Shown piece after piece: positions 1-64,000 of a stretch of DNA of 64,000 nt. The DNA is from Sorangium cellulosum (lineage in GTDB: Bacteria > Myxococcota_A > Polyangia > Polyangiales > Polyangiaceae). Positions within the stretch are counted from its first letter, which is position 1. Every line of letters begins with the position of its first letter. The translations under genes and the position numbers were made by a program. Where the stretch lies: assembly GCA_020720045.1 (NCBI GenBank), contig DYPH01000010.1:1-64000 (forward strand). The letters are read 5' to 3'. The notes beneath the pieces were generated by a model, which worked only from the letters and a program-made list of their open reading frames with translations, did not search any database and had not been told where the DNA came from.

Positions 1-48
1 AGTTGGATCCGCCGTCAACGCGGCGGATCGATGCAACCCACGGGCGGT

Positions 49-777
49 CTAGAAGGTCTGATCGACGAAGCGGAAGAGCAAATACGGTGAGGTCGGTCCG
101 TCCGGATTGAGGAGGAGGGCGCCATCACGCGCGTTGCCGTTTCGATGGATCAAGTGCGCACCGTCAGGGCCGTAACCGATTCCATAGACGCGAATTCGGT
201 CCACATTTGCGAGACGTCGCTCGATTGTGGTCGCGTTGGTCGTCCGAAACGCGGTGGAGTGCACGTTCAGATCGGTGGCGTAGTCGAACCGCGGACGCAC
301 CCGCCAACCTTCGCGAAAGGCCCCTCCGACGGGAGGCGCCTGGACTTCCGTCGTCAGCCCATCGGTGTTCACCGCGATGTCGTAGACCGATCCGGCCATG
401 AGCACCTGCAGGTGGACGTGGGTCCGGTCGCCGTTGCACTTGGTCACCCCTTCGGGAACGATGGAGACCAGTCGACCATCCAAAATACCGTAGTCATTCG
501 ACAATCCGGTCCCGAACACTGACGTACACGCCCGGCGAATCGGCGCGGACCCTGCATCCGACGGAGATCCGGCGTCCTGAACGGGCGGAGGAGGAGGCGG
601 AGGCGCTGCATCGAGGACCGCATCGGCGTCGTCCCAGCTGCCCGCGTCGAGCAGTGCCGCGTCGGCCATCGTTTCGCCGGTGGAATCGCCACCGCAGGCG
701 GCCGCAACCATCGGGAACAGCAGCGCCACGAAGAACGGACCGAAACGACGGAACGCGTGAGACGCGGAGTTGCGCAT
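49..777 (-). CDS. Putative secreted lipoprotein, unknown function
   Basis: A 242-residue protein that I do not recognise. The N-terminus has a basic start, a hydrophobic stretch and a lipobox-like AAAC (Cys near residue 28), so it should be lipidated and anchored in the envelope. Residues of about 35-80 are an Asp/Ala/Pro-rich linker with a run of seven prolines, a common layout in myxobacterial lipoproteins. The rest looks like a compact extracytoplasmic domain with two Cys residues. It lies downstream of the lipase gene on the same strand, about 80 bases away, with no obvious terminator between. The existence of the gene is well supported; its role is unknown. Confidence 0.7.
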   Translation of the reverse strand: MRNSASHAFRRFGPFFVALLFPMVAAACGGDSTGETMADAALLDAGSWDDADAVLDAAPPPPPPPVQDAGSPSDAGSAPIRRACTSVFGTGLSNDYGILDGRLVSIVPEGVTKCNGDRTHVHLQVLMAGSVYDIAVNTDGLTTEVQAPPVGGAFREGWRVRPRFDYATDLNVHSTAFRTTNATTIERRLANVDRIRVYGIGYGPDGAHLIHRNGNARDGALLLNPDGPTSPYLLFRFVDQTF

Positions 778-856
778 CGGTCCTGCCTAGCCGAGAAGGG
801 CACGCCGTGCGAGGAGCGGTCGGGATTTGTCTGCCTTCGGGGAAGGAGGGAGCGGT

Positions 857-2026
857 CTAAACGGCCGCGAGCATTCCGCGAACAACGGCATCGCACAGTT
901 CATCAAATCGCGCGCGATCAAAGGCCGATCCCGAGCGCATCCAATCCCGATGAACGAGCGACGGATCGCCGACTTCCGCTGAACGATGGATCACTTCACG
1001 GGAATCTGGGAAGTGCCCGAGCACATCCAGGTGGTCGCCATAGCCGCACCAAATGAGTTCGCCCCAAATTTGCGAGCGTAGCGGCACCACTCCGTCGTTT
1101 GCGCGAGCCCCCGGCGACCGCCCAAACGTGCGCGCCAGCATCGCCTCGGCGACCTCGCCGGCAAAGGGGGCCGCGCAGGGGTACCGCTCATCGTAGGCAG
1201 CGGTGAGTTTCCACAACGTCGCGAAAAGCGTCGAGGAAACGAGCTGCCACGGACGAAGCAGCTGCTTGGCAATCCCCCCCACGCTTGGGACGGGCGCCAT
1301 CGCTGCCGTCGACTGGTAGCGGACACCGGGGCGGTCCTCAATCCCCGCTTGGAAGAGGTCCATCGCCTCGGGCGACAGCTGAATTACGGCCCCCTGGTCT
1401 TCCTTGATCGCTTCAAGATAGGCACGAACTTCGTCGCTTCGCGCCGGCTCGAGGACCGAGAGGATCGCGTTTGTTGAGCGATCAAGGACGCCGAGTTCGA
1501 TGCCGAGAGCGCCGTCGAGTTGCCCGACAAGGCCAACGAGCGCACTCACAGCGGCGAGCGGTGGCCGACCGACCGAAAGGGCAATGAATGTCAGTGCCGA
1601 AAGGGCGTGAAGCATCCTTTGACCGCTAACGGTCGCAAAGAAGCTCGCGAGCGGCGTCCCATAATGGGGCGTCGAGAGCGTCGTCACCGTGGCGAGCCGC
1701 GGCAGCCAGTCGAGGGCGCCCCGGCTGATCGGCAGGTGAACCGTCGGCGACGCGACGAGGCGCGCGTCGAGCCCTCCGGTCGAATGTCCGAGCAAATGCA
1801 CGGGACTTCCGTCGGTGCCAGCGGTACACGAGACGAGGTCAACCAGACGCGCCGAGCGACGCCGAATCGAGGCGGTGGGCGGCACCTCGACCGTGTGTAC
1901 GGCGACCTCAATCCCCGCCGCCGAGAAGCGACTCTCCACCGCGCGACGGAGGTGGACGAAGTAGTCGTAAGACGCAAGGCGGCCGAAGCCGAACATTCCC
2001 GGCGCGAGGTAGACGTGATGGCGCAT
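857..2026 (-). CDS. Alpha/beta-hydrolase, lipase/esterase-like
   Basis: A 389-residue protein with the nucleophile-elbow motif GHSTGG at residues 80-85, so Ser82 is the likely nucleophile. An ANDGVVP stretch could supply the acid and GDHLDVLGHF the histidine, the order found in triacylglycerol lipases. No signal peptide is visible; the start MRHHVYLAPG runs directly into the first strand of the fold, with its LAPGMFGF oxyanion-type loop. It probably hydrolyses lipid or ester substrates in the cytoplasm, although some lipases are exported by other routes. The substrate cannot be read from the sequence. Confidence 0.75.
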   Translation of the reverse strand: MRHHVYLAPGMFGFGRLASYDYFVHLRRAVESRFSAAGIEVAVHTVEVPPTASIRRRSARLVDLVSCTAGTDGSPVHLLGHSTGGLDARLVASPTVHLPISRGALDWLPRLATVTTLSTPHYGTPLASFFATVSGQRMLHALSALTFIALSVGRPPLAAVSALVGLVGQLDGALGIELGVLDRSTNAILSVLEPARSDEVRAYLEAIKEDQGAVIQLSPEAMDLFQAGIEDRPGVRYQSTAAMAPVPSVGGIAKQLLRPWQLVSSTLFATLWKLTAAYDERYPCAAPFAGEVAEAMLARTFGRSPGARANDGVVPLRSQIWGELIWCGYGDHLDVLGHFPDSREVIHRSAEVGDPSLVHRDWMRSGSAFDRARFDELCDAVVRGMLAAV

Positions 2027-2052
2027 CCAAAAACCTGAGACCTTAAAGGCGT

Positions 2053-2535
2053 TTAGCGACCGACATACGGGTTCGGCGGAGGGGCGGCCCCGCCGTAGGG
2101 GCCGGGTGCCGTTGCAGCGGGCGGGCCGAGCGGCGTGGGCGGGCCTGCTCCGGGGCCGAGTGCCTGGGTCATGTGTCCCCAGAAGTTGAAGAAAACGACC
2201 TTCCGCTTCGTATCGAAATCGTGCATCGCGAGGAACGGCACGACGAGCCCAAGCGGAAAAACCGCGAGCGTGACGACGATTGCAAGGGCGAGGTACAGCG
2301 GCTCCACGTCGGCGCCGACGAGCGCCTCGACGGCACTACCTTGGGGCCCCTGCACGACCCGCAGCTGGATGGTGGGCGTAATTCCCCAACTATTTTTTGC
2401 GCCCCGACCGACGAAAAGACCTGGACTGGTTGGCGTCAAGCTCACGCCAAAGGCGTGGAACGCGGCGGCAGGGACGGCACGAGCAAGAGCCTCGGGCGGG
2501 ACGGGAAATTGACGGGCTTCGGTCGCTTCGTACAC
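2053..2535 (-). CDS. Hypothetical membrane-anchored protein
   Basis: A 160-residue protein without a recognised family. About 80 residues of a soluble-looking, beta-rich domain precede one strong hydrophobic segment (about residues 82-106), then a short charged stretch and a Pro/Gly/Ala-rich tail. This suggests a single-pass inner-membrane protein with a disordered end. It ends 26 bases upstream of the lipase start on the same strand, so the two may be co-transcribed. The function is unknown. Confidence 0.6.
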   Translation of the reverse strand: MYEATEARQFPVPPEALARAVPAAAFHAFGVSLTPTSPGLFVGRGAKNSWGITPTIQLRVVQGPQGSAVEALVGADVEPLYLALAIVVTLAVFPLGLVVPFLAMHDFDTKRKVVFFNFWGHMTQALGPGAGPPTPLGPPAATAPGPYGGAAPPPNPYVGR

Positions 2536-2677
2536 ACAAGGAGACCTAGCGCGAAAATCGCCCTAGGTAGAACCGCCATCACGAAAGCGGCCGATTCCGC
2601 TCCGATTGCATCGATCGCGCGACAAAGTGGGCGTTTTTTACCCAACAAAGCGAGGCGCACGGATATCCTCCGGCGCG

Positions 2678-3202
2678 ATGCTTTGGCTCTCCAACAACGC
2701 CCTCGCCGCTCTCCGTGACAAACTTCGCACCCGTGGAAAGCGACCGGTCAGCGATTCGCCCCACTCCGTCGCGTCGCCGGAGCAACTCGCCACCCTCGAA
2801 GCGGCGCAAGCGCTGCAGCCTCTCTGCGACGCGATGTACCTGATGATGAGCGCCGACGGCGCCGTCGGCGACGACGAGCGCGAAGTGCTCCGCGGCGCGC
2901 TCCGGAACCTTTCGGAAGATGCGCTTCGCCTCTCGCACATCGATGCGATGATCGGCCGGTCGGAAGGATTCATCGCCGAAAATGGCCGGGAAAACACACT
3001 CAAAGAAGTTGCCGAGGCGATCGGCGACGACCGTGCCCGCGCCGAAGTCGCCTTCGTCCTCGCGGCGGCGATCGCCTTCGCCGATGGCGTCATCGCCGAC
3101 GACGAAAACGAGACGATCAACGCGTTTGCCGAAGCGCTCGGCCTCACCGAGGAAGACGCGAACGGCCTTCTCGATAGCCTCGAGCGCGGCGAAGCCGGCT
3201 GA
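2678..3202 (+). CDS. TerB-like domain protein
   Basis: A 174-residue protein beginning MLWLSNNALA. The central part carries the acidic signature of the TerB/tellurite-resistance fold: a helix containing MYLMMSADGAVGDDE, then a second half with AIAFADGVIADDENE. The two similar helical repeats, each with an ADG-(I/V) acidic loop, are typical of TerB-like domains that bind metal or act as scaffolds at the membrane. The ATG at 2678 was chosen because the protein then starts right before the amphipathic helix; an in-frame upstream start would add 24 low-quality residues. No other ter genes are nearby, so tellurite resistance is not implied. Confidence 0.75.
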   Translation: MLWLSNNALAALRDKLRTRGKRPVSDSPHSVASPEQLATLEAAQALQPLCDAMYLMMSADGAVGDDEREVLRGALRNLSEDALRLSHIDAMIGRSEGFIAENGRENTLKEVAEAIGDDRARAEVAFVLAAAIAFADGVIADDENETINAFAEALGLTEEDANGLLDSLERGEAG

Positions 3203-3319
3203 GGTTTTTCTGCGGCGACCCGAGCGCCGAGCGGAGACTCGGCGACCCCGCTAAGCCCCGCGGGCTGGCGACTCTTGTTTTCGTGCGCCCGTCACGGCGC
3301 TTCTAGCGAATAGGCACGT

Positions 3320-5917
3320 ATGCAGGAACTTCTCGGCGGCTACCGAATCCTCGAGACGCGGGCGGCAGCCGCTACCGGGTCCAAAACGCCGTTTTACCTC
3401 GCGGAACGGGACGAACTTGCCCCCGGAATGCCCGCGGGGATGCGCTTTCTTCTGAAAGTTCTACCCCGCGAAGTTTTCCTAGAAATTCCTCCTGCAGCGG
3501 TGGCCCGTGAGTCGCACGCGGGCATGTCGATTGAGTCGTCGATTGCGGAATTCGTGCGATGGGCGCGCTGTTACGCCACGCTCTCGCACGCCGCGCTTGT
3601 GCGCCTTTTTGAGGTCTTCGAGTACGAGGAACGGATCGTTCTGGTCCTCGACCCACTGGAAACGCCTCCCCTCGCGACGTGGCTTCAGCGCCTCTCCGCA
3701 CGGACGCAAGTCCTGGATGACGGGTCGATCGCCTGGATCGGCACGCGGCTTTTTGGGGCGCTCTCCGCCGCGCACGTGGTGCGTGATCCGGTGACTGGTC
3801 AGCCTACGCCGATCGCCCATGGGTCGATCTCGCCCCAGTGCGTACTTGTCTCCACCAAGGGGGACGTCCGCCTCTCCGGGTACCCGTGGGTGGCGACGCC
3901 TACAGTCCTTCCCCCATCGCGGTTTCACCGCTCCCCCGAACAGGCGAGAAGTGGGGTAACGACCGCAAGGAGTGATATTTATTCAGCTTGTCTGCTGCTT
4001 TGGGAACTCTACGCCCGAAAAGGGGCGGTCCCGCGCACGCTGGCCCCTGCCGAAATCGACGCACGCCTGTCCGAACCGAATCTCCCGCCGCTGGAGGTTC
4101 TCCGGCCCGATTTGCCGCCGCGGCTCATCGACGGGCTCCGCCGTGGGCTCGTCCCCGACGAACGGCTACGTGGTGCAACCGCTGGCGAACTCCTTGGACT
4201 CTTTCAGGAATTATCGCGCGGTGGCGAAGCGCGCCTCGCAACGACGTTGCGAGCCTTGGACGACGTCCCGCCGAGTCGGGCCCCTTCGAGTCGGTATCCT
4301 GGCGCCCGCGTGACCGACGAGTTGGTGAGTGATGCCGCAACGGTTGTCGGGTCCCACGACGCAAAAACCGTCGCTGGAGACGCAGCGGCCTACGGCGCGA
4401 TTCCGAGCCCCGCCGCTCCGCTGCAGGCCGCTACGGCGGCGCCGCGGCCGGCCCCGCGGCCGTCGGAAACCGGAATGAAAGCCGCGAGTCCGACGCCGCC
4501 TCGTGCGACGCCCGGGGTGCCACGCGTACGGCCGTCGCAGCCGGGGATGCAGGCACAGCCGCGTGCCGAGCTCGCACCGAAAGCTGCCGTCCCCGCGCGG
4601 ACGAACCTAGGAAAGGCGACGCTCCTTGGAATTAGCGCAGCCGGGTCGGAGCCGCCGGCACCGCTTCCTCCGCCGGCGACGCCCCCTGCCCGGCCGATGG
4701 CCGCCGTGGCGCCCGCAGGCGCCTTTGAACGCCTATCTGCTGCAGATTTGCTCGCAGAAGCCGGCATGCCTGTCGGCGATTCCGAGCCGCCGGGCAAGCT
4801 TCCATTCGGAACGAAAGGGCCCGAGCCACGGACGCAGCGGATGGCCCCCCAACGGCCGCAACCGCCGGCCGGTCGCGCATCGCCCTCGGAGGCGGCGGCC
4901 GGATTTCAGTCGTCGGTGAAGAAGGCAGAGGAGGAACTGGCCGCCCTCGGTGCGTCCAAGCCCCTTTTCGTGGAGGACCCGTCGGAAACCGAGGCGACGA
5001 CTCAGCTGCCGGCCCTCGACGAAAACGGGGCCCCTTCGCGAAAGGGAGCCGATTTCCTGCCCGGAAGCTCTCGCGATGTTGCGCTGCCCGTCGCCCCGCG
5101 TGAGCCATCCGCCCCGTGGGCCGTTGAGCCGCCTGTGCGCCCCCAGGCGCCAAGCGCGGAGATCTGGGCCCCGGCCCCGTCGGATCCGCCCGAGGGCCCC
5201 TTGGCGGCAGGAGACCCGTTTGCCGCACCGTTGCCTCCGCCCGGCCAGCCTCCGGTTGCACAGCCGTTCGCGCCGTTCGCTCCAAGCGATGTCGCTCCGC
5301 CAAAGGCAGACGACATTTCTGCGCCGATGCCCCCACCGGTTCTCGCTGCCCCGCCGTCTGCCTCGAAAGCCCCTCTATTTATGGGACTTTTTGCCGCAGT
5401 TCTCCTTATCGGCGGCGCAGGAGCGGCAGGCCTTGTCCTCCGAGCACGGCCAGCAACGGGCCCGAAAGCGCCGTCGACTACCGCAACGGCAAGCGCGCAG
5501 GTGACGGCGACGGAGGCCCCGAACCTTTCGGCGACCGCGACGGCAACGCCGACCCCTTCGGCGACCGCGACGGCAACGCCGACCCCTTCGGCGACCGCCT
5601 CAGCAACTCCGGCCCCTTCGACGACCGCCTCAGCAACTCCGGCCCCTTCGACGACCGCCTCAGCAACTCCGGCCCCTTCGGCGACCGCGACCGCGACGGC
5701 AGAACCGACAACCGCTCCGCAGGCGGGGGCGCAAGAAGGCATCCTGGACACCGGAACAGCGGCGAGCGGTCGCCGCGTATTCGTAGACGGGAAAGTCGTC
5801 GGGCAAACGCCTCTCAAACAGGCGATTCGGTGCGGCCCTCACCGCGTAAAAGTCGGAAGTTCCGGGACGGAGAAACCGGTCCAGATCCCTTGTGGAGGGA
5901 GCGTTACGGTCAATTAG
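3320..5917 (+). CDS. Membrane-anchored Hanks-type pseudokinase with PEGA-like C-terminus
   Basis: An 865-residue protein. Residues of about 5-300 have the Ser/Thr protein-kinase fold: a possible VAIK-type Lys46 in FLLKVLP, and an APE-like SPEQA followed by SDIYSACLLLWEL. The catalytic loop expected as HRDLKPEN reads HGSISPQC (167-174), and the DFG position reads SGYP (186-189). Both the catalytic Asp and the Mg-binding Asp are therefore missing, so it is probably a pseudokinase acting as sensor or scaffold. A long Pro/Ala-rich linker follows, then one transmembrane helix (about 685-707), a 10-residue repeat tract (736-795) and a PEGA-like domain (about 807-865, with RRVFVDGKVVGQTPL). The C-terminus should be extracytoplasmic. 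Confidence 0.8.
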   Translation: MQELLGGYRILETRAAAATGSKTPFYLAERDELAPGMPAGMRFLLKVLPREVFLEIPPAAVARESHAGMSIESSIAEFVRWARCYATLSHAALVRLFEVFEYEERIVLVLDPLETPPLATWLQRLSARTQVLDDGSIAWIGTRLFGALSAAHVVRDPVTGQPTPIAHGSISPQCVLVSTKGDVRLSGYPWVATPTVLPPSRFHRSPEQARSGVTTARSDIYSACLLLWELYARKGAVPRTLAPAEIDARLSEPNLPPLEVLRPDLPPRLIDGLRRGLVPDERLRGATAGELLGLFQELSRGGEARLATTLRALDDVPPSRAPSSRYPGARVTDELVSDAATVVGSHDAKTVAGDAAAYGAIPSPAAPLQAATAAPRPAPRPSETGMKAASPTPPRATPGVPRVRPSQPGMQAQPRAELAPKAAVPARTNLGKATLLGISAAGSEPPAPLPPPATPPARPMAAVAPAGAFERLSAADLLAEAGMPVGDSEPPGKLPFGTKGPEPRTQRMAPQRPQPPAGRASPSEAAAGFQSSVKKAEEELAALGASKPLFVEDPSETEATTQLPALDENGAPSRKGADFLPGSSRDVALPVAPREPSAPWAVEPPVRPQAPSAEIWAPAPSDPPEGPLAAGDPFAAPLPPPGQPPVAQPFAPFAPSDVAPPKADDISAPMPPPVLAAPPSASKAPLFMGLFAAVLLIGGAGAAGLVLRARPATGPKAPSTTATASAQVTATEAPNLSATATATPTPSATATATPTPSATASATPAPSTTASATPAPSTTASATPAPSATATATAEPTTAPQAGAQEGILDTGTAASGRRVFVDGKVVGQTPLKQAIRCGPHRVKVGSSGTEKPVQIPCGGSVTVN
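5525..5704 (+). repeat. Six in-frame 30-bp tandem repeats
   Basis: Six direct repeats of 30 bases encode the 10-residue unit PSATATATPT and its variants PSATASATPA and PSTTASATPA. They form a Ser/Thr/Ala/Pro spacer in the extracytoplasmic part of the pseudokinase, between the membrane helix and the PEGA-like domain. Units 4 and 5 are identical at the DNA level or nearly so, which points to recent slippage; copy number may vary between strains. Confidence 0.9.
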
Positions 5918-5920
5918 ACA

Positions 5921-5966
5921 CCCATAAAAACGGCCTCTCGGAAACCCGCGAGGCCTTTTTTATGGG
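5921..5966. terminator. Bidirectional intrinsic terminator
   Basis: A long inverted repeat begins 4 bases after the pseudokinase stop. CCCATAAAAA at 5921-5930 pairs perfectly with TTTTTATGGG at 5957-5966, and the inner arms GGCCTC/GAGGCC extend the stem. The A-run on one side and the T-run on the other let it serve both convergent genes, the pseudokinase and the helicase that ends at 5987. Confidence 0.85.
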
Positions 5967-5986
5967 CGCAACTTTCGAAAACTCTA

Positions 5987-8900
5987 TCAGTCCGCAAAGA
6001 GGCTTTCGAGGTCCCCCTTCGTCAGCTTCTTTGCTCCACCAAGGTCTTCGGAAAGCACGGCGCCGACGAGTTCCCTTTTCTTTCCGCCAAGTTCGAGGAT
6101 CTTTTCCTCGATCGTCCCCTTCGCCACGAGACGGTAGGTCGTCACGACCTTCGTTTGACCGATCCGGTGTGCACGGTCGGTCGCCTGGTCTTCGACCGCG
6201 GGGTTCCACCACGGGTCAAAGTGAACAACCGTATCAGCTGCGGTAAGGTTTAGGCCGGACCCTCCCGCCTTCAAGCTAATGAGGAAGACGGGCGGCCCGT
6301 CGTCGCGCTGGAAGTTCTCCACGCGCGCCTGGCGATCTTTCGTCGATCCGTCGAGGTATTCGTAGGTGACCCCGTCTTTGTCGAGGGCCGCCTTGATGAG
6401 CGCAAGCATGCTGGTGAATTGGGAAAACACGAGCATCCGATGGCCACCCGCGATCGACATCGAAACGAGCTCGCGGAGCGCCGCGAGCTTGCCCGAATCG
6501 TCGTCTTCGAAGCTGCGCGGGAGGCCGAGGAGGCGCGGATCACAGGCTGCCTGGCGGAGGCGCGTGAGGCCGGCGAGGATCTGGAGGTGCGACTTGCCGA
6601 TCCCCTTCTGTTCAACTTCGCCAAGCACCTGCGCGCGGACCTCCTTAAGCACCGACGCGTAGAGATTCGCCTGCTCGGGGGCGAGTTCGCAGATGTTGTC
6701 CATCTCGATCTTCTCCGGAAGATCCTTCGCGACTTCTGCCTTTGTACGGCGGAGAATAAACGGGTGGATCGTCTGCCGGAGCCGTGCGGCCGCTTTCACG
6801 TCGCCCGCGTCGATGGGGCGCGCATAGCGCTCTTCGAACTTCTCGAGGGGGCCGAGAAGCCCGGGGCTCACGAAGTCGAAAATACTCCAGATTTCGGCGA
6901 GACGATTTTCGATCGGCGTGCCTGAAAGGGCGAGCCGGCGCGAGGCGCGAATACGTTTTGCCGCCTTGGCTGTCGCCGAATGCGGATTCTTGATGTGCTG
7001 GGCCTCATCGAGAATGGCGTACCGGAGATCGAGGGTCGAGAAGAGCTCTTCATCGCGCCGCAAGATCGCGTAGCTCGTGAGGATGACGTCGGCATCTTCA
7101 AGTTCGTCGACGGACTTCTTGCGCTGATTTCCGTGCCAAAGAGCCGCCTTGAGCGACGGCGCAAACTTCACAATTTCGCGGAGCCAGTTCGTCACGACGC
7201 TCGTCGGCGCAACAATCAGCGCTTTAAAGGGGGTTCCTGCCTTTTCGTCGGCCGCTTTCACCGAGAGCAGGAGGGTGATCGTCTGAAGGGTTTTGCCGAG
7301 GCCCATGTCGTCGGCCAGGATGCCCCCGGAGCCGATTTCATGAAGAAACGAAAGCCATTGGAAGCCCGCCTCCTGGTAGGGCCGCAGCTGGGCCTTCAGG
7401 TTTCGCGGCTTCTTTGCGCCTTTGATTTCATCGACGTCGCGGAGCTTGGCAAATAGCGCCTTTGCCCCCGCATCGATGGCCGACTTGCCGACCTGACCGA
7501 GGAGTTCTTCGAGGCGCCCCGCTTGAGAGAGCGGGAGTTTCCCGCCGACAGCCCCCGACGTTGCGAGGATCTCCGCCTGGCGCTGGAGCACTGCGCGGAC
7601 CTTCGCAACGTCGATCGGAGCGAAGGACCCATCAGAAAGACGAACGTATCTGCGACCTTCTGAGAGGCAGCGGGCGAGTTCGTCGGAGGTGACGGCGATC
7701 CCTTCGCTCTCGAAGTTGAGTCGCAACGAGAGCCAGTCGACGCCGCTCGAAACACGCGCGTTTGCGACAAGCGACTGGCCGCGCATTTGGACGTCGACGA
7801 GGTCGTCGGGGGCATACAAGTCCCACGTCTCCGGCAGCTGGCCGATCCCCTCGCTCCAAAATTGAATGGCGTCGTCGCCACGGACGATAAATTCTCCCGA
7901 TTCCTCATCGAAGGCGAGGCCGAGATTGCGCAGAAGATTGGCGGCGACTTGTTGACCGGCGATGTCGCAGCGGATGCAGCGGGCGCGCTTCGAGTCCTTG
8001 CCGCCGCGCCGCTCGGGGGCGGTGACGATCACGGGGATGCTCATGCCATCTCCGCGAACTTCCACCTCAGTTTCACCGTAGGCGGCCCGGAGCGATGCAC
8101 GTGCCTCGGTGAGAGTCCCGCCGGCGCGAAGGCGAAAGGTCGGTTCAAGATCGACGACGTCGGCGACCTGAGACAATTCCGGAAGATCGGCCCCCATTTC
8201 AAGCGCGACGCGCGGCAGTCCTTGAGCAATCAATGCCGGCAACCGATCGAGCGGCTCGTGAATGAAGGGGGCCATCTTCAGCCGCTTTAGGACCGAGGGG
8301 CTCACCCGCTTGTCGATGGGGCGTGCAACGCCCTCCTGGGGATCGACGTAGTAGCCGGGACTGCCCTCGAACCACGCCCCCTGCGCGAGGGAAAAGCGAC
8401 GCGGGTCTCCAGCGCGCAAGAACGCGGCACGGACCTGAACGCGATCGCCTTCGGGCGTGAGCTCAAGGTCAAAGCCGGGGCGGAGCGGTTCGTCGCCGAA
8501 ACGGAGCTCCATCAATTGCGGTTCGAGCACAACGCGCTGCCCTTTCAATGCGGCGAGCAAGTCGGCAGCATCTTCTCCGCGAACTTCGAGCGGCCCTTTA
8601 CGCGAACCGGGAGTTGCGTCATCCAACCGTGCAAGAAGCCGAATTGCGTCACGAATCGTGGAGGGATTCTGCGCGAGTAGCGGGATGAACGACCCCGGAG
8701 TTCGGTACGTTCGCGTGTCAGGATCGAGAATACTTACAAGGAGGCCGGTCGGTTTGACCTGCATCCGGAATTCGAGTTTCTTCGGGATCGGCGGAAGCGG
8801 CTCGGGAAGCCACGCCTCGACGCTCGTCGGAACGACGCTTGGACGGCCAGACACGACGGGCGGCGACGGCGCACCGGAAAATGCAGCCGCACGGGCCGCT

Positions 8901-9403
8901 CGGCGACGTGCGCGGCGCCCGAGTCCCTTGCCCTCCTCAAAGCCGTCATCGACAAATGGGCGAAGCGGTGCCGGTGCCGCCCCCTCCGCGTTGGCTCGGG
9001 CCCGCGGGAGTGGTGGAAGAGCGGGGCGCCCCCCGAATCGGGTCGGTTCTGCAGGAGTTTCAGCCGGTTCCGCCTGTTTGGGCCGGTACTGATCGCGAAG
9101 CGCGATAAGAAGCGCACCGACGTGCTTGCAGTGCCCACCAAGCTTTCCAAATACCGGGCACGAGCACTCGGATCGGAACCCGGTCGGCGTGACCTGAAGT
9201 TCGACGCGATAGGGCTCCGGGTCGCTCCCCCGCACGAGTCCTCGGGCGGAGAGTTCGCCAAGAACGACATCGGCGACCGCGCCACGCCGGACGTAATCGG
9301 TTCCGCGCAGGAACGCGCGCGCCCCGAGGAGACGCCGCAACGCGCGATCGGTGAGGGACGAGAGCGCTTCGAGGAAGGGGGTCGTGGTCACTGCACTATG
9401 CAC
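5987..9403 (-). CDS. SWIM zinc-finger SNF2-family helicase/ATPase
   Basis: A 1138-residue Swi2/Snf2 ATPase. The N-terminus has a SWIM zinc finger, C80-x-C82-x9-C92-x-H94, thought to contact DNA or protein. The C-terminal half has the two RecA-like lobes: Walker A region DDMGLGKT, the DEAQ box (DEAQHIKNP), SALSGTPIEN-type motif III (LALSGTPIENR) and motif VI QATDRAHRIGQT. It should be a cytoplasmic DNA-stimulated ATPase that moves on duplex DNA or remodels protein-DNA complexes, as in the HepA/RapA-Rad54 superfamily. Bacterial SWIM-SNF2 proteins are common but their substrates are mostly unknown. No restriction or defence genes are adjacent. Confidence 0.93.
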   Translation of the reverse strand: MHSAVTTTPFLEALSSLTDRALRRLLGARAFLRGTDYVRRGAVADVVLGELSARGLVRGSDPEPYRVELQVTPTGFRSECSCPVFGKLGGHCKHVGALLIALRDQYRPKQAEPAETPAEPTRFGGRPALPPLPRARANAEGAAPAPLRPFVDDGFEEGKGLGRRARRRAARAAAFSGAPSPPVVSGRPSVVPTSVEAWLPEPLPPIPKKLEFRMQVKPTGLLVSILDPDTRTYRTPGSFIPLLAQNPSTIRDAIRLLARLDDATPGSRKGPLEVRGEDAADLLAALKGQRVVLEPQLMELRFGDEPLRPGFDLELTPEGDRVQVRAAFLRAGDPRRFSLAQGAWFEGSPGYYVDPQEGVARPIDKRVSPSVLKRLKMAPFIHEPLDRLPALIAQGLPRVALEMGADLPELSQVADVVDLEPTFRLRAGGTLTEARASLRAAYGETEVEVRGDGMSIPVIVTAPERRGGKDSKRARCIRCDIAGQQVAANLLRNLGLAFDEESGEFIVRGDDAIQFWSEGIGQLPETWDLYAPDDLVDVQMRGQSLVANARVSSGVDWLSLRLNFESEGIAVTSDELARCLSEGRRYVRLSDGSFAPIDVAKVRAVLQRQAEILATSGAVGGKLPLSQAGRLEELLGQVGKSAIDAGAKALFAKLRDVDEIKGAKKPRNLKAQLRPYQEAGFQWLSFLHEIGSGGILADDMGLGKTLQTITLLLSVKAADEKAGTPFKALIVAPTSVVTNWLREIVKFAPSLKAALWHGNQRKKSVDELEDADVILTSYAILRRDEELFSTLDLRYAILDEAQHIKNPHSATAKAAKRIRASRRLALSGTPIENRLAEIWSIFDFVSPGLLGPLEKFEERYARPIDAGDVKAAARLRQTIHPFILRRTKAEVAKDLPEKIEMDNICELAPEQANLYASVLKEVRAQVLGEVEQKGIGKSHLQILAGLTRLRQAACDPRLLGLPRSFEDDDSGKLAALRELVSMSIAGGHRMLVFSQFTSMLALIKAALDKDGVTYEYLDGSTKDRQARVENFQRDDGPPVFLISLKAGGSGLNLTAADTVVHFDPWWNPAVEDQATDRAHRIGQTKVVTTYRLVAKGTIEEKILELGGKKRELVGAVLSEDLGGAKKLTKGDLESLFAD

Positions 9404-9765
9404 GCGTTTCCGCGTGTCCTTGGGGGGGACCGCCTCAAAGGCGGCGAAAGCGGCGTTCGGGACGCATCCGACGGCGTGACGCCTTGGAGGCGGCGCGGTC
9501 GCAAAGAAGAACGAAATAGACCACCGATGGGCATCGCCGGCGCTCCACGAGGCGCTTGCGGATCGTTCGCAGGCGCGGACGGGGACGACGCAATCCGGAG
9601 GCGAAATAGGAATGGCGGGGGCGGCGCACCTTCGTCAGACGCCCCTTCTCTCGAAGAAAAGCGCTGCGAGGGAGACTCCCGATTCCCGGAGTCAAGCACC
9701 TAGCAAAGGGAAGGCGGTCCCTCAAGTGCGAATTGCGCGGCGAGGTGTAGTAGGTTCGTCCCGCG
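9404..9765. other. Divergent intergenic region without a convincing gene
   Basis: About 360 bases separate the divergent helicase and SctJ-like genes. Open frames here are short, Arg/Pro-rich and unlike their neighbours, so I call none of them. Small GC-rich hairpins are present (for example CCGCCT-CAA-AGGCGG at 9430-9444). The region must carry the promoters for both flanking transcripts, but I could not identify -35/-10 boxes with confidence. Confidence 0.5.
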
Positions 9766-10542
9766 ATGGGAGCGGAACGGCGGGTAAGGTTCAACGGGAG
9801 AGACGGAGGAGTGCTTCTTCTCGCGTTCGCACTTCTGGCGTGCCACGCGCCCCTCGTTGAAGGGGACGGCGCCGCTGTTCAAGAGGCGACCGACGCCCTC
9901 ACGGAATCCGGTATTCCCTATCAAATTGAGTTACTTGCGGAAGGGCGCTCCCGCGTCGAGGTCCTCATCGACGACGTGCCGCGAGCCCACGCGGCGCTCG
10001 ATACGCCACGGTCGCCGGAACCGATGGCCACCGGCGAGGGACTCCTCGCGCGCATCGAAGACCGAGAACGGAGTGGTACTCGCGCGCGGGAACGGGCCCT
10101 CGAAGAGCTCCTGGAGGCCTTCCCGGAGGTGTCCCGCGCGACGGTGCGCCTCGCAATTCCGAGCGGAGTCGCTGCGCTCAACGGCAACGCCCAAAGCCCG
10201 AAAGCCTCCGTTCTTCTTCAGGAAAGGCGACCGGTTGACGACGCGACGCTCCGCACAATGATCACCCATGCGGAGCCGGAGCTCACGCCGGAGGCGATCG
10301 CCATCGTCCAGCGGGTACGCCCGCCACCTTCCAACGACCTTGTCGTCGTCGGCCCCTTTGCCGTCGCCCCCGGATCGGCGCGCCCGCTGCGGGCGCTCGT
10401 CGTCGCGCTGTCGGGGACCCTCGTCGTTCTCCTGGCAGGCATCCTCGTGTGGTATGTCCGCTCCTTCGCCCATCTTTTCCTGCGCGCGCGTACTGATTCT
10501 GCGCCCCCGTCGGCCCCTTCATCGGAAGAGAACATCCGTTGA
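9766..10542 (+). CDS. SctJ/YscJ/FliF-family ring lipoprotein (orphan)
   Basis: A 258-residue protein with the layout of type III secretion SctJ (YscJ/PrgK) proteins: a signal peptide with lipobox LLAC (Cys26), a first ring-building motif (about 34-79, with SGIPYQIE), a second one (about 105-185, with LLEAFPEVSRATVRLAIP and KASVLLQ), one transmembrane helix (about 208-232) and a short cytoplasmic tail. In known systems SctJ forms the inner-membrane/periplasmic ring. No other secretion or flagellar gene occurs here. Its stop codon overlaps the TTG start of the following Mla ATPase (TTGA), implying translational coupling. A periplasmic ring around the lipid transporter is my inference. Confidence 0.75.
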   Translation: MGAERRVRFNGRDGGVLLLAFALLACHAPLVEGDGAAVQEATDALTESGIPYQIELLAEGRSRVEVLIDDVPRAHAALDTPRSPEPMATGEGLLARIEDRERSGTRARERALEELLEAFPEVSRATVRLAIPSGVAALNGNAQSPKASVLLQERRPVDDATLRTMITHAEPELTPEAIAIVQRVRPPPSNDLVVVGPFAVAPGSARPLRALVVALSGTLVVLLAGILVWYVRSFAHLFLRARTDSAPPSAPSSEENIR

Positions 10543-11291
10543 TTCGTATCGAAAAACTCGGAAAGACCTTTCGCGTCGGCGAGGGGAAGACGAACACGGT
10601 ACTTCGTGACATCAATCTCGAGGTCCCTAAAGGTTGTCTGTACGGACTGATCGGACCTGGGGCCGCAGGAAAAAGCGTTCTTTTGAAGATGCTTACCGGT
10701 CTCTTGCGGCCGGATGTCGGTCGCATCGTCATCGACGATGTTGACGTCACCCAGTCTTCCGAGATCGCCCTCCAAGATCTCCGCAAGCGCATCGGTTTTC
10801 TCTTCCAAAACTATGCACTTTTCGACTCGATGACCGTCGCCGACAACATCGCTTTTCCACTGCGACGACTCATCGATCCCCCGGAAGCCGAAGTTCAGGC
10901 GCGCGTGGTTGAGCGCCTGAAGGCGGTGGCGCTCGCAGGCTTCGGAGATCGCCTCCCGGCGGGGCTGTCCGGCGGCCAAAAGAAGCGCGTTGGTGTCGCC
11001 CGCGCGACGATCACGAACGCGCCGATCGTCCTCTACGACGAACCGGCTGCCGGCCTCGACCCAGTGACTTCGCAAAAGATTTTCGAGCTTCTGCGCGCGG
11101 AACAGCAAGCGTCGGGTGCTACGGTGATCATGGTCAGCTCCGACCTCGATCGCATGCTGACGGTGACAGATCGTGTCGGGATGATGCACCAAGGGCGACT
11201 GATCTTTGACGGCACGACCGCCGAGGCTCAGGCATCGACGAACCCCTACGTGCGCCAATTCGTTCACGGACTCGTCGACGGCCCCCTCTGA
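10539..11291 (+). CDS. mlaF: MlaF-like ABC ATPase, copy 1
   Basis: A 250-residue ABC ATPase of the Mla/phospholipid-transport branch (FDSMTVADNIAFPLR is typical). It has Walker A GPGAAGKS, a Q-loop region FLFQNYALF, the canonical signature LSGGQ, Walker B IVLYDEP and D-loop AGLDP. The H-loop histidine is replaced: the sequence reads MVSSDLD where MlaF proteins have VSHD. It starts with TTG inside the stop of the SctJ-like gene. A second, divergent MlaF lies 2 kb downstream with complementary losses, so the two probably form a heterodimer with one weak ATP site. Confidence 0.88.
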   Translation: MIRIEKLGKTFRVGEGKTNTVLRDINLEVPKGCLYGLIGPGAAGKSVLLKMLTGLLRPDVGRIVIDDVDVTQSSEIALQDLRKRIGFLFQNYALFDSMTVADNIAFPLRRLIDPPEAEVQARVVERLKAVALAGFGDRLPAGLSGGQKKRVGVARATITNAPIVLYDEPAAGLDPVTSQKIFELLRAEQQASGATVIMVSSDLDRMLTVTDRVGMMHQGRLIFDGTTAEAQASTNPYVRQFVHGLVDGPL

Positions 11292-11298
11292 GGCAGCC

Positions 11299-11601
11299 AT
11301 GAAAGACGTCGACATCGACCTCGTGACGCTGGCCGTAACGACGCCGATTCAGCTCTTCGGCCAATGGGCATTTCTACTCTGGGATGCAAAGAGCCTCCCG
11401 GCGGCGACCAAGAAGGGCTCCTGGCCCGACGCAACCCTTGGAAGTGCCATCTATTTCCTCGGTCCCCTCGCAACCGGCATCCACGTCGCCATGACCCGCC
11501 GCGGCTTGGGCCGCCTCAAGGCGCTCGCCTATTTGGCAGGGGTCACCTTCGCGTATGTCGCGCTGAACGCCGTCGTCGCGGAGATCGCGAGCTACTTTTG
11601 A
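11299..11601 (+). CDS. Small multi-pass membrane protein in the Mla operon
   Basis: A 100-residue protein starting MKDVDIDLVT, 7 bases after the first ATPase gene. I see two or three hydrophobic segments (around IYFLGPLATGIHVAM and LAGVTFAYVALNAVVAEI) and no known domain. Its position between ATPase and permease genes suggests an accessory membrane subunit of the transporter. The ATG at 11299 gives near-contiguous spacing to the upstream gene; an earlier in-frame start would overlap that gene by about 90 bases. Confidence 0.65.
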   Translation: MKDVDIDLVTLAVTTPIQLFGQWAFLLWDAKSLPAATKKGSWPDATLGSAIYFLGPLATGIHVAMTRRGLGRLKALAYLAGVTFAYVALNAVVAEIASYF

Positions 11602-11698
11602 AGTGGCGCCATGGCAGCGGCCTCGCTCCATGAATCGCGCAGGCGCGTGACGTCGCTCTGTCACGCGCCGGTAAACTTCTGGTAGCTTCGCCGGCCCC

Positions 11699-12478
11699 AT
11701 GACCGAAGCCGTCCGTAACCCACGCCTCCACGCCCTCGGTGCCGCGAGCATCGAGCTCGCGGAAATCGTTGGGGGAATGGGCGTGCTGTTGGCCCGCATC
11801 CTTGTCCGCATCCACAAGTTCGATGGCGAAGAGCTCGTCAAGAATCTGTATAAGATGGCGGTAAAGTCGCTGCCGATTGTCGCTGTTACCGCCCTCTTCA
11901 CGGGGGCCATTATGGTGATTCAGGCAGCCGTGATCGTGAAGCGATTCAACGCCGAAGGTCTCCTCGGATGGGGCGCCGGTTTCGGTACGTTGCGCGAGAT
12001 CGCGCCGCTTCTCACCGCATTGATGATCTCCGGGCGCGTCGGCGCAAACAACACTGCCGAGCTCGGCACGATGGTTGTGACCGAGCAGATCGACGCTCTT
12101 CGCGTGCTCGCGATCGACCCGATCGCTTTCCTCATCGTTCCGCGTTTCATCGCGATTTTGGCGACGCTCGTCATGATGACGCTCTTCGCGGATGCGCTCG
12201 CCCTCTTCGGAGCGGCGTACACCGGGCAGGGTCTTCTCGGCGTGGAGCCGATGACATTCTTCAACGGCCTTACGGGCGGCTTGCTCGACTTCGGAGATGT
12301 ATTCAATGGGCTTTTTAAGAGCTTCGTCTTCGCGTTCGTCATGGCGCTTGCGAGCTGCCACTTCGGCCTCGCAACAAAGGGCGGAGCGCCCGGTGTCGGC
12401 CGAGCTGTGAATGCGAGCGTCGTTGCAAGTGCCGCAGGAATCTTCGTTCTCGACTACCTCGTGAGCTTCCTCGGGTGA
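11699..12478 (+). CDS. mlaE: MlaE-like permease, copy 1
   Basis: A 259-residue inner-membrane permease of the MlaE/YrbE family. The conserved core is present: FTGAIMVIQ, the cytoplasmic coupling region GTLREIAPLLTALMISGRVGA, and AELGTMVVTEQIDALRVL, which contains the family's E-(I/V)-DAL motif. About five membrane helices are visible. The 97 bases before it contain no gene. Its last codons overlap the GTG start of the second permease (GTGA), so the two are probably made in equal amounts and pair as a heterodimer. Confidence 0.92.
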   Translation: MTEAVRNPRLHALGAASIELAEIVGGMGVLLARILVRIHKFDGEELVKNLYKMAVKSLPIVAVTALFTGAIMVIQAAVIVKRFNAEGLLGWGAGFGTLREIAPLLTALMISGRVGANNTAELGTMVVTEQIDALRVLAIDPIAFLIVPRFIAILATLVMMTLFADALALFGAAYTGQGLLGVEPMTFFNGLTGGLLDFGDVFNGLFKSFVFAFVMALASCHFGLATKGGAPGVGRAVNASVVASAAGIFVLDYLVSFLG

Positions 12479-13323
12479 GCGCCACCACCGAAACTCACCC
12501 CGACCCGTCGCCGCCGGATGCCTCCGAAGGGGTGGAGGCCGAGCTCGGCTTTGTCGGCTCCATCGGTGCCGCGTTTCTCGATATCGCGGTTGCTGCCCGC
12601 GAGCTTTACTCGGTCTTCGTGCGGACGCTCTATTACGTATTTCGCGGGAAGCGGGTCAAAGGGGCGGTGCTCCATCAAATGAACGAGATCGGCGTCAAGT
12701 CGGTTGCCTTCATTTGCATCACGATGGGCTTCATCGGGATGATCCTCGTCTATCAGTCGGGCCTACAGGCGAAACGCGTCGTCCCCGACTTCACGATGCT
12801 CGGGGCGACTTATCTCGAGCTCCTCGTCCGCGACTTCGCCGCATCCATCGGTGCACTCATGCTCGCGACCCGCGTAGGTGCTGGAATTGCCGCAGAAATT
12901 GGCTCAATGGTGGTCACCGAGCAGGTCGACGCGCTTCGGATGTCGGCGGCCGATCCGATCGACTACCTCGTCGTCCCCCGCTTCCTTGCGAGCCTGGTAA
13001 TGACGCTGGCGCTCATCGTCATCGCCGGCACCGTCGCGTTCTGTTCGGGCGCCGCGACGGCGTATGTCTTTTTCGATGTGCGGCCCGACATCTTCTTCAA
13101 TATGCAGCTCGTAGACGTCGGTGACTTCCTCACCGGCTTCACAAAGTGTATGGCCTACGGCGCCGCGATTCCGATCGTGTCGAGCTGGTGCGGGCTTTCG
13201 ACGTTCGGCGGTTCGGAAGGGGTCGGCTGGGCGACGACGCGGGCTGTTGTGAATTCGAGCCTCGCCATCATCATCTTGAACTTCTTCATCTCGGCCGCCG
13301 GCTTCCTCATCTTCCCGGGTTGA
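12475..13323 (+). CDS. mlaE: MlaE-like permease, copy 2
   Basis: A 282-residue second MlaE-family permease with the same core: FICITMGFIGMIL, LLVRDFAASIGALMLATRVGA and EIGSMVVTEQVDALRMSA. It differs from copy 1 by a longer, acidic N-terminus of about 50 residues that could be cytoplasmic. It starts with GTG overlapping the previous stop and ends 4 bases before the second ATPase gene. In E. coli MlaE is a homodimer; two different, coupled permease genes argue for a heterodimer here. Confidence 0.92.
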   Translation: MSATTETHPDPSPPDASEGVEAELGFVGSIGAAFLDIAVAARELYSVFVRTLYYVFRGKRVKGAVLHQMNEIGVKSVAFICITMGFIGMILVYQSGLQAKRVVPDFTMLGATYLELLVRDFAASIGALMLATRVGAGIAAEIGSMVVTEQVDALRMSAADPIDYLVVPRFLASLVMTLALIVIAGTVAFCSGAATAYVFFDVRPDIFFNMQLVDVGDFLTGFTKCMAYGAAIPIVSSWCGLSTFGGSEGVGWATTRAVVNSSLAIIILNFFISAAGFLIFPG

Positions 13324-13327
13324 ACGA

Positions 13328-14071
13328 ATGCTCGCGTTCAAGAACATCAAGAAATCGTTCGGCCCGAAGCAGGTATTGAATGACGTCTCCTTTGACGTCA
13401 AAGCCGGCGAGTGTTTCTTCATCATCGGTGCGTCCGGCGTCGGAAAAAGCGTACTAATTAAACACCTTGTCGGCCTGCTCGCCTGCGATAGCGGCGAAAT
13501 CTGGCTCGACGGTGAAGAGATCAGTCGTTTCGACGAGCAGCAAATGGGCCCCGTCCGGAAGAAGTGCGCGATGGTGTTTCAGCACGCCACGCTCTTCGAC
13601 TCGATGACCTGCGCGGAAAACGTCGCCCTGCCCCTTCGCAAGCACAAAGACATGAACGCCAAGGACGCGCTGGCCGAAGCCAAGAAGCGCCTCGCGGTCG
13701 TTCATATGCAGGCGTTCGCCGACCGCTACCCGCCCGAACTCGGCGACGGTATGCGGAAACGCGTCGCGATCGCCCGCGCGCTCACCGTCGACCCGACCTA
13801 CGTCCTCTTTGACGAGCCGACCACAAGCCTCGATCCCGTCAGCGCGCGACGGGTCGACACCCTCATTCGCGAATTGTGCGACAAGCTCGGCGTCACCTCG
13901 ATCGTCGTGAGCCACGATCTGTCGAGCATCTTCAGCATCGCCGACCGCATCGTCATGCTTTACAAGGGGAAAGTTCTGAAGATCGGAACGCCGGCCGAGT
14001 TTAAAGCGACCGACAACGGCATCATTCAGCAGTTCATCAATGGTCGGGCCGAAGGGCCCATGGATCTGTAA
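13328..14071 (+). CDS. mlaF: MlaF-like ABC ATPase, copy 2 (degenerate signature)
   Basis: A 247-residue Mla-type ABC ATPase with Walker A GASGVGKS, Q-loop MVFQHATLFDSM, Walker B YVLFDEP, D-loop TSLDP and an intact H-loop VSHDL. The signature motif is altered: ELGDGMRKR instead of LSGGM/LSGGQ. It thus keeps the histidine lost in copy 1, while copy 1 keeps the canonical signature lost here. It starts 4 bases after the second permease. An intrinsic-terminator-like hairpin follows immediately, before mlaD. Confidence 0.92.
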   Translation: MLAFKNIKKSFGPKQVLNDVSFDVKAGECFFIIGASGVGKSVLIKHLVGLLACDSGEIWLDGEEISRFDEQQMGPVRKKCAMVFQHATLFDSMTCAENVALPLRKHKDMNAKDALAEAKKRLAVVHMQAFADRYPPELGDGMRKRVAIARALTVDPTYVLFDEPTTSLDPVSARRVDTLIRELCDKLGVTSIVVSHDLSSIFSIADRIVMLYKGKVLKIGTPAEFKATDNGIIQQFINGRAEGPMDL

Positions 14072-14072
14072 C

Positions 14073-14102
14073 GGCGTAATTCGCCGAAATTACGCCTCTT
14101 TT
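14073..14102 (+). terminator. Intra-operon terminator or attenuator between mlaF2 and mlaD
   Basis: A perfect 9-bp stem, GGCGTAATT (14073-14081) with AATTACGCC (14088-14096), has a 6-base loop and is followed by TCTTTT. It starts directly after the second mlaF stop and ends 18 bases before the mlaD ATG. Its form fits a rho-independent terminator, but genes on both sides belong to one transporter. Partial termination, setting the ATPase:MlaD ratio, is a reasonable inference. Confidence 0.7.
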
Positions 14103-14120
14103 GGCAACGACGAGCAGCAC

Positions 14121-15140
14121 ATGGCCCAGGAACGTTCCATTGAAGTCAAAGTCGGCGCGGTCATCCTCGTCGCGTTGACGATCCTCGTCGGCTTCATCCT
14201 TGTGATGGGGGGCCTCTCCTTCCAGCCGACCTACGCGATCTACGTCGACTTCGACAACCCAGGCGGCCTCCAGACTGGCGCCCCCGTGCGCATGGCGGGC
14301 GTCAAGGTCGGGAAGGTCGATACGATTGAGTTCCTCGGCGGCCGCGTCGAAACGAAGCCGAATCGTCGCCCGCTTGTTCGCGTCAAGTTGAAGGTCGAAG
14401 AGCGCGTCCACGAGTCGATCCATGACGACGCCGATTTCTACGTGACGACGCAGGGCGTGCTCGGCGAGCAGTTCATGGCGATCGAACCGGGCAAGGGGAC
14501 GAAGGTCCTCGCCGCCAACGATGAGGTGAAGGGAATCGACCCGCCGCGCCTCGATCTCTTTCTCGCGAAGGGCTACGACCTCCTCGACACGACGGTCAAC
14601 GGCATTCGAAATAACAAAGAACTCATTAGCGATATCGCGACGAACACCGCGGGGCTCGTCAAGAACCTCAACGGCGTTCTTGGCGACAATCGCGAGCGCA
14701 TCAATCGGACCGCTGAGAACCTCGAGAAGCTCTCACTCGAAGCGAAAGACCTTACGGCCCACGCCCGCGAAAACTACGTCGACAACCCGAAGCTCCTCCA
14801 CACTGTCGACAATATTGACAAGCTTTCCAGCGACTTGGCTCGCGATTCTGGCCCGATGCTCAAGGACGCGAAAGAGTCGCTCGCCAACTTGAATCGCATT
14901 TCCGGGGCCGTCGGCGCCCCCGGCGAGGAGCAGAAGCTCCGCAAAGCGATCTCTGATCTCGAGGAACTCGCGACGCGTGCAAATACCGCCGCCGCCGATG
15001 CCCAGAGCATCGTTTCCCACATCAAGAAGGGGCAAGGGACCGTCGGCGCCCTCGTCATGGACGAAGCCCTCTTCGACGACGTTCAGGAGATGGTTCGCGA
15101 TTTGAAGCACAACCCGTGGAAGTTCCTCTGGCGCGAATGA
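14121..15140 (+). CDS. mlaD: MlaD-like MCE-domain lipid-binding protein
   Basis: A 339-residue protein: short cytoplasmic start (MAQERSIEVKVG), one membrane anchor (about residues 12-32), an MCE domain (about 37-130, with FDNPGGLQTGAPVRMAGVKVG) and a long helical C-terminal region (about 140-320) predicted to be coiled and periplasmic. MCE proteins form hexamers that bind phospholipid and pass it between membranes. The ATG at 14121 lies just after the hairpin; a start further upstream would read through the preceding stop region. Its end overlaps the next gene by ATGA. Confidence 0.92.
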   Translation: MAQERSIEVKVGAVILVALTILVGFILVMGGLSFQPTYAIYVDFDNPGGLQTGAPVRMAGVKVGKVDTIEFLGGRVETKPNRRPLVRVKLKVEERVHESIHDDADFYVTTQGVLGEQFMAIEPGKGTKVLAANDEVKGIDPPRLDLFLAKGYDLLDTTVNGIRNNKELISDIATNTAGLVKNLNGVLGDNRERINRTAENLEKLSLEAKDLTAHARENYVDNPKLLHTVDNIDKLSSDLARDSGPMLKDAKESLANLNRISGAVGAPGEEQKLRKAISDLEELATRANTAAADAQSIVSHIKKGQGTVGALVMDEALFDDVQEMVRDLKHNPWKFLWRE

Positions 15141-15976
15141 ACCGACGGAACGACGTCGCTCTGACCTACCTGAAAGACGCGGAAGATCCGCGTCTTTCTC
15201 CGTATTTGCATGTTCGCGAGCGGGACCTCGTCGGTCGCGAGGGGCGCTTTCTTGCCGAAGGGGAGAGCGTCCTCCGCGTCCTCCTGACCGCGTCCCATCA
15301 CCCGGTGGAGTCGCTCCTTCTCGCCGAGGGTCGCGAGACAAAACTCTCTGATTTGCTCACGAATGTTCCAGAGGGCGTCCCCGTCTACGTCGTCCCGCAG
15401 GCGGTGATGAACGGCGTGGTCGGCTTTGAAATCCACCGCGGAATTCTCGCGGTCGGCCGGCGCGCCGTCGACGGGCCCTTCGCGTCGATCGCAGCAGCCC
15501 TCGATGGCGCCGTGCGCACCGTCGTCATCCTCCAGGGGATCACCAATCACGACAACGTCGGCGGCATCTTCCGAAACGCCGCCGCCTTCGGCGTCGATCG
15601 CATCCTGCTGGATGGCGAAAGCTGCGATCCGCTCTACCGAAAAGCCCTTCGCGTGTCGGTCGGGGGGACGCTTGCCGTCCCCTTCGTGCGCGGCGGTTCC
15701 ACGGAAGAACTCCTAGAAGCGGCGGAAAAGCAAGGTTTTGCAACCTACGCGCTCTCTCCGCGCGGTGCCGGGTCGGTGCTCACCGAGCCGTTCGCCGAAA
15801 AGCGCGCATTCCTCTTTGGGAGCGAAGGGCCGGGCCTCCCTGCCCCCCTTCTTGCACGCCTCCGCAGCCTTCAAATTCCAATGGCAACCGGAGCTCTCGG
15901 CACAACCTTCGACTCCCTCAACGTCGCGGCGAGCTCGGCGATCACCCTGTTCCTCGGGTGCCAGCGCTCCGCATAA
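15137..15976 (+). CDS. SpoU/TrmH-family RNA 2'-O-methyltransferase
   Basis: A 279-residue protein starting MNRRNDVALT, with an ATGA overlap with mlaD. It has the SPOUT motifs: ILQGITNHDNVGGIFRNAAAFG (motif 1), FLFGSEGPGLP (motif 2) and LNVAASSAI (motif 3), preceded by an L30e-like substrate-binding domain. It should 2'-O-methylate a ribose in rRNA or tRNA with S-adenosylmethionine. The exact target is not evident; it differs from RlmB, which is encoded 1.5 kb downstream. Coupling to the transporter operon is probably positional rather than functional. Confidence 0.88.
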   Translation: MNRRNDVALTYLKDAEDPRLSPYLHVRERDLVGREGRFLAEGESVLRVLLTASHHPVESLLLAEGRETKLSDLLTNVPEGVPVYVVPQAVMNGVVGFEIHRGILAVGRRAVDGPFASIAAALDGAVRTVVILQGITNHDNVGGIFRNAAAFGVDRILLDGESCDPLYRKALRVSVGGTLAVPFVRGGSTEELLEAAEKQGFATYALSPRGAGSVLTEPFAEKRAFLFGSEGPGLPAPLLARLRSLQIPMATGALGTTFDSLNVAASSAITLFLGCQRSA

Positions 15977-15978
15977 CC

Positions 15979-16012
15979 GTGCAGCTTGCACCTTTCTTGG
16001 GGCAAGCTGCAC
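15979..16012. terminator. Inverted repeat between convergent genes
   Basis: A perfect 11-bp stem, GTGCAGCTTGC (15979-15989) with GCAAGCTGCAC (16002-16012), occupies the 43 bases between the methyltransferase and the biotin-carrier gene. There is no T-run, so it may be a weak or factor-assisted bidirectional terminator. Confidence 0.5.
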
Positions 16013-16019
16013 CGGTTCG

Positions 16020-16235
16020 TCACTCGAGAACGATGAGCACGTCCCCTTCGTTGACCGCCTGGGCCTCCGCGCAGGCGATCTTGACGACCTTCCCCGCAGA
16101 CGGCGCTTCAAGGGGCATTTCCATCTTCATCGACTCAAGGATGACCAACGTCTGGCCTTCCTCGACGACGTCCCCCTCTTTTACTTCGATCTTCCAGACG
16201 GTTCCGGTGATGTGCGCCTCGACGTTCGTCGCCAT
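16020..16235 (-). CDS. Stand-alone biotin/lipoyl attachment domain protein
   Basis: A 71-residue protein made of a single biotinyl/lipoyl domain. The ESMKMEM motif places the modified lysine at Lys37, and flanking strands (GTVWKIEVKEGDVVEEGQ and AVNEGDVLIVLE) complete the barrel. It resembles the small free biotin-carrier proteins that serve acyl-CoA carboxylases. No carboxylase subunit or biotin ligase lies in the window, so its enzyme partner is elsewhere. It appears monocistronic. Confidence 0.9.
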   Translation of the reverse strand: MATNVEAHITGTVWKIEVKEGDVVEEGQTLVILESMKMEMPLEAPSAGKVVKIACAEAQAVNEGDVLIVLE

Positions 16236-16623
16236 GGTCTCTCCTCGTCCGCGCCGGCCCCTTGCCGCTGCGCCCGTTTTGCTGGGGACCTGCGTCTAGT
16301 CGAGGCGCCTCCCTGTCAGCAAGGTGCACTTTCGCGCGGCCCGATGCGCGCCGCTGCCCCGCGTAGGCAGATGTAACCAATGAGCGTACCCGGGGCGATT
16401 GGACGCCCCGATTGCGCCAACATTCAAATAGCCCTTTCAGGAAACGCCCAAGTAAGGGTAAGTTTCGAGTGTCCTCGGGGGTATGGCAACCACAAGCTAC
16501 CCCCAAACGCGCCCGGCGCAGGAGCGTTCGTCTTCACGAACGGCCTCTGTCGGTGGAACCTCCCCTCTCTCGATCGGTGCGACGCCTGCAAGGCGCGCCG
16601 CCGAACCCCGTACGGACCGGAAC
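16236..16623. promoter_or_regulatory. Intergenic leader region with inverted repeat
   Basis: About 390 bases lie between the divergent biotin-carrier and coiled-coil protein genes. Open frames here are short and unconvincing. A 7-bp inverted repeat GGGGGTA (16477-16483) / TACCCCC (16498-16504) sits about 120 bases before the downstream ATG. I checked by eye for known riboswitch cores and found none I could support. It probably holds promoters for both genes. Confidence 0.35.
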
Positions 16624-17376
16624 ATGGCGGAACAGAAAGAAAGCTCAGTTCTCTTCTCTCTCCAGGAACTGATGGGTCTTGAGCAGGACCGCATCAAGCA
16701 GGAGGAGAACGAGCGCCAACGGAAGACCGACGAAGAGGCCGCCTCACGCGCCGCTTCCGAGCGTCGCGCCCGCGAAGAGGAAGAAGCGCGGATCCGCGCC
16801 GAAGAGGAGCGCGTCCGCCTCGAAGCCGCCCGGTCTCGCGAAGAGGCGGCACGCCTCGAAGCGATGCGCCAGGCCGAGGTCGCCAAGGCGCAGGCCGAAG
16901 CGGAAAACGCCGCACGAATCACCGCCATGCGCGCCCAGCAGGAGCACGAGCAGAAGCTCGCAGCGCTCTCGCAGGACAAGAAGAAGGCCCAACTCACCTA
17001 CGGCATCGCCGGGGCGATTGCGCTGATCGTCCTCGGTGGCGGCGGAGCCGGCTTCGCGATTCACAAGAAGAATCAGGACGCAGAAGCGGCCGCCGCGATC
17101 GCCAAGGCGACCGAAGAAGAGAACAAGAAGAAGATCGACGACTTGAACGCCCTGATCAAAAAGAATCAGGAAGAGCAAGAATCGCTTCGGAAGGAACTCG
17201 CCGGCGCCAAGACGGACGCCGAAAAGGCCGCCATCCAAGCGAGGATCGACGCGAAAGCGACCGAAGCCGGAAAGCTCACCGGAGGTAAACCGTTCGTGGG
17301 CGGCGGTGCAAAGCCGACCGGTGGCGCCACGAAGCCGGGAAAGACGTGCCCCCCCGGCGACCCGATGTGCGAGTGA
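16624..17376 (+). CDS. Coiled-coil single-pass membrane protein
   Basis: A 250-residue protein. Residues of about 10-120 are rich in Glu/Arg/Ala/Gln and should form a long cytoplasmic coiled coil. One membrane helix follows (about 124-145, ending GGGGAGFAIHKK), then a second, periplasmic coiled segment (about 150-215), a Gly/Lys linker and a tail with two cysteines (KTCPPGDPMCE). I know no family for it. The start MAEQKESS was chosen because the upstream in-frame extension is Arg/Ser/Thr-rich and unlike the body. A terminator follows, so it is probably a single-gene unit. Confidence 0.72.
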   Translation: MAEQKESSVLFSLQELMGLEQDRIKQEENERQRKTDEEAASRAASERRAREEEEARIRAEEERVRLEAARSREEAARLEAMRQAEVAKAQAEAENAARITAMRAQQEHEQKLAALSQDKKKAQLTYGIAGAIALIVLGGGGAGFAIHKKNQDAEAAAAIAKATEEENKKKIDDLNALIKKNQEEQESLRKELAGAKTDAEKAAIQARIDAKATEAGKLTGGKPFVGGGAKPTGGATKPGKTCPPGDPMCE

Positions 17377-17408
17377 GCTTCTTCGGAAGCCCCGTTTGAT
17401 GGAACAAG

Positions 17409-17435
17409 CCCCCACGCGCTCTGTGTGGGGGTTTT
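17409..17435 (+). terminator. Intrinsic terminator
   Basis: CCCCCAC (17409-17415) pairs with GTGGGGG (17425-17431), followed by TTTT. It lies 32 bases after the coiled-coil gene and just before rlmB, so the two genes on the same strand are likely transcribed separately. Confidence 0.8.
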
Positions 17436-17456
17436 CCTTTGGAGAATCAGAGAATC

Positions 17457-18245
17457 ATGCGGCTTATTGCCGGCCTTCAGCCCGTTCGCGAGGCGCTCCG
17501 CGCCCACGGGGATGCCCTCCTCGAAGTCCTCATTGAAAATTCTGCGTCCCCCCAGCTCGATGCGCTCTGCCGCTTCGTCAACGCGCGGGGGGCCAAGCTC
17601 CGCCGCGTCGGGCGCGACGAGCTCGATCGCCTCGCCAAAGGGGCGCGCCACCAGGGGGCGCTCGCCTACGCGAATCCGCTCGCCCTCCTCGACGAGAGCA
17701 CGATCACCGGGCGCGATGGCTTCCTCGGGCTCGCCCTCGACGAGCTTGAAGATCCTCAAAATTTCGGCGCAATCACCCGAACGGCCGTCGCTTTCGGTGT
17801 AGATTGCATTCTCTTCCCCGAGAGCCACTCGGCGCCGCTTTCGCCGGCGATGTTCCGCGCCTCTGCAGGCGCCGTCGAGCACGCCAAGCTCTCGCGCGTT
17901 CGCAAACTCCCCGACACCCTTCGGCGCTTGAGCGACGAAGCGGTTCAGGTCGTCGGCCTCGCGATGGAGGCGGAAAAAGAACTCGCCGATCTCGACCTCA
18001 CCCTGCCGACGATCATCGTCGTCGGTGCGGAGGGGAAAGGGCTCCGTCGAGGCGTGAAGCAGGCCTGCACAGTGCTCGGAAAGCTCCCGATGCCGGGGCC
18101 GATCGCGTCGCTCAATGCGTCGGTTGCTGCGGCGCTCGCCATGTATGAAGTGCTCCGTCAGCGCCGCGGGACATCGGCCCCTTCCCCCGCCGTCGAAGCG
18201 GGCGAAGATGGGGAAGATTTCCCTGCCGACGACGGCGACGAGTGA
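17457..18245 (+). CDS. rlmB: 23S rRNA 2'-O-methyltransferase RlmB
   Basis: A 262-residue SPOUT methyltransferase of the RlmB type, which modifies guanosine 2251 of 23S rRNA in E. coli. It starts MRLIAGLQPVREALR, the usual RlmB opening, and carries LDELEDPQNFGAITRTA (motif 1), VVGAEGKGLR (motif 2) and PGPIASLNASVAAALA (motif 3). The ATG at 17457 is preceded by GGAG at 17441-17444. The last 25 residues are an acidic tail. It follows a terminator and should have its own promoter. Confidence 0.93.
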   Translation: MRLIAGLQPVREALRAHGDALLEVLIENSASPQLDALCRFVNARGAKLRRVGRDELDRLAKGARHQGALAYANPLALLDESTITGRDGFLGLALDELEDPQNFGAITRTAVAFGVDCILFPESHSAPLSPAMFRASAGAVEHAKLSRVRKLPDTLRRLSDEAVQVVGLAMEAEKELADLDLTLPTIIVVGAEGKGLRRGVKQACTVLGKLPMPGPIASLNASVAAALAMYEVLRQRRGTSAPSPAVEAGEDGEDFPADDGDE

Positions 18246-18263
18246 CTCCGCCCGCCGAGGGCG

Positions 18264-18316
18264 CCAAAGACGAAGAAGGCACCGCCGTTAAACGGGGGTG
18301 CCTTCTTCGTCTTTGG
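18264..18316. terminator. Perfect 20-bp palindromic terminator
   Basis: Arms at 18264-18283 and 18297-18316 are perfectly complementary over 20 bp, with a 13-base loop. They contain AAAGA and TCTTT at the base. The palindrome sits between the convergent rlmB and tetR genes and ends 12 bases from the latter, so it most likely terminates both. Confidence 0.8.
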
Positions 18317-18328
18317 TGGGTCGGCGAA

Positions 18329-18952
18329 TCAGGTCCCGCAGAGGGCCCGAAGGTGGGCCTTGACCGCGGTCCGGCGGGCCACAACAAACGCAGAATCGAA
18401 GGGCTCGGAACCGGTGACGTGCTTGGTGATGCCACCGACAACAAACGGCATAAAGTGGATGCCGATGACCGAGAGAAGAACGTGCTGCACCTCGACGTTC
18501 TTCTTGATGACCCCGCTCTCCTGGGCGAGCGTGAGGACACCAGAGAGGGCATCGACGACGTTCGTCACTTGGGGACCGAGCCGGTCCCTGTAAACGAGAC
18601 CTTCGTCCATGATTTCACGGATCAAGAGGCGCGCAGCGAAGGGGTTTGACGAGAGGGCGGCGACCATCGCGTCGGAGAGGCCGTCGAGACGGGACTCGAT
18701 CGACCCCTCGGCGGTAAGCGCGTAGGAAATTGCGCGGAAAACCTCTTCAAGGAGATTGGAGAGCACGGTGCTGTACAGCACGTCTTTGCTGGCAAAATGG
18801 TGAAAGAGGGACGCCTTTCGGAGGCCGACGACTTCGGCGAGATCCCCCATGCTCGTCCCCTCGTAGCCCCGCTCGGCAAAAAGCCGTGTCGCTGCACCGA
18901 GAATTTCTTCGCGCCGCATGCCACGTCCGCGCTTTGCAATCGTATCGGTCAT
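18329..18952 (-). CDS. TetR-family transcriptional regulator
   Basis: A 207-residue protein with a typical N-terminal TetR helix-turn-helix: REEILGAATRLFAERGYEGTS then LRKASLFHHFASKDVLY. The C-terminal helical domain should bind a ligand that I cannot identify. It is the downstream gene of a two-gene unit, with its ATG overlapping the stop of the DUF4388 protein (ATGA). That coupling suggests the regulator is made with, and perhaps acts with, its unusual upstream partner. Confidence 0.92.
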   Translation of the reverse strand: MTDTIAKRGRGMRREEILGAATRLFAERGYEGTSMGDLAEVVGLRKASLFHHFASKDVLYSTVLSNLLEEVFRAISYALTAEGSIESRLDGLSDAMVAALSSNPFAARLLIREIMDEGLVYRDRLGPQVTNVVDALSGVLTLAQESGVIKKNVEVQHVLLSVIGIHFMPFVVGGITKHVTGSEPFDSAFVVARRTAVKAHLRALCGT

Positions 18953-20208
18953 GGTCTCCCCTTCGTTTGGTTGGGCGAAGCTACGAGCAACGGCCGCAGC
19001 GGTTTCAGGGTTTCTTCCGACAACACGCGAAGCGTTTCGTGGGTCTCTCGTGGGAGCATCGCTTCTGCTTGAAAGAGCGCGAATTGGACGTAATCATTCA
19101 TGAGAGTCGCCAAGAAGGTATCGCTATCTTCGCCGGCCATCGCTGCCAGGTTTCGTTGCACCCGCTCGCCTCGGAGTGAGCCATCCGTCGCTGGACCGGC
19201 CCCCGAGAAGAGGGGATCGTAGACGCCACCGCCGGTCGCAAAGCGCGCAAGCCCATCGCGAAGCACGCCCCCCAAGCCTTGATGGTCACAGGCGTCGTGG
19301 ATCGCACTCAACGGGGCGTTGCACAACTCGACGATCGCTTTTGGCCCTTCAACGCGTGTTGGAGCCAGCGCAACGAAACCACACCCGATGAGTTGGAAGA
19401 CGCTGCTCGTCGCCTCGAACTCAAGGAGGCCGGTTAACCGACCAATTTCACGAATGCTTCTGCGACCATCACAGAGCCCAAAGACTCTTGCGAGTTCCGC
19501 CGGCGGCGCCCCTTCCTTGAGCGGCTGCGGGATGCACGACTCGCTCGGGATCTTCTCCCGAAAGAAACGAAGTTCGTCCATGCGGCGCGCCCCCTCCATC
19601 AGGAGCATTCCGCCGGAGAGGGCGTGGCGCATGCCGAGGCGTGCCTCGTCGAAGCCCTCGAAGACGTAGAAACTACCGAGGTCGATCTTCGAGGAATTGT
19701 AAAAGATCTCTTCTACTTGCCGAGCCATCATCGGGAAGAGTTCCTCGCGCGCGAGGTGCCCCTGCTCGACGGCGATTTCCCCGAAGCGGCGGCCGGTCGC
19801 CTCGCAGGTCTCGCCGATTCGCTTCACCGCGCTCTCCGCCAGCGCGCCGGCGCGAAGGAGGATGTCTCCGAGGCGCTCGGTCGGGACCGTCGTACTCGCG
19901 CCGACGACGGTGCCCGCGTCAAAGTAGAGCGTCCGCGCCCCCTCGTCGGCGAGCGCAACGACCTCGCATTTCCAGGCCGATTGAACGACAAGGGCGAGGA
20001 CGTCGCAAAGGCCGCCTGGCGTCCGAATTTCGCCGCAAATTCGGATTGTTCGCGTGGAACCAACGCGCGCCAAGAGCATGGCGTCATTCGTCCCCGGGAG
20101 GAGACGCCAGTCGCCTGTTCGTGTCCGGAGCTCCACGCTCGCGTCTCGCCCCAGGGCGTGTCCCGTCCCGGTGGTATCGAAACGGAGCAAATCATCACGC
20201 TGCCGCAT
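18949..20208 (-). CDS. DUF4388 domain protein
   Basis: A 419-residue protein from MRQRDDLLRF. Near residue 60 it has the DUF4388 pattern: IRTPGGLCDVLALVVQSAWK, then LYFDAGTVVGAST and ERLGDILLRAGALAE, often found in delta-proteobacterial signalling proteins. A helical region follows (EEIFYNSSKIDLGSFYVFEG), and a winged-helix-like segment around CDGRRSIREIGRLTG. It is probably a cytoplasmic signalling or regulatory protein. The internal ATG at 20208 is preferred because the longer form would overlap the divergent MoxR gene. Confidence 0.8.
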   Translation of the reverse strand: MRQRDDLLRFDTTGTGHALGRDASVELRTRTGDWRLLPGTNDAMLLARVGSTRTIRICGEIRTPGGLCDVLALVVQSAWKCEVVALADEGARTLYFDAGTVVGASTTVPTERLGDILLRAGALAESAVKRIGETCEATGRRFGEIAVEQGHLAREELFPMMARQVEEIFYNSSKIDLGSFYVFEGFDEARLGMRHALSGGMLLMEGARRMDELRFFREKIPSESCIPQPLKEGAPPAELARVFGLCDGRRSIREIGRLTGLLEFEATSSVFQLIGCGFVALAPTRVEGPKAIVELCNAPLSAIHDACDHQGLGGVLRDGLARFATGGGVYDPLFSGAGPATDGSLRGERVQRNLAAMAGEDSDTFLATLMNDYVQFALFQAEAMLPRETHETLRVLSEETLKPLRPLLVASPNQTKGRP

Positions 20209-20265
20209 GCGACTGATCTTAGTCAGCTCTATCCGATTCCTGCGACTTTCCGGTAATGCGGCAGA

Positions 20266-21204
20266 ATGAGCGCCCAAGATGCTGCGACTTCCTTCGCGTC
20301 CGCTGCCGATGTTGAAGCGGTAACGCGGCTACTTTCGAAGGAATATCTGGCAGATGACCGCACCGCGCTCGTTCTTTGGCTTGCGGAGAAGCTCGACCGC
20401 CCAGTGCTCATCGAAGGGCCGCCCGGCGTCGGAAAGACCGACCTCGCCCGCGCAGCCGCCGCGGTGACCGGGCGCGAACTGCTCCGGCTCCAGTGTTACG
20501 AGGGGCTCGACGAGGCAAAGGCGCTCTACGAGTGGGATTACGGGAAGCAGATGCTGTACACGCAGCTGCTTCGCGAAGTGGTTCAGGAAGCGACCGCTGG
20601 GGCGTCGTCGCTGCGCGAGGGGGTTGCACGGATTTCCGCCCAGGAATCTGCACTCTACACGGAACAGTTTCTCCTCCCGCGCCCCCTCTTGAAGGCGATC
20701 CTCGCGCCGGTTTCGGTGGTGCTCCTCGTCGACGAGGTCGACCGCGCGGAGCCGGAATTTGAAGCGCTTTTGCTCGAAATTTTGGCAGAACGCCAGGTGA
20801 CGATCCCCGAACTCGGCACGCTGCGGAGCCGCGCGCGCCCCCTGGTGATCCTCACGACGAACGGCTCCCGCGACATGAGCGACGCCCTCCGCCGGCGTTG
20901 CCTTCACCTGTTTCTCGACTACCCCTCCCCGTCGCGCGAGACGGCCATCGTCGAACTCCGGCTCCCCGGGATCGCGCACACCCTTGCCGACGCACTCGCG
21001 CGGTTCGTCGCCAAGCTCCGGAAGCTCGATCTTCGAAAGGCCCCCAGTTTGTCCGAGACCCTCGATTGGGGGCGCGCTCTCCTGCTGCTCGGGGCGAGCT
21101 CCCTCGATCGCACGGTCGTCGCTGAGACGCTCGGCCTGCTGCTCAAGTACGAAGAAGACCGCGAAAAAGCGGAAGAAAAGCTCGACTCCCTCCTCAGCGG
21201 TTAG
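20266..21204 (+). CDS. MoxR/CoxD-type AAA+ ATPase
   Basis: A 312-residue AAA+ ATPase with Walker A GPPGVGKTD, the subfamily phrase LQCYEGLDEAKALYEWDY, Walker B VVLLVDEVDRAE and a sensor region RPLVILTTN. MoxR-type ATPases usually act as chaperones with a von Willebrand factor A protein encoded next to them, as CoxD does with CoxE. Here the next gene is the convergent dnaE only 4 bases away, so the VWA partner is missing from the neighbourhood. The gene is divergent from the DUF4388 gene with 57 bases between starts. Confidence 0.9.
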   Translation: MSAQDAATSFASAADVEAVTRLLSKEYLADDRTALVLWLAEKLDRPVLIEGPPGVGKTDLARAAAAVTGRELLRLQCYEGLDEAKALYEWDYGKQMLYTQLLREVVQEATAGASSLREGVARISAQESALYTEQFLLPRPLLKAILAPVSVVLLVDEVDRAEPEFEALLLEILAERQVTIPELGTLRSRARPLVILTTNGSRDMSDALRRRCLHLFLDYPSPSRETAIVELRLPGIAHTLADALARFVAKLRKLDLRKAPSLSETLDWGRALLLLGASSLDRTVVAETLGLLLKYEEDREKAEEKLDSLLSG

Positions 21205-21208
21205 CCGA

Positions 21209-24200
21209 CTAAAAGCCGGAGAGTTCGGCAACCTGGCGGCCGAAGATGCGCTCAAGACCGGAGAAGAGGGCATCGCCGATCTCGACGCGGTAGTCGTTGC
21301 CGAGGGCCAGGATCGCTTCGGCGCCGCCGTCGAGAAGGAGCGCGACTTCGACGCGCGATGGGCCAGGGTGCCGTTTTAAAAGCATTTTCACCTTGTCGAG
21401 CGCCTCCGGAGGGACGCGCTCCTCCCGCCCGTCAGCCCCATACCCGATCCGGAGGAGGACGCCGGTCGCGTCAGCTCGAATGGCATCGATGAGCGGGACG
21501 ACGTCATTCAGCATCAGCGTCGCCTCGCGGGGGGCATCCTCCGCCTCTTCGGGGGCGTCGTCCCCTTTGTGGGGGAACGAGATCTTGGCCGTGAGTAGAA
21601 TCGGCTCGCCGCTCGTGAGCACCGAAGCATAGGTATCGATGACATTTCCGCGAACTTTGACGTTTGCGCGCCCGCCAAGGTCCTCGATCTCAAAGAAGGC
21701 GATTTTCCCGCCTCCATCTTTGAAAATACGCTCTCGATACCCCTCAACCATCCCGACGACCTTCACGAGCGACCAACCGGCTGCATCGTGGACGGAGGTC
21801 ACCGGCACCGCTCCGAGCTTCGCGAGGCCCCCCTCGCCGCGTACGTAGCGCTCCAGCGGATGCCCGGAAACGAAGAAGCCAAGCGCTGTTTTTTCACGCA
21901 AAAGTGCTTCGCGACGGTCCCACGCTTCGCATTGGACGTAGTCGCCGGCGGCCGTCCCCCCCTTGGCCTGCGGCGATGCATCGAAGAGCCCGAAGAGATT
22001 CGTCTGCCCGCGCTCCCGATCTCGCGAGGCGGCACGCGACCGTTCAAGGGCCACTTCAATCGAGGCAAAAGCGCGCGCGCGGCTGATCTTTTGCTTCTCG
22101 AGGGTCGTATCAAATGCGCCGCACTGAACCAGCGCCTCAAAGACACCTTTGTTGACCTTTTTTGCATCGACACGACCACCGAAGTCGAACAAGTCGGCGA
22201 AGGGACCGCCGGCTTTTCGCGCTTCAAACAGCGTATCGAGCGCCGATTCCCCAAGCCCGCGAACGGCGCCGAGCCCGAAGCGGATCATCGGCCCGTGAGG
22301 ATCCTTGACGCGCTCCTTGCGGCCGACCTTCTTGTCGGCTTTCGGATGCGAATAGACGACTTTAAAGTCCATATCGGACTCATTCACATCGGGCGGAAGC
22401 ACAGGGACGCCCATCGCGCGAGCGTCGGCGATCGTACGCACAACCTTGTCGTTACGGTCTTTGTCTGAGGTAAGAATGCCGCAAAGAAGTTCGACGGGGA
22501 AATGAGCTTTGAGATAGGCGGTTTGGTAGGTAATGAGCGCGTAAGCTGCCGAGTGACTCTTGTTGAAGCCGTAGCCGGCGAATTTTTCGACAAGGTCAAA
22601 AATCTCGGTCGCTTTCTCAGGATCTACGCCCTTTGCAGTTGCCCCTTCGACGAAGCCGCTTTTCTGCTTCGCCATTTCTTCCGGCTTCTTCTTGCCCATC
22701 GCACGTCGCAACAAGTCGGCGCCGCCGAGGCTGTAGCCGGCAAGCGCTTGCGCGATTTGCATGACCTGTTCCTGGTACACAATGACGCCGTAGGTAGGCT
22801 CCAGGAGGTCATCAATAAGCGGATGCATCTTGGTGATCGCCTTCCGTCCGTGCTTGCACGCGACGAAGTCAGTCACCATTCCGGTCTCGAGGGGCCCCGG
22901 ACGATATAGGGCCACGGCGGCGACAATATCTTCGAAGCAGTCGGCACGAAGGTTCTTGAACAAACCTTGCATCCCCGAAGATTCAAGCTGAAAAACCCCC
23001 TTCGTTTCGCCCGACGCAAGGAGGACGAACGTCTCCTTGTCGTCCATCGGGATCTTCGAGAGATCAAACGTCTTCTGTTCGCGGACGAAGTCAGGGCGCT
23101 GATTGATCAAGCGCACTGCGATGTCGATGACGGTGAGCGTCTTGAGCCCGAGAAAGTCAAACTTGACGAGGCCCGCCGCCTCGACGTCGTCCTTGTAGTA
23201 TTGGGTGACGTAGCTCCCCTCTTTTTCGTCTTTAAAGACGGGGACGTGGTCCCAGAGGGGCCCTTCGCTGATGACGATCCCGGCGGCGTGCTTGCCGGCG
23301 TGGCGCGTCAGTCCTTCGAGTTTCTGCGCTTGATCGAGGAGCTCACGAACCTTTGACTCGGTCTCGTATTTCGCTTTGAGCTTCGGTTCAATTTCAAGCG
23401 CTTCAGCGATTGTATAGGTCTCCGCCGGAGTCTTTTGCGGAATCAGATTCGCAATTAATTGCGCATCTGTCGGCGAGAGTCCGAGCGCGCGCGACACATC
23501 CTTGACGACGCTCTTCGCCTTCAAGACCGCGAAGGTCGCGATCTGACCGACCGACTCCACGCCGTACTTTTCCTGGACGTAGCGAATGACGATATCGCGT
23601 TTTTCCATGCAAAAATCGACGTCAAAGTCGGGCATGGAGACGCGCTCGGGATTCAGGAAGCGCTCGAAGAGAAGGTTGTACGGAATCGGATCGAGGTCGG
23701 TGATGCGAAGCGCGTAGGCGACGATCGAGCCGGCGCCCGATCCGCGACCGGGGCCAACCGGTACGCCGTTCTCTTTTCCGTAGCGGATAAAATCCCAAAC
23801 GATGAGAAAATACCCGGGAAAGTCCATCTTGCAGATGACGTCGAGCTCAAGCTGCAGACGGGCTCGATAGGCCTCTTCATCGACGATTTTGCCGACGGCG
23901 CGGAACTCGGCGAAGCGCGCCTCCAGCCCCTCTTTCGTCACGTGACGAAAGTAGCTCGGCGTATCGAAGCCCTCCGGGAGCGGAAAGCGCGGAAGCATCG
24001 GGACGCCGAGCTTCAGTTTGACTTTCGTCCGCTCGGCAATCTCAAGAGTGTTGCGAACGGCATCCGGATAGTCGGCAAAAAGCGCGACCATTTCGTCGGC
24101 ACTTTTGAGATACATCTCGTTCGACCCGTGGTGCCGCTCTTTCGCGTCAGCGAAGGAACGGCCCGACTTGATGCAAGAGAGGTAGAGCTGGGATTCGGCG

Positions 24201-24817
24201 TCTTCCTTCTTCCCGTAGTGGGCATCATTCGTCGCAACAAGCGGAAGTTCAAACCGCCCGGCGAGCTCCACGAGGATCTCGTTCAATACCTTCTGTTCGG
24301 GAAGGCCGTGGTCCTGAAGTTCGACGTAGAGATTTCCCGGCTCAAAGGAGTCCCGCATTCGCGCAAGCATCGTCTCGCCAGCGCCTACCCCCTCCTCCAA
24401 GATCGTCTGCCCAAGAAGGCCGCCGAGGCAGCCGGTCATGCCGATGATGCCCTTCGAGCGACCCCCAATTTCTTCAAGAGAAATCGCGGGCATATCCGGC
24501 GAGGCCGAGCGCACATGCCCCTGCGAGACGAGCCAGACGAGGTTCTTGTACCCCTCCTCGGAACTCGCCAAGAGCGGGAGGTGGACGGGGGGACGGCCGT
24601 TGCTGACGACGTCGACTTCGCACCCAAGAATTGCCTGAAGATTCGCATCTTTGGCTGTCTTGTAGAAGCTGATCGCTCCGAACATGTTCCCATGGTCAGT
24701 GACGGCGAGCGCCTTCATGCCCATTCCGGTCGCCTGCTTGACGAGGTTCTTCACCTTCAGCGCGCCGTCGAGCATCGAATACTGCGTGTGCACGTGAAGA
24801 TGGACGAACTCGCTCAC
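21209..24817 (-). CDS. dnaE: DNA polymerase III alpha subunit
   Basis: A 1202-residue replicative polymerase, close to the usual DnaE length. The N-terminal PHP domain begins HLHVHTQYSMLDGA. The palm has GPGRGSGAGSIVAYALRI and the catalytic Asp motif PDFDVDF. Helix-hairpin-helix and OB-fold regions follow (for example VVGMVEGYRERI). The start is taken as GTG at 24817 (MSEFVHLHVHT), because that places the PHP domain at the N-terminus as in the family; an upstream ATG would add 19 Arg/Pro-rich residues. It ends 4 bases from the convergent MoxR gene. Confidence 0.97.
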   Translation of the reverse strand: MSEFVHLHVHTQYSMLDGALKVKNLVKQATGMGMKALAVTDHGNMFGAISFYKTAKDANLQAILGCEVDVVSNGRPPVHLPLLASSEEGYKNLVWLVSQGHVRSASPDMPAISLEEIGGRSKGIIGMTGCLGGLLGQTILEEGVGAGETMLARMRDSFEPGNLYVELQDHGLPEQKVLNEILVELAGRFELPLVATNDAHYGKKEDAESQLYLSCIKSGRSFADAKERHHGSNEMYLKSADEMVALFADYPDAVRNTLEIAERTKVKLKLGVPMLPRFPLPEGFDTPSYFRHVTKEGLEARFAEFRAVGKIVDEEAYRARLQLELDVICKMDFPGYFLIVWDFIRYGKENGVPVGPGRGSGAGSIVAYALRITDLDPIPYNLLFERFLNPERVSMPDFDVDFCMEKRDIVIRYVQEKYGVESVGQIATFAVLKAKSVVKDVSRALGLSPTDAQLIANLIPQKTPAETYTIAEALEIEPKLKAKYETESKVRELLDQAQKLEGLTRHAGKHAAGIVISEGPLWDHVPVFKDEKEGSYVTQYYKDDVEAAGLVKFDFLGLKTLTVIDIAVRLINQRPDFVREQKTFDLSKIPMDDKETFVLLASGETKGVFQLESSGMQGLFKNLRADCFEDIVAAVALYRPGPLETGMVTDFVACKHGRKAITKMHPLIDDLLEPTYGVIVYQEQVMQIAQALAGYSLGGADLLRRAMGKKKPEEMAKQKSGFVEGATAKGVDPEKATEIFDLVEKFAGYGFNKSHSAAYALITYQTAYLKAHFPVELLCGILTSDKDRNDKVVRTIADARAMGVPVLPPDVNESDMDFKVVYSHPKADKKVGRKERVKDPHGPMIRFGLGAVRGLGESALDTLFEARKAGGPFADLFDFGGRVDAKKVNKGVFEALVQCGAFDTTLEKQKISRARAFASIEVALERSRAASRDRERGQTNLFGLFDASPQAKGGTAAGDYVQCEAWDRREALLREKTALGFFVSGHPLERYVRGEGGLAKLGAVPVTSVHDAAGWSLVKVVGMVEGYRERIFKDGGGKIAFFEIEDLGGRANVKVRGNVIDTYASVLTSGEPILLTAKISFPHKGDDAPEEAEDAPREATLMLNDVVPLIDAIRADATGVLLRIGYGADGREERVPPEALDKVKMLLKRHPGPSRVEVALLLDGGAEAILALGNDYRVEIGDALFSGLERIFGRQVAELSGF

Positions 24818-25111
24818 CGGCGGGGCTCTACTACGCCCCCTCCGCTTCCTCCAGGGTCGTGACGGCACTTGCATGCATCATACATGGGATGTCCCCCAAA
24901 GGGACACGCGGTGACGCTTTACGCAGCGCGTTGTTGCGAGGAAATTTGCTGGAGTTCGTCCCTTTCGCCTTGCTCCATCACGGCGCTCTCGTATGGTGCG
25001 CGCGTCCCGCTCCGGTGGGAACTTCCCCGGGGCTCCGCGGCCGTCTCCGATCGGCCCGTGCCCGCTCGACGCCCCCTCGCGCATTCGCGCCCGCACCAGG
25101 ATCCACCGACC

Positions 25112-26137
25112 ATGACGTTCAAGAAGACCTTCGGCGCCCTCCTTTTCGGCCTCCTCGCCCCGACCCTCGCCGCCACCGGCTGCGGCAGCGACGACGAAGC
25201 GGCAAGCGATTCCACCGCCGGCCAGCCGGTCGCAGCGCCGACGGGTGCAGCAGCCGCCTCCAAGGGGACGCGACGCACCTTCGCGATCAACAACCTCAAC
25301 CTCGGCGTCGGCGACGGGTGGAAGACCCTCGGCTACAATCTCGACAGCAAGGTCACGAAGCCGAAGGCGACCGACGTCTGCAAGCCGAAGGGGGTCGCCG
25401 AGCCGATCGCCGACGGGTCGAACGGCATCGACAATGCGTTCGGCGCGAAGATCCTCGCCCAGCTCGCGAACCTGAAGATCAACGTCGACGGCGTCAACAC
25501 GAACCTCACCGACGGCACCTTCTCGGTTTTGCTCGACGTTGATGGCCTCACCGACGCCGCGGACCAGACGAACACGGCGCTCACCGCGCAGATCTTCCCG
25601 GCGGCCGCCTTCGACGTGCCCGGCGGCAAGAAGCCGGCCTTCGACAAGACCGATAGCTGGCCGGTGTATGACAACGTCATCGTGAACGGCGACGTGACGA
25701 AGTCGAAGATCGTCCTCGACGGCGCCTACATCAACAAAGGGCAGTTCGTCGGCCGCACGCAGACGCTCACCCTCTCGCTCACGATCGCTGGCGCGGCGAT
25801 CGCCCTCGACATCGAGTCGCCGATCATCACCTTCACCCACAGCGGGAGCGACCTCAAGACTGGCGTCATCGCCGGTGTCCTCAATACGCAGAAGCTCATC
25901 GAAACGCTCAAGGCGGTCGGCCCGTCGATCAGCGCCGATCTCTGCAAGGATCCGAGCCAGATCGACAACGTCGTCGCACCGCTCGCCGAGCGTTCCAGCG
26001 ACAGCATGGTGAACGGCGCGAACAACGGCGGCACCTGCGACGGCATTTCGATCGGCATCGGCTTCACCGCAAAGGAAGTCGCCGTCCCGACGAAGATCGC
26101 GAAAGCGTCCACGGCGCCGACGACCTGCGCCCCCTGA
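25112..26137 (+). CDS. Putative lipoprotein, unknown function
   Basis: A 341-residue protein starting MTFKKTFGAL with a signal sequence and a lipobox-like ATGC (Cys near residue 23), followed by an acidic/Ser/Ala linker. The rest is a repetitive beta-rich domain (LNLGVGDGWKTLGYNLDSK, then NVDGVNTNLTDG) with four or more cysteines near the C-terminal half. I do not recognise the family. About 290 bases separate it from the divergent dnaE start and should hold its promoter. Strong codon bias towards GAC/CTC/ATC suggests high expression. Confidence 0.75.
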   Translation: MTFKKTFGALLFGLLAPTLAATGCGSDDEAASDSTAGQPVAAPTGAAAASKGTRRTFAINNLNLGVGDGWKTLGYNLDSKVTKPKATDVCKPKGVAEPIADGSNGIDNAFGAKILAQLANLKINVDGVNTNLTDGTFSVLLDVDGLTDAADQTNTALTAQIFPAAAFDVPGGKKPAFDKTDSWPVYDNVIVNGDVTKSKIVLDGAYINKGQFVGRTQTLTLSLTIAGAAIALDIESPIITFTHSGSDLKTGVIAGVLNTQKLIETLKAVGPSISADLCKDPSQIDNVVAPLAERSSDSMVNGANNGGTCDGISIGIGFTAKEVAVPTKIAKASTAPTTCAP

Positions 26138-26166
26138 TTCCGTAGCCACCGAATCGCGGAAACGCA

Positions 26167-26199
26167 AAAGAGCCTCTCGGAGTTTCCGAGGGGCTCTTT
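26167..26199. terminator. Bidirectional intrinsic terminator
   Basis: A 14-bp stem with one imperfect pair joins 26167-26180 (AAAGAGCCTCTCGG) and 26186-26199 (CCGAGGGGCTCTTT), with flanking A- and T-rich sequence. It lies between the convergent lipoprotein and GMC oxidoreductase genes. Confidence 0.85.
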
Positions 26200-26218
26200 C
26201 GTTTGCAGTTCTGAGGAA

Positions 26219-27748
26219 CTAGCGTTTGATCGCGTCGATCATATGCGGCGAAAGATGGTGAGAGAACGCGTAAATGCTCCACTGGGGGGGGACGCCGAGG
26301 CTCGTCGGAAAAAGGGAACCATCGGCGACGAAAAGTCCTTTGAGCTGGTGATGCTCGCCGGTCGACGCGACGACGCTCCGCTTCGGATCGTCCCCGAGCG
26401 CCATCGACCCCATCGGATGGACGGCGCTCATCGCGAGAGTATGCGGGCGGATAAAATCCATGGAAAGCGCGTTCAGCGCGGCGTCGGTGGTGACCGTCGG
26501 GGCGTCGATCGCCGGGAACGTCACCTCGGTCGCGCCGGCGGCAAGCAAGAGCCGACCACATGCGCGAAGGCCGATCGCAAGCTGGCGCCGGTCGGCCTCC
26601 GTCATCGCGTACTGGAGGAGCGGTCGCCCCCCTTCGCCAGCAATCACGCGCCCTTCCGTTTCGTCGTGGACCATGGCCGAAAATACGGCCAAATGCCGAT
26701 ACTTACGCATTCGCGTCATGTGCTTGGCCCCAAAGCCAGGGAGCATCGATGCGGTGCCGATCGGATGGGCGAAGGCGGTGAGGATCCAGACGCGCTTTTC
26801 CGCGCCTCGGCCGAACTCCAAGTATTCGGTGCACTCGTAGGACTGAGGAATTCCCCGGTGGGCATCGACCGGCTGCTCGAAGATGCCAGCCGCGACGCTC
26901 CCCGGGTGGAGGCGTAGTCCCCGGCCGCAACGGTCGTAGGGGTCGGGCACGTTGCTCGCGAGAGCAAGCGCCGCCGAGCCGGTTGCACTGCCGCCAAGGA
27001 CGACAATTTTTGCACGAATCTCAAAGGGGAAAGTCGCATTTCCGGCGTCGTCGACGAAGGTCCCGGCGACCCCGGTCGCCCGACTTCCATCGTGGAGGAT
27101 GCGATCGACGCGGGCATCGGAGAAGACCCGCCCCCCCGCTTCCATCGCCTGCGGAACGAGTATTTTCGCGGCGTTCTGCTTCGCGTCGTAGGCGCAGCCG
27201 AGTTCGCAGAACCCGGACCGCCGGCAGCCGACGCGGTTGTGCCTTAGGACGCCCCCGCGCCAGCCGAGCGCGGAGACTCCCCTTTGAAGAAGGCGATTGT
27301 TGCCATTGATCGCGTCCTCCGGAATCTCCGTGATCGACAGGTCGGCTTCGACGGCGGCGTAGCTCCGCTCGAGGTCGGCGGCCGACGCTCCGCTCACGCC
27401 GTAGTCGAGGGCCCACTGCTCCAAGATCGCGCTCGGCGTCCGCTTGCAGAGGTTCGTGTTGTGGAGGGTGCTCCCGCCGACGCCCCGCCCCTGCAGCACC
27501 CGAATCGCAAGATCGGCGGTCATTCGGCCGCCGCCATCCTGGAAAAGGAGCGGTAGCATTTCGTCTTCGCGCTGGTTGAATTGGGCGGGTGTGTGCCGTC
27601 CGCCCGCTTCGAGCCCCAGCACAGAGACGCCCGCACGAGCCAGCTGCCGGAGCGCCATCGAACCGCCCGCGCCGAGGCCGACAACAACCGCATCGACGCT
27701 GAGCGTCGCCGGCCCGGTGCGATTCCGGCCCTCTTCGAAGAGTGTCAA
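26219..27748 (-). CDS. GMC-family FAD-dependent oxidoreductase
   Basis: A 509-residue protein with the N-terminal FAD-binding Rossmann motif VVGLGAGGSMALRQLA, the substrate/FAD region RGVGGSTLHN, and the GMC C-terminal domain with HPMGSMALG and VADGSLFPTSLG. It should oxidise an alcohol, sugar or sterol-like substrate. Its start overlaps the stop of the upstream small-subunit gene (ATGA). The pair resembles membrane-linked gluconate/fructose-type dehydrogenases, in which the large subunit is exported by riding on the Tat signal of the small one. No cytochrome subunit is seen here. Confidence 0.88.
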   Translation of the reverse strand: MTLFEEGRNRTGPATLSVDAVVVGLGAGGSMALRQLARAGVSVLGLEAGGRHTPAQFNQREDEMLPLLFQDGGGRMTADLAIRVLQGRGVGGSTLHNTNLCKRTPSAILEQWALDYGVSGASAADLERSYAAVEADLSITEIPEDAINGNNRLLQRGVSALGWRGGVLRHNRVGCRRSGFCELGCAYDAKQNAAKILVPQAMEAGGRVFSDARVDRILHDGSRATGVAGTFVDDAGNATFPFEIRAKIVVLGGSATGSAALALASNVPDPYDRCGRGLRLHPGSVAAGIFEQPVDAHRGIPQSYECTEYLEFGRGAEKRVWILTAFAHPIGTASMLPGFGAKHMTRMRKYRHLAVFSAMVHDETEGRVIAGEGGRPLLQYAMTEADRRQLAIGLRACGRLLLAAGATEVTFPAIDAPTVTTDAALNALSMDFIRPHTLAMSAVHPMGSMALGDDPKRSVVASTGEHHQLKGLFVADGSLFPTSLGVPPQWSIYAFSHHLSPHMIDAIKR

Positions 27749-28326
27749 GGCGTCCTCCCAAGGAGGGGCCCGTCATAGCCGAGCCCTTTCCAGGTGCGCG
27801 AATCGCGATAATAGCCGAGGTAGATACACCCTTTGAGGGCGCCGAACGCCCCCCGAAGAAGCGGAATGCGGCTCGCCTCCATCCCGGCAAGCACCGCGTC
27901 CTGGTCAGCTGCCGAAAGGCGCGTGAAGCGGGATGCGTAGCCGACGGCGGTCGGCGCAAGTTGTTCTACATACTGCAAAAGTCGCAACAAATCGCGACGC
28001 AGTGGTCCGTCCATCGCTGCCACGTACCCGTCGACCCAGCGCGCCACGCCGACCTCTTCCGCGCTCGGCATGTCGACTCCATCGGTAGCGGCAATGCGCG
28101 AAGCGATGGCGGAAACAATGGCATATTCGGAAGCACTCAATGCAAGAAGCGTAGCTCCGGGCGGCTTCACGTAGCCGCGGCTGCGAACGAGGCCAACGCC
28201 CCCCGCCGCCGCAAGGAGCGCCGCGCCGAACGCCTTAACGAAGGTGCGTCGCGAGAGGCGCCCAGGGCCAACCGAGGCGCCGGCGGTGTCGCCAGCGGGT
28301 CGCTCGGGGGCATCGTTCGTCGCCAT
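27745..28326 (-). CDS. Gluconate 2-dehydrogenase subunit 3-like Tat protein
   Basis: A 193-residue protein with a twin-arginine signal, SRRTFVKAFGAALLAAAGG, near residues 25-43. The mature part has the subunit-3 pattern YAIVSAIASRIAATDGVDMPSA and later LRRDLLRLLQYVEQ. In characterised enzymes this small subunit carries the FAD subunit through the Tat system to the periplasm. It overlaps the GMC gene by 4 bases, so the two are translated together. It is divergent from coaE, with 55 bases between. Confidence 0.85.
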   Translation of the reverse strand: MATNDAPERPAGDTAGASVGPGRLSRRTFVKAFGAALLAAAGGVGLVRSRGYVKPPGATLLALSASEYAIVSAIASRIAATDGVDMPSAEEVGVARWVDGYVAAMDGPLRRDLLRLLQYVEQLAPTAVGYASRFTRLSAADQDAVLAGMEASRIPLLRGAFGALKGCIYLGYYRDSRTWKGLGYDGPLLGRTP

Positions 28327-28381
28327 GCCCGCCTCTTACTCGAAGGCACGGCGCCGCGGAATCGTAGTAGCCTTGCCTCCG

Positions 28382-29017
28382 ATGGGCGCGATGGATCTCT
28401 TTGGGCTTACCGGCGGAATTGCTTCAGGAAAGAGCACCGTTGGCACACGTTTTCGTGCCCGCGGGATTCCGGTGATCGATGCCGACGAGGTCGCCCGCGC
28501 GGTCGTCGCGAAAGGCACCGAAGGGCTCGCCGCCGTCGTCGCCGCGTTCGGAGGGCGCGTCCTCGCCGACGACGGGTCTCTCGACCGAAAAGTCCTCGGA
28601 AATCTGGTATTTGCCGATCCGCGCGCGCGCGCCACTCTGAACGGAATCACCCATCCTCGGGTCGCCGTCGAGACGGCCGCCCGCCAGGAAGCCCTCGCCG
28701 CCGCCGGCCACCCGCTCGCCTGCTACGAAGCGGCGCTCCTCATCGAACTCGGCCTCGCCGATGCGTTTCGCCCGCTCGTCGTCGTCGATCTCCCGCGCCC
28801 CATCCAGGAGGAGCGTCTCTGTGCACGCGATGGCATCGACCGCGCGGAAGCGTCGCGACGGATCGACGCCCAAGCGACCCCCAAAGACCGCCGAGCCGCC
28901 GCCGATTTTCTCCTCACCAATATCGGCCCCCGCGAAGAACTCCTCGCCGACGCCGACGCGACCCTCAATGCCATTACCGACCGCCTCGGCCTCCCACGCC
29001 AGCCTGCCGTTGCGTGA
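28382..29017 (+). CDS. coaE: Dephospho-CoA kinase
   Basis: A 211-residue kinase that phosphorylates dephospho-CoA in the last step of coenzyme A synthesis. It has the P-loop GLTGGIASGKSTVG at the N-terminus, the DADEVAR substrate motif, ITHPRV and the lid/CoA-domain phrase with YEAALLIELGLA. Two ATG codons nine bases apart (28382 and 28391) are possible; the second starts MDLFGLTGG and is equally good. It is convergent with the next gene, with a 4-base gap and no terminator visible. Confidence 0.95.
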   Translation: MGAMDLFGLTGGIASGKSTVGTRFRARGIPVIDADEVARAVVAKGTEGLAAVVAAFGGRVLADDGSLDRKVLGNLVFADPRARATLNGITHPRVAVETAARQEALAAAGHPLACYEAALLIELGLADAFRPLVVVDLPRPIQEERLCARDGIDRAEASRRIDAQATPKDRRAAADFLLTNIGPREELLADADATLNAITDRLGLPRQPAVA

Positions 29018-29021
29018 TGAT

Positions 29022-29648
29022 TTAGTCGTTGTCTTCGAGCACGCCGACGATGATCAAACGGCGATCTTTTCGACGGATCACCAGCGCGATGTGGTCGTTG
29101 AAGAGCTGCTCACCGAAGAAGGCGCTCCCGTCGATGTCGACAGTTGCCACCTCATCCCCCGGCTTCAAGTTCGGGTAACGCTTGGTATTCGCGGCGTCGG
29201 AGGCTTCCAGGTAGCTCTGGCGGCGAAGCGTCTCGTAGCGAACGAACGCCACCCCGACGAGGCGGTGGTAGTCCGAGTTCCTAAAGCGATTGTTGGCCTG
29301 GGGGAGCAATGGTTGGGCCCCTCCGCCAAAGCGGCTCGTGCTCCCGCCGACGAGCTGGGCATCGGGAGCGACCAATTCCGCGAGGGCGGAGGAATTCTCG
29401 TCGACCCATGCGTCGAAATAACGATTGAGAACAGCGATAATTCGGGCATCGGCGATCGGTTCGCGGAGCGTCGCTACGGCGCCGGCAGTCGCTTCGTCGG
29501 CCGGTTGGGTACGTGCGGGTGCTGCCTCAAGGGCGATGCCATCGGGAAGTCGCGGCGGAGCCCCTTCCGCAAAAGCGACCGGTGGGCGTTCTGCCGCCCC
29601 GCAGGCGGTGACGAGCGCCGCAAAGCCTAAAAGGCTAAAATTCTTCAT
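29022..29648 (-). CDS. Lipoprotein with NTF2/SnoaL-like domain
   Basis: A 208-residue protein starting MKNFSLLGFAALVTACG, a signal peptide with lipobox VTAC. After a Pro/Ala-rich spacer, the segment IIAVLNRYFDAWVDENSSALAELV resembles the first helix of NTF2/SnoaL-like domains, and the C-terminal strands fit a ligand-binding cone. No catalytic residues can be assigned. It is the last gene of a tight four-gene unit, 4 bases downstream of the glutamine-amidotransferase-like gene. A longer in-frame start would overlap that gene. Confidence 0.7.
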   Translation of the reverse strand: MKNFSLLGFAALVTACGAAERPPVAFAEGAPPRLPDGIALEAAPARTQPADEATAGAVATLREPIADARIIAVLNRYFDAWVDENSSALAELVAPDAQLVGGSTSRFGGGAQPLLPQANNRFRNSDYHRLVGVAFVRYETLRRQSYLEASDAANTKRYPNLKPGDEVATVDIDGSAFFGEQLFNDHIALVIRRKDRRLIIVGVLEDND

Positions 29649-29652
29649 AGAC

Positions 29653-30534
29653 TTAGACAGGTTCGACCCGTTGTTCGTCGCCGCGGTCGCGAGTGAGGAC
29701 GACGACATGGCGCGGGGCAACGGGTGTGTAGCGGGCATCGCCGTCATCTTCGGAGACGTCGTCAGCAACGAGAAGGGAAAAGTGCAGGCGCGACGGCGAC
29801 GGCACCTTCGCCCGAAGCTGGAAGTCGTCGGCAACGAGGGCAGCGGCGGCAACCTCCCCTTCCCAGCGCCGGAGGATCATCCGGGCAGAGCGCCCGTCGG
29901 GCGTCCGATCGGCGCCGTGGTAGGCGACCACGCGGTCGCCGTCGGTCACCAGAACATTCCCGACGGAGCCGCCGCCGAACTCCGCCGCCACCGCCTCGAT
30001 CTGGCCGACCAAGCCGCGGAGAGCCGCAAGGATCGCGTCGGTTGGAATGGGTGCAACGTGCAACATTCCCGCATCGTGGAGGAACGAGAGGAAGACGTGG
30101 AACGCGAGCTCGCTGTCGCCATCACCGCGGAGCGACGCACGCAAAAACGGAGGAAGATCTGCGAGTAAACGTGCACGCGCGTCGCCACCGGCAAGATTTC
30201 CGCCGGGGAAGATATGCGTTCCGGCGAAGAGCCATTGGCGCCAGCGATGGGGCCCTGCGTCGTCCGCCTGCAGCTTGCGTCCGTCCTCGCGGAGTGCCTC
30301 CTCAACGACGCCAATCACGCAATCGGTACGAAGGTCGCCAGCGATCGTCGTAAGCGACACTTCCCCGGCCTCCATCGGGCGGCGCCGAAGAAGGACGTCC
30401 CCCCCCTGGTAAAACCCGGCCCCCCAAACGAACGGGCGATCGGAGCGAAACGGCGCACGCCGCGGCGCCTCTTCCGCGAGGATCCGCGGGGCGACGTCTG
30501 CACGATTTCCGAGGAGCGCAAAAAGTCGAGCCAT
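29653..30534 (-). CDS. Class II glutamine amidotransferase-like protein lacking the nucleophile Cys
   Basis: A 293-residue Ntn-hydrolase-type protein similar to YafJ/EgtC class II amidotransferases. These begin MCRxxA, and Cys2 attacks glutamine after Met removal. Here the start is MARLFALLGNR: the second codon is GCT (Ala), so glutaminase activity is unlikely by the usual route. Other family-like pieces are present (RPFVWGAGFYQGG, then FAGTHIFPGGNLAGGDAR, and SDGDSE-type FHVFLSF). It may be a binding or regulatory protein, or may use another residue. It lies in a small operon with an HNH protein. Confidence 0.72.
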   Translation of the reverse strand: MARLFALLGNRADVAPRILAEEAPRRAPFRSDRPFVWGAGFYQGGDVLLRRRPMEAGEVSLTTIAGDLRTDCVIGVVEEALREDGRKLQADDAGPHRWRQWLFAGTHIFPGGNLAGGDARARLLADLPPFLRASLRGDGDSELAFHVFLSFLHDAGMLHVAPIPTDAILAALRGLVGQIEAVAAEFGGGSVGNVLVTDGDRVVAYHGADRTPDGRSARMILRRWEGEVAAAALVADDFQLRAKVPSPSRLHFSLLVADDVSEDDGDARYTPVAPRHVVVLTRDRGDEQRVEPV

Positions 30535-30555
30535 GGTCGAGCCTCGAAAGAAGGT

Positions 30556-30738
30556 CTAAATCTCTGATTTTACGTCGGTAGATCCCGGCGAACGCACCCG
30601 CACGATGCCTGCATCCTGCAGACTTTTCTCGGTTGCTGCGCGAAGACGCTTCTCGCGGTCGTCGGCAAAAAACCGAACGAAAAACGGAGCAAGGACCGCA
30701 GCAAATGCTCCGTAGCTCCACGGCGGCGGTGCTTCCAT
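30556..30738 (-). CDS. Small (60 aa) predicted protein
   Basis: A 60-residue frame with ATG start, MEAPPPWSYGAF, a hydrophobic stretch (AAVLAPFFVRFFA) and a charged C-terminus. It fits tightly between its neighbours on the same strand, 9 bases after the HNH gene and 21 bases before the amidotransferase-like gene. The position makes it likely to be translated. It could be a small membrane-associated protein. No family is recognised. Confidence 0.5.
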   Translation of the reverse strand: MEAPPPWSYGAFAAVLAPFFVRFFADDREKRLRAATEKSLQDAGIVRVRSPGSTDVKSEI

Positions 30739-30747
30739 CTCTCTCCG

Positions 30748-31185
30748 TTACACGCTTCCCGAGGGGTCGCGCCATCGTTCCGCGCGCCGCTTCTGGAGGA
30801 GTGTGATCATCGCTTCGAGCTTGGCGTCGCCGCGCGGCTTCCCGTCGTGCCGGATCCCCTTCCCGCCGTTGCAGCGGGCGCAGGCGAGCGCGAGATTTTC
30901 CACGCTGTCGCCGCCGCCGTGGTGGCGCGGGACGATGTGCTCGACGGTGGCGACACCGAGCAACGTGCCGTCGAGGTCGACGGAGAGCTGGGCGTTGCAA
31001 TGGATGCACTTGCCCGCCCAGACGACACCCCCGGCCGATCCGCCGAGCGGGCGTTTGGCGAAGGTCTTGTCGCTCGCGACGATCGCGAGCACGCGCGCAC
31101 GCCGCGGGAGTTCCTCCGCTTTGCGCGCAGTTTCCGCGGCTCCAAGTTCTGCTGCGCGCTGACGATCGCGACGCTTTGCTGCCAT
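30748..31185 (-). CDS. HNH endonuclease-domain protein
   Basis: A 145-residue protein with an HNH nuclease core: a zinc-binding CIHC, then VEHIVPRHHGGGDSVENLALAC and CARCNGGKG. His in EHIVPRHH would be catalytic and Asn in SVENL structural. The first 60 residues are basic and may bind DNA. It could nick or cut DNA, but stand-alone HNH proteins of this size have varied and mostly unknown roles. It is the first gene of the compact minus-strand unit that includes the nucleophile-less amidotransferase-like protein. Confidence 0.85.
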   Translation of the reverse strand: MAAKRRDRQRAAELGAAETARKAEELPRRARVLAIVASDKTFAKRPLGGSAGGVVWAGKCIHCNAQLSVDLDGTLLGVATVEHIVPRHHGGGDSVENLALACARCNGGKGIRHDGKPRGDAKLEAMITLLQKRRAERWRDPSGSV

Positions 31186-31201
31186 GGCTTTCCCCGAAAT
31201 G

Positions 31202-31239
31202 AAAAGAGCATCCTGCCAACCTGGCCCGGATGCTCTTTT
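31202..31239 (-). terminator. Intrinsic terminator of the SPOR gene
   Basis: A perfect 12-bp stem, AAAAGAGCATCC (31202-31213) with GGATGCTCTTTT (31228-31239), lies just downstream of the SPOR gene stop and before the HNH gene. On the minus strand it ends in a T-run. It separates two minus-strand transcription units. Confidence 0.85.
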
Positions 31240-31256
31240 CTACAAGATCTCTCGCT

Positions 31257-32084
31257 TCAATCGACTTTCGCGAGCTTCTTCCCTTTGGCGACCTCGTCCC
31301 CCTTGTCCTTGTCGGGGTTGACCACGAAGGGAACGACGTGCTCTTTCTTCTCGAATTCATTCCGATAAGCGGCTGCTTGCTGCTGGGACGCAAACGGACC
31401 GACACGCACGCGATACCAACGGCCGCCGCGCTCCTTGATGTCTACCGCGACGACATATGCCTTGTGACCACGCGTACGAAGCTGGTTTGCGAACGCCTCA
31501 GCTTCCTTCTCTTCTTTGAAGCTCGAGACCTGAAGAGAATAGCGCCCTTCGGAGCCCTTCGGAGCCATCGCTTGCGGCTCGTCGGTGGAACCGGCGGCGG
31601 CCACTTTCGTCAATGTATCCCGCGGATTCGTCGTGACCGACGTCGCCGAGAGGACGTTCCCCGCGGGCAGCGGAGCGATCGGGAGGCGGTCTCCTGCGGT
31701 CGGCGGGAGGCCGTCTTCCACAGCACGGGCGAGGCCCGGCCCCGGCGTCGTCTCCTCTTTTCCGCGAACGGCGGCGAGGGCCGTCGTCGGAGTCTCGCGA
31801 TCGCTCAAAATCCCAGGAAAAGTGACATCTTTCGCGTTGAGGTCGGTCGCCTTCGTCGGCGCGGAGACCTTCTGCGCGGAGACAAGCGCGCCGAGCGGAT
31901 CTGCCTTCACGTCGCTTTTTGTGTTTCGGGCGACGCCAAGCGTCATGGCGGCGAATGCGATGCAGGCGCCGCCGGCAGCGACGAAGGCGAGCGTCGACAG
32001 CTTCGGCCCCCGGTCTCCGTTTTCGGACTCCTGGATGCGTTCGAGATCGCGAACCCCTTCACTAGCGTTTCCGTTCCGAGACAT
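31257..32084 (-). CDS. SPOR-domain membrane protein
   Basis: A 275-residue protein from MSRNGNASEG. One membrane helix lies at about residues 30-50 (STLAFVAAGGACIAFAAM), followed by a long disordered linker and a C-terminal SPOR domain (about 195-262: RYSLQVSSFKEEKEAEAF, RVGPFASQQQAAAY). SPOR domains bind denuded peptidoglycan at division sites, so it should sit in the inner membrane with the domain in the periplasm. The longer in-frame extension was rejected because it crosses the divergent gene at 32206. It has its own terminator. Confidence 0.85.
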   Translation of the reverse strand: MSRNGNASEGVRDLERIQESENGDRGPKLSTLAFVAAGGACIAFAAMTLGVARNTKSDVKADPLGALVSAQKVSAPTKATDLNAKDVTFPGILSDRETPTTALAAVRGKEETTPGPGLARAVEDGLPPTAGDRLPIAPLPAGNVLSATSVTTNPRDTLTKVAAAGSTDEPQAMAPKGSEGRYSLQVSSFKEEKEAEAFANQLRTRGHKAYVVAVDIKERGGRWYRVRVGPFASQQQAAAYRNEFEKKEHVVPFVVNPDKDKGDEVAKGKKLAKVD

Positions 32085-32205
32085 AGGCCTCCGGTATAGC
32101 GCGGCTTCGCGTCGGGCCAAATTTATCGCGGGGTAGCCGACGGTCGACGTAAAGTCGTTCAAAACAGAGGCCGGGGTTTGAGGCTCGTGCTCGATTGCGC
32201 CGCCG

Positions 32206-33501
32206 ATGAGCCGCCTGCGTTTTTGCCTCGGGGTCGTTGCCACACTCTTCGCCGCGGGCGCCTGCAGCGAGGCGCCCGTTACCGAAGAAATTCCGGTCGT
32301 TCTCGCGACGAGTGACGCGTTCGCGAACCTGGACGCCACCGCGGGAACGCTGACCGTCGAGAACGCGCTTGGCGCAACGCTCGCGACCAAGACCGTGAAG
32401 GTCCCGGCGACGACGCTCACCGTCGGCGACTTGACCGCCGGCGAGGTGATCAACCTCGCGCTCCGAGTCACCGATCCGGCAGATGGCCGTCTCGCCCTCG
32501 TCGGTGAAACGGGTCTGTTTTCGGTAGGTTCCTCGCGCCCGATGCTCCTTCAGCGAACCGGAACCTTCGCGCCACTCACCGCCGCCGCGTTCGCCGTTGG
32601 CGACCAGGCGCCGCTCGTCGGAACCAGCGACGGGAACCTCGTGGCGGGGCTCGCGGACGGGACGCTCACCGTCCTCGACGGCCGCAGCCGGCGCGCGGGG
32701 CCGATCGCCTTGAAGCCGGCCGCCGTCGCGAATGCCTTCCTCGCGACCACCGACGCAATTTTGGTCATTGAAGGATCAGATCCTACGCGAGCGACCGCGG
32801 AAGTTCTCGATTTGAATGCTCGCGCATTTTATGCGATCGATCCACCGACAAATCTTCGTTTTGCCGACGTCGCTGGCGGCGCAACCGTCCGAACTCCTTC
32901 GGGCGGCAGCTTCCTGATCGGCGGGACGCGGACGACCGCGCCGTCGGCACGCGGTATTCGCGCAGCGAGCGATGGCACGCTGGAGCCTCTTCTTTTGCAG
33001 GCTTCACGGAAGGGGGCGGCGATCGTCCACGTCCCCGGTGTTGGCCTTGTCGTCGTCGGCGGCGCCGAAAGCGCGCCCGGGGCCGAACTCATTCTGGACG
33101 CAACAACAAACGGGACTTCATCGATTCGTCCCCTCTCGACAAACGCCGATTCTCGCACCGGACTTGCGCTCGCAAACTGGGATTCTCAGCGCGTGCTGGT
33201 TGCTGCCGAGGACGGCTCTCTCAGCCTATTGGACACGGTTTGCGCGCCGACCTGCCCGGTGACTCCCCTCCCCTCCTTGCCACCGGCGACCCATCGGACG
33301 GCGGTGGCCTCTGCCACCAACGACGTCCTCGTCGGCGGCGTAGAAGCGGGTGCGTTTGTCGTCCACCGTGTGCGCGCGAACGGAAGCAGCGTCGTCACGG
33401 GCCCGAGCGCACGCTCCGGCGGGCGACTCTTCCGCGCGTTTTCGAGCGGAATTCTGGTGGTTGGCGGCGACGCTACGCCTTGGCTCTTCCGAGGCGAATG
33501 A
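32206..33501 (+). CDS. Lipoprotein with beta-propeller-like repeats
   Basis: A 431-residue protein, MSRLRFCLGVVATLFAAGAC, with a signal peptide and lipobox AGAC (Cys20). The body shows repeated short strands with Gly-rich turns (GTSDGNLVAGLADGTLTVLDG, VVVGGAESAPGAE, VLVGGVEAGAFVV), consistent with a kelch-like or WD-like propeller of six or seven blades. It probably binds a partner in the envelope. It is convergent with the nucleotidyltransferase gene and overlaps its 3' end by 29 bases. Confidence 0.7.
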   Translation: MSRLRFCLGVVATLFAAGACSEAPVTEEIPVVLATSDAFANLDATAGTLTVENALGATLATKTVKVPATTLTVGDLTAGEVINLALRVTDPADGRLALVGETGLFSVGSSRPMLLQRTGTFAPLTAAAFAVGDQAPLVGTSDGNLVAGLADGTLTVLDGRSRRAGPIALKPAAVANAFLATTDAILVIEGSDPTRATAEVLDLNARAFYAIDPPTNLRFADVAGGATVRTPSGGSFLIGGTRTTAPSARGIRAASDGTLEPLLLQASRKGAAIVHVPGVGLVVVGGAESAPGAELILDATTNGTSSIRPLSTNADSRTGLALANWDSQRVLVAAEDGSLSLLDTVCAPTCPVTPLPSLPPATHRTAVASATNDVLVGGVEAGAFVVHRVRANGSSVVTGPSARSGGRLFRAFSSGILVVGGDATPWLFRGE

Positions 33502-34357
33502 TCCCCGCCGGCGTCGCGATCGCATCGACGACGTCTCCAACGAGGCGCGTGTTCGGCCAAATCACTGCATTATGCACATTTCCGTCGACGAACGAACCGG
33601 CGCCAACGACGGCCGTTTCGGCGCGGCCGGTGACGACGGCCCCCGATCCCAACCAGGAAATTTGCTGCCTCGCCGCAAGCCAAGCGCGGTTGGCAGCGAG
33701 GTAACTCTCCGGCGTGCCGACGTCAAAAAAAGGTGCGTCATACACATAACTGCCGACGGTCGCCCCGCGCCGAAGGGCGGGAAGGTACCCGTCGGTGACG
33801 AGGCAGCCGACTTCCGGAAGTGCTTCGCGAAGTGCCCCCCCAACAACATGAATTCCTAAAAATTCTGCGCTTTGTACCTCCGCGCCGAAGACCTCCTGGC
33901 GAAGGCGGACGACGCGGCCGGCGCCATCGAGGCCGACGTTTCCCGCGCCGATGGATGGCGGCCCGGCAAGGGGACGGACGACGAGCGTCCCGAGATGGCC
34001 AGGGCGGTGGGCGGAGGCAACCGCCGACGGATCGACGCCGGCGAGGATGTCGCCATTCCACACCAGCACGTTTCCGAGGCCGAGCGCCGAGGCCGCACGG
34101 ACGAGACCCCCAGCGGTTCCGAGGAGTGTGTCCTCGTCGGAAACACGTAGGCCGAGCGTGGCGGCCGCCTCGTGAAGGCGTGCTTTGGCGTGCCAGGCAT
34201 TCGCGACAATCGCGGAGAAACCGACACCGCGAAGCTGGGCAACGATGGTCGCCAAGGCGCTCTGATCACCAACCGGCACAAGCGGCTTTGGGAGGTCGTC
34301 GGTGAGTGGTCGAAGGCGGCTTCCGACGCCGGCTGCAAGAACAAACGCGGGAATCAT
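33473..34357 (-). CDS. Sugar-phosphate nucleotidyltransferase
   Basis: A 294-residue protein starting MIPAFVLAAGVGSRLRPLT, with the nucleotide-binding motif GxGxRLRPLT...PKP typical of sugar-1-phosphate nucleotidyltransferases. A VWNGDIL metal-binding stretch and LLGTAGGL substrate loop are present, and the C-terminus has hexapeptide-like turns. It could make an NDP-sugar for polysaccharide or peptidoglycan recycling (as MurU or ManC relatives do), but the sugar cannot be told. The start at 34357 places the motif at the N-terminus, as is usual; it overlaps a convergent gene by 29 bases. Confidence 0.85.
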   Translation of the reverse strand: MIPAFVLAAGVGSRLRPLTDDLPKPLVPVGDQSALATIVAQLRGVGFSAIVANAWHAKARLHEAAATLGLRVSDEDTLLGTAGGLVRAASALGLGNVLVWNGDILAGVDPSAVASAHRPGHLGTLVVRPLAGPPSIGAGNVGLDGAGRVVRLRQEVFGAEVQSAEFLGIHVVGGALREALPEVGCLVTDGYLPALRRGATVGSYVYDAPFFDVGTPESYLAANRAWLAARQQISWLGSGAVVTGRAETAVVGAGSFVDGNVHNAVIWPNTRLVGDVVDAIATPAGIIRLGRAKA

Positions 34358-34436
34358 TGCCGGGAACCATTTCCCGAAATGGGGCCAAGAAAGCAAAATC
34401 TTGCCCTTTTCCATGCAAGGTCGCTAGCGGAGCGGA

Positions 34437-34949
34437 ATGGTTTCTCGCTTCCGTGCGGCCGTTTCGCCCTTCGTCCCTCCGGCGCGCAGCCAGTGGCCGC
34501 TCGCCGCGCGCGTCGCGATCGCCGGTACGTTGTCGTTACTCCTCGGGATTTTCGCGACGGCGTGCGGATCCGAGGGGCGCGGGAACGACGCCTGCGAAGC
34601 GATCGAAACGGCTCGCTGCCGGCGCGCCCCCGCCTGCGGCATCGACCTCCCGGGGCCGTTTGAGAACGGCGCCGACAACGTCGATAACTGCATCGCGTAC
34701 TACAAAGATCAATGTCTCCACGGACTTGCTTCCGGCGAAAGTCCGCGGGCGAGCACCATCGACGGCTGCGTCGCCGCGATCAACAGCGACTGCGCCGCCG
34801 TCAAGGCTCCGGAGACGGCCACGGCGTGCGCCTTCTTGATTGTCCCGGACGCTGGGTCAGACACCGGTGCCACCGACAGCGGCAGTGATGCGGGCAGCGA
34901 TTCCGGCACCGACGCCACGAGCGACACGACGGTTGACGCCGCCAAATAA
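34437..34949 (+). CDS. Cys-rich lipoprotein with Asp/Ser/Gly tail
   Basis: A 170-residue protein. A signal peptide and lipobox ATAC precede a domain of about 90 residues with eight or so cysteines (for example CEAIETARCRRAPACG, NCIAYYKDQC), which likely forms disulphides. The tail is a low-complexity Asp/Ser/Gly/Thr stretch. Such small Cys-rich lipoproteins are frequent in myxobacteria and mostly uncharacterised. It is divergent from the nucleotidyltransferase gene and convergent with the phosphoesterase. Confidence 0.72.
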   Translation: MVSRFRAAVSPFVPPARSQWPLAARVAIAGTLSLLLGIFATACGSEGRGNDACEAIETARCRRAPACGIDLPGPFENGADNVDNCIAYYKDQCLHGLASGESPRASTIDGCVAAINSDCAAVKAPETATACAFLIVPDAGSDTGATDSGSDAGSDSGTDATSDTTVDAAK

Positions 34950-34962
34950 GCTATCTTCCCAG

Positions 34963-36312
34963 TTACTTACGCGTCTTCCACGGGAGCATCTTCCGCGCGG
35001 CGTCGCCGACCACGCGGAGCAGGTCGCGCGTGGAATCGGTGCGGTCTGCACGTTTTTCGCCGAGGTCGTCTTCGTCGTCGAGGAGCGGCAGTTCGCCGCT
35101 CGGCGCATCGACGGGGACCGTCGCTGCAACAGCCGCCCCGGTCGTCTGCTCGGGGAGGAGGACGCGCTCCGTCCGCGCGTGCTCGCCGAGCGCGATCTTC
35201 CACCAGCTGGGGCGATCGCCGCTGCGGCAGCCGAGCGTAAACGACGGGCTCGCCAACAAGGTAAACCGGCAGCCGGCCGGTTGGCGCTGCTCACTGACGT
35301 GGCGGTGGCCGTGGAGCACGAGCGTGACGCCCGCTGCATCGAAGGCCGACGCGACCATCGGGGCGTCGTCGAGGCGCATGCCGAACTCGGACGGTGCGCG
35401 CTTCCCGATGCCGTGGGCAAGCGGGACGACGTGATGATGGAGCGCAACGAGGCGGTGGCGCGCGTTTTTCCACGCGGGCGTCCGCGCAACCGCCGCCAGA
35501 TAGGCGAGTTGGGCCGGACCGATGGCGCCGTTGTGCCGGTAGAAGCGAGGCTGCCCAACGGCGCAGGAGTCGAGGCCGACGAGGAGCGTTTCGGCCTCGG
35601 GCAGTTCCGTGCAGAATGCACCAGTTTCGTCGAGGGTAAGCCCTACCCGGGCGGCGAACGCTCCGTAGGCAGCCTTCTTCGTGGCGGCCGTTGGTCGCGG
35701 GCGGCCGCTGCCGGGGAGCGGGAAGAGGAAACGGTCGTGGTTGCCGGGGACGACGAAGAAACGCCGCCGCAAAATCCACGGCCGGAAGGCCGCCTCGACG
35801 AGCTCGTAGCCGTCGCCATCGTCGGTCACGTCGCCGGTGACGATGACGGCATCGACGGTCGCCGGATCGAGGGCACGCGCCGCCGCCAAGAGGCGCAAAT
35901 TCGCGTTGTTAGGCGTTCCGGCGAGGAGATGGGCAAGGGCGCCGTCGGAGAGGGGGGAACTCGCGAGCGTTCGTGCCGTCCTCGCTTCCAGGCGGCACGC
36001 CTTCCAGGCGGCACGCTCCACCGGGTCGACAAGGCCGCCCGCCGCCTTCACCGTCGGGAGCGAATGGGAGAATCCCTCGGGATCAAGGAGCTTGAGCTTG
36101 GCTCCACCGCCGCGCTCCCGGAGGACGCGCCAGCCTGCCTCCCCCCATGCGAGCTCCCAGTTACGTGTATCCTGCACCGGCTTGGCGCTGCGACGCACGA
36201 GGCGGAGGCCGTCATGGAAGGTGTCGCCAAAGGTCGATGCGTGGAGATCGCTTACGTGAGCGATCACGAACGGGCGCGGCCCGAGAGGGTTCAGGCCGCT
36301 CGAATCCATCAC
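34963..36312 (-). CDS. Calcineurin-like metallophosphoesterase
   Basis: A 449-residue protein with the five metal-binding blocks in order: VSDLHAS, VTGDVTDDGDG, VVPGNHDRF, LVALHHHVVP and LHGHRHVS. It should be a two-metal phosphoesterase acting on nucleotides, phosphoproteins or lipids; the substrate is not evident. About 100 residues between blocks 1 and 2 form an unusual insert. No signal peptide is seen. It overlaps the upstream lipoprotein gene by ATGA, so the two are translationally coupled. Confidence 0.88.
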   Translation of the reverse strand: MMDSSGLNPLGPRPFVIAHVSDLHASTFGDTFHDGLRLVRRSAKPVQDTRNWELAWGEAGWRVLRERGGGAKLKLLDPEGFSHSLPTVKAAGGLVDPVERAAWKACRLEARTARTLASSPLSDGALAHLLAGTPNNANLRLLAAARALDPATVDAVIVTGDVTDDGDGYELVEAAFRPWILRRRFFVVPGNHDRFLFPLPGSGRPRPTAATKKAAYGAFAARVGLTLDETGAFCTELPEAETLLVGLDSCAVGQPRFYRHNGAIGPAQLAYLAAVARTPAWKNARHRLVALHHHVVPLAHGIGKRAPSEFGMRLDDAPMVASAFDAAGVTLVLHGHRHVSEQRQPAGCRFTLLASPSFTLGCRSGDRPSWWKIALGEHARTERVLLPEQTTGAAVAATVPVDAPSGELPLLDDEDDLGEKRADRTDSTRDLLRVVGDAARKMLPWKTRK

Positions 36313-36788
36313 ATCCCGGAGACGATCTTGTAACCGTCGCCGGTCGGCTCAAGCACAAGGCGGTTGTCGGCGACGCGGTGGTGCCACTCTTCGTCGTGGA
36401 GCCCAGGGATCTTGAAGCTCGCCGAGTACGTGTAATCTACATACACGTCCTTCTTCGGCGAAAAGCTGACGTTGCGGTAGCGCATCTCGTAGCGGACGTT
36501 CGACGTCTTCTGGAACACGCCGGTAAGGTAGGCCTCAAGGCCCTTAAAGTCGATGTCGTCGTCGACCCGCGTGTTGCCGCCATCCTCGTAATAACGGGGA
36601 CTTGCGATCTGCATCAGGAGGCCAATGTTCCGCTCTTCGAGGGCGTGGCGATACTGCTCGCAGACGAGGATCGCCTTGCGGTTTTCGCTCGTGTCTTCAA
36701 CGTCGGTGTTCGGAATGAGGGTCTTCCCACAGCCGGTGGCGGCGAAGGCGAGCAGCGAAACAAAGGCGAGGGCGAACGGCTTCTTCAT
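36309..36788 (-). CDS. Putative lipoprotein
   Basis: A 159-residue protein, MKKPFALAFVSLLAFAATGC, with a clear signal peptide and lipobox ATGC (Cys20). The remainder resembles a small NTF2-like alpha-beta cone (ILVCEQYRHALEERNIGLLM, then several strands), but I cannot assign a function. It overlaps the start of the metallophosphoesterase gene, which suggests a shared pathway or at least coordinated expression. Confidence 0.7.
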   Translation of the reverse strand: MKKPFALAFVSLLAFAATGCGKTLIPNTDVEDTSENRKAILVCEQYRHALEERNIGLLMQIASPRYYEDGGNTRVDDDIDFKGLEAYLTGVFQKTSNVRYEMRYRNVSFSPKKDVYVDYTYSASFKIPGLHDEEWHHRVADNRLVLEPTGDGYKIVSGM

Positions 36789-36873
36789 CGAGTCCCGGAT
36801 ACAAACAAGGGGGGCGGGTCCTTCCCGCGGGAGCCGGCTTCCTAGCAGATTCAGAAAATCGCGGGGGAAATCG

Positions 36874-38652
36874 TCACCCGGCCCGTTTGAAGAGCTTCCC
36901 GTAATACTCGAGCATCTCGTTGCCGCGAAGCTTCGAAAAAAAGCTGGAAAACGCCATCCAGATCGAGAGTCCGCTCAAGTCGCGGAACATCGGCGGCACG
37001 TAGCGCGGCGGCTTCACGACGCCGTCGTTCACGCGCATTGCGAGGACCGGGACGTCCTCGTGGGCGACCTTGCCGGCAAAGAGGTAGGGGACGAGGTCGG
37101 TACGATTGTGGCGGACCGCGCTCTGCAAAAACGCGTAATTCAACACAATTCCCTTGCAGTAGCAGGCATCCTTGGTGAAGGGGGCGCCCCCCTCTACGTC
37201 GCCGCCACGGAACACGCGAACGGTGTTCTGGAAGCACTCGTCCTCTTCGTAGCCTTCGGTGCGGTACCACTCGAAGACGTCGAGGAAGTTCGCGCCGTCT
37301 TCCGCTTTGTTCACGGCGAGGATGCGGTCGACGAGCTTGCGAGCACGGCGCGGGTAGGTTCGAAACGTGAAGATTTCCACGAGGGCGGCGAGCCCCTCCT
37401 GGACGGCGGTCGTTCGCGGCGGCCCCTTCGAGAGCCACTTCGCGACCGGCTGCGCCTGGCCGTTCAGGGATGTTGCAACATGCACCCATCCCTCGTGGGC
37501 TTCGAGGATGTCGATGTCGCGCGGCGAGAAGAGCGCCCCCGAGCGGACTTTTACGTAGTCGCTGCCGGCGGCCGCATCGCTGACGATGTCGTCGTCGACG
37601 GCGACGCGCACCGTGTCGTCCCCGAAGTAATTCGCGAAGCGTTTGTTGAGCTCGGCGGCCGCCTCCGGTGCAGGGATCGTCCGTTCCATTCCGAGGCCGA
37701 GGGCACGCTCATCGACGTTTGTCAGGATGTCGTACAGCATATGACCGAGGTCTTTGACCGTTGTCTTGCCGTCCGGGAATGTGTCGTTGGTCGACCCGTA
37801 GAGGCGACGCGCAAATGCGTAAAAGTGGGGCGTCCCACGTACAGCAAGCATCCGAACCGTGTCTCGGTATTCGAGGGCGGTCCGCTGCATGATGTCACCG
37901 ATCGCGTCGCTTTCGCCGAGATCGCGGTCGATATCGCGGGCAATCTCTTCGAATTCTTCCGCTTTCGCCTTCGGATCAAACCCGAGATCATTGCGCAGAT
38001 AGTGGTCCGGCCCGACTTTCGGAAGCTCGCGGCATTTGCCCTTGAAGAATTGCTCTTCAACGGCGCTATCCCAACGAATCGACTGAAGCACGCGAATCGG
38101 CCGCTGCGCTTCAACAATGCGGGCTGCGAGGCTCGCGACGCTCTCTTTGTAGCTCTTCCAGGGGCCCGACGGGGCCGGCGGCGGAATCGACGGGATCTCG
38201 AACTCGTAGGACTCGATGGCCCGCTCGCGGCGCCGCTCGATGCGCTCCAGGCGCTCCGCTTTGTCGGTCTTTTCGGTGCGCTCGCTCTTCTCGACGCGCT
38301 CGACCTTCTCTGCGCGATCGCTCTTCTCGAGCCGATCGCTCTTTTCCTCTTTTTTTTCCAGCTTTTCCGGGCGGTCACCGCGCTCGCGGTCCCCCTTCTC
38401 GGTGCGCTCAAGCTTCTCGGAAACGCGCTCTTCGCGCTTGTCGTCGCGTTCGCTCTCGCGGTCGGACGGCGGCTCCGAGTCCTTCCCGCGCCGTTTTTCA
38501 CGGTCAACGGCGAGCGCCTCAAGGCTGCTCGTCGGCTTTGCCACGTCGTCGCGCACCTTCACGGGGGCGTCGTCGCGGACCTTGCTCTCTTCGGCAGCGC
38601 CCATGCCCGCACTCTGCACGAGCGCGGCGATGCTGGGAAGCGGGAAGCTCAC
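36874..38652 (-). CDS. DUF1704 / QEGLA-motif metallopeptidase-like protein
   Basis: A 592-residue protein. Residues of about 21-150 are a highly charged Glu/Lys/Arg/Asp region with short EKxER-type repeats. The remainder is the DUF1704 domain: an HExxxH metal site H386-E387-G-W-V-H391 and, 27 residues on, the namesake QEGLA (418-422), whose Glu would be the third ligand. Eukaryotic relatives (MATCAP) are tubulin C-terminal tyrosine peptidases; bacterial substrates are unknown. The charged extension is not part of the family as I know it. It lies 116 bases downstream of a MoxR gene on the same strand. Confidence 0.82.
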   Translation of the reverse strand: MSFPLPSIAALVQSAGMGAAEESKVRDDAPVKVRDDVAKPTSSLEALAVDREKRRGKDSEPPSDRESERDDKREERVSEKLERTEKGDRERGDRPEKLEKKEEKSDRLEKSDRAEKVERVEKSERTEKTDKAERLERIERRRERAIESYEFEIPSIPPPAPSGPWKSYKESVASLAARIVEAQRPIRVLQSIRWDSAVEEQFFKGKCRELPKVGPDHYLRNDLGFDPKAKAEEFEEIARDIDRDLGESDAIGDIMQRTALEYRDTVRMLAVRGTPHFYAFARRLYGSTNDTFPDGKTTVKDLGHMLYDILTNVDERALGLGMERTIPAPEAAAELNKRFANYFGDDTVRVAVDDDIVSDAAAGSDYVKVRSGALFSPRDIDILEAHEGWVHVATSLNGQAQPVAKWLSKGPPRTTAVQEGLAALVEIFTFRTYPRRARKLVDRILAVNKAEDGANFLDVFEWYRTEGYEEDECFQNTVRVFRGGDVEGGAPFTKDACYCKGIVLNYAFLQSAVRHNRTDLVPYLFAGKVAHEDVPVLAMRVNDGVVKPPRYVPPMFRDLSGLSIWMAFSSFFSKLRGNEMLEYYGKLFKRAG

Positions 38653-38768
38653 GGCGCCGCTCTATTTGCAGGGGGAACGAAGCGCGAAGCCGTTCGTGGA
38701 GACCTCCGCGCCGTCTCCCGCTTCGCGGACGGACGCGTTCGTTGGTGTTGCAACGATCTAGCGGTACT

Positions 38769-39797
38769 CTACACGCGAATGCTGGCGATGAGGCGCGCGA
38801 CGATGTCGGCGTCGCTGACCCCCTCCGCCTCCGCCCGGTAGGAAAGCACGAGGCGGTGACGGAGGACGCCGAGGGCGAGCGCCTTCACGTCGTCGATGTC
38901 GGCGGCCGCTTCTCCGCGCAAGGCGGCGCGCGCTTTTGCAGCGAGCACGAGCGCTTGGGAGCCACGCGGGCCGGCGCCAAACCGGACGTAGGGGGCAAGA
39001 TCGCTCGGGAGGCCGCGATCCCCAGGGCGGCTCGCACGTGCCAAATTTACCGCAAATTGAATCGCTTCTTCCGTCGCGGGGATCCGCGGAACGAGGCGCT
39101 GAAGGGCGACGAGCTCGTCACGACCAAGGACCTTGTCGACGCTGCCCACCGCTTCCGAAGTCGTGCGCCGCGCGATCTCGAGCTCTTCCACGGCGGTCGG
39201 GTAGCCGAGGTGGATTTCGAGGAGGAAGCGATCGAGCTGGGCCTCGGGGAGCGGGTACGTCCCCTCTTGCTCAATGGGGTTGCGCGTGGCGAACACCTGA
39301 AAAGGATTCGGCAAAACATGCGTCGTCGTGCCGACGGTCACCGTCCGTTCCTGCATCGCTTGCAGGAGCGCCGCCTGGGTCTTCGGCGGCGTGCGGTTGA
39401 TTTCGTCGGCGAGTACGAGGTGGTGAAAGAGCGGCCCTGGGAGGAACTTGAGCTTCCGCCGGAGGTTCCCGTGGGCGTCTTCTTCCTCCTGGAGAACATC
39501 GGTGCCGGTGATGTCGGCGGGAAGGAGATCCGGTGTAAACTGCACACGACCGAAGGAGAGACCGAGCGCTTCGGCGAGGGTCGAAACGAGAAGCGTCTTT
39601 GCGAGACCGGGGACGCCAACGAGCAGCGCATGCCCCCGAGCAAGGAGCGCGACGAGCATCATTTCCAGCGTTTCGTGCTGACCGACGACACGCACCGCGA
39701 CCGCATCTTCGACGCGCTTGCGCGCTTGGGCCGCCTTCGCGAGGAGGGCGACGTCATCGAAGTCTCCGTTCGGCGCGCCCGCATCAATGGGATTCAT
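38769..39797 (-). CDS. MoxR-family AAA+ ATPase
   Basis: A 342-residue MoxR ATPase with Walker A GVPGLAKT, Walker B LVLADEINRTPPKTQAALL, the motif QERTVTV and sensor FQVFATRNPIEQEGTYPLPEAQLDRF. These ATPases normally work with DUF58/VWA proteins encoded in the same operon. None is seen; the downstream gene on this strand is the DUF1704 protein. It may therefore assist that protein, or have its partner elsewhere. Divergent from the membrane-protein pair starting at 39871. Confidence 0.93.
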   Translation of the reverse strand: MNPIDAGAPNGDFDDVALLAKAAQARKRVEDAVAVRVVGQHETLEMMLVALLARGHALLVGVPGLAKTLLVSTLAEALGLSFGRVQFTPDLLPADITGTDVLQEEEDAHGNLRRKLKFLPGPLFHHLVLADEINRTPPKTQAALLQAMQERTVTVGTTTHVLPNPFQVFATRNPIEQEGTYPLPEAQLDRFLLEIHLGYPTAVEELEIARRTTSEAVGSVDKVLGRDELVALQRLVPRIPATEEAIQFAVNLARASRPGDRGLPSDLAPYVRFGAGPRGSQALVLAAKARAALRGEAAADIDDVKALALGVLRHRLVLSYRAEAEGVSDADIVARLIASIRV

Positions 39798-39870
39798 CGG
39801 CGCGAGGTTCTTTCACGGTGTAGCGTCCGGTGTAAAGGCGTCCCGCGGACGCCTGCGCCGTCGATCCCCT

Positions 39871-40161
39871 ATGTTGCAAACGCCGCCTGCCCCGGTCCCG
39901 TCCCCTTCCGTCTCCGCTGCTGCGGCTCTGCCGTCGCTCGCAACGCCACCGCCAGGAAATTCCCAGGCGGCCGCGATCCCGTCGGCGCCGGCGATCGAAG
40001 AGGTCGTGACCCGCCCCGAGCCCGGCCTTCGCCGCGGGAAGTACGAAGCGCGCCCTTGGCACTTCGGCCTGTTGATGGCGGTGGCTGTTCTGTTCGTCCT
40101 GGGCTACCTCGCGCGACGCTTCTCATGGAATCCCCTGCGCAAAAAACCGAGCACGCTCTGA
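39871..40161 (+). CDS. Small Pro/Ala-rich single-pass membrane protein
   Basis: A 96-residue protein starting MLQTPPAPVPSP. About 60 residues of Pro/Ala/Ser-rich sequence precede a basic patch and one membrane helix (FGLLMAVAVLFVLGYLA), ending in Arg/Lys. The ATG at 39871 avoids overlap with the divergent MoxR gene. Its 3' end overlaps the next gene by 37 bases in another frame. The function is unknown; it may be a partner of the following membrane protein. Confidence 0.6.
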   Translation: MLQTPPAPVPSPSVSAAAALPSLATPPPGNSQAAAIPSAPAIEEVVTRPEPGLRRGKYEARPWHFGLLMAVAVLFVLGYLARRFSWNPLRKKPSTL

Positions 40162-41114
40162 CCGACACGGCCGCCGAACCGCCGAAAAAATCCCCGCTGG
40201 GGAAAGCGATCGGTTTCATCCTTGTAACCGTGCTCATTTATCTCGGGTTCTCGGTTTATACCGGTCTCGGGAAGATGCGCGGAGCGCTGGAAACCTTCCA
40301 TTGGTGGACGTTCGCGGCAGCGTGCGCACTGGCCCTTGGGAACTACCTGCTGCGATTCCTCAAATGGGAATTCTACCTGGCAAAGCTCGACGTCCGTGGG
40401 GTTCCGAAGTTCGATAGCCTCCTCGCCTATCTTTCCGGGTTTGTCCTCACGATCACCCCCGGAAAAGTCGGCGAAGCGTACAAGTCGGTCGTCCTCCACG
40501 ACCGCTTCGGCATCCCGGTCGCCCGTACGGCCCCGATCGTCCTCGCGGAGCGCGTGACCGACGTGCTCGGCATCGTGATCCTCATCGTCGTCGGTTCCTT
40601 CGGCATCCCCGGCGGCCTCCTTTGGGCGGGCGTCGGCGGCGCGCTCGTCTTCACGATCGTGGCGGCGATCGCCTCCGAGCGCCTGTCGATGTTCCTGATC
40701 GGCATCGTCGAAAAGCTCCCGTTTGGCGCGAAGATCGCCCCCAAGGCGCGTGAGGCGCATGCCTCGCTTTCGGTGCTTCTCGCGCCGAAAAACCTCATTG
40801 TTCCGGGCCTTTTGTCGGTCGTCGCCTGGTCCCTCGAATGCCTCTCCCTCTGGGTGATCCTCTTCGGCTTCGGCGAGAAGGTGCCGCCCATTCCGTGCAC
40901 CTTCTTCTACGCAACGGCGACGCTCGCCGGGGCGATCGTGCCCGTCGGCGCGACCGAGGTCGGCCTCTTCACGCAGATGCAGGCCTACGGCGTCCAGGAC
41001 TCCCACAACACCGCCGCAATGATCCTCGTCCGCTTCGCGACGCTCTGGTTCGCGGTGCTCGTCGGCTTCGCGGCGCTGTCGATCCTCCGGCTCCGTCCGA
41101 TCGCCAAGCGCTGA
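40125..41114 (+). CDS. LPG-synthase-type transmembrane (flippase-like) protein
   Basis: A 329-residue multi-pass protein of the lysylphosphatidylglycerol-synthase transmembrane/UPF0104 family. It has six to eight hydrophobic helices and the family phrases FLKWEFYL, FVLTITPGKVGEAYKSVVL and VLAERVTDVLGIVILI. The soluble aminoacyl-transferase domain of MprF is absent, so it is a stand-alone membrane part, thought to flip or transport lipids or glycolipids. The start MESPAQKTEH was chosen because the upstream in-frame sequence lies inside the divergent and overlapping genes. Confidence 0.82.
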   Translation: MESPAQKTEHALTDTAAEPPKKSPLGKAIGFILVTVLIYLGFSVYTGLGKMRGALETFHWWTFAAACALALGNYLLRFLKWEFYLAKLDVRGVPKFDSLLAYLSGFVLTITPGKVGEAYKSVVLHDRFGIPVARTAPIVLAERVTDVLGIVILIVVGSFGIPGGLLWAGVGGALVFTIVAAIASERLSMFLIGIVEKLPFGAKIAPKAREAHASLSVLLAPKNLIVPGLLSVVAWSLECLSLWVILFGFGEKVPPIPCTFFYATATLAGAIVPVGATEVGLFTQMQAYGVQDSHNTAAMILVRFATLWFAVLVGFAALSILRLRPIAKR

Positions 41115-41239
41115 CTCGACCCTGGCGCGTTGCTGCGTTGCAGCATTGCGTCACGGGCCCGGCAACGGCCGATGAATCGTACGCGCCGCCGAATTTGCAG
41201 GGGACGCGCGCCATTGACCTCGGTATGTTGCGCCGCAAC

Positions 41240-41866
41240 ATGAGCACGGATCCGCACGCCCCCGCCGCTGCCACCCCCTTTGCCGAGTCGACGCCGCTCG
41301 GTCTCCTCGGCCTCGCCATCGGCTGCGCCGCCCTGATCCCGGTTGCCCTCGGCAAGGCGATCACGCCGGACGCCTTCCGAACCGCCGCCTGGTTCTGCCT
41401 GCTCTTCGGCGCCGGCTGCCAGTTCCTCGCCGGAATCCTCGCGCTCGCGAACAAGAACGGCCTCGGGGGGACGCTGTTCCTCACGTTCTCGTTCAACTGG
41501 GTGATGAACTGGTGGTCTCTTTCAGGGATCGCCGAAGGGCGCGTGCCGAATCATTCGGTCGTGTTTGCCGTCGACGTCTGCTTCTTGATCATCTTTGTCG
41601 TCCTGAGCATCGCGTTCGCCTACGCGTCGAAGCTGCTCTTTGCCTTCCTGGCCGACATCATCCTTCTCTACGTCTTCCGCATCGGCAAAGCGCTGCTTCC
41701 GCCCGCCGATGGCGCGATCTTCAACATGCCGATCGTGCTCGCGACGGTCGCCCTCGCCGGCATCGCCCTCTACCTCGCGTTTGCGCTGCTGCTGAACCCG
41801 GCCGCCGGCCGCGTCCTCCTGCCGATTCCGGGGCCGCTCTTCACGCCGAAGGCGCCCCAGCAGTGA
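41240..41866 (+). CDS. Acetate/succinate transporter-like protein (GPR1/FUN34/YaaH)
   Basis: A 208-residue membrane protein with about six helices. The start contains STPLGLLGLAIGCAALIP, a variant of the NPAPLGL motif of the SatP/YaaH family, and FGAGCQFLAGILALANKNGLGG matches the family's QF-AG---F--GNTFG segment. It may carry acetate or succinate, but the match is loose, so another small anion is possible. Two ATGs (41225, 41240) are possible. The 3' end overlaps that of the convergent pseudouridine synthase gene by 26 bases. Confidence 0.75.
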   Translation: MSTDPHAPAAATPFAESTPLGLLGLAIGCAALIPVALGKAITPDAFRTAAWFCLLFGAGCQFLAGILALANKNGLGGTLFLTFSFNWVMNWWSLSGIAEGRVPNHSVVFAVDVCFLIIFVVLSIAFAYASKLLFAFLADIILLYVFRIGKALLPPADGAIFNMPIVLATVALAGIALYLAFALLLNPAAGRVLLPIPGPLFTPKAPQQ

Positions 41867-42860
41867 CGGAAGCGGGCAAAAGCGCCTCACGAACCGCCTG
41901 AAAATCGGCCGGTGCCGCACTCGTAAAGACGAGGCGCTCGCCGGTCTTCGGGTGCACAAACCCAAGCAATCGCGCATGAAGCGCCTGGCGACCGAGCTGG
42001 TTGGCCAGGCGTTTTGCGTGGGGGTCGTTGGGAATTCCGCCGTAGACGGGATCGCCGAAGATCGGCGTGCGGGCAATCTCTGCAAGATGCACGCGAATCT
42101 GGTGGGTACGCCCCGTCTCGAGGCGGCAAACGACGTGGGAATAGGTCCCCCACTTCCCCGTCTCCGTCGCGAGCGGCGTCACGTGGGTTTCGGCGCGCTT
42201 CCCATCACGAACCTTCGTCGTGAACTTCATCCGCTCAACGGGATGGCGCCCATGAAGGGTCGCGATCGTCTGTTTGAGGGGGGCACCAATACAGATCGCT
42301 TCGTATTCACGGTCGATGCTGTGGATCTGAAATTGGGCTTTGAGCGCTTCTCGACTCTTGGCATTGCGGGCGACGACCATGATGCCGCTTGTGCCTTTGT
42401 CGAGGCGATGGACAATGCCCGGCCGTAGATGCCCTTCCGCGTCGTCGGGGTCGGCGACGTCGTCGATGCGGAACCAGCCCCGCGCCAAGAGACCGTTCAC
42501 GAGCGTCCCCGTCTCGTGGCCGGCCGCCGGGTGCACGACGAGGCCGGGCGGCTTGTCGAGCACGAGGAGATCGTCGTCGATGTGCAAGAGTGTAAATTGC
42601 ACCGATGGGTCGGCGACCGCATCGCTGGTGCGGGGGGCGCGCGGTGTCACGACGACCTCATCCCCCTCACGGAGGGCGTCTTTTGCCTTGCCGGCGGCGC
42701 CCCGTAGGAACACCGCCCCCGACTCAATCCAGCGCTGCACCTCCGCACGAGACGGCGCCTCGGGGAGTTCCGCGCAGGCGGAGACCACAAAACGATCGAG
42801 CCGCGAACCGGAGGCGGAACGCGGCACGACGAAGCGGATCGATTCCGCGGAGGCGCTCAC
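41841..42860 (-). CDS. rluD: RluD-type rRNA pseudouridine synthase
   Basis: A 339-residue protein: an N-terminal S4 RNA-binding domain (SRLDRFVVSACAELPEAPSRA), then the RluA-family catalytic domain with HRLDKGTSGIMVVARN, where the Asp attacks uridine, and GRTHQIRVHL. RluD modifies 23S rRNA helix 69 in E. coli; which positions are modified here is inferred from the family. It starts with GTG at 42860, overlapping the stop of the upstream small gene (GTGA), so the two are coupled. Confidence 0.92.
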   Translation of the reverse strand: MSASAESIRFVVPRSASGSRLDRFVVSACAELPEAPSRAEVQRWIESGAVFLRGAAGKAKDALREGDEVVVTPRAPRTSDAVADPSVQFTLLHIDDDLLVLDKPPGLVVHPAAGHETGTLVNGLLARGWFRIDDVADPDDAEGHLRPGIVHRLDKGTSGIMVVARNAKSREALKAQFQIHSIDREYEAICIGAPLKQTIATLHGRHPVERMKFTTKVRDGKRAETHVTPLATETGKWGTYSHVVCRLETGRTHQIRVHLAEIARTPIFGDPVYGGIPNDPHAKRLANQLGRQALHARLLGFVHPKTGERLVFTSAAPADFQAVREALLPASVTAGAPSA

Positions 42861-43120
42861 CAGATCTTCGACTTGATGTGCCCCTTGGCCTTGATCAAGA
42901 TGTCGACGAGGGCGCGGTCGTAGAAGTTTTTCGGAAAGAGTTCCGGCGAAACGCGGCGCTTGTACAGCGCGCGCCCTTCTTCGATCTCTTCGGCGAGCGT
43001 CGAAAAGAGGGAGTCCTCGGTGATCCCCTTGACGATCTTCTCCTCGTTGTAGAGCGAGAGATCGCTGGCGATCGCGCGAGCAAGACGGCGGGCGGCTTCT
43101 TCGGTCTCGATGAGGGCCAT
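42857..43120 (-). CDS. Small conserved-looking protein upstream of RluD
   Basis: An 87-residue, mostly helical protein starting MALIETEEAARR, with LYNEEKIVKGITEDSLFSTL and EEIEEGRALYKRRVSPE. It looks like a family seen next to rRNA-modification or ribosome genes in delta-proteobacteria, but I cannot name it. The ATG at 43120 is preferred over an upstream TTG at 43159, which would add 13 residues. It overlaps the GTG start of the rluD gene, so it is surely part of the same transcript. Confidence 0.65.
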   Translation of the reverse strand: MALIETEEAARRLARAIASDLSLYNEEKIVKGITEDSLFSTLAEEIEEGRALYKRRVSPELFPKNFYDRALVDILIKAKGHIKSKIW

Positions 43121-43323
43121 AGGCGCGTGAGTATCGGTCGCCGCGAAGAAGAGTGTCAACGGTTACTTGGCGAAGCGGCACCTGCCGCCGCGGAACCGAG
43201 GAAAATTGCGCGGGCGCCGCCGCTTCGACCGGTTTGCAGCAACGGAAACGGCGCGCCTGGAAAACCACTTCGCAGCACGATCCCCTTTTTTTACGCAGCG
43301 AGGCTCTGGTAAGCGACCCCGCC

Positions 43324-45162
43324 ATGGAGCTCATCACCCTCGCAAAAGCGATTGAAGAAGCGGGCAAACGGGACCCGTCGCGCGGTTTCACGTTCCTCTC
43401 CGAGGACGGCGTGCCCGGCTTTCCGGGGACGGAAAACGCGCGAGAGACCTTCTTCTCGTTTGCGACCATCGAACGGCGAACCGCGTCGTTTGGCGGGGCG
43501 CTCCAGTCCCTCGGTCTCAAGAAAGGGGACCGCGTTGCGCTGATCCTCCCGCAGAACGAGGACTTCGTGATCGCGTTCCTCGGAGCGATCCGTGCCGGTA
43601 TCATCCCTGCGCCGATCTACCCGCCGCTCGGTCTGGGGCAGCTCCACGGATACCTGGAGAATACCCGCCATATCGTTGCAAAAAGCGGCGCGCGCGTGCT
43701 CGTCACGAGCAAGCAGATCAAGGCGCTCCTCGGCACCGTCCAGGAGGGCTGCCCGGCCCTGGAGAAGCTCGTCGCCATCGACGACCTCCGCGACCTCCAA
43801 GAGACGCTGAAGCCGGTCGAGATCACGCTGGATGATCCCTGTTTTATTCAGTTTACCAGCGGATCGACCTCGCGGCCGAAGGGGGTCGTCCTGACCCATC
43901 GGAACCTCGCGGCGAACATGAAATGCATCATGTTCGACGGACTGCGCGTGAACAAACAGGACGTCGGCGTCTCGTGGCTCCCGCTCTTTCACGATATGGG
44001 CCTGATCGGCTTCGTCCTTTCGCCGATCATGAACGACGTCCCCGTCGTCTTCCTGCCGCCACTCACCTTCCTCAAGCGCCCGGCGACCTGGCTCCAGGCG
44101 ATCACCCGCTACAAAGGGACGATCACCTACGCACCGAATTTCGCCTTCGCGCTGTGCGTGAAGCGAATCAAAGGGAAAGATCTCGACGGAATCAAACTCG
44201 ACACGATCCGTGTTGCCGGCTGCGGCGCGGAGCCGATTCGTCCGGAAAACCTCGAGAATTTCGCCAAGGTCTTCGGGGAACAGGGTTTCCGCTCGCTTGC
44301 GCTCCTTCCGTCGTACGGTATGGCGGAGTCGTCCCTCGCGGTCGCATTCACCGAGCTGGAAGAGGGAATGAAGACGCTGAGCGTCGACGGCGAGAGGCTC
44401 TGGGCCGAAGGGGAAGCCTTCGTCGTTGAAGCGACGAATGAGGCAGCGGTTCCTCTCGTCTCCTGCGGCCCGAAGTTTGCCGATCACGACATGCAGATTT
44501 TTTCCGCCGACGACGCCACGAGCAGCGCGCCGCTCGCCGAGCGGAAAGTGGGAGAGATCCGCATCCAGGGGCCCAGCGTAATGGCCGGCTATTTTGAAGA
44601 TGCTGAGAAGACGAAGGAGGCCTTTGCCGGCGATTTTCTCCGCACCGGGGACCTCGGATTCCTCCACGAGGGGCGCATTTACATCTGCGGCCGCTCCAAG
44701 GAAGTGATCATCGTCAATGGTCGCAACTACTACCCGCAAGACATCGAGTGGGAGGCTTCGAAGATTGATGGCGTCCGCAAAGGGAACGTCATCGCCTTCG
44801 GGACGCGCGATCCGGGGAGCGACAAGGAGAAGGTGATCGTCGCCTTCGAAGTCACGCTGAACCCGGGCGAAACCCTCGAAATCAAAGGGGCAGATCTCGT
44901 TGCGAAGGTCCGCACCTCTGTGCAACAGGGGCTGGGGTTGACCATCGACGACGCCGTCCCCGTCGTCGCCGGGGCCCTTCCGAAAACCTCGAGCGGCAAG
45001 CTTCAGCGCACGAAGACGCGCGAACTGTATGATCAAGGCGAACTCAACGATCGCAAGGGGAAACGCGATCAAGACAAGCTGGATCTGATCAAGGAAGCGG
45101 CAAAGAGCCAGTTCTCTTTCTTGAAGCTCGCGGTCCTCGGCCGCGGCAAAGACAAGAAGTAG
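43324..45162 (+). CDS. Fatty acyl-AMP ligase / AMP-dependent synthetase
   Basis: A 612-residue adenylating enzyme of the FAAL/FadD type. The P-loop-like motif is FTSGSTSRPKGVVLTH; other motifs are SWLPLFHDMGLIG (typical of FAALs), YGMAESSLAVAF, RTGDLGFLHEGRIYICGR and the GRNYYPQDIEW phrase common in FAALs. It should activate a fatty acid as acyl-AMP and pass it to an acyl carrier protein. A hot-dog thioesterase gene follows. No polyketide or peptide synthase lies in the window, so the acceptor is unknown. Confidence 0.9.
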   Translation: MELITLAKAIEEAGKRDPSRGFTFLSEDGVPGFPGTENARETFFSFATIERRTASFGGALQSLGLKKGDRVALILPQNEDFVIAFLGAIRAGIIPAPIYPPLGLGQLHGYLENTRHIVAKSGARVLVTSKQIKALLGTVQEGCPALEKLVAIDDLRDLQETLKPVEITLDDPCFIQFTSGSTSRPKGVVLTHRNLAANMKCIMFDGLRVNKQDVGVSWLPLFHDMGLIGFVLSPIMNDVPVVFLPPLTFLKRPATWLQAITRYKGTITYAPNFAFALCVKRIKGKDLDGIKLDTIRVAGCGAEPIRPENLENFAKVFGEQGFRSLALLPSYGMAESSLAVAFTELEEGMKTLSVDGERLWAEGEAFVVEATNEAAVPLVSCGPKFADHDMQIFSADDATSSAPLAERKVGEIRIQGPSVMAGYFEDAEKTKEAFAGDFLRTGDLGFLHEGRIYICGRSKEVIIVNGRNYYPQDIEWEASKIDGVRKGNVIAFGTRDPGSDKEKVIVAFEVTLNPGETLEIKGADLVAKVRTSVQQGLGLTIDDAVPVVAGALPKTSSGKLQRTKTRELYDQGELNDRKGKRDQDKLDLIKEAAKSQFSFLKLAVLGRGKDKK

Positions 45163-45186
45163 AGCCGGACGTTGATGAAAGACATA

Positions 45187-45213
45187 GCCCCGAAAAGCAG
45201 CTAGCTTCGGGGC
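45187..45213 (+). promoter_or_regulatory. Hairpin directly upstream of the thioesterase start
   Basis: An 8-bp perfect stem, GCCCCGAA (45187-45194) with TTCGGGGC (45206-45213), ends at the base before the GTG start. Its 3' arm holds the only G-rich ribosome-binding candidate, so pairing would hide it. It lacks a T-run, so terminator function is less likely. Confidence 0.45.
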
Positions 45214-45774
45214 GTGTTCACCTACGAGCGCCGCCTCCGCTTTGAAGACGCTGACGTCGGTCAAGTGCTCTTCTATCCTCGTTATTTTGCCCTCTGCTAC
45301 GAAGCGCTCGAGGCGCTGCTCGCGGAAGAAATCGCCGGCGGCTACCCGAGTTTGCTTCGGGAGCGCGGCCTCGCCTTCCCGACGGTGCATGCAAGCTCGG
45401 ATTTCGAGCAGCCGATCGTCTGGGGCGACTCGGCACGGGTGGAGCTTGCCGTCGAACGGATCGGGGACACCTCCGTTTCCTTCTATTTCGAGATCTACCG
45501 CGGCTCCGACGGGATCCGCGCGGCGTCGATCCGGCAGACCCATGTACTCTGCACGATTGCGAACTTCGCGAAGGCGAACCTTCCCGAAGATCTCCGGGGG
45601 GCACTCTCCCCTCACCTCGCAGAGGCCGCGGCACCGCCCACCGATGGGGAGAGCGCCGGCGCCGATGCCGGCGACACCATCCCGCCGCCACCCGCCGACG
45701 ACGCCGACTTTGGCTTTGACGGCCACGACGACGCCCCGGCAATGACCGTCGCCGAACCGCTTACCGCCCCCTAG
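45214..45774 (+). CDS. Acyl-CoA thioesterase, 4HBT/YbgC hot-dog family
   Basis: A 186-residue protein starting with GTG (MFTYERRLRFEDADVGQVLFYPRYF). The Asp in this opening is the likely catalytic residue of YbgC/4-hydroxybenzoyl-CoA-type thioesterases. FYFEIYRG and SIRQTHVLC complete the hot-dog core. After about residue 130 there is an acidic Pro/Ala-rich tail not found in the core family. It probably hydrolyses acyl-CoA or acyl-ACP. The preceding acyl-AMP ligase gene, 51 bases away, suggests a shared lipid pathway. Confidence 0.85.
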   Translation: MFTYERRLRFEDADVGQVLFYPRYFALCYEALEALLAEEIAGGYPSLLRERGLAFPTVHASSDFEQPIVWGDSARVELAVERIGDTSVSFYFEIYRGSDGIRAASIRQTHVLCTIANFAKANLPEDLRGALSPHLAEAAAPPTDGESAGADAGDTIPPPPADDADFGFDGHDDAPAMTVAEPLTAP

Positions 45775-45800
45775 CGGTCACGTTCGCACTGCAGCAAAGG

Positions 45801-45831
45801 AAAAGCCCGCTCTCCGAGGAGGCGGGCTTTT
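45801..45831. terminator. Bidirectional intrinsic terminator
   Basis: AAAAGCCCGC (45801-45810) pairs with GCGGGCTTTT (45822-45831), followed by more T. It lies between the convergent thioesterase and lgt genes and can serve both. Confidence 0.88.
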
Positions 45832-45843
45832 TCGTGGGTCGAA

Positions 45844-46851
45844 TCAGGCGGTTGCAGCTTCTGGCGACTTCCGCTTCGCCTTCTTCTTCGGCTTCTTCGG
45901 CGCGAGCTTGTAGAAGTCGAGGGGGTCGTCGCCAGCGTCAGCGAGGCGCTTCGCGTTCCAGGCGGCGTAGAGGCCGTAGAGGAACAGCGCGATGCAGGCG
46001 TACTGGGCGAACGTGAGTGCGCCGAAGCGCAAGTCGCCGGTGTGACCGTCATCGGGCAGGCGGAAGAAGTCCATCAGGAAACGGATGGGGGCGTAGGCGA
46101 GCGTGACCACCGAGAGGTAGGTGCCGGTCGGCAGCTTACGGCGCCAGGAAATGATGAGGAAGACCGAAAGAAGAACGGTGAAGAACCATTCGAGGAGGCC
46201 GAGATCGAAGTGGGGGGAGAGCCCCTTTACGAACTGAAGTGGCCCCCAATTCCAAACGACTTCGCCGGTGATTCCCTTGGCGTTGTGGATGAAGTCGGCC
46301 TCGCGGACCGGGTAGCCGACGGCAAGCCAATGGCCCGCAGGGGCGACGGCACCTTTGTGATCGTGGACGACCGCACAGCCGCCACGGCCGAAAATCCAGG
46401 CAACCGGGAAGACGGAGATGATCAAGTCGGCGAGCGGCATGATCGGTGCCGGCGTCTTCCGGCGCTTGAACGAGAAGAGCGTGAAGAGACCGAGGTTCAC
46501 GATCGCGCGATCGGTCTCGAAGTACTTCCAGAGGAAGATGCCGATCCCGGCGCCGAGGAAGCCGCCGAAGGACGAAAGGCTTTCCCAGATCTTAATCAAA
46601 TAGAGGGGATCGGCCTTGATCTTCTCGGGATGATAGAAGATCGCATCGAAGACGTGCCCGCCGACGAACCCGAAGATCAGCATCCACGTGATAAACGAGT
46701 TGAGCTGGTCGGTGTCGAGTCCGCGCTGTGCCGCTCGCCGCGTAGTGATCCAGGTGCCGAGGACGACGCCCGTCGCAACGAGGAGGCCGAACGGGTGGAG
46801 CGTCACGGGGCCGGCGACGGGGAGGTCGGGGACGTGGATGTAGGGGATCAT
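45844..46851 (-). CDS. lgt: Prolipoprotein diacylglyceryl transferase
   Basis: A 335-residue inner-membrane enzyme that adds diacylglycerol to the lipobox cysteine of prolipoproteins. It has about seven membrane helices, HPFGLLVATGV near the start, the Lgt signature region with GRGGCAVVHDHKG, and late helices with RFLMDFFRLP. The C-terminal 30 residues are Lys/Ala-rich. It is probably a major player here given the many lipoproteins in the window. It lies 93 bases downstream of rlmN on the same strand. Confidence 0.93.
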   Translation of the reverse strand: MIPYIHVPDLPVAGPVTLHPFGLLVATGVVLGTWITTRRAAQRGLDTDQLNSFITWMLIFGFVGGHVFDAIFYHPEKIKADPLYLIKIWESLSSFGGFLGAGIGIFLWKYFETDRAIVNLGLFTLFSFKRRKTPAPIMPLADLIISVFPVAWIFGRGGCAVVHDHKGAVAPAGHWLAVGYPVREADFIHNAKGITGEVVWNWGPLQFVKGLSPHFDLGLLEWFFTVLLSVFLIISWRRKLPTGTYLSVVTLAYAPIRFLMDFFRLPDDGHTGDLRFGALTFAQYACIALFLYGLYAAWNAKRLADAGDDPLDFYKLAPKKPKKKAKRKSPEAATA

Positions 46852-46944
46852 CGGCGGCAGGCCTTAGCGCAAACTCCGGGGAAATCCCATCGCGACCTCG
46901 CGGGGCCCGTCCGCCAGCAAATACCCTAGCCGCGGCGTCGCGAG

Positions 46945-48195
46945 TTACGTCCGGTCGACGCGAACCTTCTTTTTTGCGCCGAGGATCGCGAGCTGACCAC
47001 AGGCCGCCGCGACGTCGTCGCCGCGTCGCTTTCGGACGAAGCAGCTGTAGCCGGCGTCGTGGAGGACCCGCTGAAAGCGCAAAACACCTGAAAAATCAGG
47101 GGGACCGAGCGTGCTCGCCTCGATGGGATTCATCGGGATGAGGTTCACCTTGACAGGCAGACCGCGGAGGAGCTTTGCGAGCTTCTTCGCTTCGTCGAGT
47201 TGGTCGTTGCGGCCAGCCACAAGCGTGTATTCGATTGTGATCCGGCGGCGTTTCGGCAGCGGATATTCGCGGAGCGCCTGGATGAGGACCGCCAACGGGT
47301 ACTTTTTGTTGATCGGCATGAGCCGCGTGCGCGTCTCGTCGTCGGCGGCGTGGAGGGAGATCGCGAGGCCGATCTGGCCACCGAAATCGGCGCCAAGTTT
47401 CGCGATTTCGGGCACGAGGCCGCTCGTCGAGACAGTTACCCGTCGAGAGCTGAGGCCGATGCCGTCGCGATGCGTGAGCAGGCGCAGGGAACGCGCCGTC
47501 TCCGCGTAGTTGTGGAGCGGCTCCCCCATGCCCATGTAGACGACGTTCCTGAGCTCTTCGTCGGCGTCGAGGAGGAGGCGACCGTGGAGGACCTGGGCGA
47601 CAATTTCGTCGGCCCGGAGCTGGCGCTGGAGACCGGCAACTCCACTTGCACAGAAGACGCACGCCATCGCGCATCCGACCTGCGTCGAGATGCACTGGGT
47701 CACGCGGCGCTTCGTCGACGGGGCGGTCGCCGCGTTCGGCTCGTCGTCGTCTTCGTCGTCGGTATCCGGGGAATCCGGGTCGAGGTCGAAGGCCTCTTCG
47801 AGGCTTACCTTTCGCGCGCCGGAGACGCCCGGAATCAGAACGGTTTCAACGGTCTTTCCGTCGGCAAATCGTACGAGCGCCTTGCGGGTGTGGTCGCTCG
47901 ATCGATAAACTTCAGAGACTTCGAGCACATCAAAGGCAGTTTCTGAAGCCGCAAGTTTCTCGCGCATCGGCAGCGCGAGATCGGTCATCTTCGCCGGATC
48001 AAAGACGTTTTTCGTCTGAATCCACTTAAAGATCTGCTTCGCTTGAAAAGGGCGTGCACCGATTTTTGCCGCGGCGGTAATCCACTCCTCGGGGAGGCGA
48101 GCGAGCGGTTCCGGGAAGCCGGCGACGCGCGGACCTCGCGGCTTGTCGGCGGCCGGAGCGTCCGGCGACGTCAGCGTGGGGTCATCGGGCTTCAA
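46945..48195 (-). CDS. rlmN: 23S rRNA/tRNA adenine C2-methyltransferase RlmN
   Basis: A 416-residue radical-SAM enzyme. The 4Fe-4S cysteines are C175, C179 and C182 (VGCAMACVFC), and the C-terminal methyl-carrying Cys is likely that in YSCFVRKRRGDD or AAACGQL. It makes 2-methyladenosine at 23S A2503 and tRNA A37. Between the N-terminal domain and the radical-SAM core there is an acidic low-complexity insert (about residues 130-160, with DDEDDDEP) that the usual RlmN lacks. It overlaps mazG by 4 bases (ATGA). Confidence 0.95.
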   Translation of the reverse strand: MKPDDPTLTSPDAPAADKPRGPRVAGFPEPLARLPEEWITAAAKIGARPFQAKQIFKWIQTKNVFDPAKMTDLALPMREKLAASETAFDVLEVSEVYRSSDHTRKALVRFADGKTVETVLIPGVSGARKVSLEEAFDLDPDSPDTDDEDDDEPNAATAPSTKRRVTQCISTQVGCAMACVFCASGVAGLQRQLRADEIVAQVLHGRLLLDADEELRNVVYMGMGEPLHNYAETARSLRLLTHRDGIGLSSRRVTVSTSGLVPEIAKLGADFGGQIGLAISLHAADDETRTRLMPINKKYPLAVLIQALREYPLPKRRRITIEYTLVAGRNDQLDEAKKLAKLLRGLPVKVNLIPMNPIEASTLGPPDFSGVLRFQRVLHDAGYSCFVRKRRGDDVAAACGQLAILGAKKKVRVDRT

Positions 48196-49100
48196 AGGGG
48201 GCTCTCCGTGGCTGCAATTTCGGTCATTTCCGAGGCGGGCTTGGCAGCGCGCTCCTGGCTCTTGGCTTCTTCCCAGTAGCGGTCGAGGACGTCAAGCGGC
48301 AGGTTCTCGTCGCCGGCCGCCCCCCAGCCGCCGTGGACTTCCTTGACGCGCCCCTCAACGTGACGAAAGCGACGCGTAAACTTGTCGGACGTCCGCGCGA
48401 GTGCGACCTCCGCGTCGACGCCGACGTGGCGGGAGAAATTGACGACGGCAAACAGAAGATCGCCAATTTCTTCTGCCAAATGCTCACGATCGCCAGAATC
48501 GTGGGCCGCTTCAATCTCGGCAACTTCCTCGCGAACTTTGGCGAAACTCCCCTTTGCGTCGTCCCAATCAAAGCCGACTCGAGCCACTTTTTCGCCGATC
48601 CGCGTGGCACGCACGAGGCTCGAAAGCGCCCGCGGGACGCCGTCAAGCACGCCGCGCTCCCCCTTCTCGCGGAGCTTCAACTTCTCCCAGTTTGTGAGCA
48701 CTTGGTCGGCGTTCTCCACGGGGGCAGCACCGGCGGGCGCAAACACGTGGGGATGCCGGCGGACAAGCTTGGCGACGATCCCCTCTACGACGTCATCGAG
48801 GCCAAAGGCCTGTTCCCGCCGCGCAACTTCCGATTGAAAGACGATTTGAAGGAGGAGGTCGCCCAGCTCTTCACGGAGTAGCGTTCGATCGCCCGAGTCG
48901 ATCGCGTCGGCGACTTCGGCAGCCTCTTCGAGGACGTATTTACGAAGAGATTCGATCGTTTGCTCACGATCCCATGGGCATCCGTCGTCAGCGAGAAGGC
49001 GACGCATCAATCCAACAAGACGCGCGACCGTTGCGCCATCCTGGCCGTCGATGGGCGGAACGGGACGCGGCTGCGCCTCTTCAAAACGGGGGAGCGACAT
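48192..49100 (-). CDS. mazG: MazG nucleoside triphosphate pyrophosphohydrolase
   Basis: A 302-residue protein with two MazG repeats. The first has CPWDREQT and LEEAAEVADAI, the second EEVAEIEAAHDSG and AEEIGDLLFAVVN; the acidic residues hold Mg2+. It hydrolyses NTPs to NMP and pyrophosphate and can influence ppGpp levels. The start MSLPRFEEAQ at 49100 gives a normal length; the much longer in-frame extension is Arg/Gly-rich and overlaps the divergent membrane-protein gene. Its stop overlaps the rlmN start. Confidence 0.93.
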   Translation of the reverse strand: MSLPRFEEAQPRPVPPIDGQDGATVARLVGLMRRLLADDGCPWDREQTIESLRKYVLEEAAEVADAIDSGDRTLLREELGDLLLQIVFQSEVARREQAFGLDDVVEGIVAKLVRRHPHVFAPAGAAPVENADQVLTNWEKLKLREKGERGVLDGVPRALSSLVRATRIGEKVARVGFDWDDAKGSFAKVREEVAEIEAAHDSGDREHLAEEIGDLLFAVVNFSRHVGVDAEVALARTSDKFTRRFRHVEGRVKEVHGGWGAAGDENLPLDVLDRYWEEAKSQERAAKPASEMTEIAATESPL

Positions 49101-49235
49101 AGGCGCCTCGCTAGCAGGATGGCGGCCCCTTCGCGCGCAAGATGTTCCCATGGCGGCCCTGATCCGCCGGAAAATTCCCACGACGCGGCGACGGCGAGGG
49201 GCCCATTTTCGGCCATTTCCGGGTAAACGAACGCC

Positions 49236-50372
49236 ATGGATTCGTCGGCACCGCCCGGGGATGGGAACGAACGCGACGCCCTCGAAGCACGAGCCGAGGC
49301 GGTCCCCTCCCCGTTCGATCCGTTCCGCGGCGTCGTCTTCCTCCTCGCGGTCGTCGCGATCGCAGGGCTCGGCTGGGTGCTTCGAAGCGTTCTTGGGCCG
49401 CTTACCGTCGGGTTTTTGCTCGCATATGCGCTTGATCCCTTCGTCGACCGTTTGGAGACGCTCCGCGTCCCTCGCGCGGCCGGCGCCGCCTTGGTGATGC
49501 TCGCGCTGAGCGGGATTGTCGTCGCCTTTTTCGTGTATGTTGCACCTTGGTTTGTCGCCGAGCTTCGAGACGCCGCGAAAGACCTGCCAGAGCAGCTCGC
49601 AAAGACGCAAAAGCGCGCCGAACCGTGGCTCTGGACGCACGCGCATCTGAAGATGCCCCACAGCGCGGAAGACTGGGGAAAGATGGCCTCCGACCGCATT
49701 CCTGGGCTTTCGACGGCCGCCACCGCCGCCGCGTTTGGGACGCTCACTTACGTCGGGCTCGCCTTCTCCGCACTCGTCGTGCCGGTCTTTGCCTTGTACC
49801 TGCTGATCGATTTCGACCGTATCGTCCGCCGCGTCCGTGACCTCGTTCCCCGCCGCTGGCTCGCCCCCGTCAGCCACCTCGCCAGCGACGTCCACACGAC
49901 CCTCGGAAGCTGGGTGCGCGGACAGGTCGTCGCAAATTTCGTCCTCGCAGCGCTCTACGCGACCGCCCTACGCTTCGTCGGCATTCGCCTCGCGGTTCCG
50001 ATCGGTATCCTCACGGGAATGTTGGCATTTATCCCCTACGTCGGCTTCAGCGTCGGTCTCGTTCTGGCGGTTGCGGTCTCCGTCCTGGACTGGCAGGGGC
50101 CCCTCGTGGTGCTTGAGGTCGCGATCGCGATGGTCTCCGTGCAGATCCTCGACGGCTTCGTCGTCACGCCACGCATCGTCGGCCAGAGCGTCGGCCTGTC
50201 GCCGCTCGAGGTCCTCCTCGCGATCATGGGCGCCGGCACCCTCTTCGGGTTCTTCGGCGTCTTCCTTGCGGTTCCGATTGGCGCGGTGACGAAGCTGCTG
50301 ATCAAACGCGCAATCAAGAGCTATCTCAAAAGCGATTTCTACCGACGCCGTGCCGCCGACGCGCGATTCTGA
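49236..50372 (+). CDS. AI-2E family (PerM/TqsA-like) membrane protein
   Basis: A 378-residue protein with about seven or eight helices. After an acidic soluble start come LGPLTVGFLLAYALDPFVDRLE, an extracytoplasmic helical region and the family's C-terminal signature region LTGMLAFIPYVGFSVG, then FVVTPRIVGQSVGLSPLEVLLAIMGAG. Members include TqsA, a quorum-signal exporter, and PerM, so the substrate is uncertain. It is divergent from mazG with 135 bases between. Confidence 0.88.
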   Translation: MDSSAPPGDGNERDALEARAEAVPSPFDPFRGVVFLLAVVAIAGLGWVLRSVLGPLTVGFLLAYALDPFVDRLETLRVPRAAGAALVMLALSGIVVAFFVYVAPWFVAELRDAAKDLPEQLAKTQKRAEPWLWTHAHLKMPHSAEDWGKMASDRIPGLSTAATAAAFGTLTYVGLAFSALVVPVFALYLLIDFDRIVRRVRDLVPRRWLAPVSHLASDVHTTLGSWVRGQVVANFVLAALYATALRFVGIRLAVPIGILTGMLAFIPYVGFSVGLVLAVAVSVLDWQGPLVVLEVAIAMVSVQILDGFVVTPRIVGQSVGLSPLEVLLAIMGAGTLFGFFGVFLAVPIGAVTKLLIKRAIKSYLKSDFYRRRAADARF

Positions 50373-50487
50373 ATACGCGTCCGTCCGCGGAGCGGGAGAC
50401 GGCGCGGAGATCGCTACAAACGCGTTCTCCGATCCGGCGTCTCGCCGGGCGGAGACAAATGCATTTCCTGCGTTCTCGCGCGGACCG

Positions 50488-51498
50488 CTAGGAACGCTCG
50501 CCGAGGAAGTCCCGCTCGAGGAAGGCACGCAGCGCAGCTTTCTCCGTGAAGCGACCGAGGGCGACCATCATCTTCGCGAGGGCCGCCTCGACGGTCATGT
50601 CCCCGCCGGAAATGGCCCCTCTTTCAAGGGCTTCCGCGCCGCCAGCGTACCGACCGAGTTCGACGAAACCGCGGTTGCACTGGGAGACGACGAGCACGGG
50701 CACTTGAAGCGCCTTCGCCTCCTCGAGCACCGGAAGAAGCGACCCCTCAAGCCGCGGCATGGTGCCGGTTCCGTAGGTCGAAAGAACGACGCCTTTCGTG
50801 CCACCGCGGAGCGCTCCGATCAACAACTGGGGATTGAGTCCTGGAAAAACGGGCAAAGAGAGGACGTGCGGGTCGACGCGTGCGTCGAGCGGAAGGAGCG
50901 GAGCCGGCTTGCGCACGTGATCGTTGAGCGTCCAGCCGATGCCGAGTTCGACGATCGGGCGACAGTTAGGCGAGGCGAACGCCTCAAAGCCCCAGGCATC
51001 GATCTTTGTGGCGCGAACCCCGCGGAAAACGCGGCCGCCGAAGACCAAACAGACTTCAGGGACAGGCAGCGTGGCGACGAGGCAAGCATCGACGAGGTTG
51101 CGAACCGCGTCGCTGCGGATGTCGCTGAACGGCCGCTGCGAGCCGGTGAAAACGACCGGCCCCGGGAGCGGGCCGAGCAGAAACGCGAGGAGCCCGGCGC
51201 CGTAGGCCATCGTGTCGGTACCGTGGACGACGACGACGCCATCGTAGCTTTCCGCAGCGAAGGCACGATGCACACGGAGGGCAAGCGTGACCCAGTGATG
51301 GGGCTGCAAGTCCGCAGAGTCGTGATTAAATACCGGCTCGGTATCGACGCACGCAAGCTGGCGAAGGGCGGGAACCTCGGCGACGAGATCTTTCGGTCGC
51401 TCCCCGAGCGTCGCGTGTTCCTCGCCCTCATGGCCGCGAGCGAGGTCCATGCCGATGGTTCCACCGGTGTAGAGGAAGAGCACGCGCTTCTGTTTCAT
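50488..51498 (-). CDS. L-asparaginase, type I-like
   Basis: A 336-residue asparaginase/glutaminase-family enzyme. It has the two active-site motifs: TGGTIGM near the N-terminus and HGTDTMAY in the middle. No signal peptide is present, fitting the cytoplasmic type I (AnsA) group, which has lower affinity for asparagine. It should convert asparagine to aspartate and ammonia. It ends 115 bases from the convergent AI-2E gene and lies 27 bases downstream of the export lipoprotein gene. Confidence 0.92.
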   Translation of the reverse strand: MKQKRVLFLYTGGTIGMDLARGHEGEEHATLGERPKDLVAEVPALRQLACVDTEPVFNHDSADLQPHHWVTLALRVHRAFAAESYDGVVVVHGTDTMAYGAGLLAFLLGPLPGPVVFTGSQRPFSDIRSDAVRNLVDACLVATLPVPEVCLVFGGRVFRGVRATKIDAWGFEAFASPNCRPIVELGIGWTLNDHVRKPAPLLPLDARVDPHVLSLPVFPGLNPQLLIGALRGGTKGVVLSTYGTGTMPRLEGSLLPVLEEAKALQVPVLVVSQCNRGFVELGRYAGGAEALERGAISGGDMTVEAALAKMMVALGRFTEKAALRAFLERDFLGERS

Positions 51499-51525
51499 GA
51501 ATCCTTCGGCGCCCGGCTACCGGGC

Positions 51526-52134
51526 TCAGAGCACGCGCTGCTCGACCTTGATGGTATCGCCAGCCTGAAGGAGAACATCGGCTTGTGTCCCTTCGGCCAT
51601 GGCATCGACGTCGACAACGACCCGAACGATCTTCCCGTCGTTCGTGTGCCTCGTGAGGATGACGTGGTGGGTGTCGGCAAGGCCGCTGAACCATCCCGCG
51701 CGAGAGATTGCGTCGACGAGGGTCAATCCCTCATTCCACGAGTAGGAATCGGGTTTGGTCACTTGGCCGATCACGCGGACGCGCTTCTGGCTGTAGGATT
51801 TGACTGCAACCGAAACCTGCGGATTCGAGAGGATCTTCTTTGAGACAAGCGCCTCTTGGATCAGCCTCGCGACCTGCTGAGGTTCCTCTCCCGTAACCGT
51901 CAAACGGTCGATGTACGGGAAGTCGATCGTCCCGTCAGGATTGACGCGATAGTCCTTCGAAAAGTCCTTCTCACCGACAACACTGACCTCGAACACATCG
52001 CCGGGGCCAATCTTTGTGCTGTTCTGCGGCACCGGCAAGTTCGTCGGCGGCCCCGGAAGGGCGCCACCGCACGCAACGCTGGCGAGGCCTCCGACCGCCA
52101 AGACGACCGCAAGGGCGGCGCTTCGCAAGGTCAC
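51526..52134 (-). CDS. Short Wza-like polysaccharide export (OPX) lipoprotein
   Basis: A 202-residue protein (GTG start at 52134) with a signal peptide and lipobox SVAC. The Poly_export domain is IGPGDVFEVSVVGEKDFSKDY...GTIDFPYI, followed by one SLBB domain (KRVRVIGQVTKPDSYSWNEG). The C-terminal amphipathic helix that builds the outer-membrane pore in E. coli Wza is absent. Such short OPX proteins in myxobacteria use a separate beta-barrel as the outer-membrane exit. The adjacent upstream gene, overlapping by GTGA, encodes such a barrel. An earlier ATG (52176) inside that gene is less likely. Confidence 0.87.
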   Translation of the reverse strand: MTLRSAALAVVLAVGGLASVACGGALPGPPTNLPVPQNSTKIGPGDVFEVSVVGEKDFSKDYRVNPDGTIDFPYIDRLTVTGEEPQQVARLIQEALVSKKILSNPQVSVAVKSYSQKRVRVIGQVTKPDSYSWNEGLTLVDAISRAGWFSGLADTHHVILTRHTNDGKIVRVVVDVDAMAEGTQADVLLQAGDTIKVEQRVL

Positions 52135-53516
52135 AGGAAGAAGCGGCCGCCGAGGAACACCTGGGCGCGGCGCCAAGCAAGGTCGAAGCTCCCTTCCGGG
52201 TACTTGATCGACTGCGACGTGACGTTTTGCGAGTAGTTCGCGGTCAGGTTCATCGCGATCGTATCGGAGAACCGGTACTCGCCATAGAGCGTGACTTCCG
52301 GGCGAACGACGTTGAACGACGAGGCAGCGACGGAACCGTCGGCCAAGAAGACGTTCTTGAAGGAAAGGTTCGACACAGCCAAGCTTGCAGAGGTCAGCAC
52401 GCGCGCGCCGAAGAAGTACGAGAGAGTCCCGTAGCCTTTGTCGACGCCGTAGACGTCGCCGAGAAAGCTATTTTGGAAGTCGCGCGTATAGCCGACGGTG
52501 AGCGAGGACTGAGTGAGAGACACTTTACCGAGTTCCGACGTGTCGGGATTGTCGGTCAAGTAGAACCGAAGTTCTCCCTGCCCAATTACGCTGTCGTATT
52601 GCTGGGTCGTCTTCGCCCCGAGAGCATAGAAACTCGCGCCGTAGCCGACTGCGCCGAGAAACGCGACGCGCGGACCTACGAGACCGTTCACGCCGAAGCG
52701 CGTCCGGAGGGGCGTCGAGTTTGTGAGGACGGTCGCGGCACTGTTCGGGTTCGAGTAGTTCTGGAAACCGAGGCTCGTCTCGGAGAAGAGCGCCGTTCGC
52801 GGACGGAAGCGCCAACGATTCCGAACAGCGATCTCGTGCCGGACGTTGTCGAAGGGCTTGCCCGACAACTTCTCGAAGAAGGTGGCGTTAAGCGTGTAGC
52901 CCGCGTGCATGTCGAAGGTGCCACCGCCGGGCGCGATGTTGAACTCACCGCCACCATAGACGTTGTCCGAATCGAAAGCCTGGTTCGGATCAGCTCCGGT
53001 GTTCGGGCGCGGCACGCGCGAAACACCGCCAAAAAGCGAGAACCCGAAGGGGCGGCGCGGTGCGATGTCGGCGCGAACATCCAAGTTCGCACCAATGTTG
53101 CGCTGCTTGGTAAGTTCCGAGTCGCCAAAGAACTCGCGGTAGGTCGCCGCAGCGGACGCCCGCAGCTCAACCATCGGCTGCGCACCAGTCTCGCCCTGGT
53201 CCTTCCTTCGCGCCGCAGAAAGCGTCTGGATGGAAATAGACGGGGTAATCCTGAGCATCCCCGCCCCTTTTTCCGGGGCTGCCGGGGCAGAGTTCTGGAA
53301 ACCCGTCCGATAGGACCGGAGTAGCCAGTTCGAGTCGTACCCGATCTCGGCGCCCACGCCGGGGTGCACCTCGAAGTCGCCGGCTCGAACGCCAGCCCCC
53401 TCGGAGAAACGACGATCCTTAAGCCATTCCTGCGCCCCAGCGATCGCCGGAAAGGCGACTACGGACGTGGATACAGCGAGCCCTAAGAAGGAGCGGAGGA
53501 AAGAACGGGTGGTCAT
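52131..53516 (-). CDS. Outer-membrane beta-barrel protein, probable OPX partner
   Basis: A 461-residue protein with a Sec signal peptide (ending IAGA-QEW) and many alternating strands rich in Tyr/Phe/Gly/Asn, ending in an aromatic-hydrophobic FLGGRFFL, as is typical for outer-membrane proteins. Phrases such as VGAEIGYDSNWLL and YGEYRFSDTIAMNLTANYSQN fit a large barrel of the kind found with myxobacterial Wza-like proteins (WzpX/WzpS/WzpB). It is coupled by overlap with the short OPX gene. I infer that the pair forms a split export channel. Confidence 0.8.
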   Translation of the reverse strand: MTTRSFLRSFLGLAVSTSVVAFPAIAGAQEWLKDRRFSEGAGVRAGDFEVHPGVGAEIGYDSNWLLRSYRTGFQNSAPAAPEKGAGMLRITPSISIQTLSAARRKDQGETGAQPMVELRASAAATYREFFGDSELTKQRNIGANLDVRADIAPRRPFGFSLFGGVSRVPRPNTGADPNQAFDSDNVYGGGEFNIAPGGGTFDMHAGYTLNATFFEKLSGKPFDNVRHEIAVRNRWRFRPRTALFSETSLGFQNYSNPNSAATVLTNSTPLRTRFGVNGLVGPRVAFLGAVGYGASFYALGAKTTQQYDSVIGQGELRFYLTDNPDTSELGKVSLTQSSLTVGYTRDFQNSFLGDVYGVDKGYGTLSYFFGARVLTSASLAVSNLSFKNVFLADGSVAASSFNVVRPEVTLYGEYRFSDTIAMNLTANYSQNVTSQSIKYPEGSFDLAWRRAQVFLGGRFFL

Positions 53517-53641
53517 TTAAGTTTCGCGGTCAGGAAGAGCGCGGCGCAAAAGGATCTTACGCGGCGCTTTCTTTCATCGGCCACACCACAAGCCCGCCGA
53601 TGCGAAACGTCGCGCGGCGGAAGAAAAAAAAGCGTAACGAA

Positions 53642-54292
53642 TCAGCGCGTGCAACTGATGCACTGCGGCGGATCGGCGAGGCCACCCGGGTTCTGACCAG
53701 GGACATAGCCCGGGGCACCTGGAGTGACCTGAGGCACGCTACCCGGCCCCTGAGTCGGATAGTTCGCCTCCTCCGACTCGGAGATGCGCGGGTCGATCGT
53801 CGTCGTCGTCTTCGTCTCGCCGACGTAGGTCGCTTCTTCGCCGATGCAGGCGTTCGCCTCGCTGACGAGCGATTGGGCGCGCTTGAAGAGGACCGAAACG
53901 ATAGTAAATTCGTGACCGGCCTGTTCGCGGTCCTTGCGTTCCGCCGCATTTTTCAGCGTGCCGCGGCGTTCGCGCGCCGATCGTGCCGCAACGTCGATCT
54001 GCGAGAGCTTATCGTCGACGCACAGCGTCTTCACGACGTCTTTCGCACGACGTGCTTCCTCCAGCTGGCGACGAACGCCTGCTCGCGCCTGGTCGACACG
54101 AATCAGACCCTTGTCGACGGACGCCAACTGCTCCTCGGGGGAAAGATTCGATTTCGTTGCGAAATCGATCTCCGCGTCGGACGGGGTCGCCTGTGGCGCC
54201 ACGCGACCGCTGGTCTGCGCGACGGCAGTCCCCACGAGCCCCGCGAGCATCGCCGCTGCCAAGAACCACTTTGCTTTCGAACGTAGCGCCAT
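53642..54292 (-). CDS. Secreted hypothetical protein near the gliding-type cluster
   Basis: A 216-residue protein with a Sec signal peptide (MALRSKAKWFLAAAMLAGL...AVA-QT), then a helical, charged region (LSPEEQLASVDKGLIRVDQARAG, RRQLEEARRAKD) with a pair of cysteines (LCVDDK and ACIGEEATYVGE), and a Gly/Pro-rich tail ending PPQCISC. I know no family. It follows the terminator of the PglI-like gene, so it probably has its own promoter, but its place suggests a role in the same envelope machine. The ATG at 54292 gives a proper signal peptide. Confidence 0.7.
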   Translation of the reverse strand: MALRSKAKWFLAAAMLAGLVGTAVAQTSGRVAPQATPSDAEIDFATKSNLSPEEQLASVDKGLIRVDQARAGVRRQLEEARRAKDVVKTLCVDDKLSQIDVAARSARERRGTLKNAAERKDREQAGHEFTIVSVLFKRAQSLVSEANACIGEEATYVGETKTTTTIDPRISESEEANYPTQGPGSVPQVTPGAPGYVPGQNPGGLADPPQCISCTR

Positions 54293-54371
54293 GTCGTACA
54301 AGCTCCTCAACCGTCTACGATGCGGGACGTTACGTGGTCATTCATCGCGATGTCAACAGGTCCGAGCAATG

Positions 54372-54401
54372 AAAAAACCCGGCCGGTTTCTCGGTCGGGC
54401 T
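54372..54401 (-). terminator. Intrinsic terminator of the gliding-type cluster
   Basis: On the minus strand an 8-bp stem (54392-54399 with 54378-54385, one G-U pair) and a short loop are followed by TTTTTT. It lies 19 bases after the PglI-like gene stop, ending that transcript. Confidence 0.78.
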
Positions 54402-54419
54402 CTTCCATTGTGGATCCGC

Positions 54420-55859
54420 TTACTTGCCTTGCTGGACGAAAGACACCGGGATCTGAACGGTCGACCCAGATCCCCCCGGCGGGTCGAACGTGGCGCGATT
54501 GACGACGCCTTGCAGACAACCAACGACGGCCGGAGAGAGGCCACTCGTCCCGCTTGGCGTAACGCCGGTAACCTCGCCGTTCGGCCCGATTTTCGCGACG
54601 AGCGTCACCTTTCCGGACATCGTCGGATCTTCGGAAAGACCGCGTTGGTAGCAAGACTTGAAGCGGCCGCGAAGACCCGCGACGACCCGATCAGCATTGT
54701 TGATCGGGGCGCCAACCGTGGAGGAACTCAAAGAGCCGACGTCACCCGTCGGTCCCTTGACCTTGGTTTCGGTACCGGCCGATTGACCGGTGCCGGAGCC
54801 GCCCGTTCCACCGCCGATGTTGCCGAGGCCACCGCCGCCACCACCTCCACCTTGGATGGGACCGCCGCCGCCGCCGCCGACCTTCAAGTCGCTCGTCCCG
54901 GCAACCGCGCCAGCGCCGCTCGTTGCGAGAGCGCTGATGTCGACGCCTGGAATCTCCGAGCGACGGAGCGCCCCTTCGGCCGCTGTCGTCCCGCCAAGCG
55001 CCCCTAGGAGCGCAACTTCCATGCTCTCGGCTTGTTTCGCAAGCGCCGCCGCTTGCTTATCGCCAACAGCGCCTCGGGGTCCCGCCGCGCCACCGCCAGC
55101 CGCCGCCGGCTTGGCTCCGCTGGAAGGGGACTTCGAGTCGGGCGTCTTGTCGGCCACCTTCTTGTCGTCATTCTCGACTTTCTTGTCAGGCTCCGGCGCC
55201 GGTGGGGCCGGGATATTCTTAACAAGGTCGACGATGCCGGCGACGGTAGCTTCCTGCCACGGCGGATCAAGCCAATCCGAGTAGAGGGCACCGACGATTC
55301 CGAAGTGACCGAGAAAGCTGAAAGACGCGATGATCATGAGCGTCCAGTCGATTCCCGCGGCTGCGCCGATGACGGCGAGGGGGAGCTGCGGACGCGGCTG
55401 GACCGGCGGTGGTGCGACGAAGTGGAACAGCAGCTTCCGATCGCCGATGAGGATCTGTCCGCGGGCCTCTTCGGTCAGCTTGACCTGGTAGTAGTTACCA
55501 ACAGGCTTCGCTTGACCCTTCAGGTCTGCGATGTCGGTGATGCCAGACGCGAGCGCCAAACGACCGCGGAAGCCGTCGAAAAAATTCAGGTAGTAGTCGT
55601 TGCCGATGAGTTCAAAAAGTTTGAACGTCGCCGGAAGCTGTGGGACGGCAAGAACGAAGGTGTTCTTCTCGTTGTTTCCAACGGTCACCGTCGTTCGCGA
55701 CTTGATGATGCGCTCTTCTACCGCTTTGCTGCCCTGGTAGAGACCGATGTGCAGCACCTTCGGGCCTGCGGCTACCTGCATGGCGCGCATAACGGCGGTC
55801 ATTTGCCCAGGACGAACGGCCCCTCCCGCGGACTGCGCACCCGGCTGATTCTGCGACAT
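54420..55859 (-). CDS. AgmX/PglI C-terminal domain protein (GltG-like)
   Basis: A 479-residue protein. Residues of about 33-120 look like an FHA-type domain (VLHIGLYQGSKAVEERIIKS, TVTVGNNEKNTFVL). One membrane helix (about 172-195) is followed by a long Pro/Ala/Gly-rich periplasmic linker with runs of Gly, and a C-terminal AgmX/PglI domain (about 393-479) with FKSCYQRGL and VGCLQGVV, the two family cysteines. This order, FHA-TM-linker-TonB-like, matches M. xanthus GltG/PglI of the adventurous-gliding machine. It should span the inner membrane and reach the periplasm. Confidence 0.85.
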   Translation of the reverse strand: MSQNQPGAQSAGGAVRPGQMTAVMRAMQVAAGPKVLHIGLYQGSKAVEERIIKSRTTVTVGNNEKNTFVLAVPQLPATFKLFELIGNDYYLNFFDGFRGRLALASGITDIADLKGQAKPVGNYYQVKLTEEARGQILIGDRKLLFHFVAPPPVQPRPQLPLAVIGAAAGIDWTLMIIASFSFLGHFGIVGALYSDWLDPPWQEATVAGIVDLVKNIPAPPAPEPDKKVENDDKKVADKTPDSKSPSSGAKPAAAGGGAAGPRGAVGDKQAAALAKQAESMEVALLGALGGTTAAEGALRRSEIPGVDISALATSGAGAVAGTSDLKVGGGGGGPIQGGGGGGGGLGNIGGGTGGSGTGQSAGTETKVKGPTGDVGSLSSSTVGAPINNADRVVAGLRGRFKSCYQRGLSEDPTMSGKVTLVAKIGPNGEVTGVTPSGTSGLSPAVVGCLQGVVNRATFDPPGGSGSTVQIPVSFVQQGK

Positions 55860-55984
55860 GAAACACGCCTTTCGTGAAGATCTCGCTCTGCGCGAGGACG
55901 CAACGATGCTCAGAGTCTAAAGGGATAGGAACGTTTGCGGGAAAAAAAGTTCCCGAAAAAAGTGGGGTGCCCCCAAATTACGCA

Positions 55985-56569
55985 TCAAGGGCCAATTTCA
56001 GCAGTTTCCGACGCTTCAAGGCATTCTTCGAGGCGGTCTACGAGCGCTGTGACTGCTGCACGGCGCTGGCGGACGAGTGCGGTAGCGATCCGCTGGGCGG
56101 CAATTGCAGCGGAGGTCCCCGCCAGCCCCAGCACGACAACCCCCATCGCGCGAAAGACGAGGCCGTTGAAATTCGGGTAGGTCCCCTCGGCGAAGGTGAG
56201 GCCGCTCCGAAGAACCATCGATGCGAGAAGAAACGCACACGACGATGAAATACTCGCACAAACCCGAGGAACCCGATCCCAACGACGGAGGGTCCAGCCG
56301 AACTCGGTTTCCGCTTGTGCGACCAAGATTGGCCGCGCCGTTTGCGGTCCCGACAGTGCGTCGGAGAGTTCTCGCTCAAAACTGCCTTCGGGCTGAACGG
56401 CGAAAAGAGCCAATACCGCCTTCACTTGCGCGCTTCCGCGCTCCCCACGAAGTCGCTCAAGGACCAGCGAAGGCTCGAGCGTGGTCGCGTGAATCACGAA
56501 AAGAATCCGCCGTAGGGAAGCTACGGCGGAGATGACGGCGACAATCGTCGCGAGCACCATCGGAAGCAT
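55985..56569 (-). CDS. Three-helix membrane protein, possibly MotA/TolQ/ExbB-like
   Basis: A 194-residue protein with three hydrophobic segments: the N-terminus (MLPMVLATIVAVISAVASL), about residues 103-122 (VCASISSSCAFLLASMV) and about 137-160 (VVVLGLAGTSAAIAAQ). About 80 cytoplasmic residues lie between the first and second, the TolQ/ExbB topology. Helix 3 loosely resembles the GT-AA-GL-AI pattern of these proteins, but sequence identity is weak, so this is a suggestion only. Its ATG shares a base with the previous stop (TGATG). About 125 bases with A-runs separate it from the PglI-like gene. Confidence 0.6.
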   Translation of the reverse strand: MLPMVLATIVAVISAVASLRRILFVIHATTLEPSLVLERLRGERGSAQVKAVLALFAVQPEGSFERELSDALSGPQTARPILVAQAETEFGWTLRRWDRVPRVCASISSSCAFLLASMVLRSGLTFAEGTYPNFNGLVFRAMGVVVLGLAGTSAAIAAQRIATALVRQRRAAVTALVDRLEECLEASETAEIGP

Positions 56570-56814
56570 CAGAACGGGTCGTGCTTGGTCGCTTCTTCGA
56601 TGCGATCAAGAAACGGCTGCTTCAGCTCAGCGAGGGTGAGCTTCGGAGCAATCGTGGCAACATCAACGGCAGCGACAGGCTTCTGCACGCGACCAACGAT
56701 CGTGACTTCCGTAAGCGTAATGGCCCCCTTTTCCGCGGCGGCCGTCGCCGGGAGGACGAGAGAAGCGACCGCACTGGCTAGGGCGACCATCGGAAGTAGC
56801 TGTCTTGCGTTCAT
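56569..56814 (-). CDS. Small secreted protein in the gliding-type cluster
   Basis: An 81-residue protein starting MNARQLLPMVALASAVASLV with a signal peptide (ending ATAAAEKG). The mature part of about 55 residues has ITLTEVTIVGRVQKPVAAVDVA and LAELKQPFLDRIEEA. The ATG at 56814 is preferred over TTG at 56844 because GGAAGGA lies 7 bases upstream. It is 26 bases after the TPR lipoprotein and overlaps the next gene. I know no named family; it sits where small Glt components occur in M. xanthus. Confidence 0.65.
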   Translation of the reverse strand: MNARQLLPMVALASAVASLVLPATAAAEKGAITLTEVTIVGRVQKPVAAVDVATIAPKLTLAELKQPFLDRIEEATKHDPF

Positions 56815-56821
56815 CGTCGGT

Positions 56822-56828
56822 TCCTTCC
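56822..56828 (-). promoter_or_regulatory. Ribosome-binding site deciding the start at 56814
   Basis: On the minus strand GGAAGGA ends 7 bases before the ATG at 56814. No comparable site precedes the TTG at 56844, which lies inside the previous gene's stop region. Confidence 0.65.
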
Positions 56829-56840
56829 GAAAAATCGGGT

Positions 56841-58166
56841 TCAATTCGTCGCCGGTGCGGCGCTTGGGGCCGCGCCAGGCGTGGCACTTGGAGCTGCGCT
56901 AGGAGCGGCTGCCGTCGCGGGGGCAGGGGGCGGCTCCGGCGGGGCCGAGGCAAGCGCCTTAAGCTCCGCCTGCTTTGCCTTGGCACGCGTGATCAAGTCG
57001 TCGACGTCGTCAACGCCCTGTTTCGCGCTCTTCATGCCCTTGTATTTCTCAAACTCCGCGATCGCCGCGTCAATCTGCCCAGCCGGAGTCATTCCGGCCA
57101 CGTTCGGAGTGAAAAGATAGAGGAGCCCCACGTCGTAGTGGACCGCGGCGAGGCTCGCGTCCAAGTCAAGAGCGATGTCGAACTCACGTTTCGCGTCGGC
57201 GGGGCGTCCGACCAAGCGATAACAGTCACCGAGGTTCAAGTGCGCAACGGAGCTTTTCGGAGCGAATTTTACAGCAGCCTCAAGGACCGGCTGGGCCTCT
57301 GCGGCATTGCCGGCCTCAAGCTTCATGGCGCCGAGGCCTACAAGCGCTTCCGCCATGTCCGGCCGCTTCTTTGCGGCGAGCTCAAAGGCGGTCATCGCAA
57401 CAGCGCGGCGCCCGTAGTCGCGCTCGAGGAGTCCGCGAACAAGCGCAGCTTCAGCATTGTCCGCGTCCCTGGCAGGCGCACCTTCGCCGAATCCGTCAAG
57501 GATCGCCTGTAGAGCGTAGCGCCCAAGTTCAAGCTTGCGCGCCCGCCAATGGTCGCGTGCAATCGTGACCATTGCCTCGTCGAAGTTTGGGTTCAAACGG
57601 AGGGCGTCCTGAGCGGTGGTCTGCGCGGTGGAGTGGTCCCCCTGCAAGGACTTAATTTCGGCGAGGTAGGTCTTGATTCGGAAGGATGTAGGGGCTTTGA
57701 CGGCGCGGTCTTCGAGGAAGGTTGCCGCTTCATTTAGCGCCCCCTTCCCGGCGAGAGAAAAGGCATACGCCCCGAGCGCGATTTCGTAGTCTGCCTTTGC
57801 AGTGAACGCAGCGCGGAACGCCGACTGGGCGCCCGCTGAGTCGCCAAGACGCTCGAGGACAACGCCGAGCGAATAGCGCGGCGCCGGATTGTTTTCGTCC
57901 TTCGAGGCGGCTTCTTCAAAGCCTTTCTTCGCGGCAGGAAGATCGCCAGAAAGCCATGCGGTCCACCCTCGCTGGTAAGACGCTTTCGCTTCCCCAGAAA
58001 CGTTCGCCTGTTGGTCAGGGACGCCGACTTCTCCCCCAGCCTCGTTGGTCGGAACGACCTCACCATTTGGCTTTACGGTGTTCGCCGTCTCGGGGGTCTT
58101 GTTGCCGCCGCAGGCGACGAAGGCGAAGGCCGTGCTGAGCAGAAAGGGGCGCAAATAGGTTTTCAT
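56841..58166 (-). CDS. TPR lipoprotein, AglT/GltE-like
   Basis: A 441-residue protein with a signal peptide and lipobox FVACGG, a short polar linker, then about eight tetratricopeptide repeats (for example YQRGWTAWLSGDLPAAKKGF, APRYSLGVVLERLGDSAGAQ, VAHLNLGDCYRLVGRPADAK), ending in an Ala/Pro-rich tail. It should be anchored in the envelope as a scaffold. Its position between a giant TPR protein and a PglI-like protein matches the M. xanthus gltD-gltE-gltG order. It overlaps the upstream gene by ATGA. Confidence 0.83.
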   Translation of the reverse strand: MKTYLRPFLLSTAFAFVACGGNKTPETANTVKPNGEVVPTNEAGGEVGVPDQQANVSGEAKASYQRGWTAWLSGDLPAAKKGFEEAASKDENNPAPRYSLGVVLERLGDSAGAQSAFRAAFTAKADYEIALGAYAFSLAGKGALNEAATFLEDRAVKAPTSFRIKTYLAEIKSLQGDHSTAQTTAQDALRLNPNFDEAMVTIARDHWRARKLELGRYALQAILDGFGEGAPARDADNAEAALVRGLLERDYGRRAVAMTAFELAAKKRPDMAEALVGLGAMKLEAGNAAEAQPVLEAAVKFAPKSSVAHLNLGDCYRLVGRPADAKREFDIALDLDASLAAVHYDVGLLYLFTPNVAGMTPAGQIDAAIAEFEKYKGMKSAKQGVDDVDDLITRAKAKQAELKALASAPPEPPPAPATAAAPSAAPSATPGAAPSAAPATN

Positions 58167-61100
58167 GGAGCCACCGGGAGCGACGTTGCATTGCCGTTGT
58201 TCGCAGGAAGCGCGCTTTGTCCCGGACGACTCTGGAGATAGAGGCCGTCGCGATACTCAAGCTTTTTCGTCGGATCGGTCGGATCGACGGTGCCTTCGAC
58301 GTACACCTTCAGCTTCGCGTCACCGATAATATCGGTGAAATATGCGAGCCGGCGGACCGCCTTTTCAACCTGTGTGTTGCGGACGTTGGCCTTCTTCGCG
58401 AATGCAAACGCAGACGCGTAGTGACGTACCATCACGGTGTCGGCCGCTTCGATTTCGCGATCGCGACGCCCACGGTAGCCGTCACGGACGGCGTCACGAA
58501 TAGCGCCGGCTTTGTCTTCGAGGTCGGGGCGACCGCTGTTTTCCATCTTGGTGAGGATCGACTCAACCTGTGGCGTGAACAACTTCACCTTCGTAGCGTT
58601 GTAGAGACCGGTACGAAGTGTGTCCCAAATGCTTCCCTGACGAGCAAGTGCGGCGGGTGCCCATTCCTGGGACGGATACGTCTTGACCACGCGTTCGAGC
58701 TCGCGGTCCCACTTGTCCGCCTCTTTCGCGTTCTTCGTGTAGCGACCTTCTGAAGTGTATTTCTTCGTCTTGTCGTCGAACTTGCCGAACATATCTTCGA
58801 CGGTCGTCGCGTAGACATGCTTGCCGTCCGTTTCGTAGGACGCATGCACCTGCTCGTCGACCAGGGTAAAGTCGGCCTCGGCAGCGTAATCCACGTACGG
58901 GGCCGCGAGCGCTTCGCTCTTTCCGTTCACCTGAGGTGCGCGAGCCTTAAAGCTCTCCCACGCGGCGATCGTCGTCTTAAACCAAGTTCGGTAGGCGGCG
59001 TCGCCGACCGTCTTCTTCATCTTTGCGACAAAGTACGCCGATTCAAGCGCATACTTTGCGGCGGCCGGATTTGCCTTTGCCGAGTTGTAAAAGGCGGTGA
59101 GAGACGATTCTGCCGCGAGACGAGCGCTGCGGTTCTGGCCGGTATCGCCCCCCTTCGAGTCCCACTGTTTATAGTCGTAGGACGCAACGAGGTAATCGGC
59201 GTTTGCCTTCTCGTCCGCGGTCGGCTGGAGCTGGACGACGACCTTGTAGGTCGCGAGCATCTTGTCGCGCTGGCCCATATTCGCAAAGAGAATCATCGCA
59301 TTGCGCGCCGTCGTCTTGCGCATCGCGAGGTCGAAACGGGGATTGTTCGCGACCTTCTCGTAGGTTTCCGCAGCGCGCTGATAGTTGAAGAACGAGTAGT
59401 AGGTCGTTCCAAGCGCGTTGTAGGCGTCCTTCAGATAGCCGAGGCGCTCCGCATACTTCTTCGGCTCTGGAACCGCCTTCGTCTTCGGATCGCCCTTCTC
59501 AAGGCGAGCTAGGCGTTCCTCGTTGCCGTACTCGTTGATGAACTTGTTGTAGAGTTCAATTGCCTTCGCGAAATCGCCGACCTGCTTGTAGGCATACGCG
59601 GCGTTCATCGCGGCTTCCGGCGCTTCGTCGCGCCCGGGGGCCGCCGAAAGGGCAGCTTCGTAGAGGGCCGCCGCTTCAAGCCAGAGCTGGTTCTTCTTCG
59701 GGCCCGGCGGCGCATCCTGAGCTTCTTTGAACTTCGCACGTGCTTTGACGTAAGAAGCCTCTTGGAGGGTCGGATTGACGATGAGCCCTTCCTTGGCTTT
59801 ATCCGCCTCGGAGATCGCACACGGGTGGTTCTTCTCGGCCTCCGCGAGCTGGCGCGAGCGCTCGACGTCGTGCTCAAGATTGCTCATCGTAATGAGCTTT
59901 TCCCAGGCACGGTAACCGTAGTCCGACTTGCCGCACTCGGCACGATACATCGGCTCGAAGCGTTTGCGCGCTTCCTCAAACTGCCCGTAGAGGAAGTTGG
60001 TTTCCCCCGCATAGAACACGTAGCTCAATGCGCGTTTTTCGTCGTCGAGCTTCGCAGGAACACGAACGACGTACTCATCACGAGCCTGCATCGACTGGAT
60101 GACGACTGGCGGGATCGCGTCTTTCACGATCTTGCGGTCATCACCTTCACTGGTGAACTTCACTTCTTTGCGGTTTTCGATGCCCTCGGAACCTCCCGAG
60201 GTCTCGAAGCGCGCATAGGCGAGATCGCGGTCGATGTCGCTCACGTCAACGACGAAGAAGGCGCCGTTCCCGAGGTATTTGTCGTCTTCGTTCGAATCGC
60301 GAACGACGACCGCCGCGGTTCTTGCGTTGGCAAGATCCTCTTTGGTCGGCTCCGCAAATTGGGCCGGCTTGGCCTTGTGAAGGAAGACCTGAATGCGGGC
60401 GTACCAGCGAAGCGCGTCTGCGAGCCAGTAGCGGCTCTCGTAGGCATCCGGCGCGTTTTCGTCCTGGAGGAGATAGCCGCGCCAGCCGACGGCTGCGAGC
60501 TTGTATTCCTGAGACGCCCGTTGGAGAAATTCAAGCTGGCGAACCGGGTCGGCGGTGTCCGAGGCGGTCTGAAACGCGCTTCGCCCCTGATTCGTATGTG
60601 TCGCGGCGGCCTGGCGGAGGCCCCCCTTCACGAGGCGTTCCGCGGTGCGAATGGCACCGGGGTTCTCCTTGTTCGCGTCGACCCACGGAGTATTTCCGAT
60701 GTAATTCGAAAGCTTGGTTCGGGCCTCAAGCGCCTTCGCTGCCGTCGCTTCGAACTCGGGCGTCCCCGGCTTCCGGGTGAAGTTCATCTGGTCGTAGGTC
60801 TCGCTGATGGCCGCTTGGACCTCAGGAGCCGACGGATGCATCGGGTACTTCGCGAGAATGGTCTCGTAGACCTCGATCGCATTGCTGAATTGATTGATCG
60901 TCCGATATTCGTTGGCGAGCGCCTTGTAGATATCGATCGTCCAGCTTTTGTCCTGCGGAATGATCGCAGGATCCTTCACGCGATCGACGCCGACGTGAAG
61001 CTTCTTCTCCGCGACTTCTGCGCGAGGCTCGGTTTCGATGATGTCCGGCCGCTGAATATACGGGTCGTCCGCACCCGGCCCCTCGAAATCAACGTTTGCG

Positions 61101-62470
61101 AGCGAGCCTGCAATATAGGTGTACGCTTCGGTTCGAAAGTCGGCGCCAGGGTCGCCGGTGAGTGCCTGCTGCTGATCGGTATAGTTCAGAAGCTTTACGA
61201 ACTCTTTCGTCGCCGACGCGTACCGCTGTTGCTTGAAGAGCGTCCAGGCGTACTTGTAGAGCGCAACGCCGTAAATCGGCGGCTTCTTGAACTGCATGGC
61301 GTGCTGGTAGGCACTCGCAGCGCGATTGAATCCGTAGACGCTTGCCGCTTCATCGCGGACGTAACCGGAAGCAAAATCGAGCTGATCGAACTCCCAGTTG
61401 CCGATCTGCCACCAAATTTCGGGAACGTACTTCGGCTCCTGTCCCGGCAAGAGGGATGGCTGCGCAAGCGGCGTACATTCCTTCGGGAATGGGTCGGAGA
61501 ACGTAACGTCCTGACCACCGGGCTTCAAGAACTTGGCGTCGCTGTAGCGCTGGCGCCAGCTCGTCCAGTAGTTCTCGTCGTTGTCTTGCGGCATCGGCAG
61601 AACAACATCGTGGCCCGGCTTCTTCGGGTCCTCTTTGGCCGGGTCGTAAGGATACTTGTTATTGCAGACGAGCGAACGCCAGACGTTCTGGGATTCATCT
61701 ACGCGCCCAGCGTCGTTGTACGCGTGGCCCAAGAAGTAGTAAACCGCCGCGAGTTCCTTGTATTTCGGGTACTCGGTGACGATCCGCTTGTACAACTTGA
61801 TAGCCGGCTTCAGGGCCTCCGGCAAATCCCCCTCTTCGCCGCGACCGCGCTCTTCGTAGAGCGCAGCAAGACGGAACATGGCGTCGGGAGTCGCTTCCGG
61901 GTGCGCACGCGATCCCGAATAGGCAGCGACGAATGCTTCGAGGCGCTCAATTGCGGTATTTCGGGCCTTGTTGCGCTCCGCGACCTCGATGGCGATGTCT
62001 TCGTCGAGGCCCGCAAGGACCTCCTTCTTCTTGGTCTCGTAGTGAAGACGAATGACCGAAGTCATGCTGTCGCGGTATTCCTTCGCCGATTTCTCGTAGG
62101 ATTCCACTTCAGTACGCAGTGCATCAAGGCTCTGGGCGGCACCTGCGGGCGCGGGAGGAGCCACCGATGCCTGATGCACCTGCGCGCTCGCCAACGGAAC
62201 GTAGGGATCCGTCGAACCGGCCAGCGGATCGGTGCCCGCAGGCTCGGTTGCCTTCGGGGCGACCGGAACCGGCGCCGATGCGGACGGAGCCGCCGACGCG
62301 ATCGAAGTCGCCGTAGTCGGGTTCCCGGAGGCGACGCTCGGCGCTGCCGACCCGGCTGCCGTCGCCGGCTGTGCGGGTGAGGCGGCCGGCTGTGCGGAGA
62401 CGCCAACCGCGGTGCCTAGCGAAAGCAGCGCACCGAGCGCGACCAATCCCCTGCTCTTGAACGTTCTCAT
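58163..62470 (-). CDS. Giant TPR protein, AgmU/GltD-like
   Basis: A 1435-residue protein with a Sec signal peptide (MRTFKSRGLVALGALLSLGTAVGVSAQ), an Ala/Pro/Ser-rich linker of about 70 residues, a coiled segment and then many degenerate TPR motifs (FRLAALYEERGRGEEGDLPEA, AAVYYFLGHAYNDAGRVDES, EAAMNAAYAYKQVGDFAKAI). It should be periplasmic or outer-membrane associated. M. xanthus AgmU/GltD is a similar large TPR protein of the gliding machine next to AglT; this one is somewhat longer than I remember for that protein. It overlaps the AglT-like gene by 4 bases. Confidence 0.82.
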   Translation of the reverse strand: MRTFKSRGLVALGALLSLGTAVGVSAQPAASPAQPATAAGSAAPSVASGNPTTATSIASAAPSASAPVPVAPKATEPAGTDPLAGSTDPYVPLASAQVHQASVAPPAPAGAAQSLDALRTEVESYEKSAKEYRDSMTSVIRLHYETKKKEVLAGLDEDIAIEVAERNKARNTAIERLEAFVAAYSGSRAHPEATPDAMFRLAALYEERGRGEEGDLPEALKPAIKLYKRIVTEYPKYKELAAVYYFLGHAYNDAGRVDESQNVWRSLVCNNKYPYDPAKEDPKKPGHDVVLPMPQDNDENYWTSWRQRYSDAKFLKPGGQDVTFSDPFPKECTPLAQPSLLPGQEPKYVPEIWWQIGNWEFDQLDFASGYVRDEAASVYGFNRAASAYQHAMQFKKPPIYGVALYKYAWTLFKQQRYASATKEFVKLLNYTDQQQALTGDPGADFRTEAYTYIAGSLANVDFEGPGADDPYIQRPDIIETEPRAEVAEKKLHVGVDRVKDPAIIPQDKSWTIDIYKALANEYRTINQFSNAIEVYETILAKYPMHPSAPEVQAAISETYDQMNFTRKPGTPEFEATAAKALEARTKLSNYIGNTPWVDANKENPGAIRTAERLVKGGLRQAAATHTNQGRSAFQTASDTADPVRQLEFLQRASQEYKLAAVGWRGYLLQDENAPDAYESRYWLADALRWYARIQVFLHKAKPAQFAEPTKEDLANARTAAVVVRDSNEDDKYLGNGAFFVVDVSDIDRDLAYARFETSGGSEGIENRKEVKFTSEGDDRKIVKDAIPPVVIQSMQARDEYVVRVPAKLDDEKRALSYVFYAGETNFLYGQFEEARKRFEPMYRAECGKSDYGYRAWEKLITMSNLEHDVERSRQLAEAEKNHPCAISEADKAKEGLIVNPTLQEASYVKARAKFKEAQDAPPGPKKNQLWLEAAALYEAALSAAPGRDEAPEAAMNAAYAYKQVGDFAKAIELYNKFINEYGNEERLARLEKGDPKTKAVPEPKKYAERLGYLKDAYNALGTTYYSFFNYQRAAETYEKVANNPRFDLAMRKTTARNAMILFANMGQRDKMLATYKVVVQLQPTADEKANADYLVASYDYKQWDSKGGDTGQNRSARLAAESSLTAFYNSAKANPAAAKYALESAYFVAKMKKTVGDAAYRTWFKTTIAAWESFKARAPQVNGKSEALAAPYVDYAAEADFTLVDEQVHASYETDGKHVYATTVEDMFGKFDDKTKKYTSEGRYTKNAKEADKWDRELERVVKTYPSQEWAPAALARQGSIWDTLRTGLYNATKVKLFTPQVESILTKMENSGRPDLEDKAGAIRDAVRDGYRGRRDREIEAADTVMVRHYASAFAFAKKANVRNTQVEKAVRRLAYFTDIIGDAKLKVYVEGTVDPTDPTKKLEYRDGLYLQSRPGQSALPANNGNATSLPVAP

Positions 62471-62541
62471 TCGTAAGTTCCCGAAATTCTAAAGCGCGGA
62501 CAAACTCCAGCGGGGGACAAGGCGCCCCCCGCCGAGGCCAA

Positions 62542-64000
62542 TCACTTCGTGGGGCCCGAATCGTCGAGCACTTCTTTCAACTCGTCGTCGAGGGCCGATT
62601 CCTGGCGCGCGCGCTCCGTTTGGAGCTCGCTCACGCGGAAGATTTCCTCTTCACGGACTTCCCACGCTTGCTCGGTAATCCCGACGTCGGCGCGGAGGAC
62701 CATGTTGTTCAGCTTGTCGCGAACGAAGCCGAAGTTTCGGCGGGCGACGTTTGCGACGAGCGTTTGCGCTTCCCCGTCAAGCGTCGCGAGCCGTTGCTCA
62801 TAACCGGTGAGCAGGGTCCGCTCGCGTTCGATCTTCTCTTTTAGTTCGCCAACCTTGGCGGCGACCTGCGTTTCGAGGGCGTCGAAGGCGGCGACGAGGC
62901 GCACTTCCTCTTGGTCGGCTTGGGAAAGCGTCGCTGAGACCCGCTGCGCGTAGTTCCGCGCGCCGTTTCCCCCCTGCCCTGCAGCAGCGAGCGAGACCTC
63001 GCGTGCAAGAACTTCCCGGAATTCTTTCCGGTTTTTGACATCGGCCTGGTAGCGAGCATCGCCGAGGCCAACTTGTGCGCGGCCGAACTCGACCTGACGA
63101 CGGAGCTCGGTGATCTCTTTCTGCTTCTGCTTGAGCTCGCGTTCGTTGGTGTCGAGCTCCGTCTGAAAGCGTGCAGCGTCGGTCGGATTGCGTGTCTTCC
63201 CGCGCGCCACGTCGTCACGAAGGACCCGACGCAGTCCGTTGACAACCGCTTGAAGTTGGTCGATTTCAAGAAGTTGCCGCGACAACTCCTGGGAAACCTT
63301 GTTCCACTGGCGCGTGCCATCGTAGTCACGCGCATCGAACTCGACGGCGTTCGTCGGAATCCCGGCGAGCGCCTTCTGGAGCTCACGACGGCGGTCGCGA
63401 ACTTGGCGAAGCTCCCCTTGGACGTCCCCTTCTTCTTCGTCGAGGCCGTCGGCGAGGGCGACCCGCGCGACGGTCAGGCGGTTGAGGAGGCCAAGCGCTT
63501 TCTGCTCGCCGGCGAGGAGCTCAGGGAAGGCGCGAACGCGATTTGACGCGCCGACGAGGGCGTTGAGCTTGTCAACGAGCTGATACGACTGCTTGAGGAG
63601 CGTCTTGCACTGGTTGATGTCGTCGATGACGGCGAACGCCATCGGGCCATCTTCCGCTTCGCGTGCCCACTGCACCGCCATTGGCGGAAGCTCGCCTTGA
63701 TCGAGGCTTTCGAGCTGCTGCTGGCTCAGTTTTTCATAGAAAACGCGAAGATCCGTCGTCGACGTCAGGAACGTGTCGACCTTCACGCGGGCCGGATCAT
63801 ACTGCCCTTTGACGGTTTCGTAGAGCTCAAGCGCCTTCCGGAACGAGCCCGAACGCAGGAGGAGGTCGGCGCGCAGAAGCGTCCCCTCCCCCAAGACCGG
63901 TGAAGACGGGTCGGCGATCGAAAGCACCTCAAGGGCGCGCTCGGCGCGCTGGACGTCCCCCTGGCGTACGTAGACCCACGCAAGCTCGTAGAGCATCGTG
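62542..64000 (-). CDS. TPR / coiled-coil protein, 5' end outside the window
   Basis: The frame stays open to the right edge, so only the C-terminal part (at least 485 residues) is visible. It begins with TPR-like helices (LYELAWVYVRQGDVQRAERAL, LRADLLLRSGSFRKALELYE) and continues as a long coiled-coil-rich region (LRQVRDRRRELQKAL, KQKQKEITELRRQVEFG) to the stop. The internal ATG at 63996 lies within a TPR and is not a believable start. It is 71 bases upstream of the AgmU-like gene and probably belongs to the same operon. Confidence 0.75.
   Translation of the reverse strand, partial: TMLYELAWVYVRQGDVQRAERALEVLSIADPSSPVLGEGTLLRADLLLRSGSFRKALELYETVKGQYDPARVKVDTFLTSTTDLRVFYEKLSQQQLESLDQGELPPMAVQWAREAEDGPMAFAVIDDINQCKTLLKQSYQLVDKLNALVGASNRVRAFPELLAGEQKALGLLNRLTVARVALADGLDEEEGDVQGELRQVRDRRRELQKALAGIPTNAVEFDARDYDGTRQWNKVSQELSRQLLEIDQLQAVVNGLRRVLRDDVARGKTRNPTDAARFQTELDTNERELKQKQKEITELRRQVEFGRAQVGLGDARYQADVKNRKEFREVLAREVSLAAAGQGGNGARNYAQRVSATLSQADQEEVRLVAAFDALETQVAAKVGELKEKIERERTLLTGYEQRLATLDGEAQTLVANVARRNFGFVRDKLNNMVLRADVGITEQAWEVREEEIFRVSELQTERARQESALDDELKEVLDDSGPTK

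Follow-up and report, generated by a model that had tools for sequence, protein, structure and literature searches.

The open reading frame at 9766–10542 on the forward strand of the window (i.e., the whole 64,000-nucleotide stretch of DNA that was analysed, C182:1–64000) encodes a genuine SctJ: by both fold and homology, it is the inner-membrane ring lipoprotein of a type III secretion system (T3SS). This SctJ very probably belongs to a non-flagellar T3SS export machine whose genes are scattered singly over the genome, and its function most likely lies in protein export (perhaps in the killing of prey) instead of lipid transport. Its gene is followed, in this order, by mlaF1, two mlaE genes, a second mlaF-like gene and mlaD, and the features of the locus are as follows.

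5987–9403, reverse strand: SNF2-family helicase, the conserved divergent neighbour upstream of SctJ (PF00176, E 3e-74).
9766–10542, forward strand: SctJ/YscJ-family lipoprotein gene, 258 aa (PF01514; profile of its relatives to PrgK; EscJ/PrgK fold).
9766–9843, forward strand: signal peptide with lipobox LLAC and predicted lipidated Cys26, codon 9841–9843 (from sequence and the invariance of Cys26).
9844–10011, forward strand: ring-building motif 1 (RBM1), approximately residues 27–82 (AlphaFold2 model; PrgK 19–92 match).
10042–10320, forward strand: ring-building motif 2 (RBM2), approximately residues 93–185 (PrgK domain 2 match).
10393–10458, forward strand: predicted C-terminal transmembrane segment, about residues 210–231 (hydrophobic sequence; modelled helix 202–244).
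10539–10542, forward strand: TTGA overlap of the SctJ stop codon (TGA, 10540–10542) with the TTG start codon of mlaF1 (10539).
10539–11291, forward strand: MlaF-like ATPase 1, mlaF1 (PF00005, E 2e-31; MlaF model NF008809, E 2e-51).
11699–12478, forward strand: MlaE permease 1 (PF02405, E 1.2e-65).
12475–13323, forward strand: MlaE permease 2 (PF02405, E 1.1e-53).
13328–14071, forward strand: MlaF-like ATPase 2 (NF008809, E 4.2e-55).
14121–15140, forward strand: MlaD/MCE protein, with a likely ATG start at 14121 inside a longer open reading frame, 14040–15140 (PF02470, E 3.2e-17).

The Pfam profile of the YscJ/FliF family (PF01514) matched residues 36–181 of the window SctJ with an E-value of 5.2e-10 and 39.9 bits (curated cut-off of 24.4), and the NCBIfam equivalog TIGR02544 gave a score of 16.9, i.e., below its cut-off of 161.95. 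The latter model was matched by 15 of the 17 SctJ relatives in a broad alignment (A1; best E 1.7e-41), and a profile built from these 17 relatives retrieved PrgK (E 5e-25), MxiJ and EscJ over nearly the full length, with FliF ranking behind. Cys26 of the LLAC lipobox was invariant among the 17 relatives. An AlphaFold2 model of the window protein (mean pLDDT 79.6) contained RBM1, RBM2 and a C-terminal helix, with RBM1 matching PrgK 19–92 (Z 9.5, 1.7 Å over 57 residues) and RBM2 matching PrgK domain 2 (Z 11.5, 1.8 Å over 79 residues), and the best Foldseek match of the model was EscJ (E 2.4e-9). The lipobox, the two RBM-like regions and the C-terminal membrane helix that a sequence-only reading of the window had described were thus confirmed, taking sequence, Pfam profile and predicted monomer structure together.

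Four traits expected of an SctJ were found, i.e., homology above the Pfam cut-off, a lipobox signal peptide, two RBMs with a C-terminal helix, and an export apparatus in the genome. A chance similarity or mistaken reading frame was ruled out by profile, fold and selection. An origin from FliF was ruled out as well, with a tree grouping the window protein with injectisome-type SctJ and apart from seven of the eight FliF rows (the eighth being a badly cut frame that was misplaced on a very long branch). A survey of the phylum further revealed SctJ in sctI-sctJ-(sctK)-sctL-sctN clusters of (putative) Bradymonadia-like and other genomes, and these cluster-type SctJ and the Mla-linked SctJ fell together in one tree, apart from FliF.

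The sequence-only reading had treated SctJ as an orphan, with no other T3SS or flagellar gene in the 64 kb. For the window itself this was correct, as genome-wide searches for FlhA/SctV, FliP/SctR, FlhB/SctU, FliR/SctT and FliI/SctN yielded no match on C182:1–64000. The orphan status nevertheless did not hold for the genome (6.34 Mb, estimated to be 100% complete), in which four other contigs carry SctV (C203), SctR with lysC and a FliO-like stretch ahead of it (C149), SctN just after dnaJ and with intact Walker motifs (C322), and a diverged SctU (C96, at the contig end), which directly follows obgE in the sister genome G009. A loss of SctU from the window's genus, as suggested by Pfam, was dropped once a family alignment revealed the diverged copy. 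No SctT was detected in the window's genome, although even its relatives score just 63–78 bits; this absence, together with a very diverged SctU that lacks the NPTH cleavage motif, counts against SctJ being the ring lipoprotein of such a machine. Within the family, the top scores of SctV, SctR, SctU and SctT were obtained with injectisome-type SctX models and not with flagellar ones, and SctN was ambiguous between the SctN and FliI models.

A FliO-like gene also lies beside the non-flagellar SctR at L059:10577–10927 (reverse strand; PF04347, E 1.1e-9), L056:9420–9650, L057, L061, L063 and L064, as it does in the window's genome. Since FliO is normally regarded as flagellar, its position beside a non-flagellar SctR fits an intermediate between flagellum and injectisome.

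In the single-contig relatives G081 and G083, one chromosome carries SctJ, SctV, SctR, SctU, SctT and SctN at six sites far apart from each other, and all six genes were found in each of the non-flagellar relatives G013, G020, G029, G055, G081 and G083. An injectisome-type SctJRTUVN core outside any flagellar context is present, as judged by the SctX-model scores and these six relatives, and instead of the clustering in one locus that is a trait of the needleless "Myxo" T3SS*, a separate locus was found for each gene. The neighbours at these loci recur, i.e., mla for SctJ, PP2C/ddl for SctV, lysC for SctR, obgE for SctU (in part of the family), MaoC for SctT and dnaJ for SctN, and the spacing of dnaJ-SctN and obgE-SctU is as tight as that of SctJ-mlaF1. 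Since each dispersed T3SS gene has its own conserved but unrelated neighbour, conservation of a gene pair gives little evidence of a shared function in this system.

This bears directly on the pairing of SctJ with mlaF1. Our family survey covered 108 genomes, a short SctJ being present in 66, and SctJ was directly upstream of mlaF1 on the same strand in 56 of the 58 genomes in which both genes were located. The same arrangement recurred at several loci in another three families of the order (f2, f6 and f8), and it was also seen in assemblies named as Labilithrix or Polyangiaceae, whose loci were retrieved with a narrower alignment (A2). The TTGA overlap between SctJ and the MlaF-like ATPase gene, pointed out beforehand, indeed spans 4 bp in the window, and an in-frame mlaF1 start allowing such an overlap with the SctJ stop codon was present in 25 of 41 loci (some loci being counted twice). 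The overlap has been maintained for a long time, pointing to selection for co-expression, and such long maintenance weighs against a role of SctJ in the T3SS only. The conserved coupling to mlaF, as well as the identity of SctJ, thus stand from the earlier interpretation, and neither a missing RBM fold nor an unconserved gene pair, the two outcomes named beforehand as refuting it, was observed. The same linkage and overlap data are what favours a lipid-transport role of SctJ, in which it would form a collar or bridge for Mla in the periplasm. We nevertheless regard this role as very unlikely: some f2 genomes have a glutamate dehydrogenase gene (gdhA) between SctJ and mlaF1, SctJ of G012 lies away from mlaF1, and many SctJ across the order lack any Mla gene in their vicinity.

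At several loci in other families of the order (L134, L135, L136, L144 and L164), a protein-kinase-like protein of ~610–690 aa is encoded directly upstream of SctJ, and for L134 and L144 a Pfam match confirmed its kinase domain. This kinase-like protein may be an older neighbour of SctJ.

The operon downstream of SctJ resembles known Mla/MCE transporters (MlaFEDB) in encoding MlaF, MlaE and MlaD homologues, but differs from them in having two ATPases and two permeases, each pair being made up of unlike proteins (10539–14071). Moreover, the second ATPase carries LGDGM where ABC ATPases usually carry LSGGQ, which by its sequence suggests an asymmetric transporter. Between mlaF1 and the first mlaE gene, the window encodes a small membrane protein of about 100 aa (11299–11601; weak SfLAP match, E 0.0046), for which several relatives gave weak tblastn matches at the corresponding position.

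SctJ is no known Mla subunit, and its distribution follows that of the T3SS. Non-flagellar SctV was found in 64 of the 66 SctJ carriers vs. 6 of the 42 non-carriers (p-value of 5e-20) and SctR in 61 of the 66 vs. 5 of the 42, while no association was seen between SctJ and MlaE1 (p-value of 0.56); these p-values ignore relatedness, flagellar and non-flagellar matches were split by the analyst from score and match length, and G004, counted among the SctJ-less genomes, carries an SctJ fragment at a contig edge. None of the 66 carriers was devoid of both SctV and SctR. Conversely, 33 genomes have kept Mla in the absence of both SctJ and a non-flagellar T3SS, and SctN, SctU and SctT are likewise absent from the T3SS-less G085 and G100. 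A tree of MlaE1, MlaE2 and MlaF2 (24 loci) implies that SctJ and the T3SS were lost together, with Mla being retained, on at least two independent occasions. An Mla subunit would be expected wherever Mla is retained, which is not the pattern of SctJ, and the presence of SctJ tracks SctV and SctR instead of Mla. The recruitment to lipid transport that had been proposed for SctJ from the sequence is therefore not borne out.

The loci that have lost SctJ also bear on a dual role, in which SctJ would build the T3SS ring while its co-translation with MlaF1 would tie the level or placement of Mla to the T3SS (e.g., at sites of prey contact). In addition to the linkage and overlap, this explanation could draw on one clade without SctJ and T3SS (L078, L079, L080, L082, L083 and L084), in which the mla operon is broken up, with mlaF1 residing elsewhere and mlaF2 being inverted or displaced. 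(A loss of mlaF1 together with SctJ, as suggested by the T3SS-less loci, was ruled out, since mlaF1 sits elsewhere in those genomes.) In G002 (L081), however, which likewise lacks SctJ and T3SS, the mla operon is intact and its mlaF1 lies immediately next to the SNF2 gene, with no SctJ in between. Moreover, the comparable tightness of dnaJ-SctN and obgE-SctU indicates that operon fusion to unrelated genes is usual in this system, making such a dual role highly improbable. We would give equally little credence to the broader idea that SctJ-MlaF1 co-translation marks a physical or regulatory link from a type III ring to an MCE transporter, by which, for instance, envelope lipids might be supplied or remodelled at secretin-less T3SS sites.

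When SctJ is taken as the ring lipoprotein of a dispersed T3SS, its position before the mla operon would be a conserved chromosomal location involving, at most, shared transcription or translation (cf. dnaJ-SctN and obgE-SctU). By homology to PrgK and EscJ, the protein would be exported and then lipid-anchored through Cys26 at the periplasmic face of the inner membrane, where its C-terminal helix would hold it in the membrane. RBM1 and RBM2 would in turn drive its oligomerisation into a ring encircling the SctR/SctV export gate, with export through this gate presumably being powered by SctN.

The sct genes of the window's genus are fast-evolving, which raises the alternative that its T3SS is a decaying relic and SctJ a non-functional leftover. 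SctJ, SctV and SctR score weakly, SctT was not found, and SctU has lost its NPTH motif. Moreover, the first helix of RBM2 in SctJ lacks nine residues that relatives beyond the genus possess (a gap confined to the window protein and G009 among the 17 rows of A1), and SctJ lies on a very long branch of the tree, suggesting that SctJ of this genus may be degenerating or changing function. The helix loss and long branch likewise count against an intact ring role. In a comparison of the two congeners (the window's genome vs. G009), dN/dS was nonetheless well below 1 for SctJ (0.19), SctU (0.15), SctR (0.06) and SctN (0.055), with values of 0 for MlaF1 and LysC, indicating that the four sct genes are constrained. 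Together with the intact reading frames and the retained Walker motifs of SctN, this makes a relic unlikely.

The NPTH motif of SctU is kept in G013, G020 and G029 and lost in G055, G081, G083 and the window's genus. By locus, it is kept in L066, L067 and L068 and lost in L069, L070, L077, L189:1–789 and L190:2464–3387. Such a loss might be expected of a machine without a needle-length switch. The SctU copy of G068 (L191:2608–3306) is truncated, ending before the cytoplasmic cleavage domain.

In its lipobox, RBM1, RBM2 and C-terminal membrane helix, the window protein resembles the injectisome SctJ proteins PrgK, EscJ and MxiJ, from which it differs by scoring below the NCBIfam cut-off and by the place of its gene before an Mla operon. 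Within the Myxococcota, injectisome-type SctJ, SctR/T/U/V and SctN are known from the needleless T3SS* of Myxococcus xanthus (MXAN_2434–2464) and the secretin-less "Myxo" NF-T3SS of Cystobacterineae (PMC3459982, PMC10433427, PMC12075869). The likeness to the Myxococcus T3SS* rests on SctJ, V, R, U, T and N, of which SctT is missing from our findings in the window's own genome. Whereas the Myxococcus and Cystobacterineae genes are clustered (the latter being known as clusters; PMC3459982), each gene here has a separate locus beside an unrelated gene. Core genes are also spread over several loci in the scattered NF-T3SS of Chlamydiales (PMC3459982), but there at least four loci are involved, three of them with core genes, whereas in the present case six separate loci hold SctJ, V, R, U, T and N, with a FliO-like gene accompanying SctR.

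The needleless T3SS* of Myxococcus drives prey lysis and needs the Kil pilus for its recruitment (PMC12075869, PMC10433427), and one has been proposed for Bradymonadia (PMC11509652). By analogy, one could speculate that the dispersed machine is a predation-type needleless T3SS* as in Myxococcus. A 2023 survey of 17 genomes placed T3SS mainly in the order Myxococcales; it reported Kil-type Tad pili for Labilithrix, whereas Sorangium and Polyangium had none (PMC10196010). Labilithrix assemblies carry SctJ in our data, and Sorangium/Polyangium may be the source of the large T3SS-less genomes. This agreement with the Kil distribution is a lead only.

We found no description of a dispersed T3SS in Polyangiales, or of the SctJ-Mla pairing, in the open-access literature searched, and the scattered T3SS of this order appears to be undescribed so far. 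Our data reveal injectisome-type export machines throughout Polyangiales, where they were probably overlooked as their genes lie scattered singly, and the range of predation-linked needleless T3SS* would thereby be widened. They are an extreme case in which selection, instead of gene clustering, keeps a secretion machine together, and a warning that function may be misread from conserved gene pairs.
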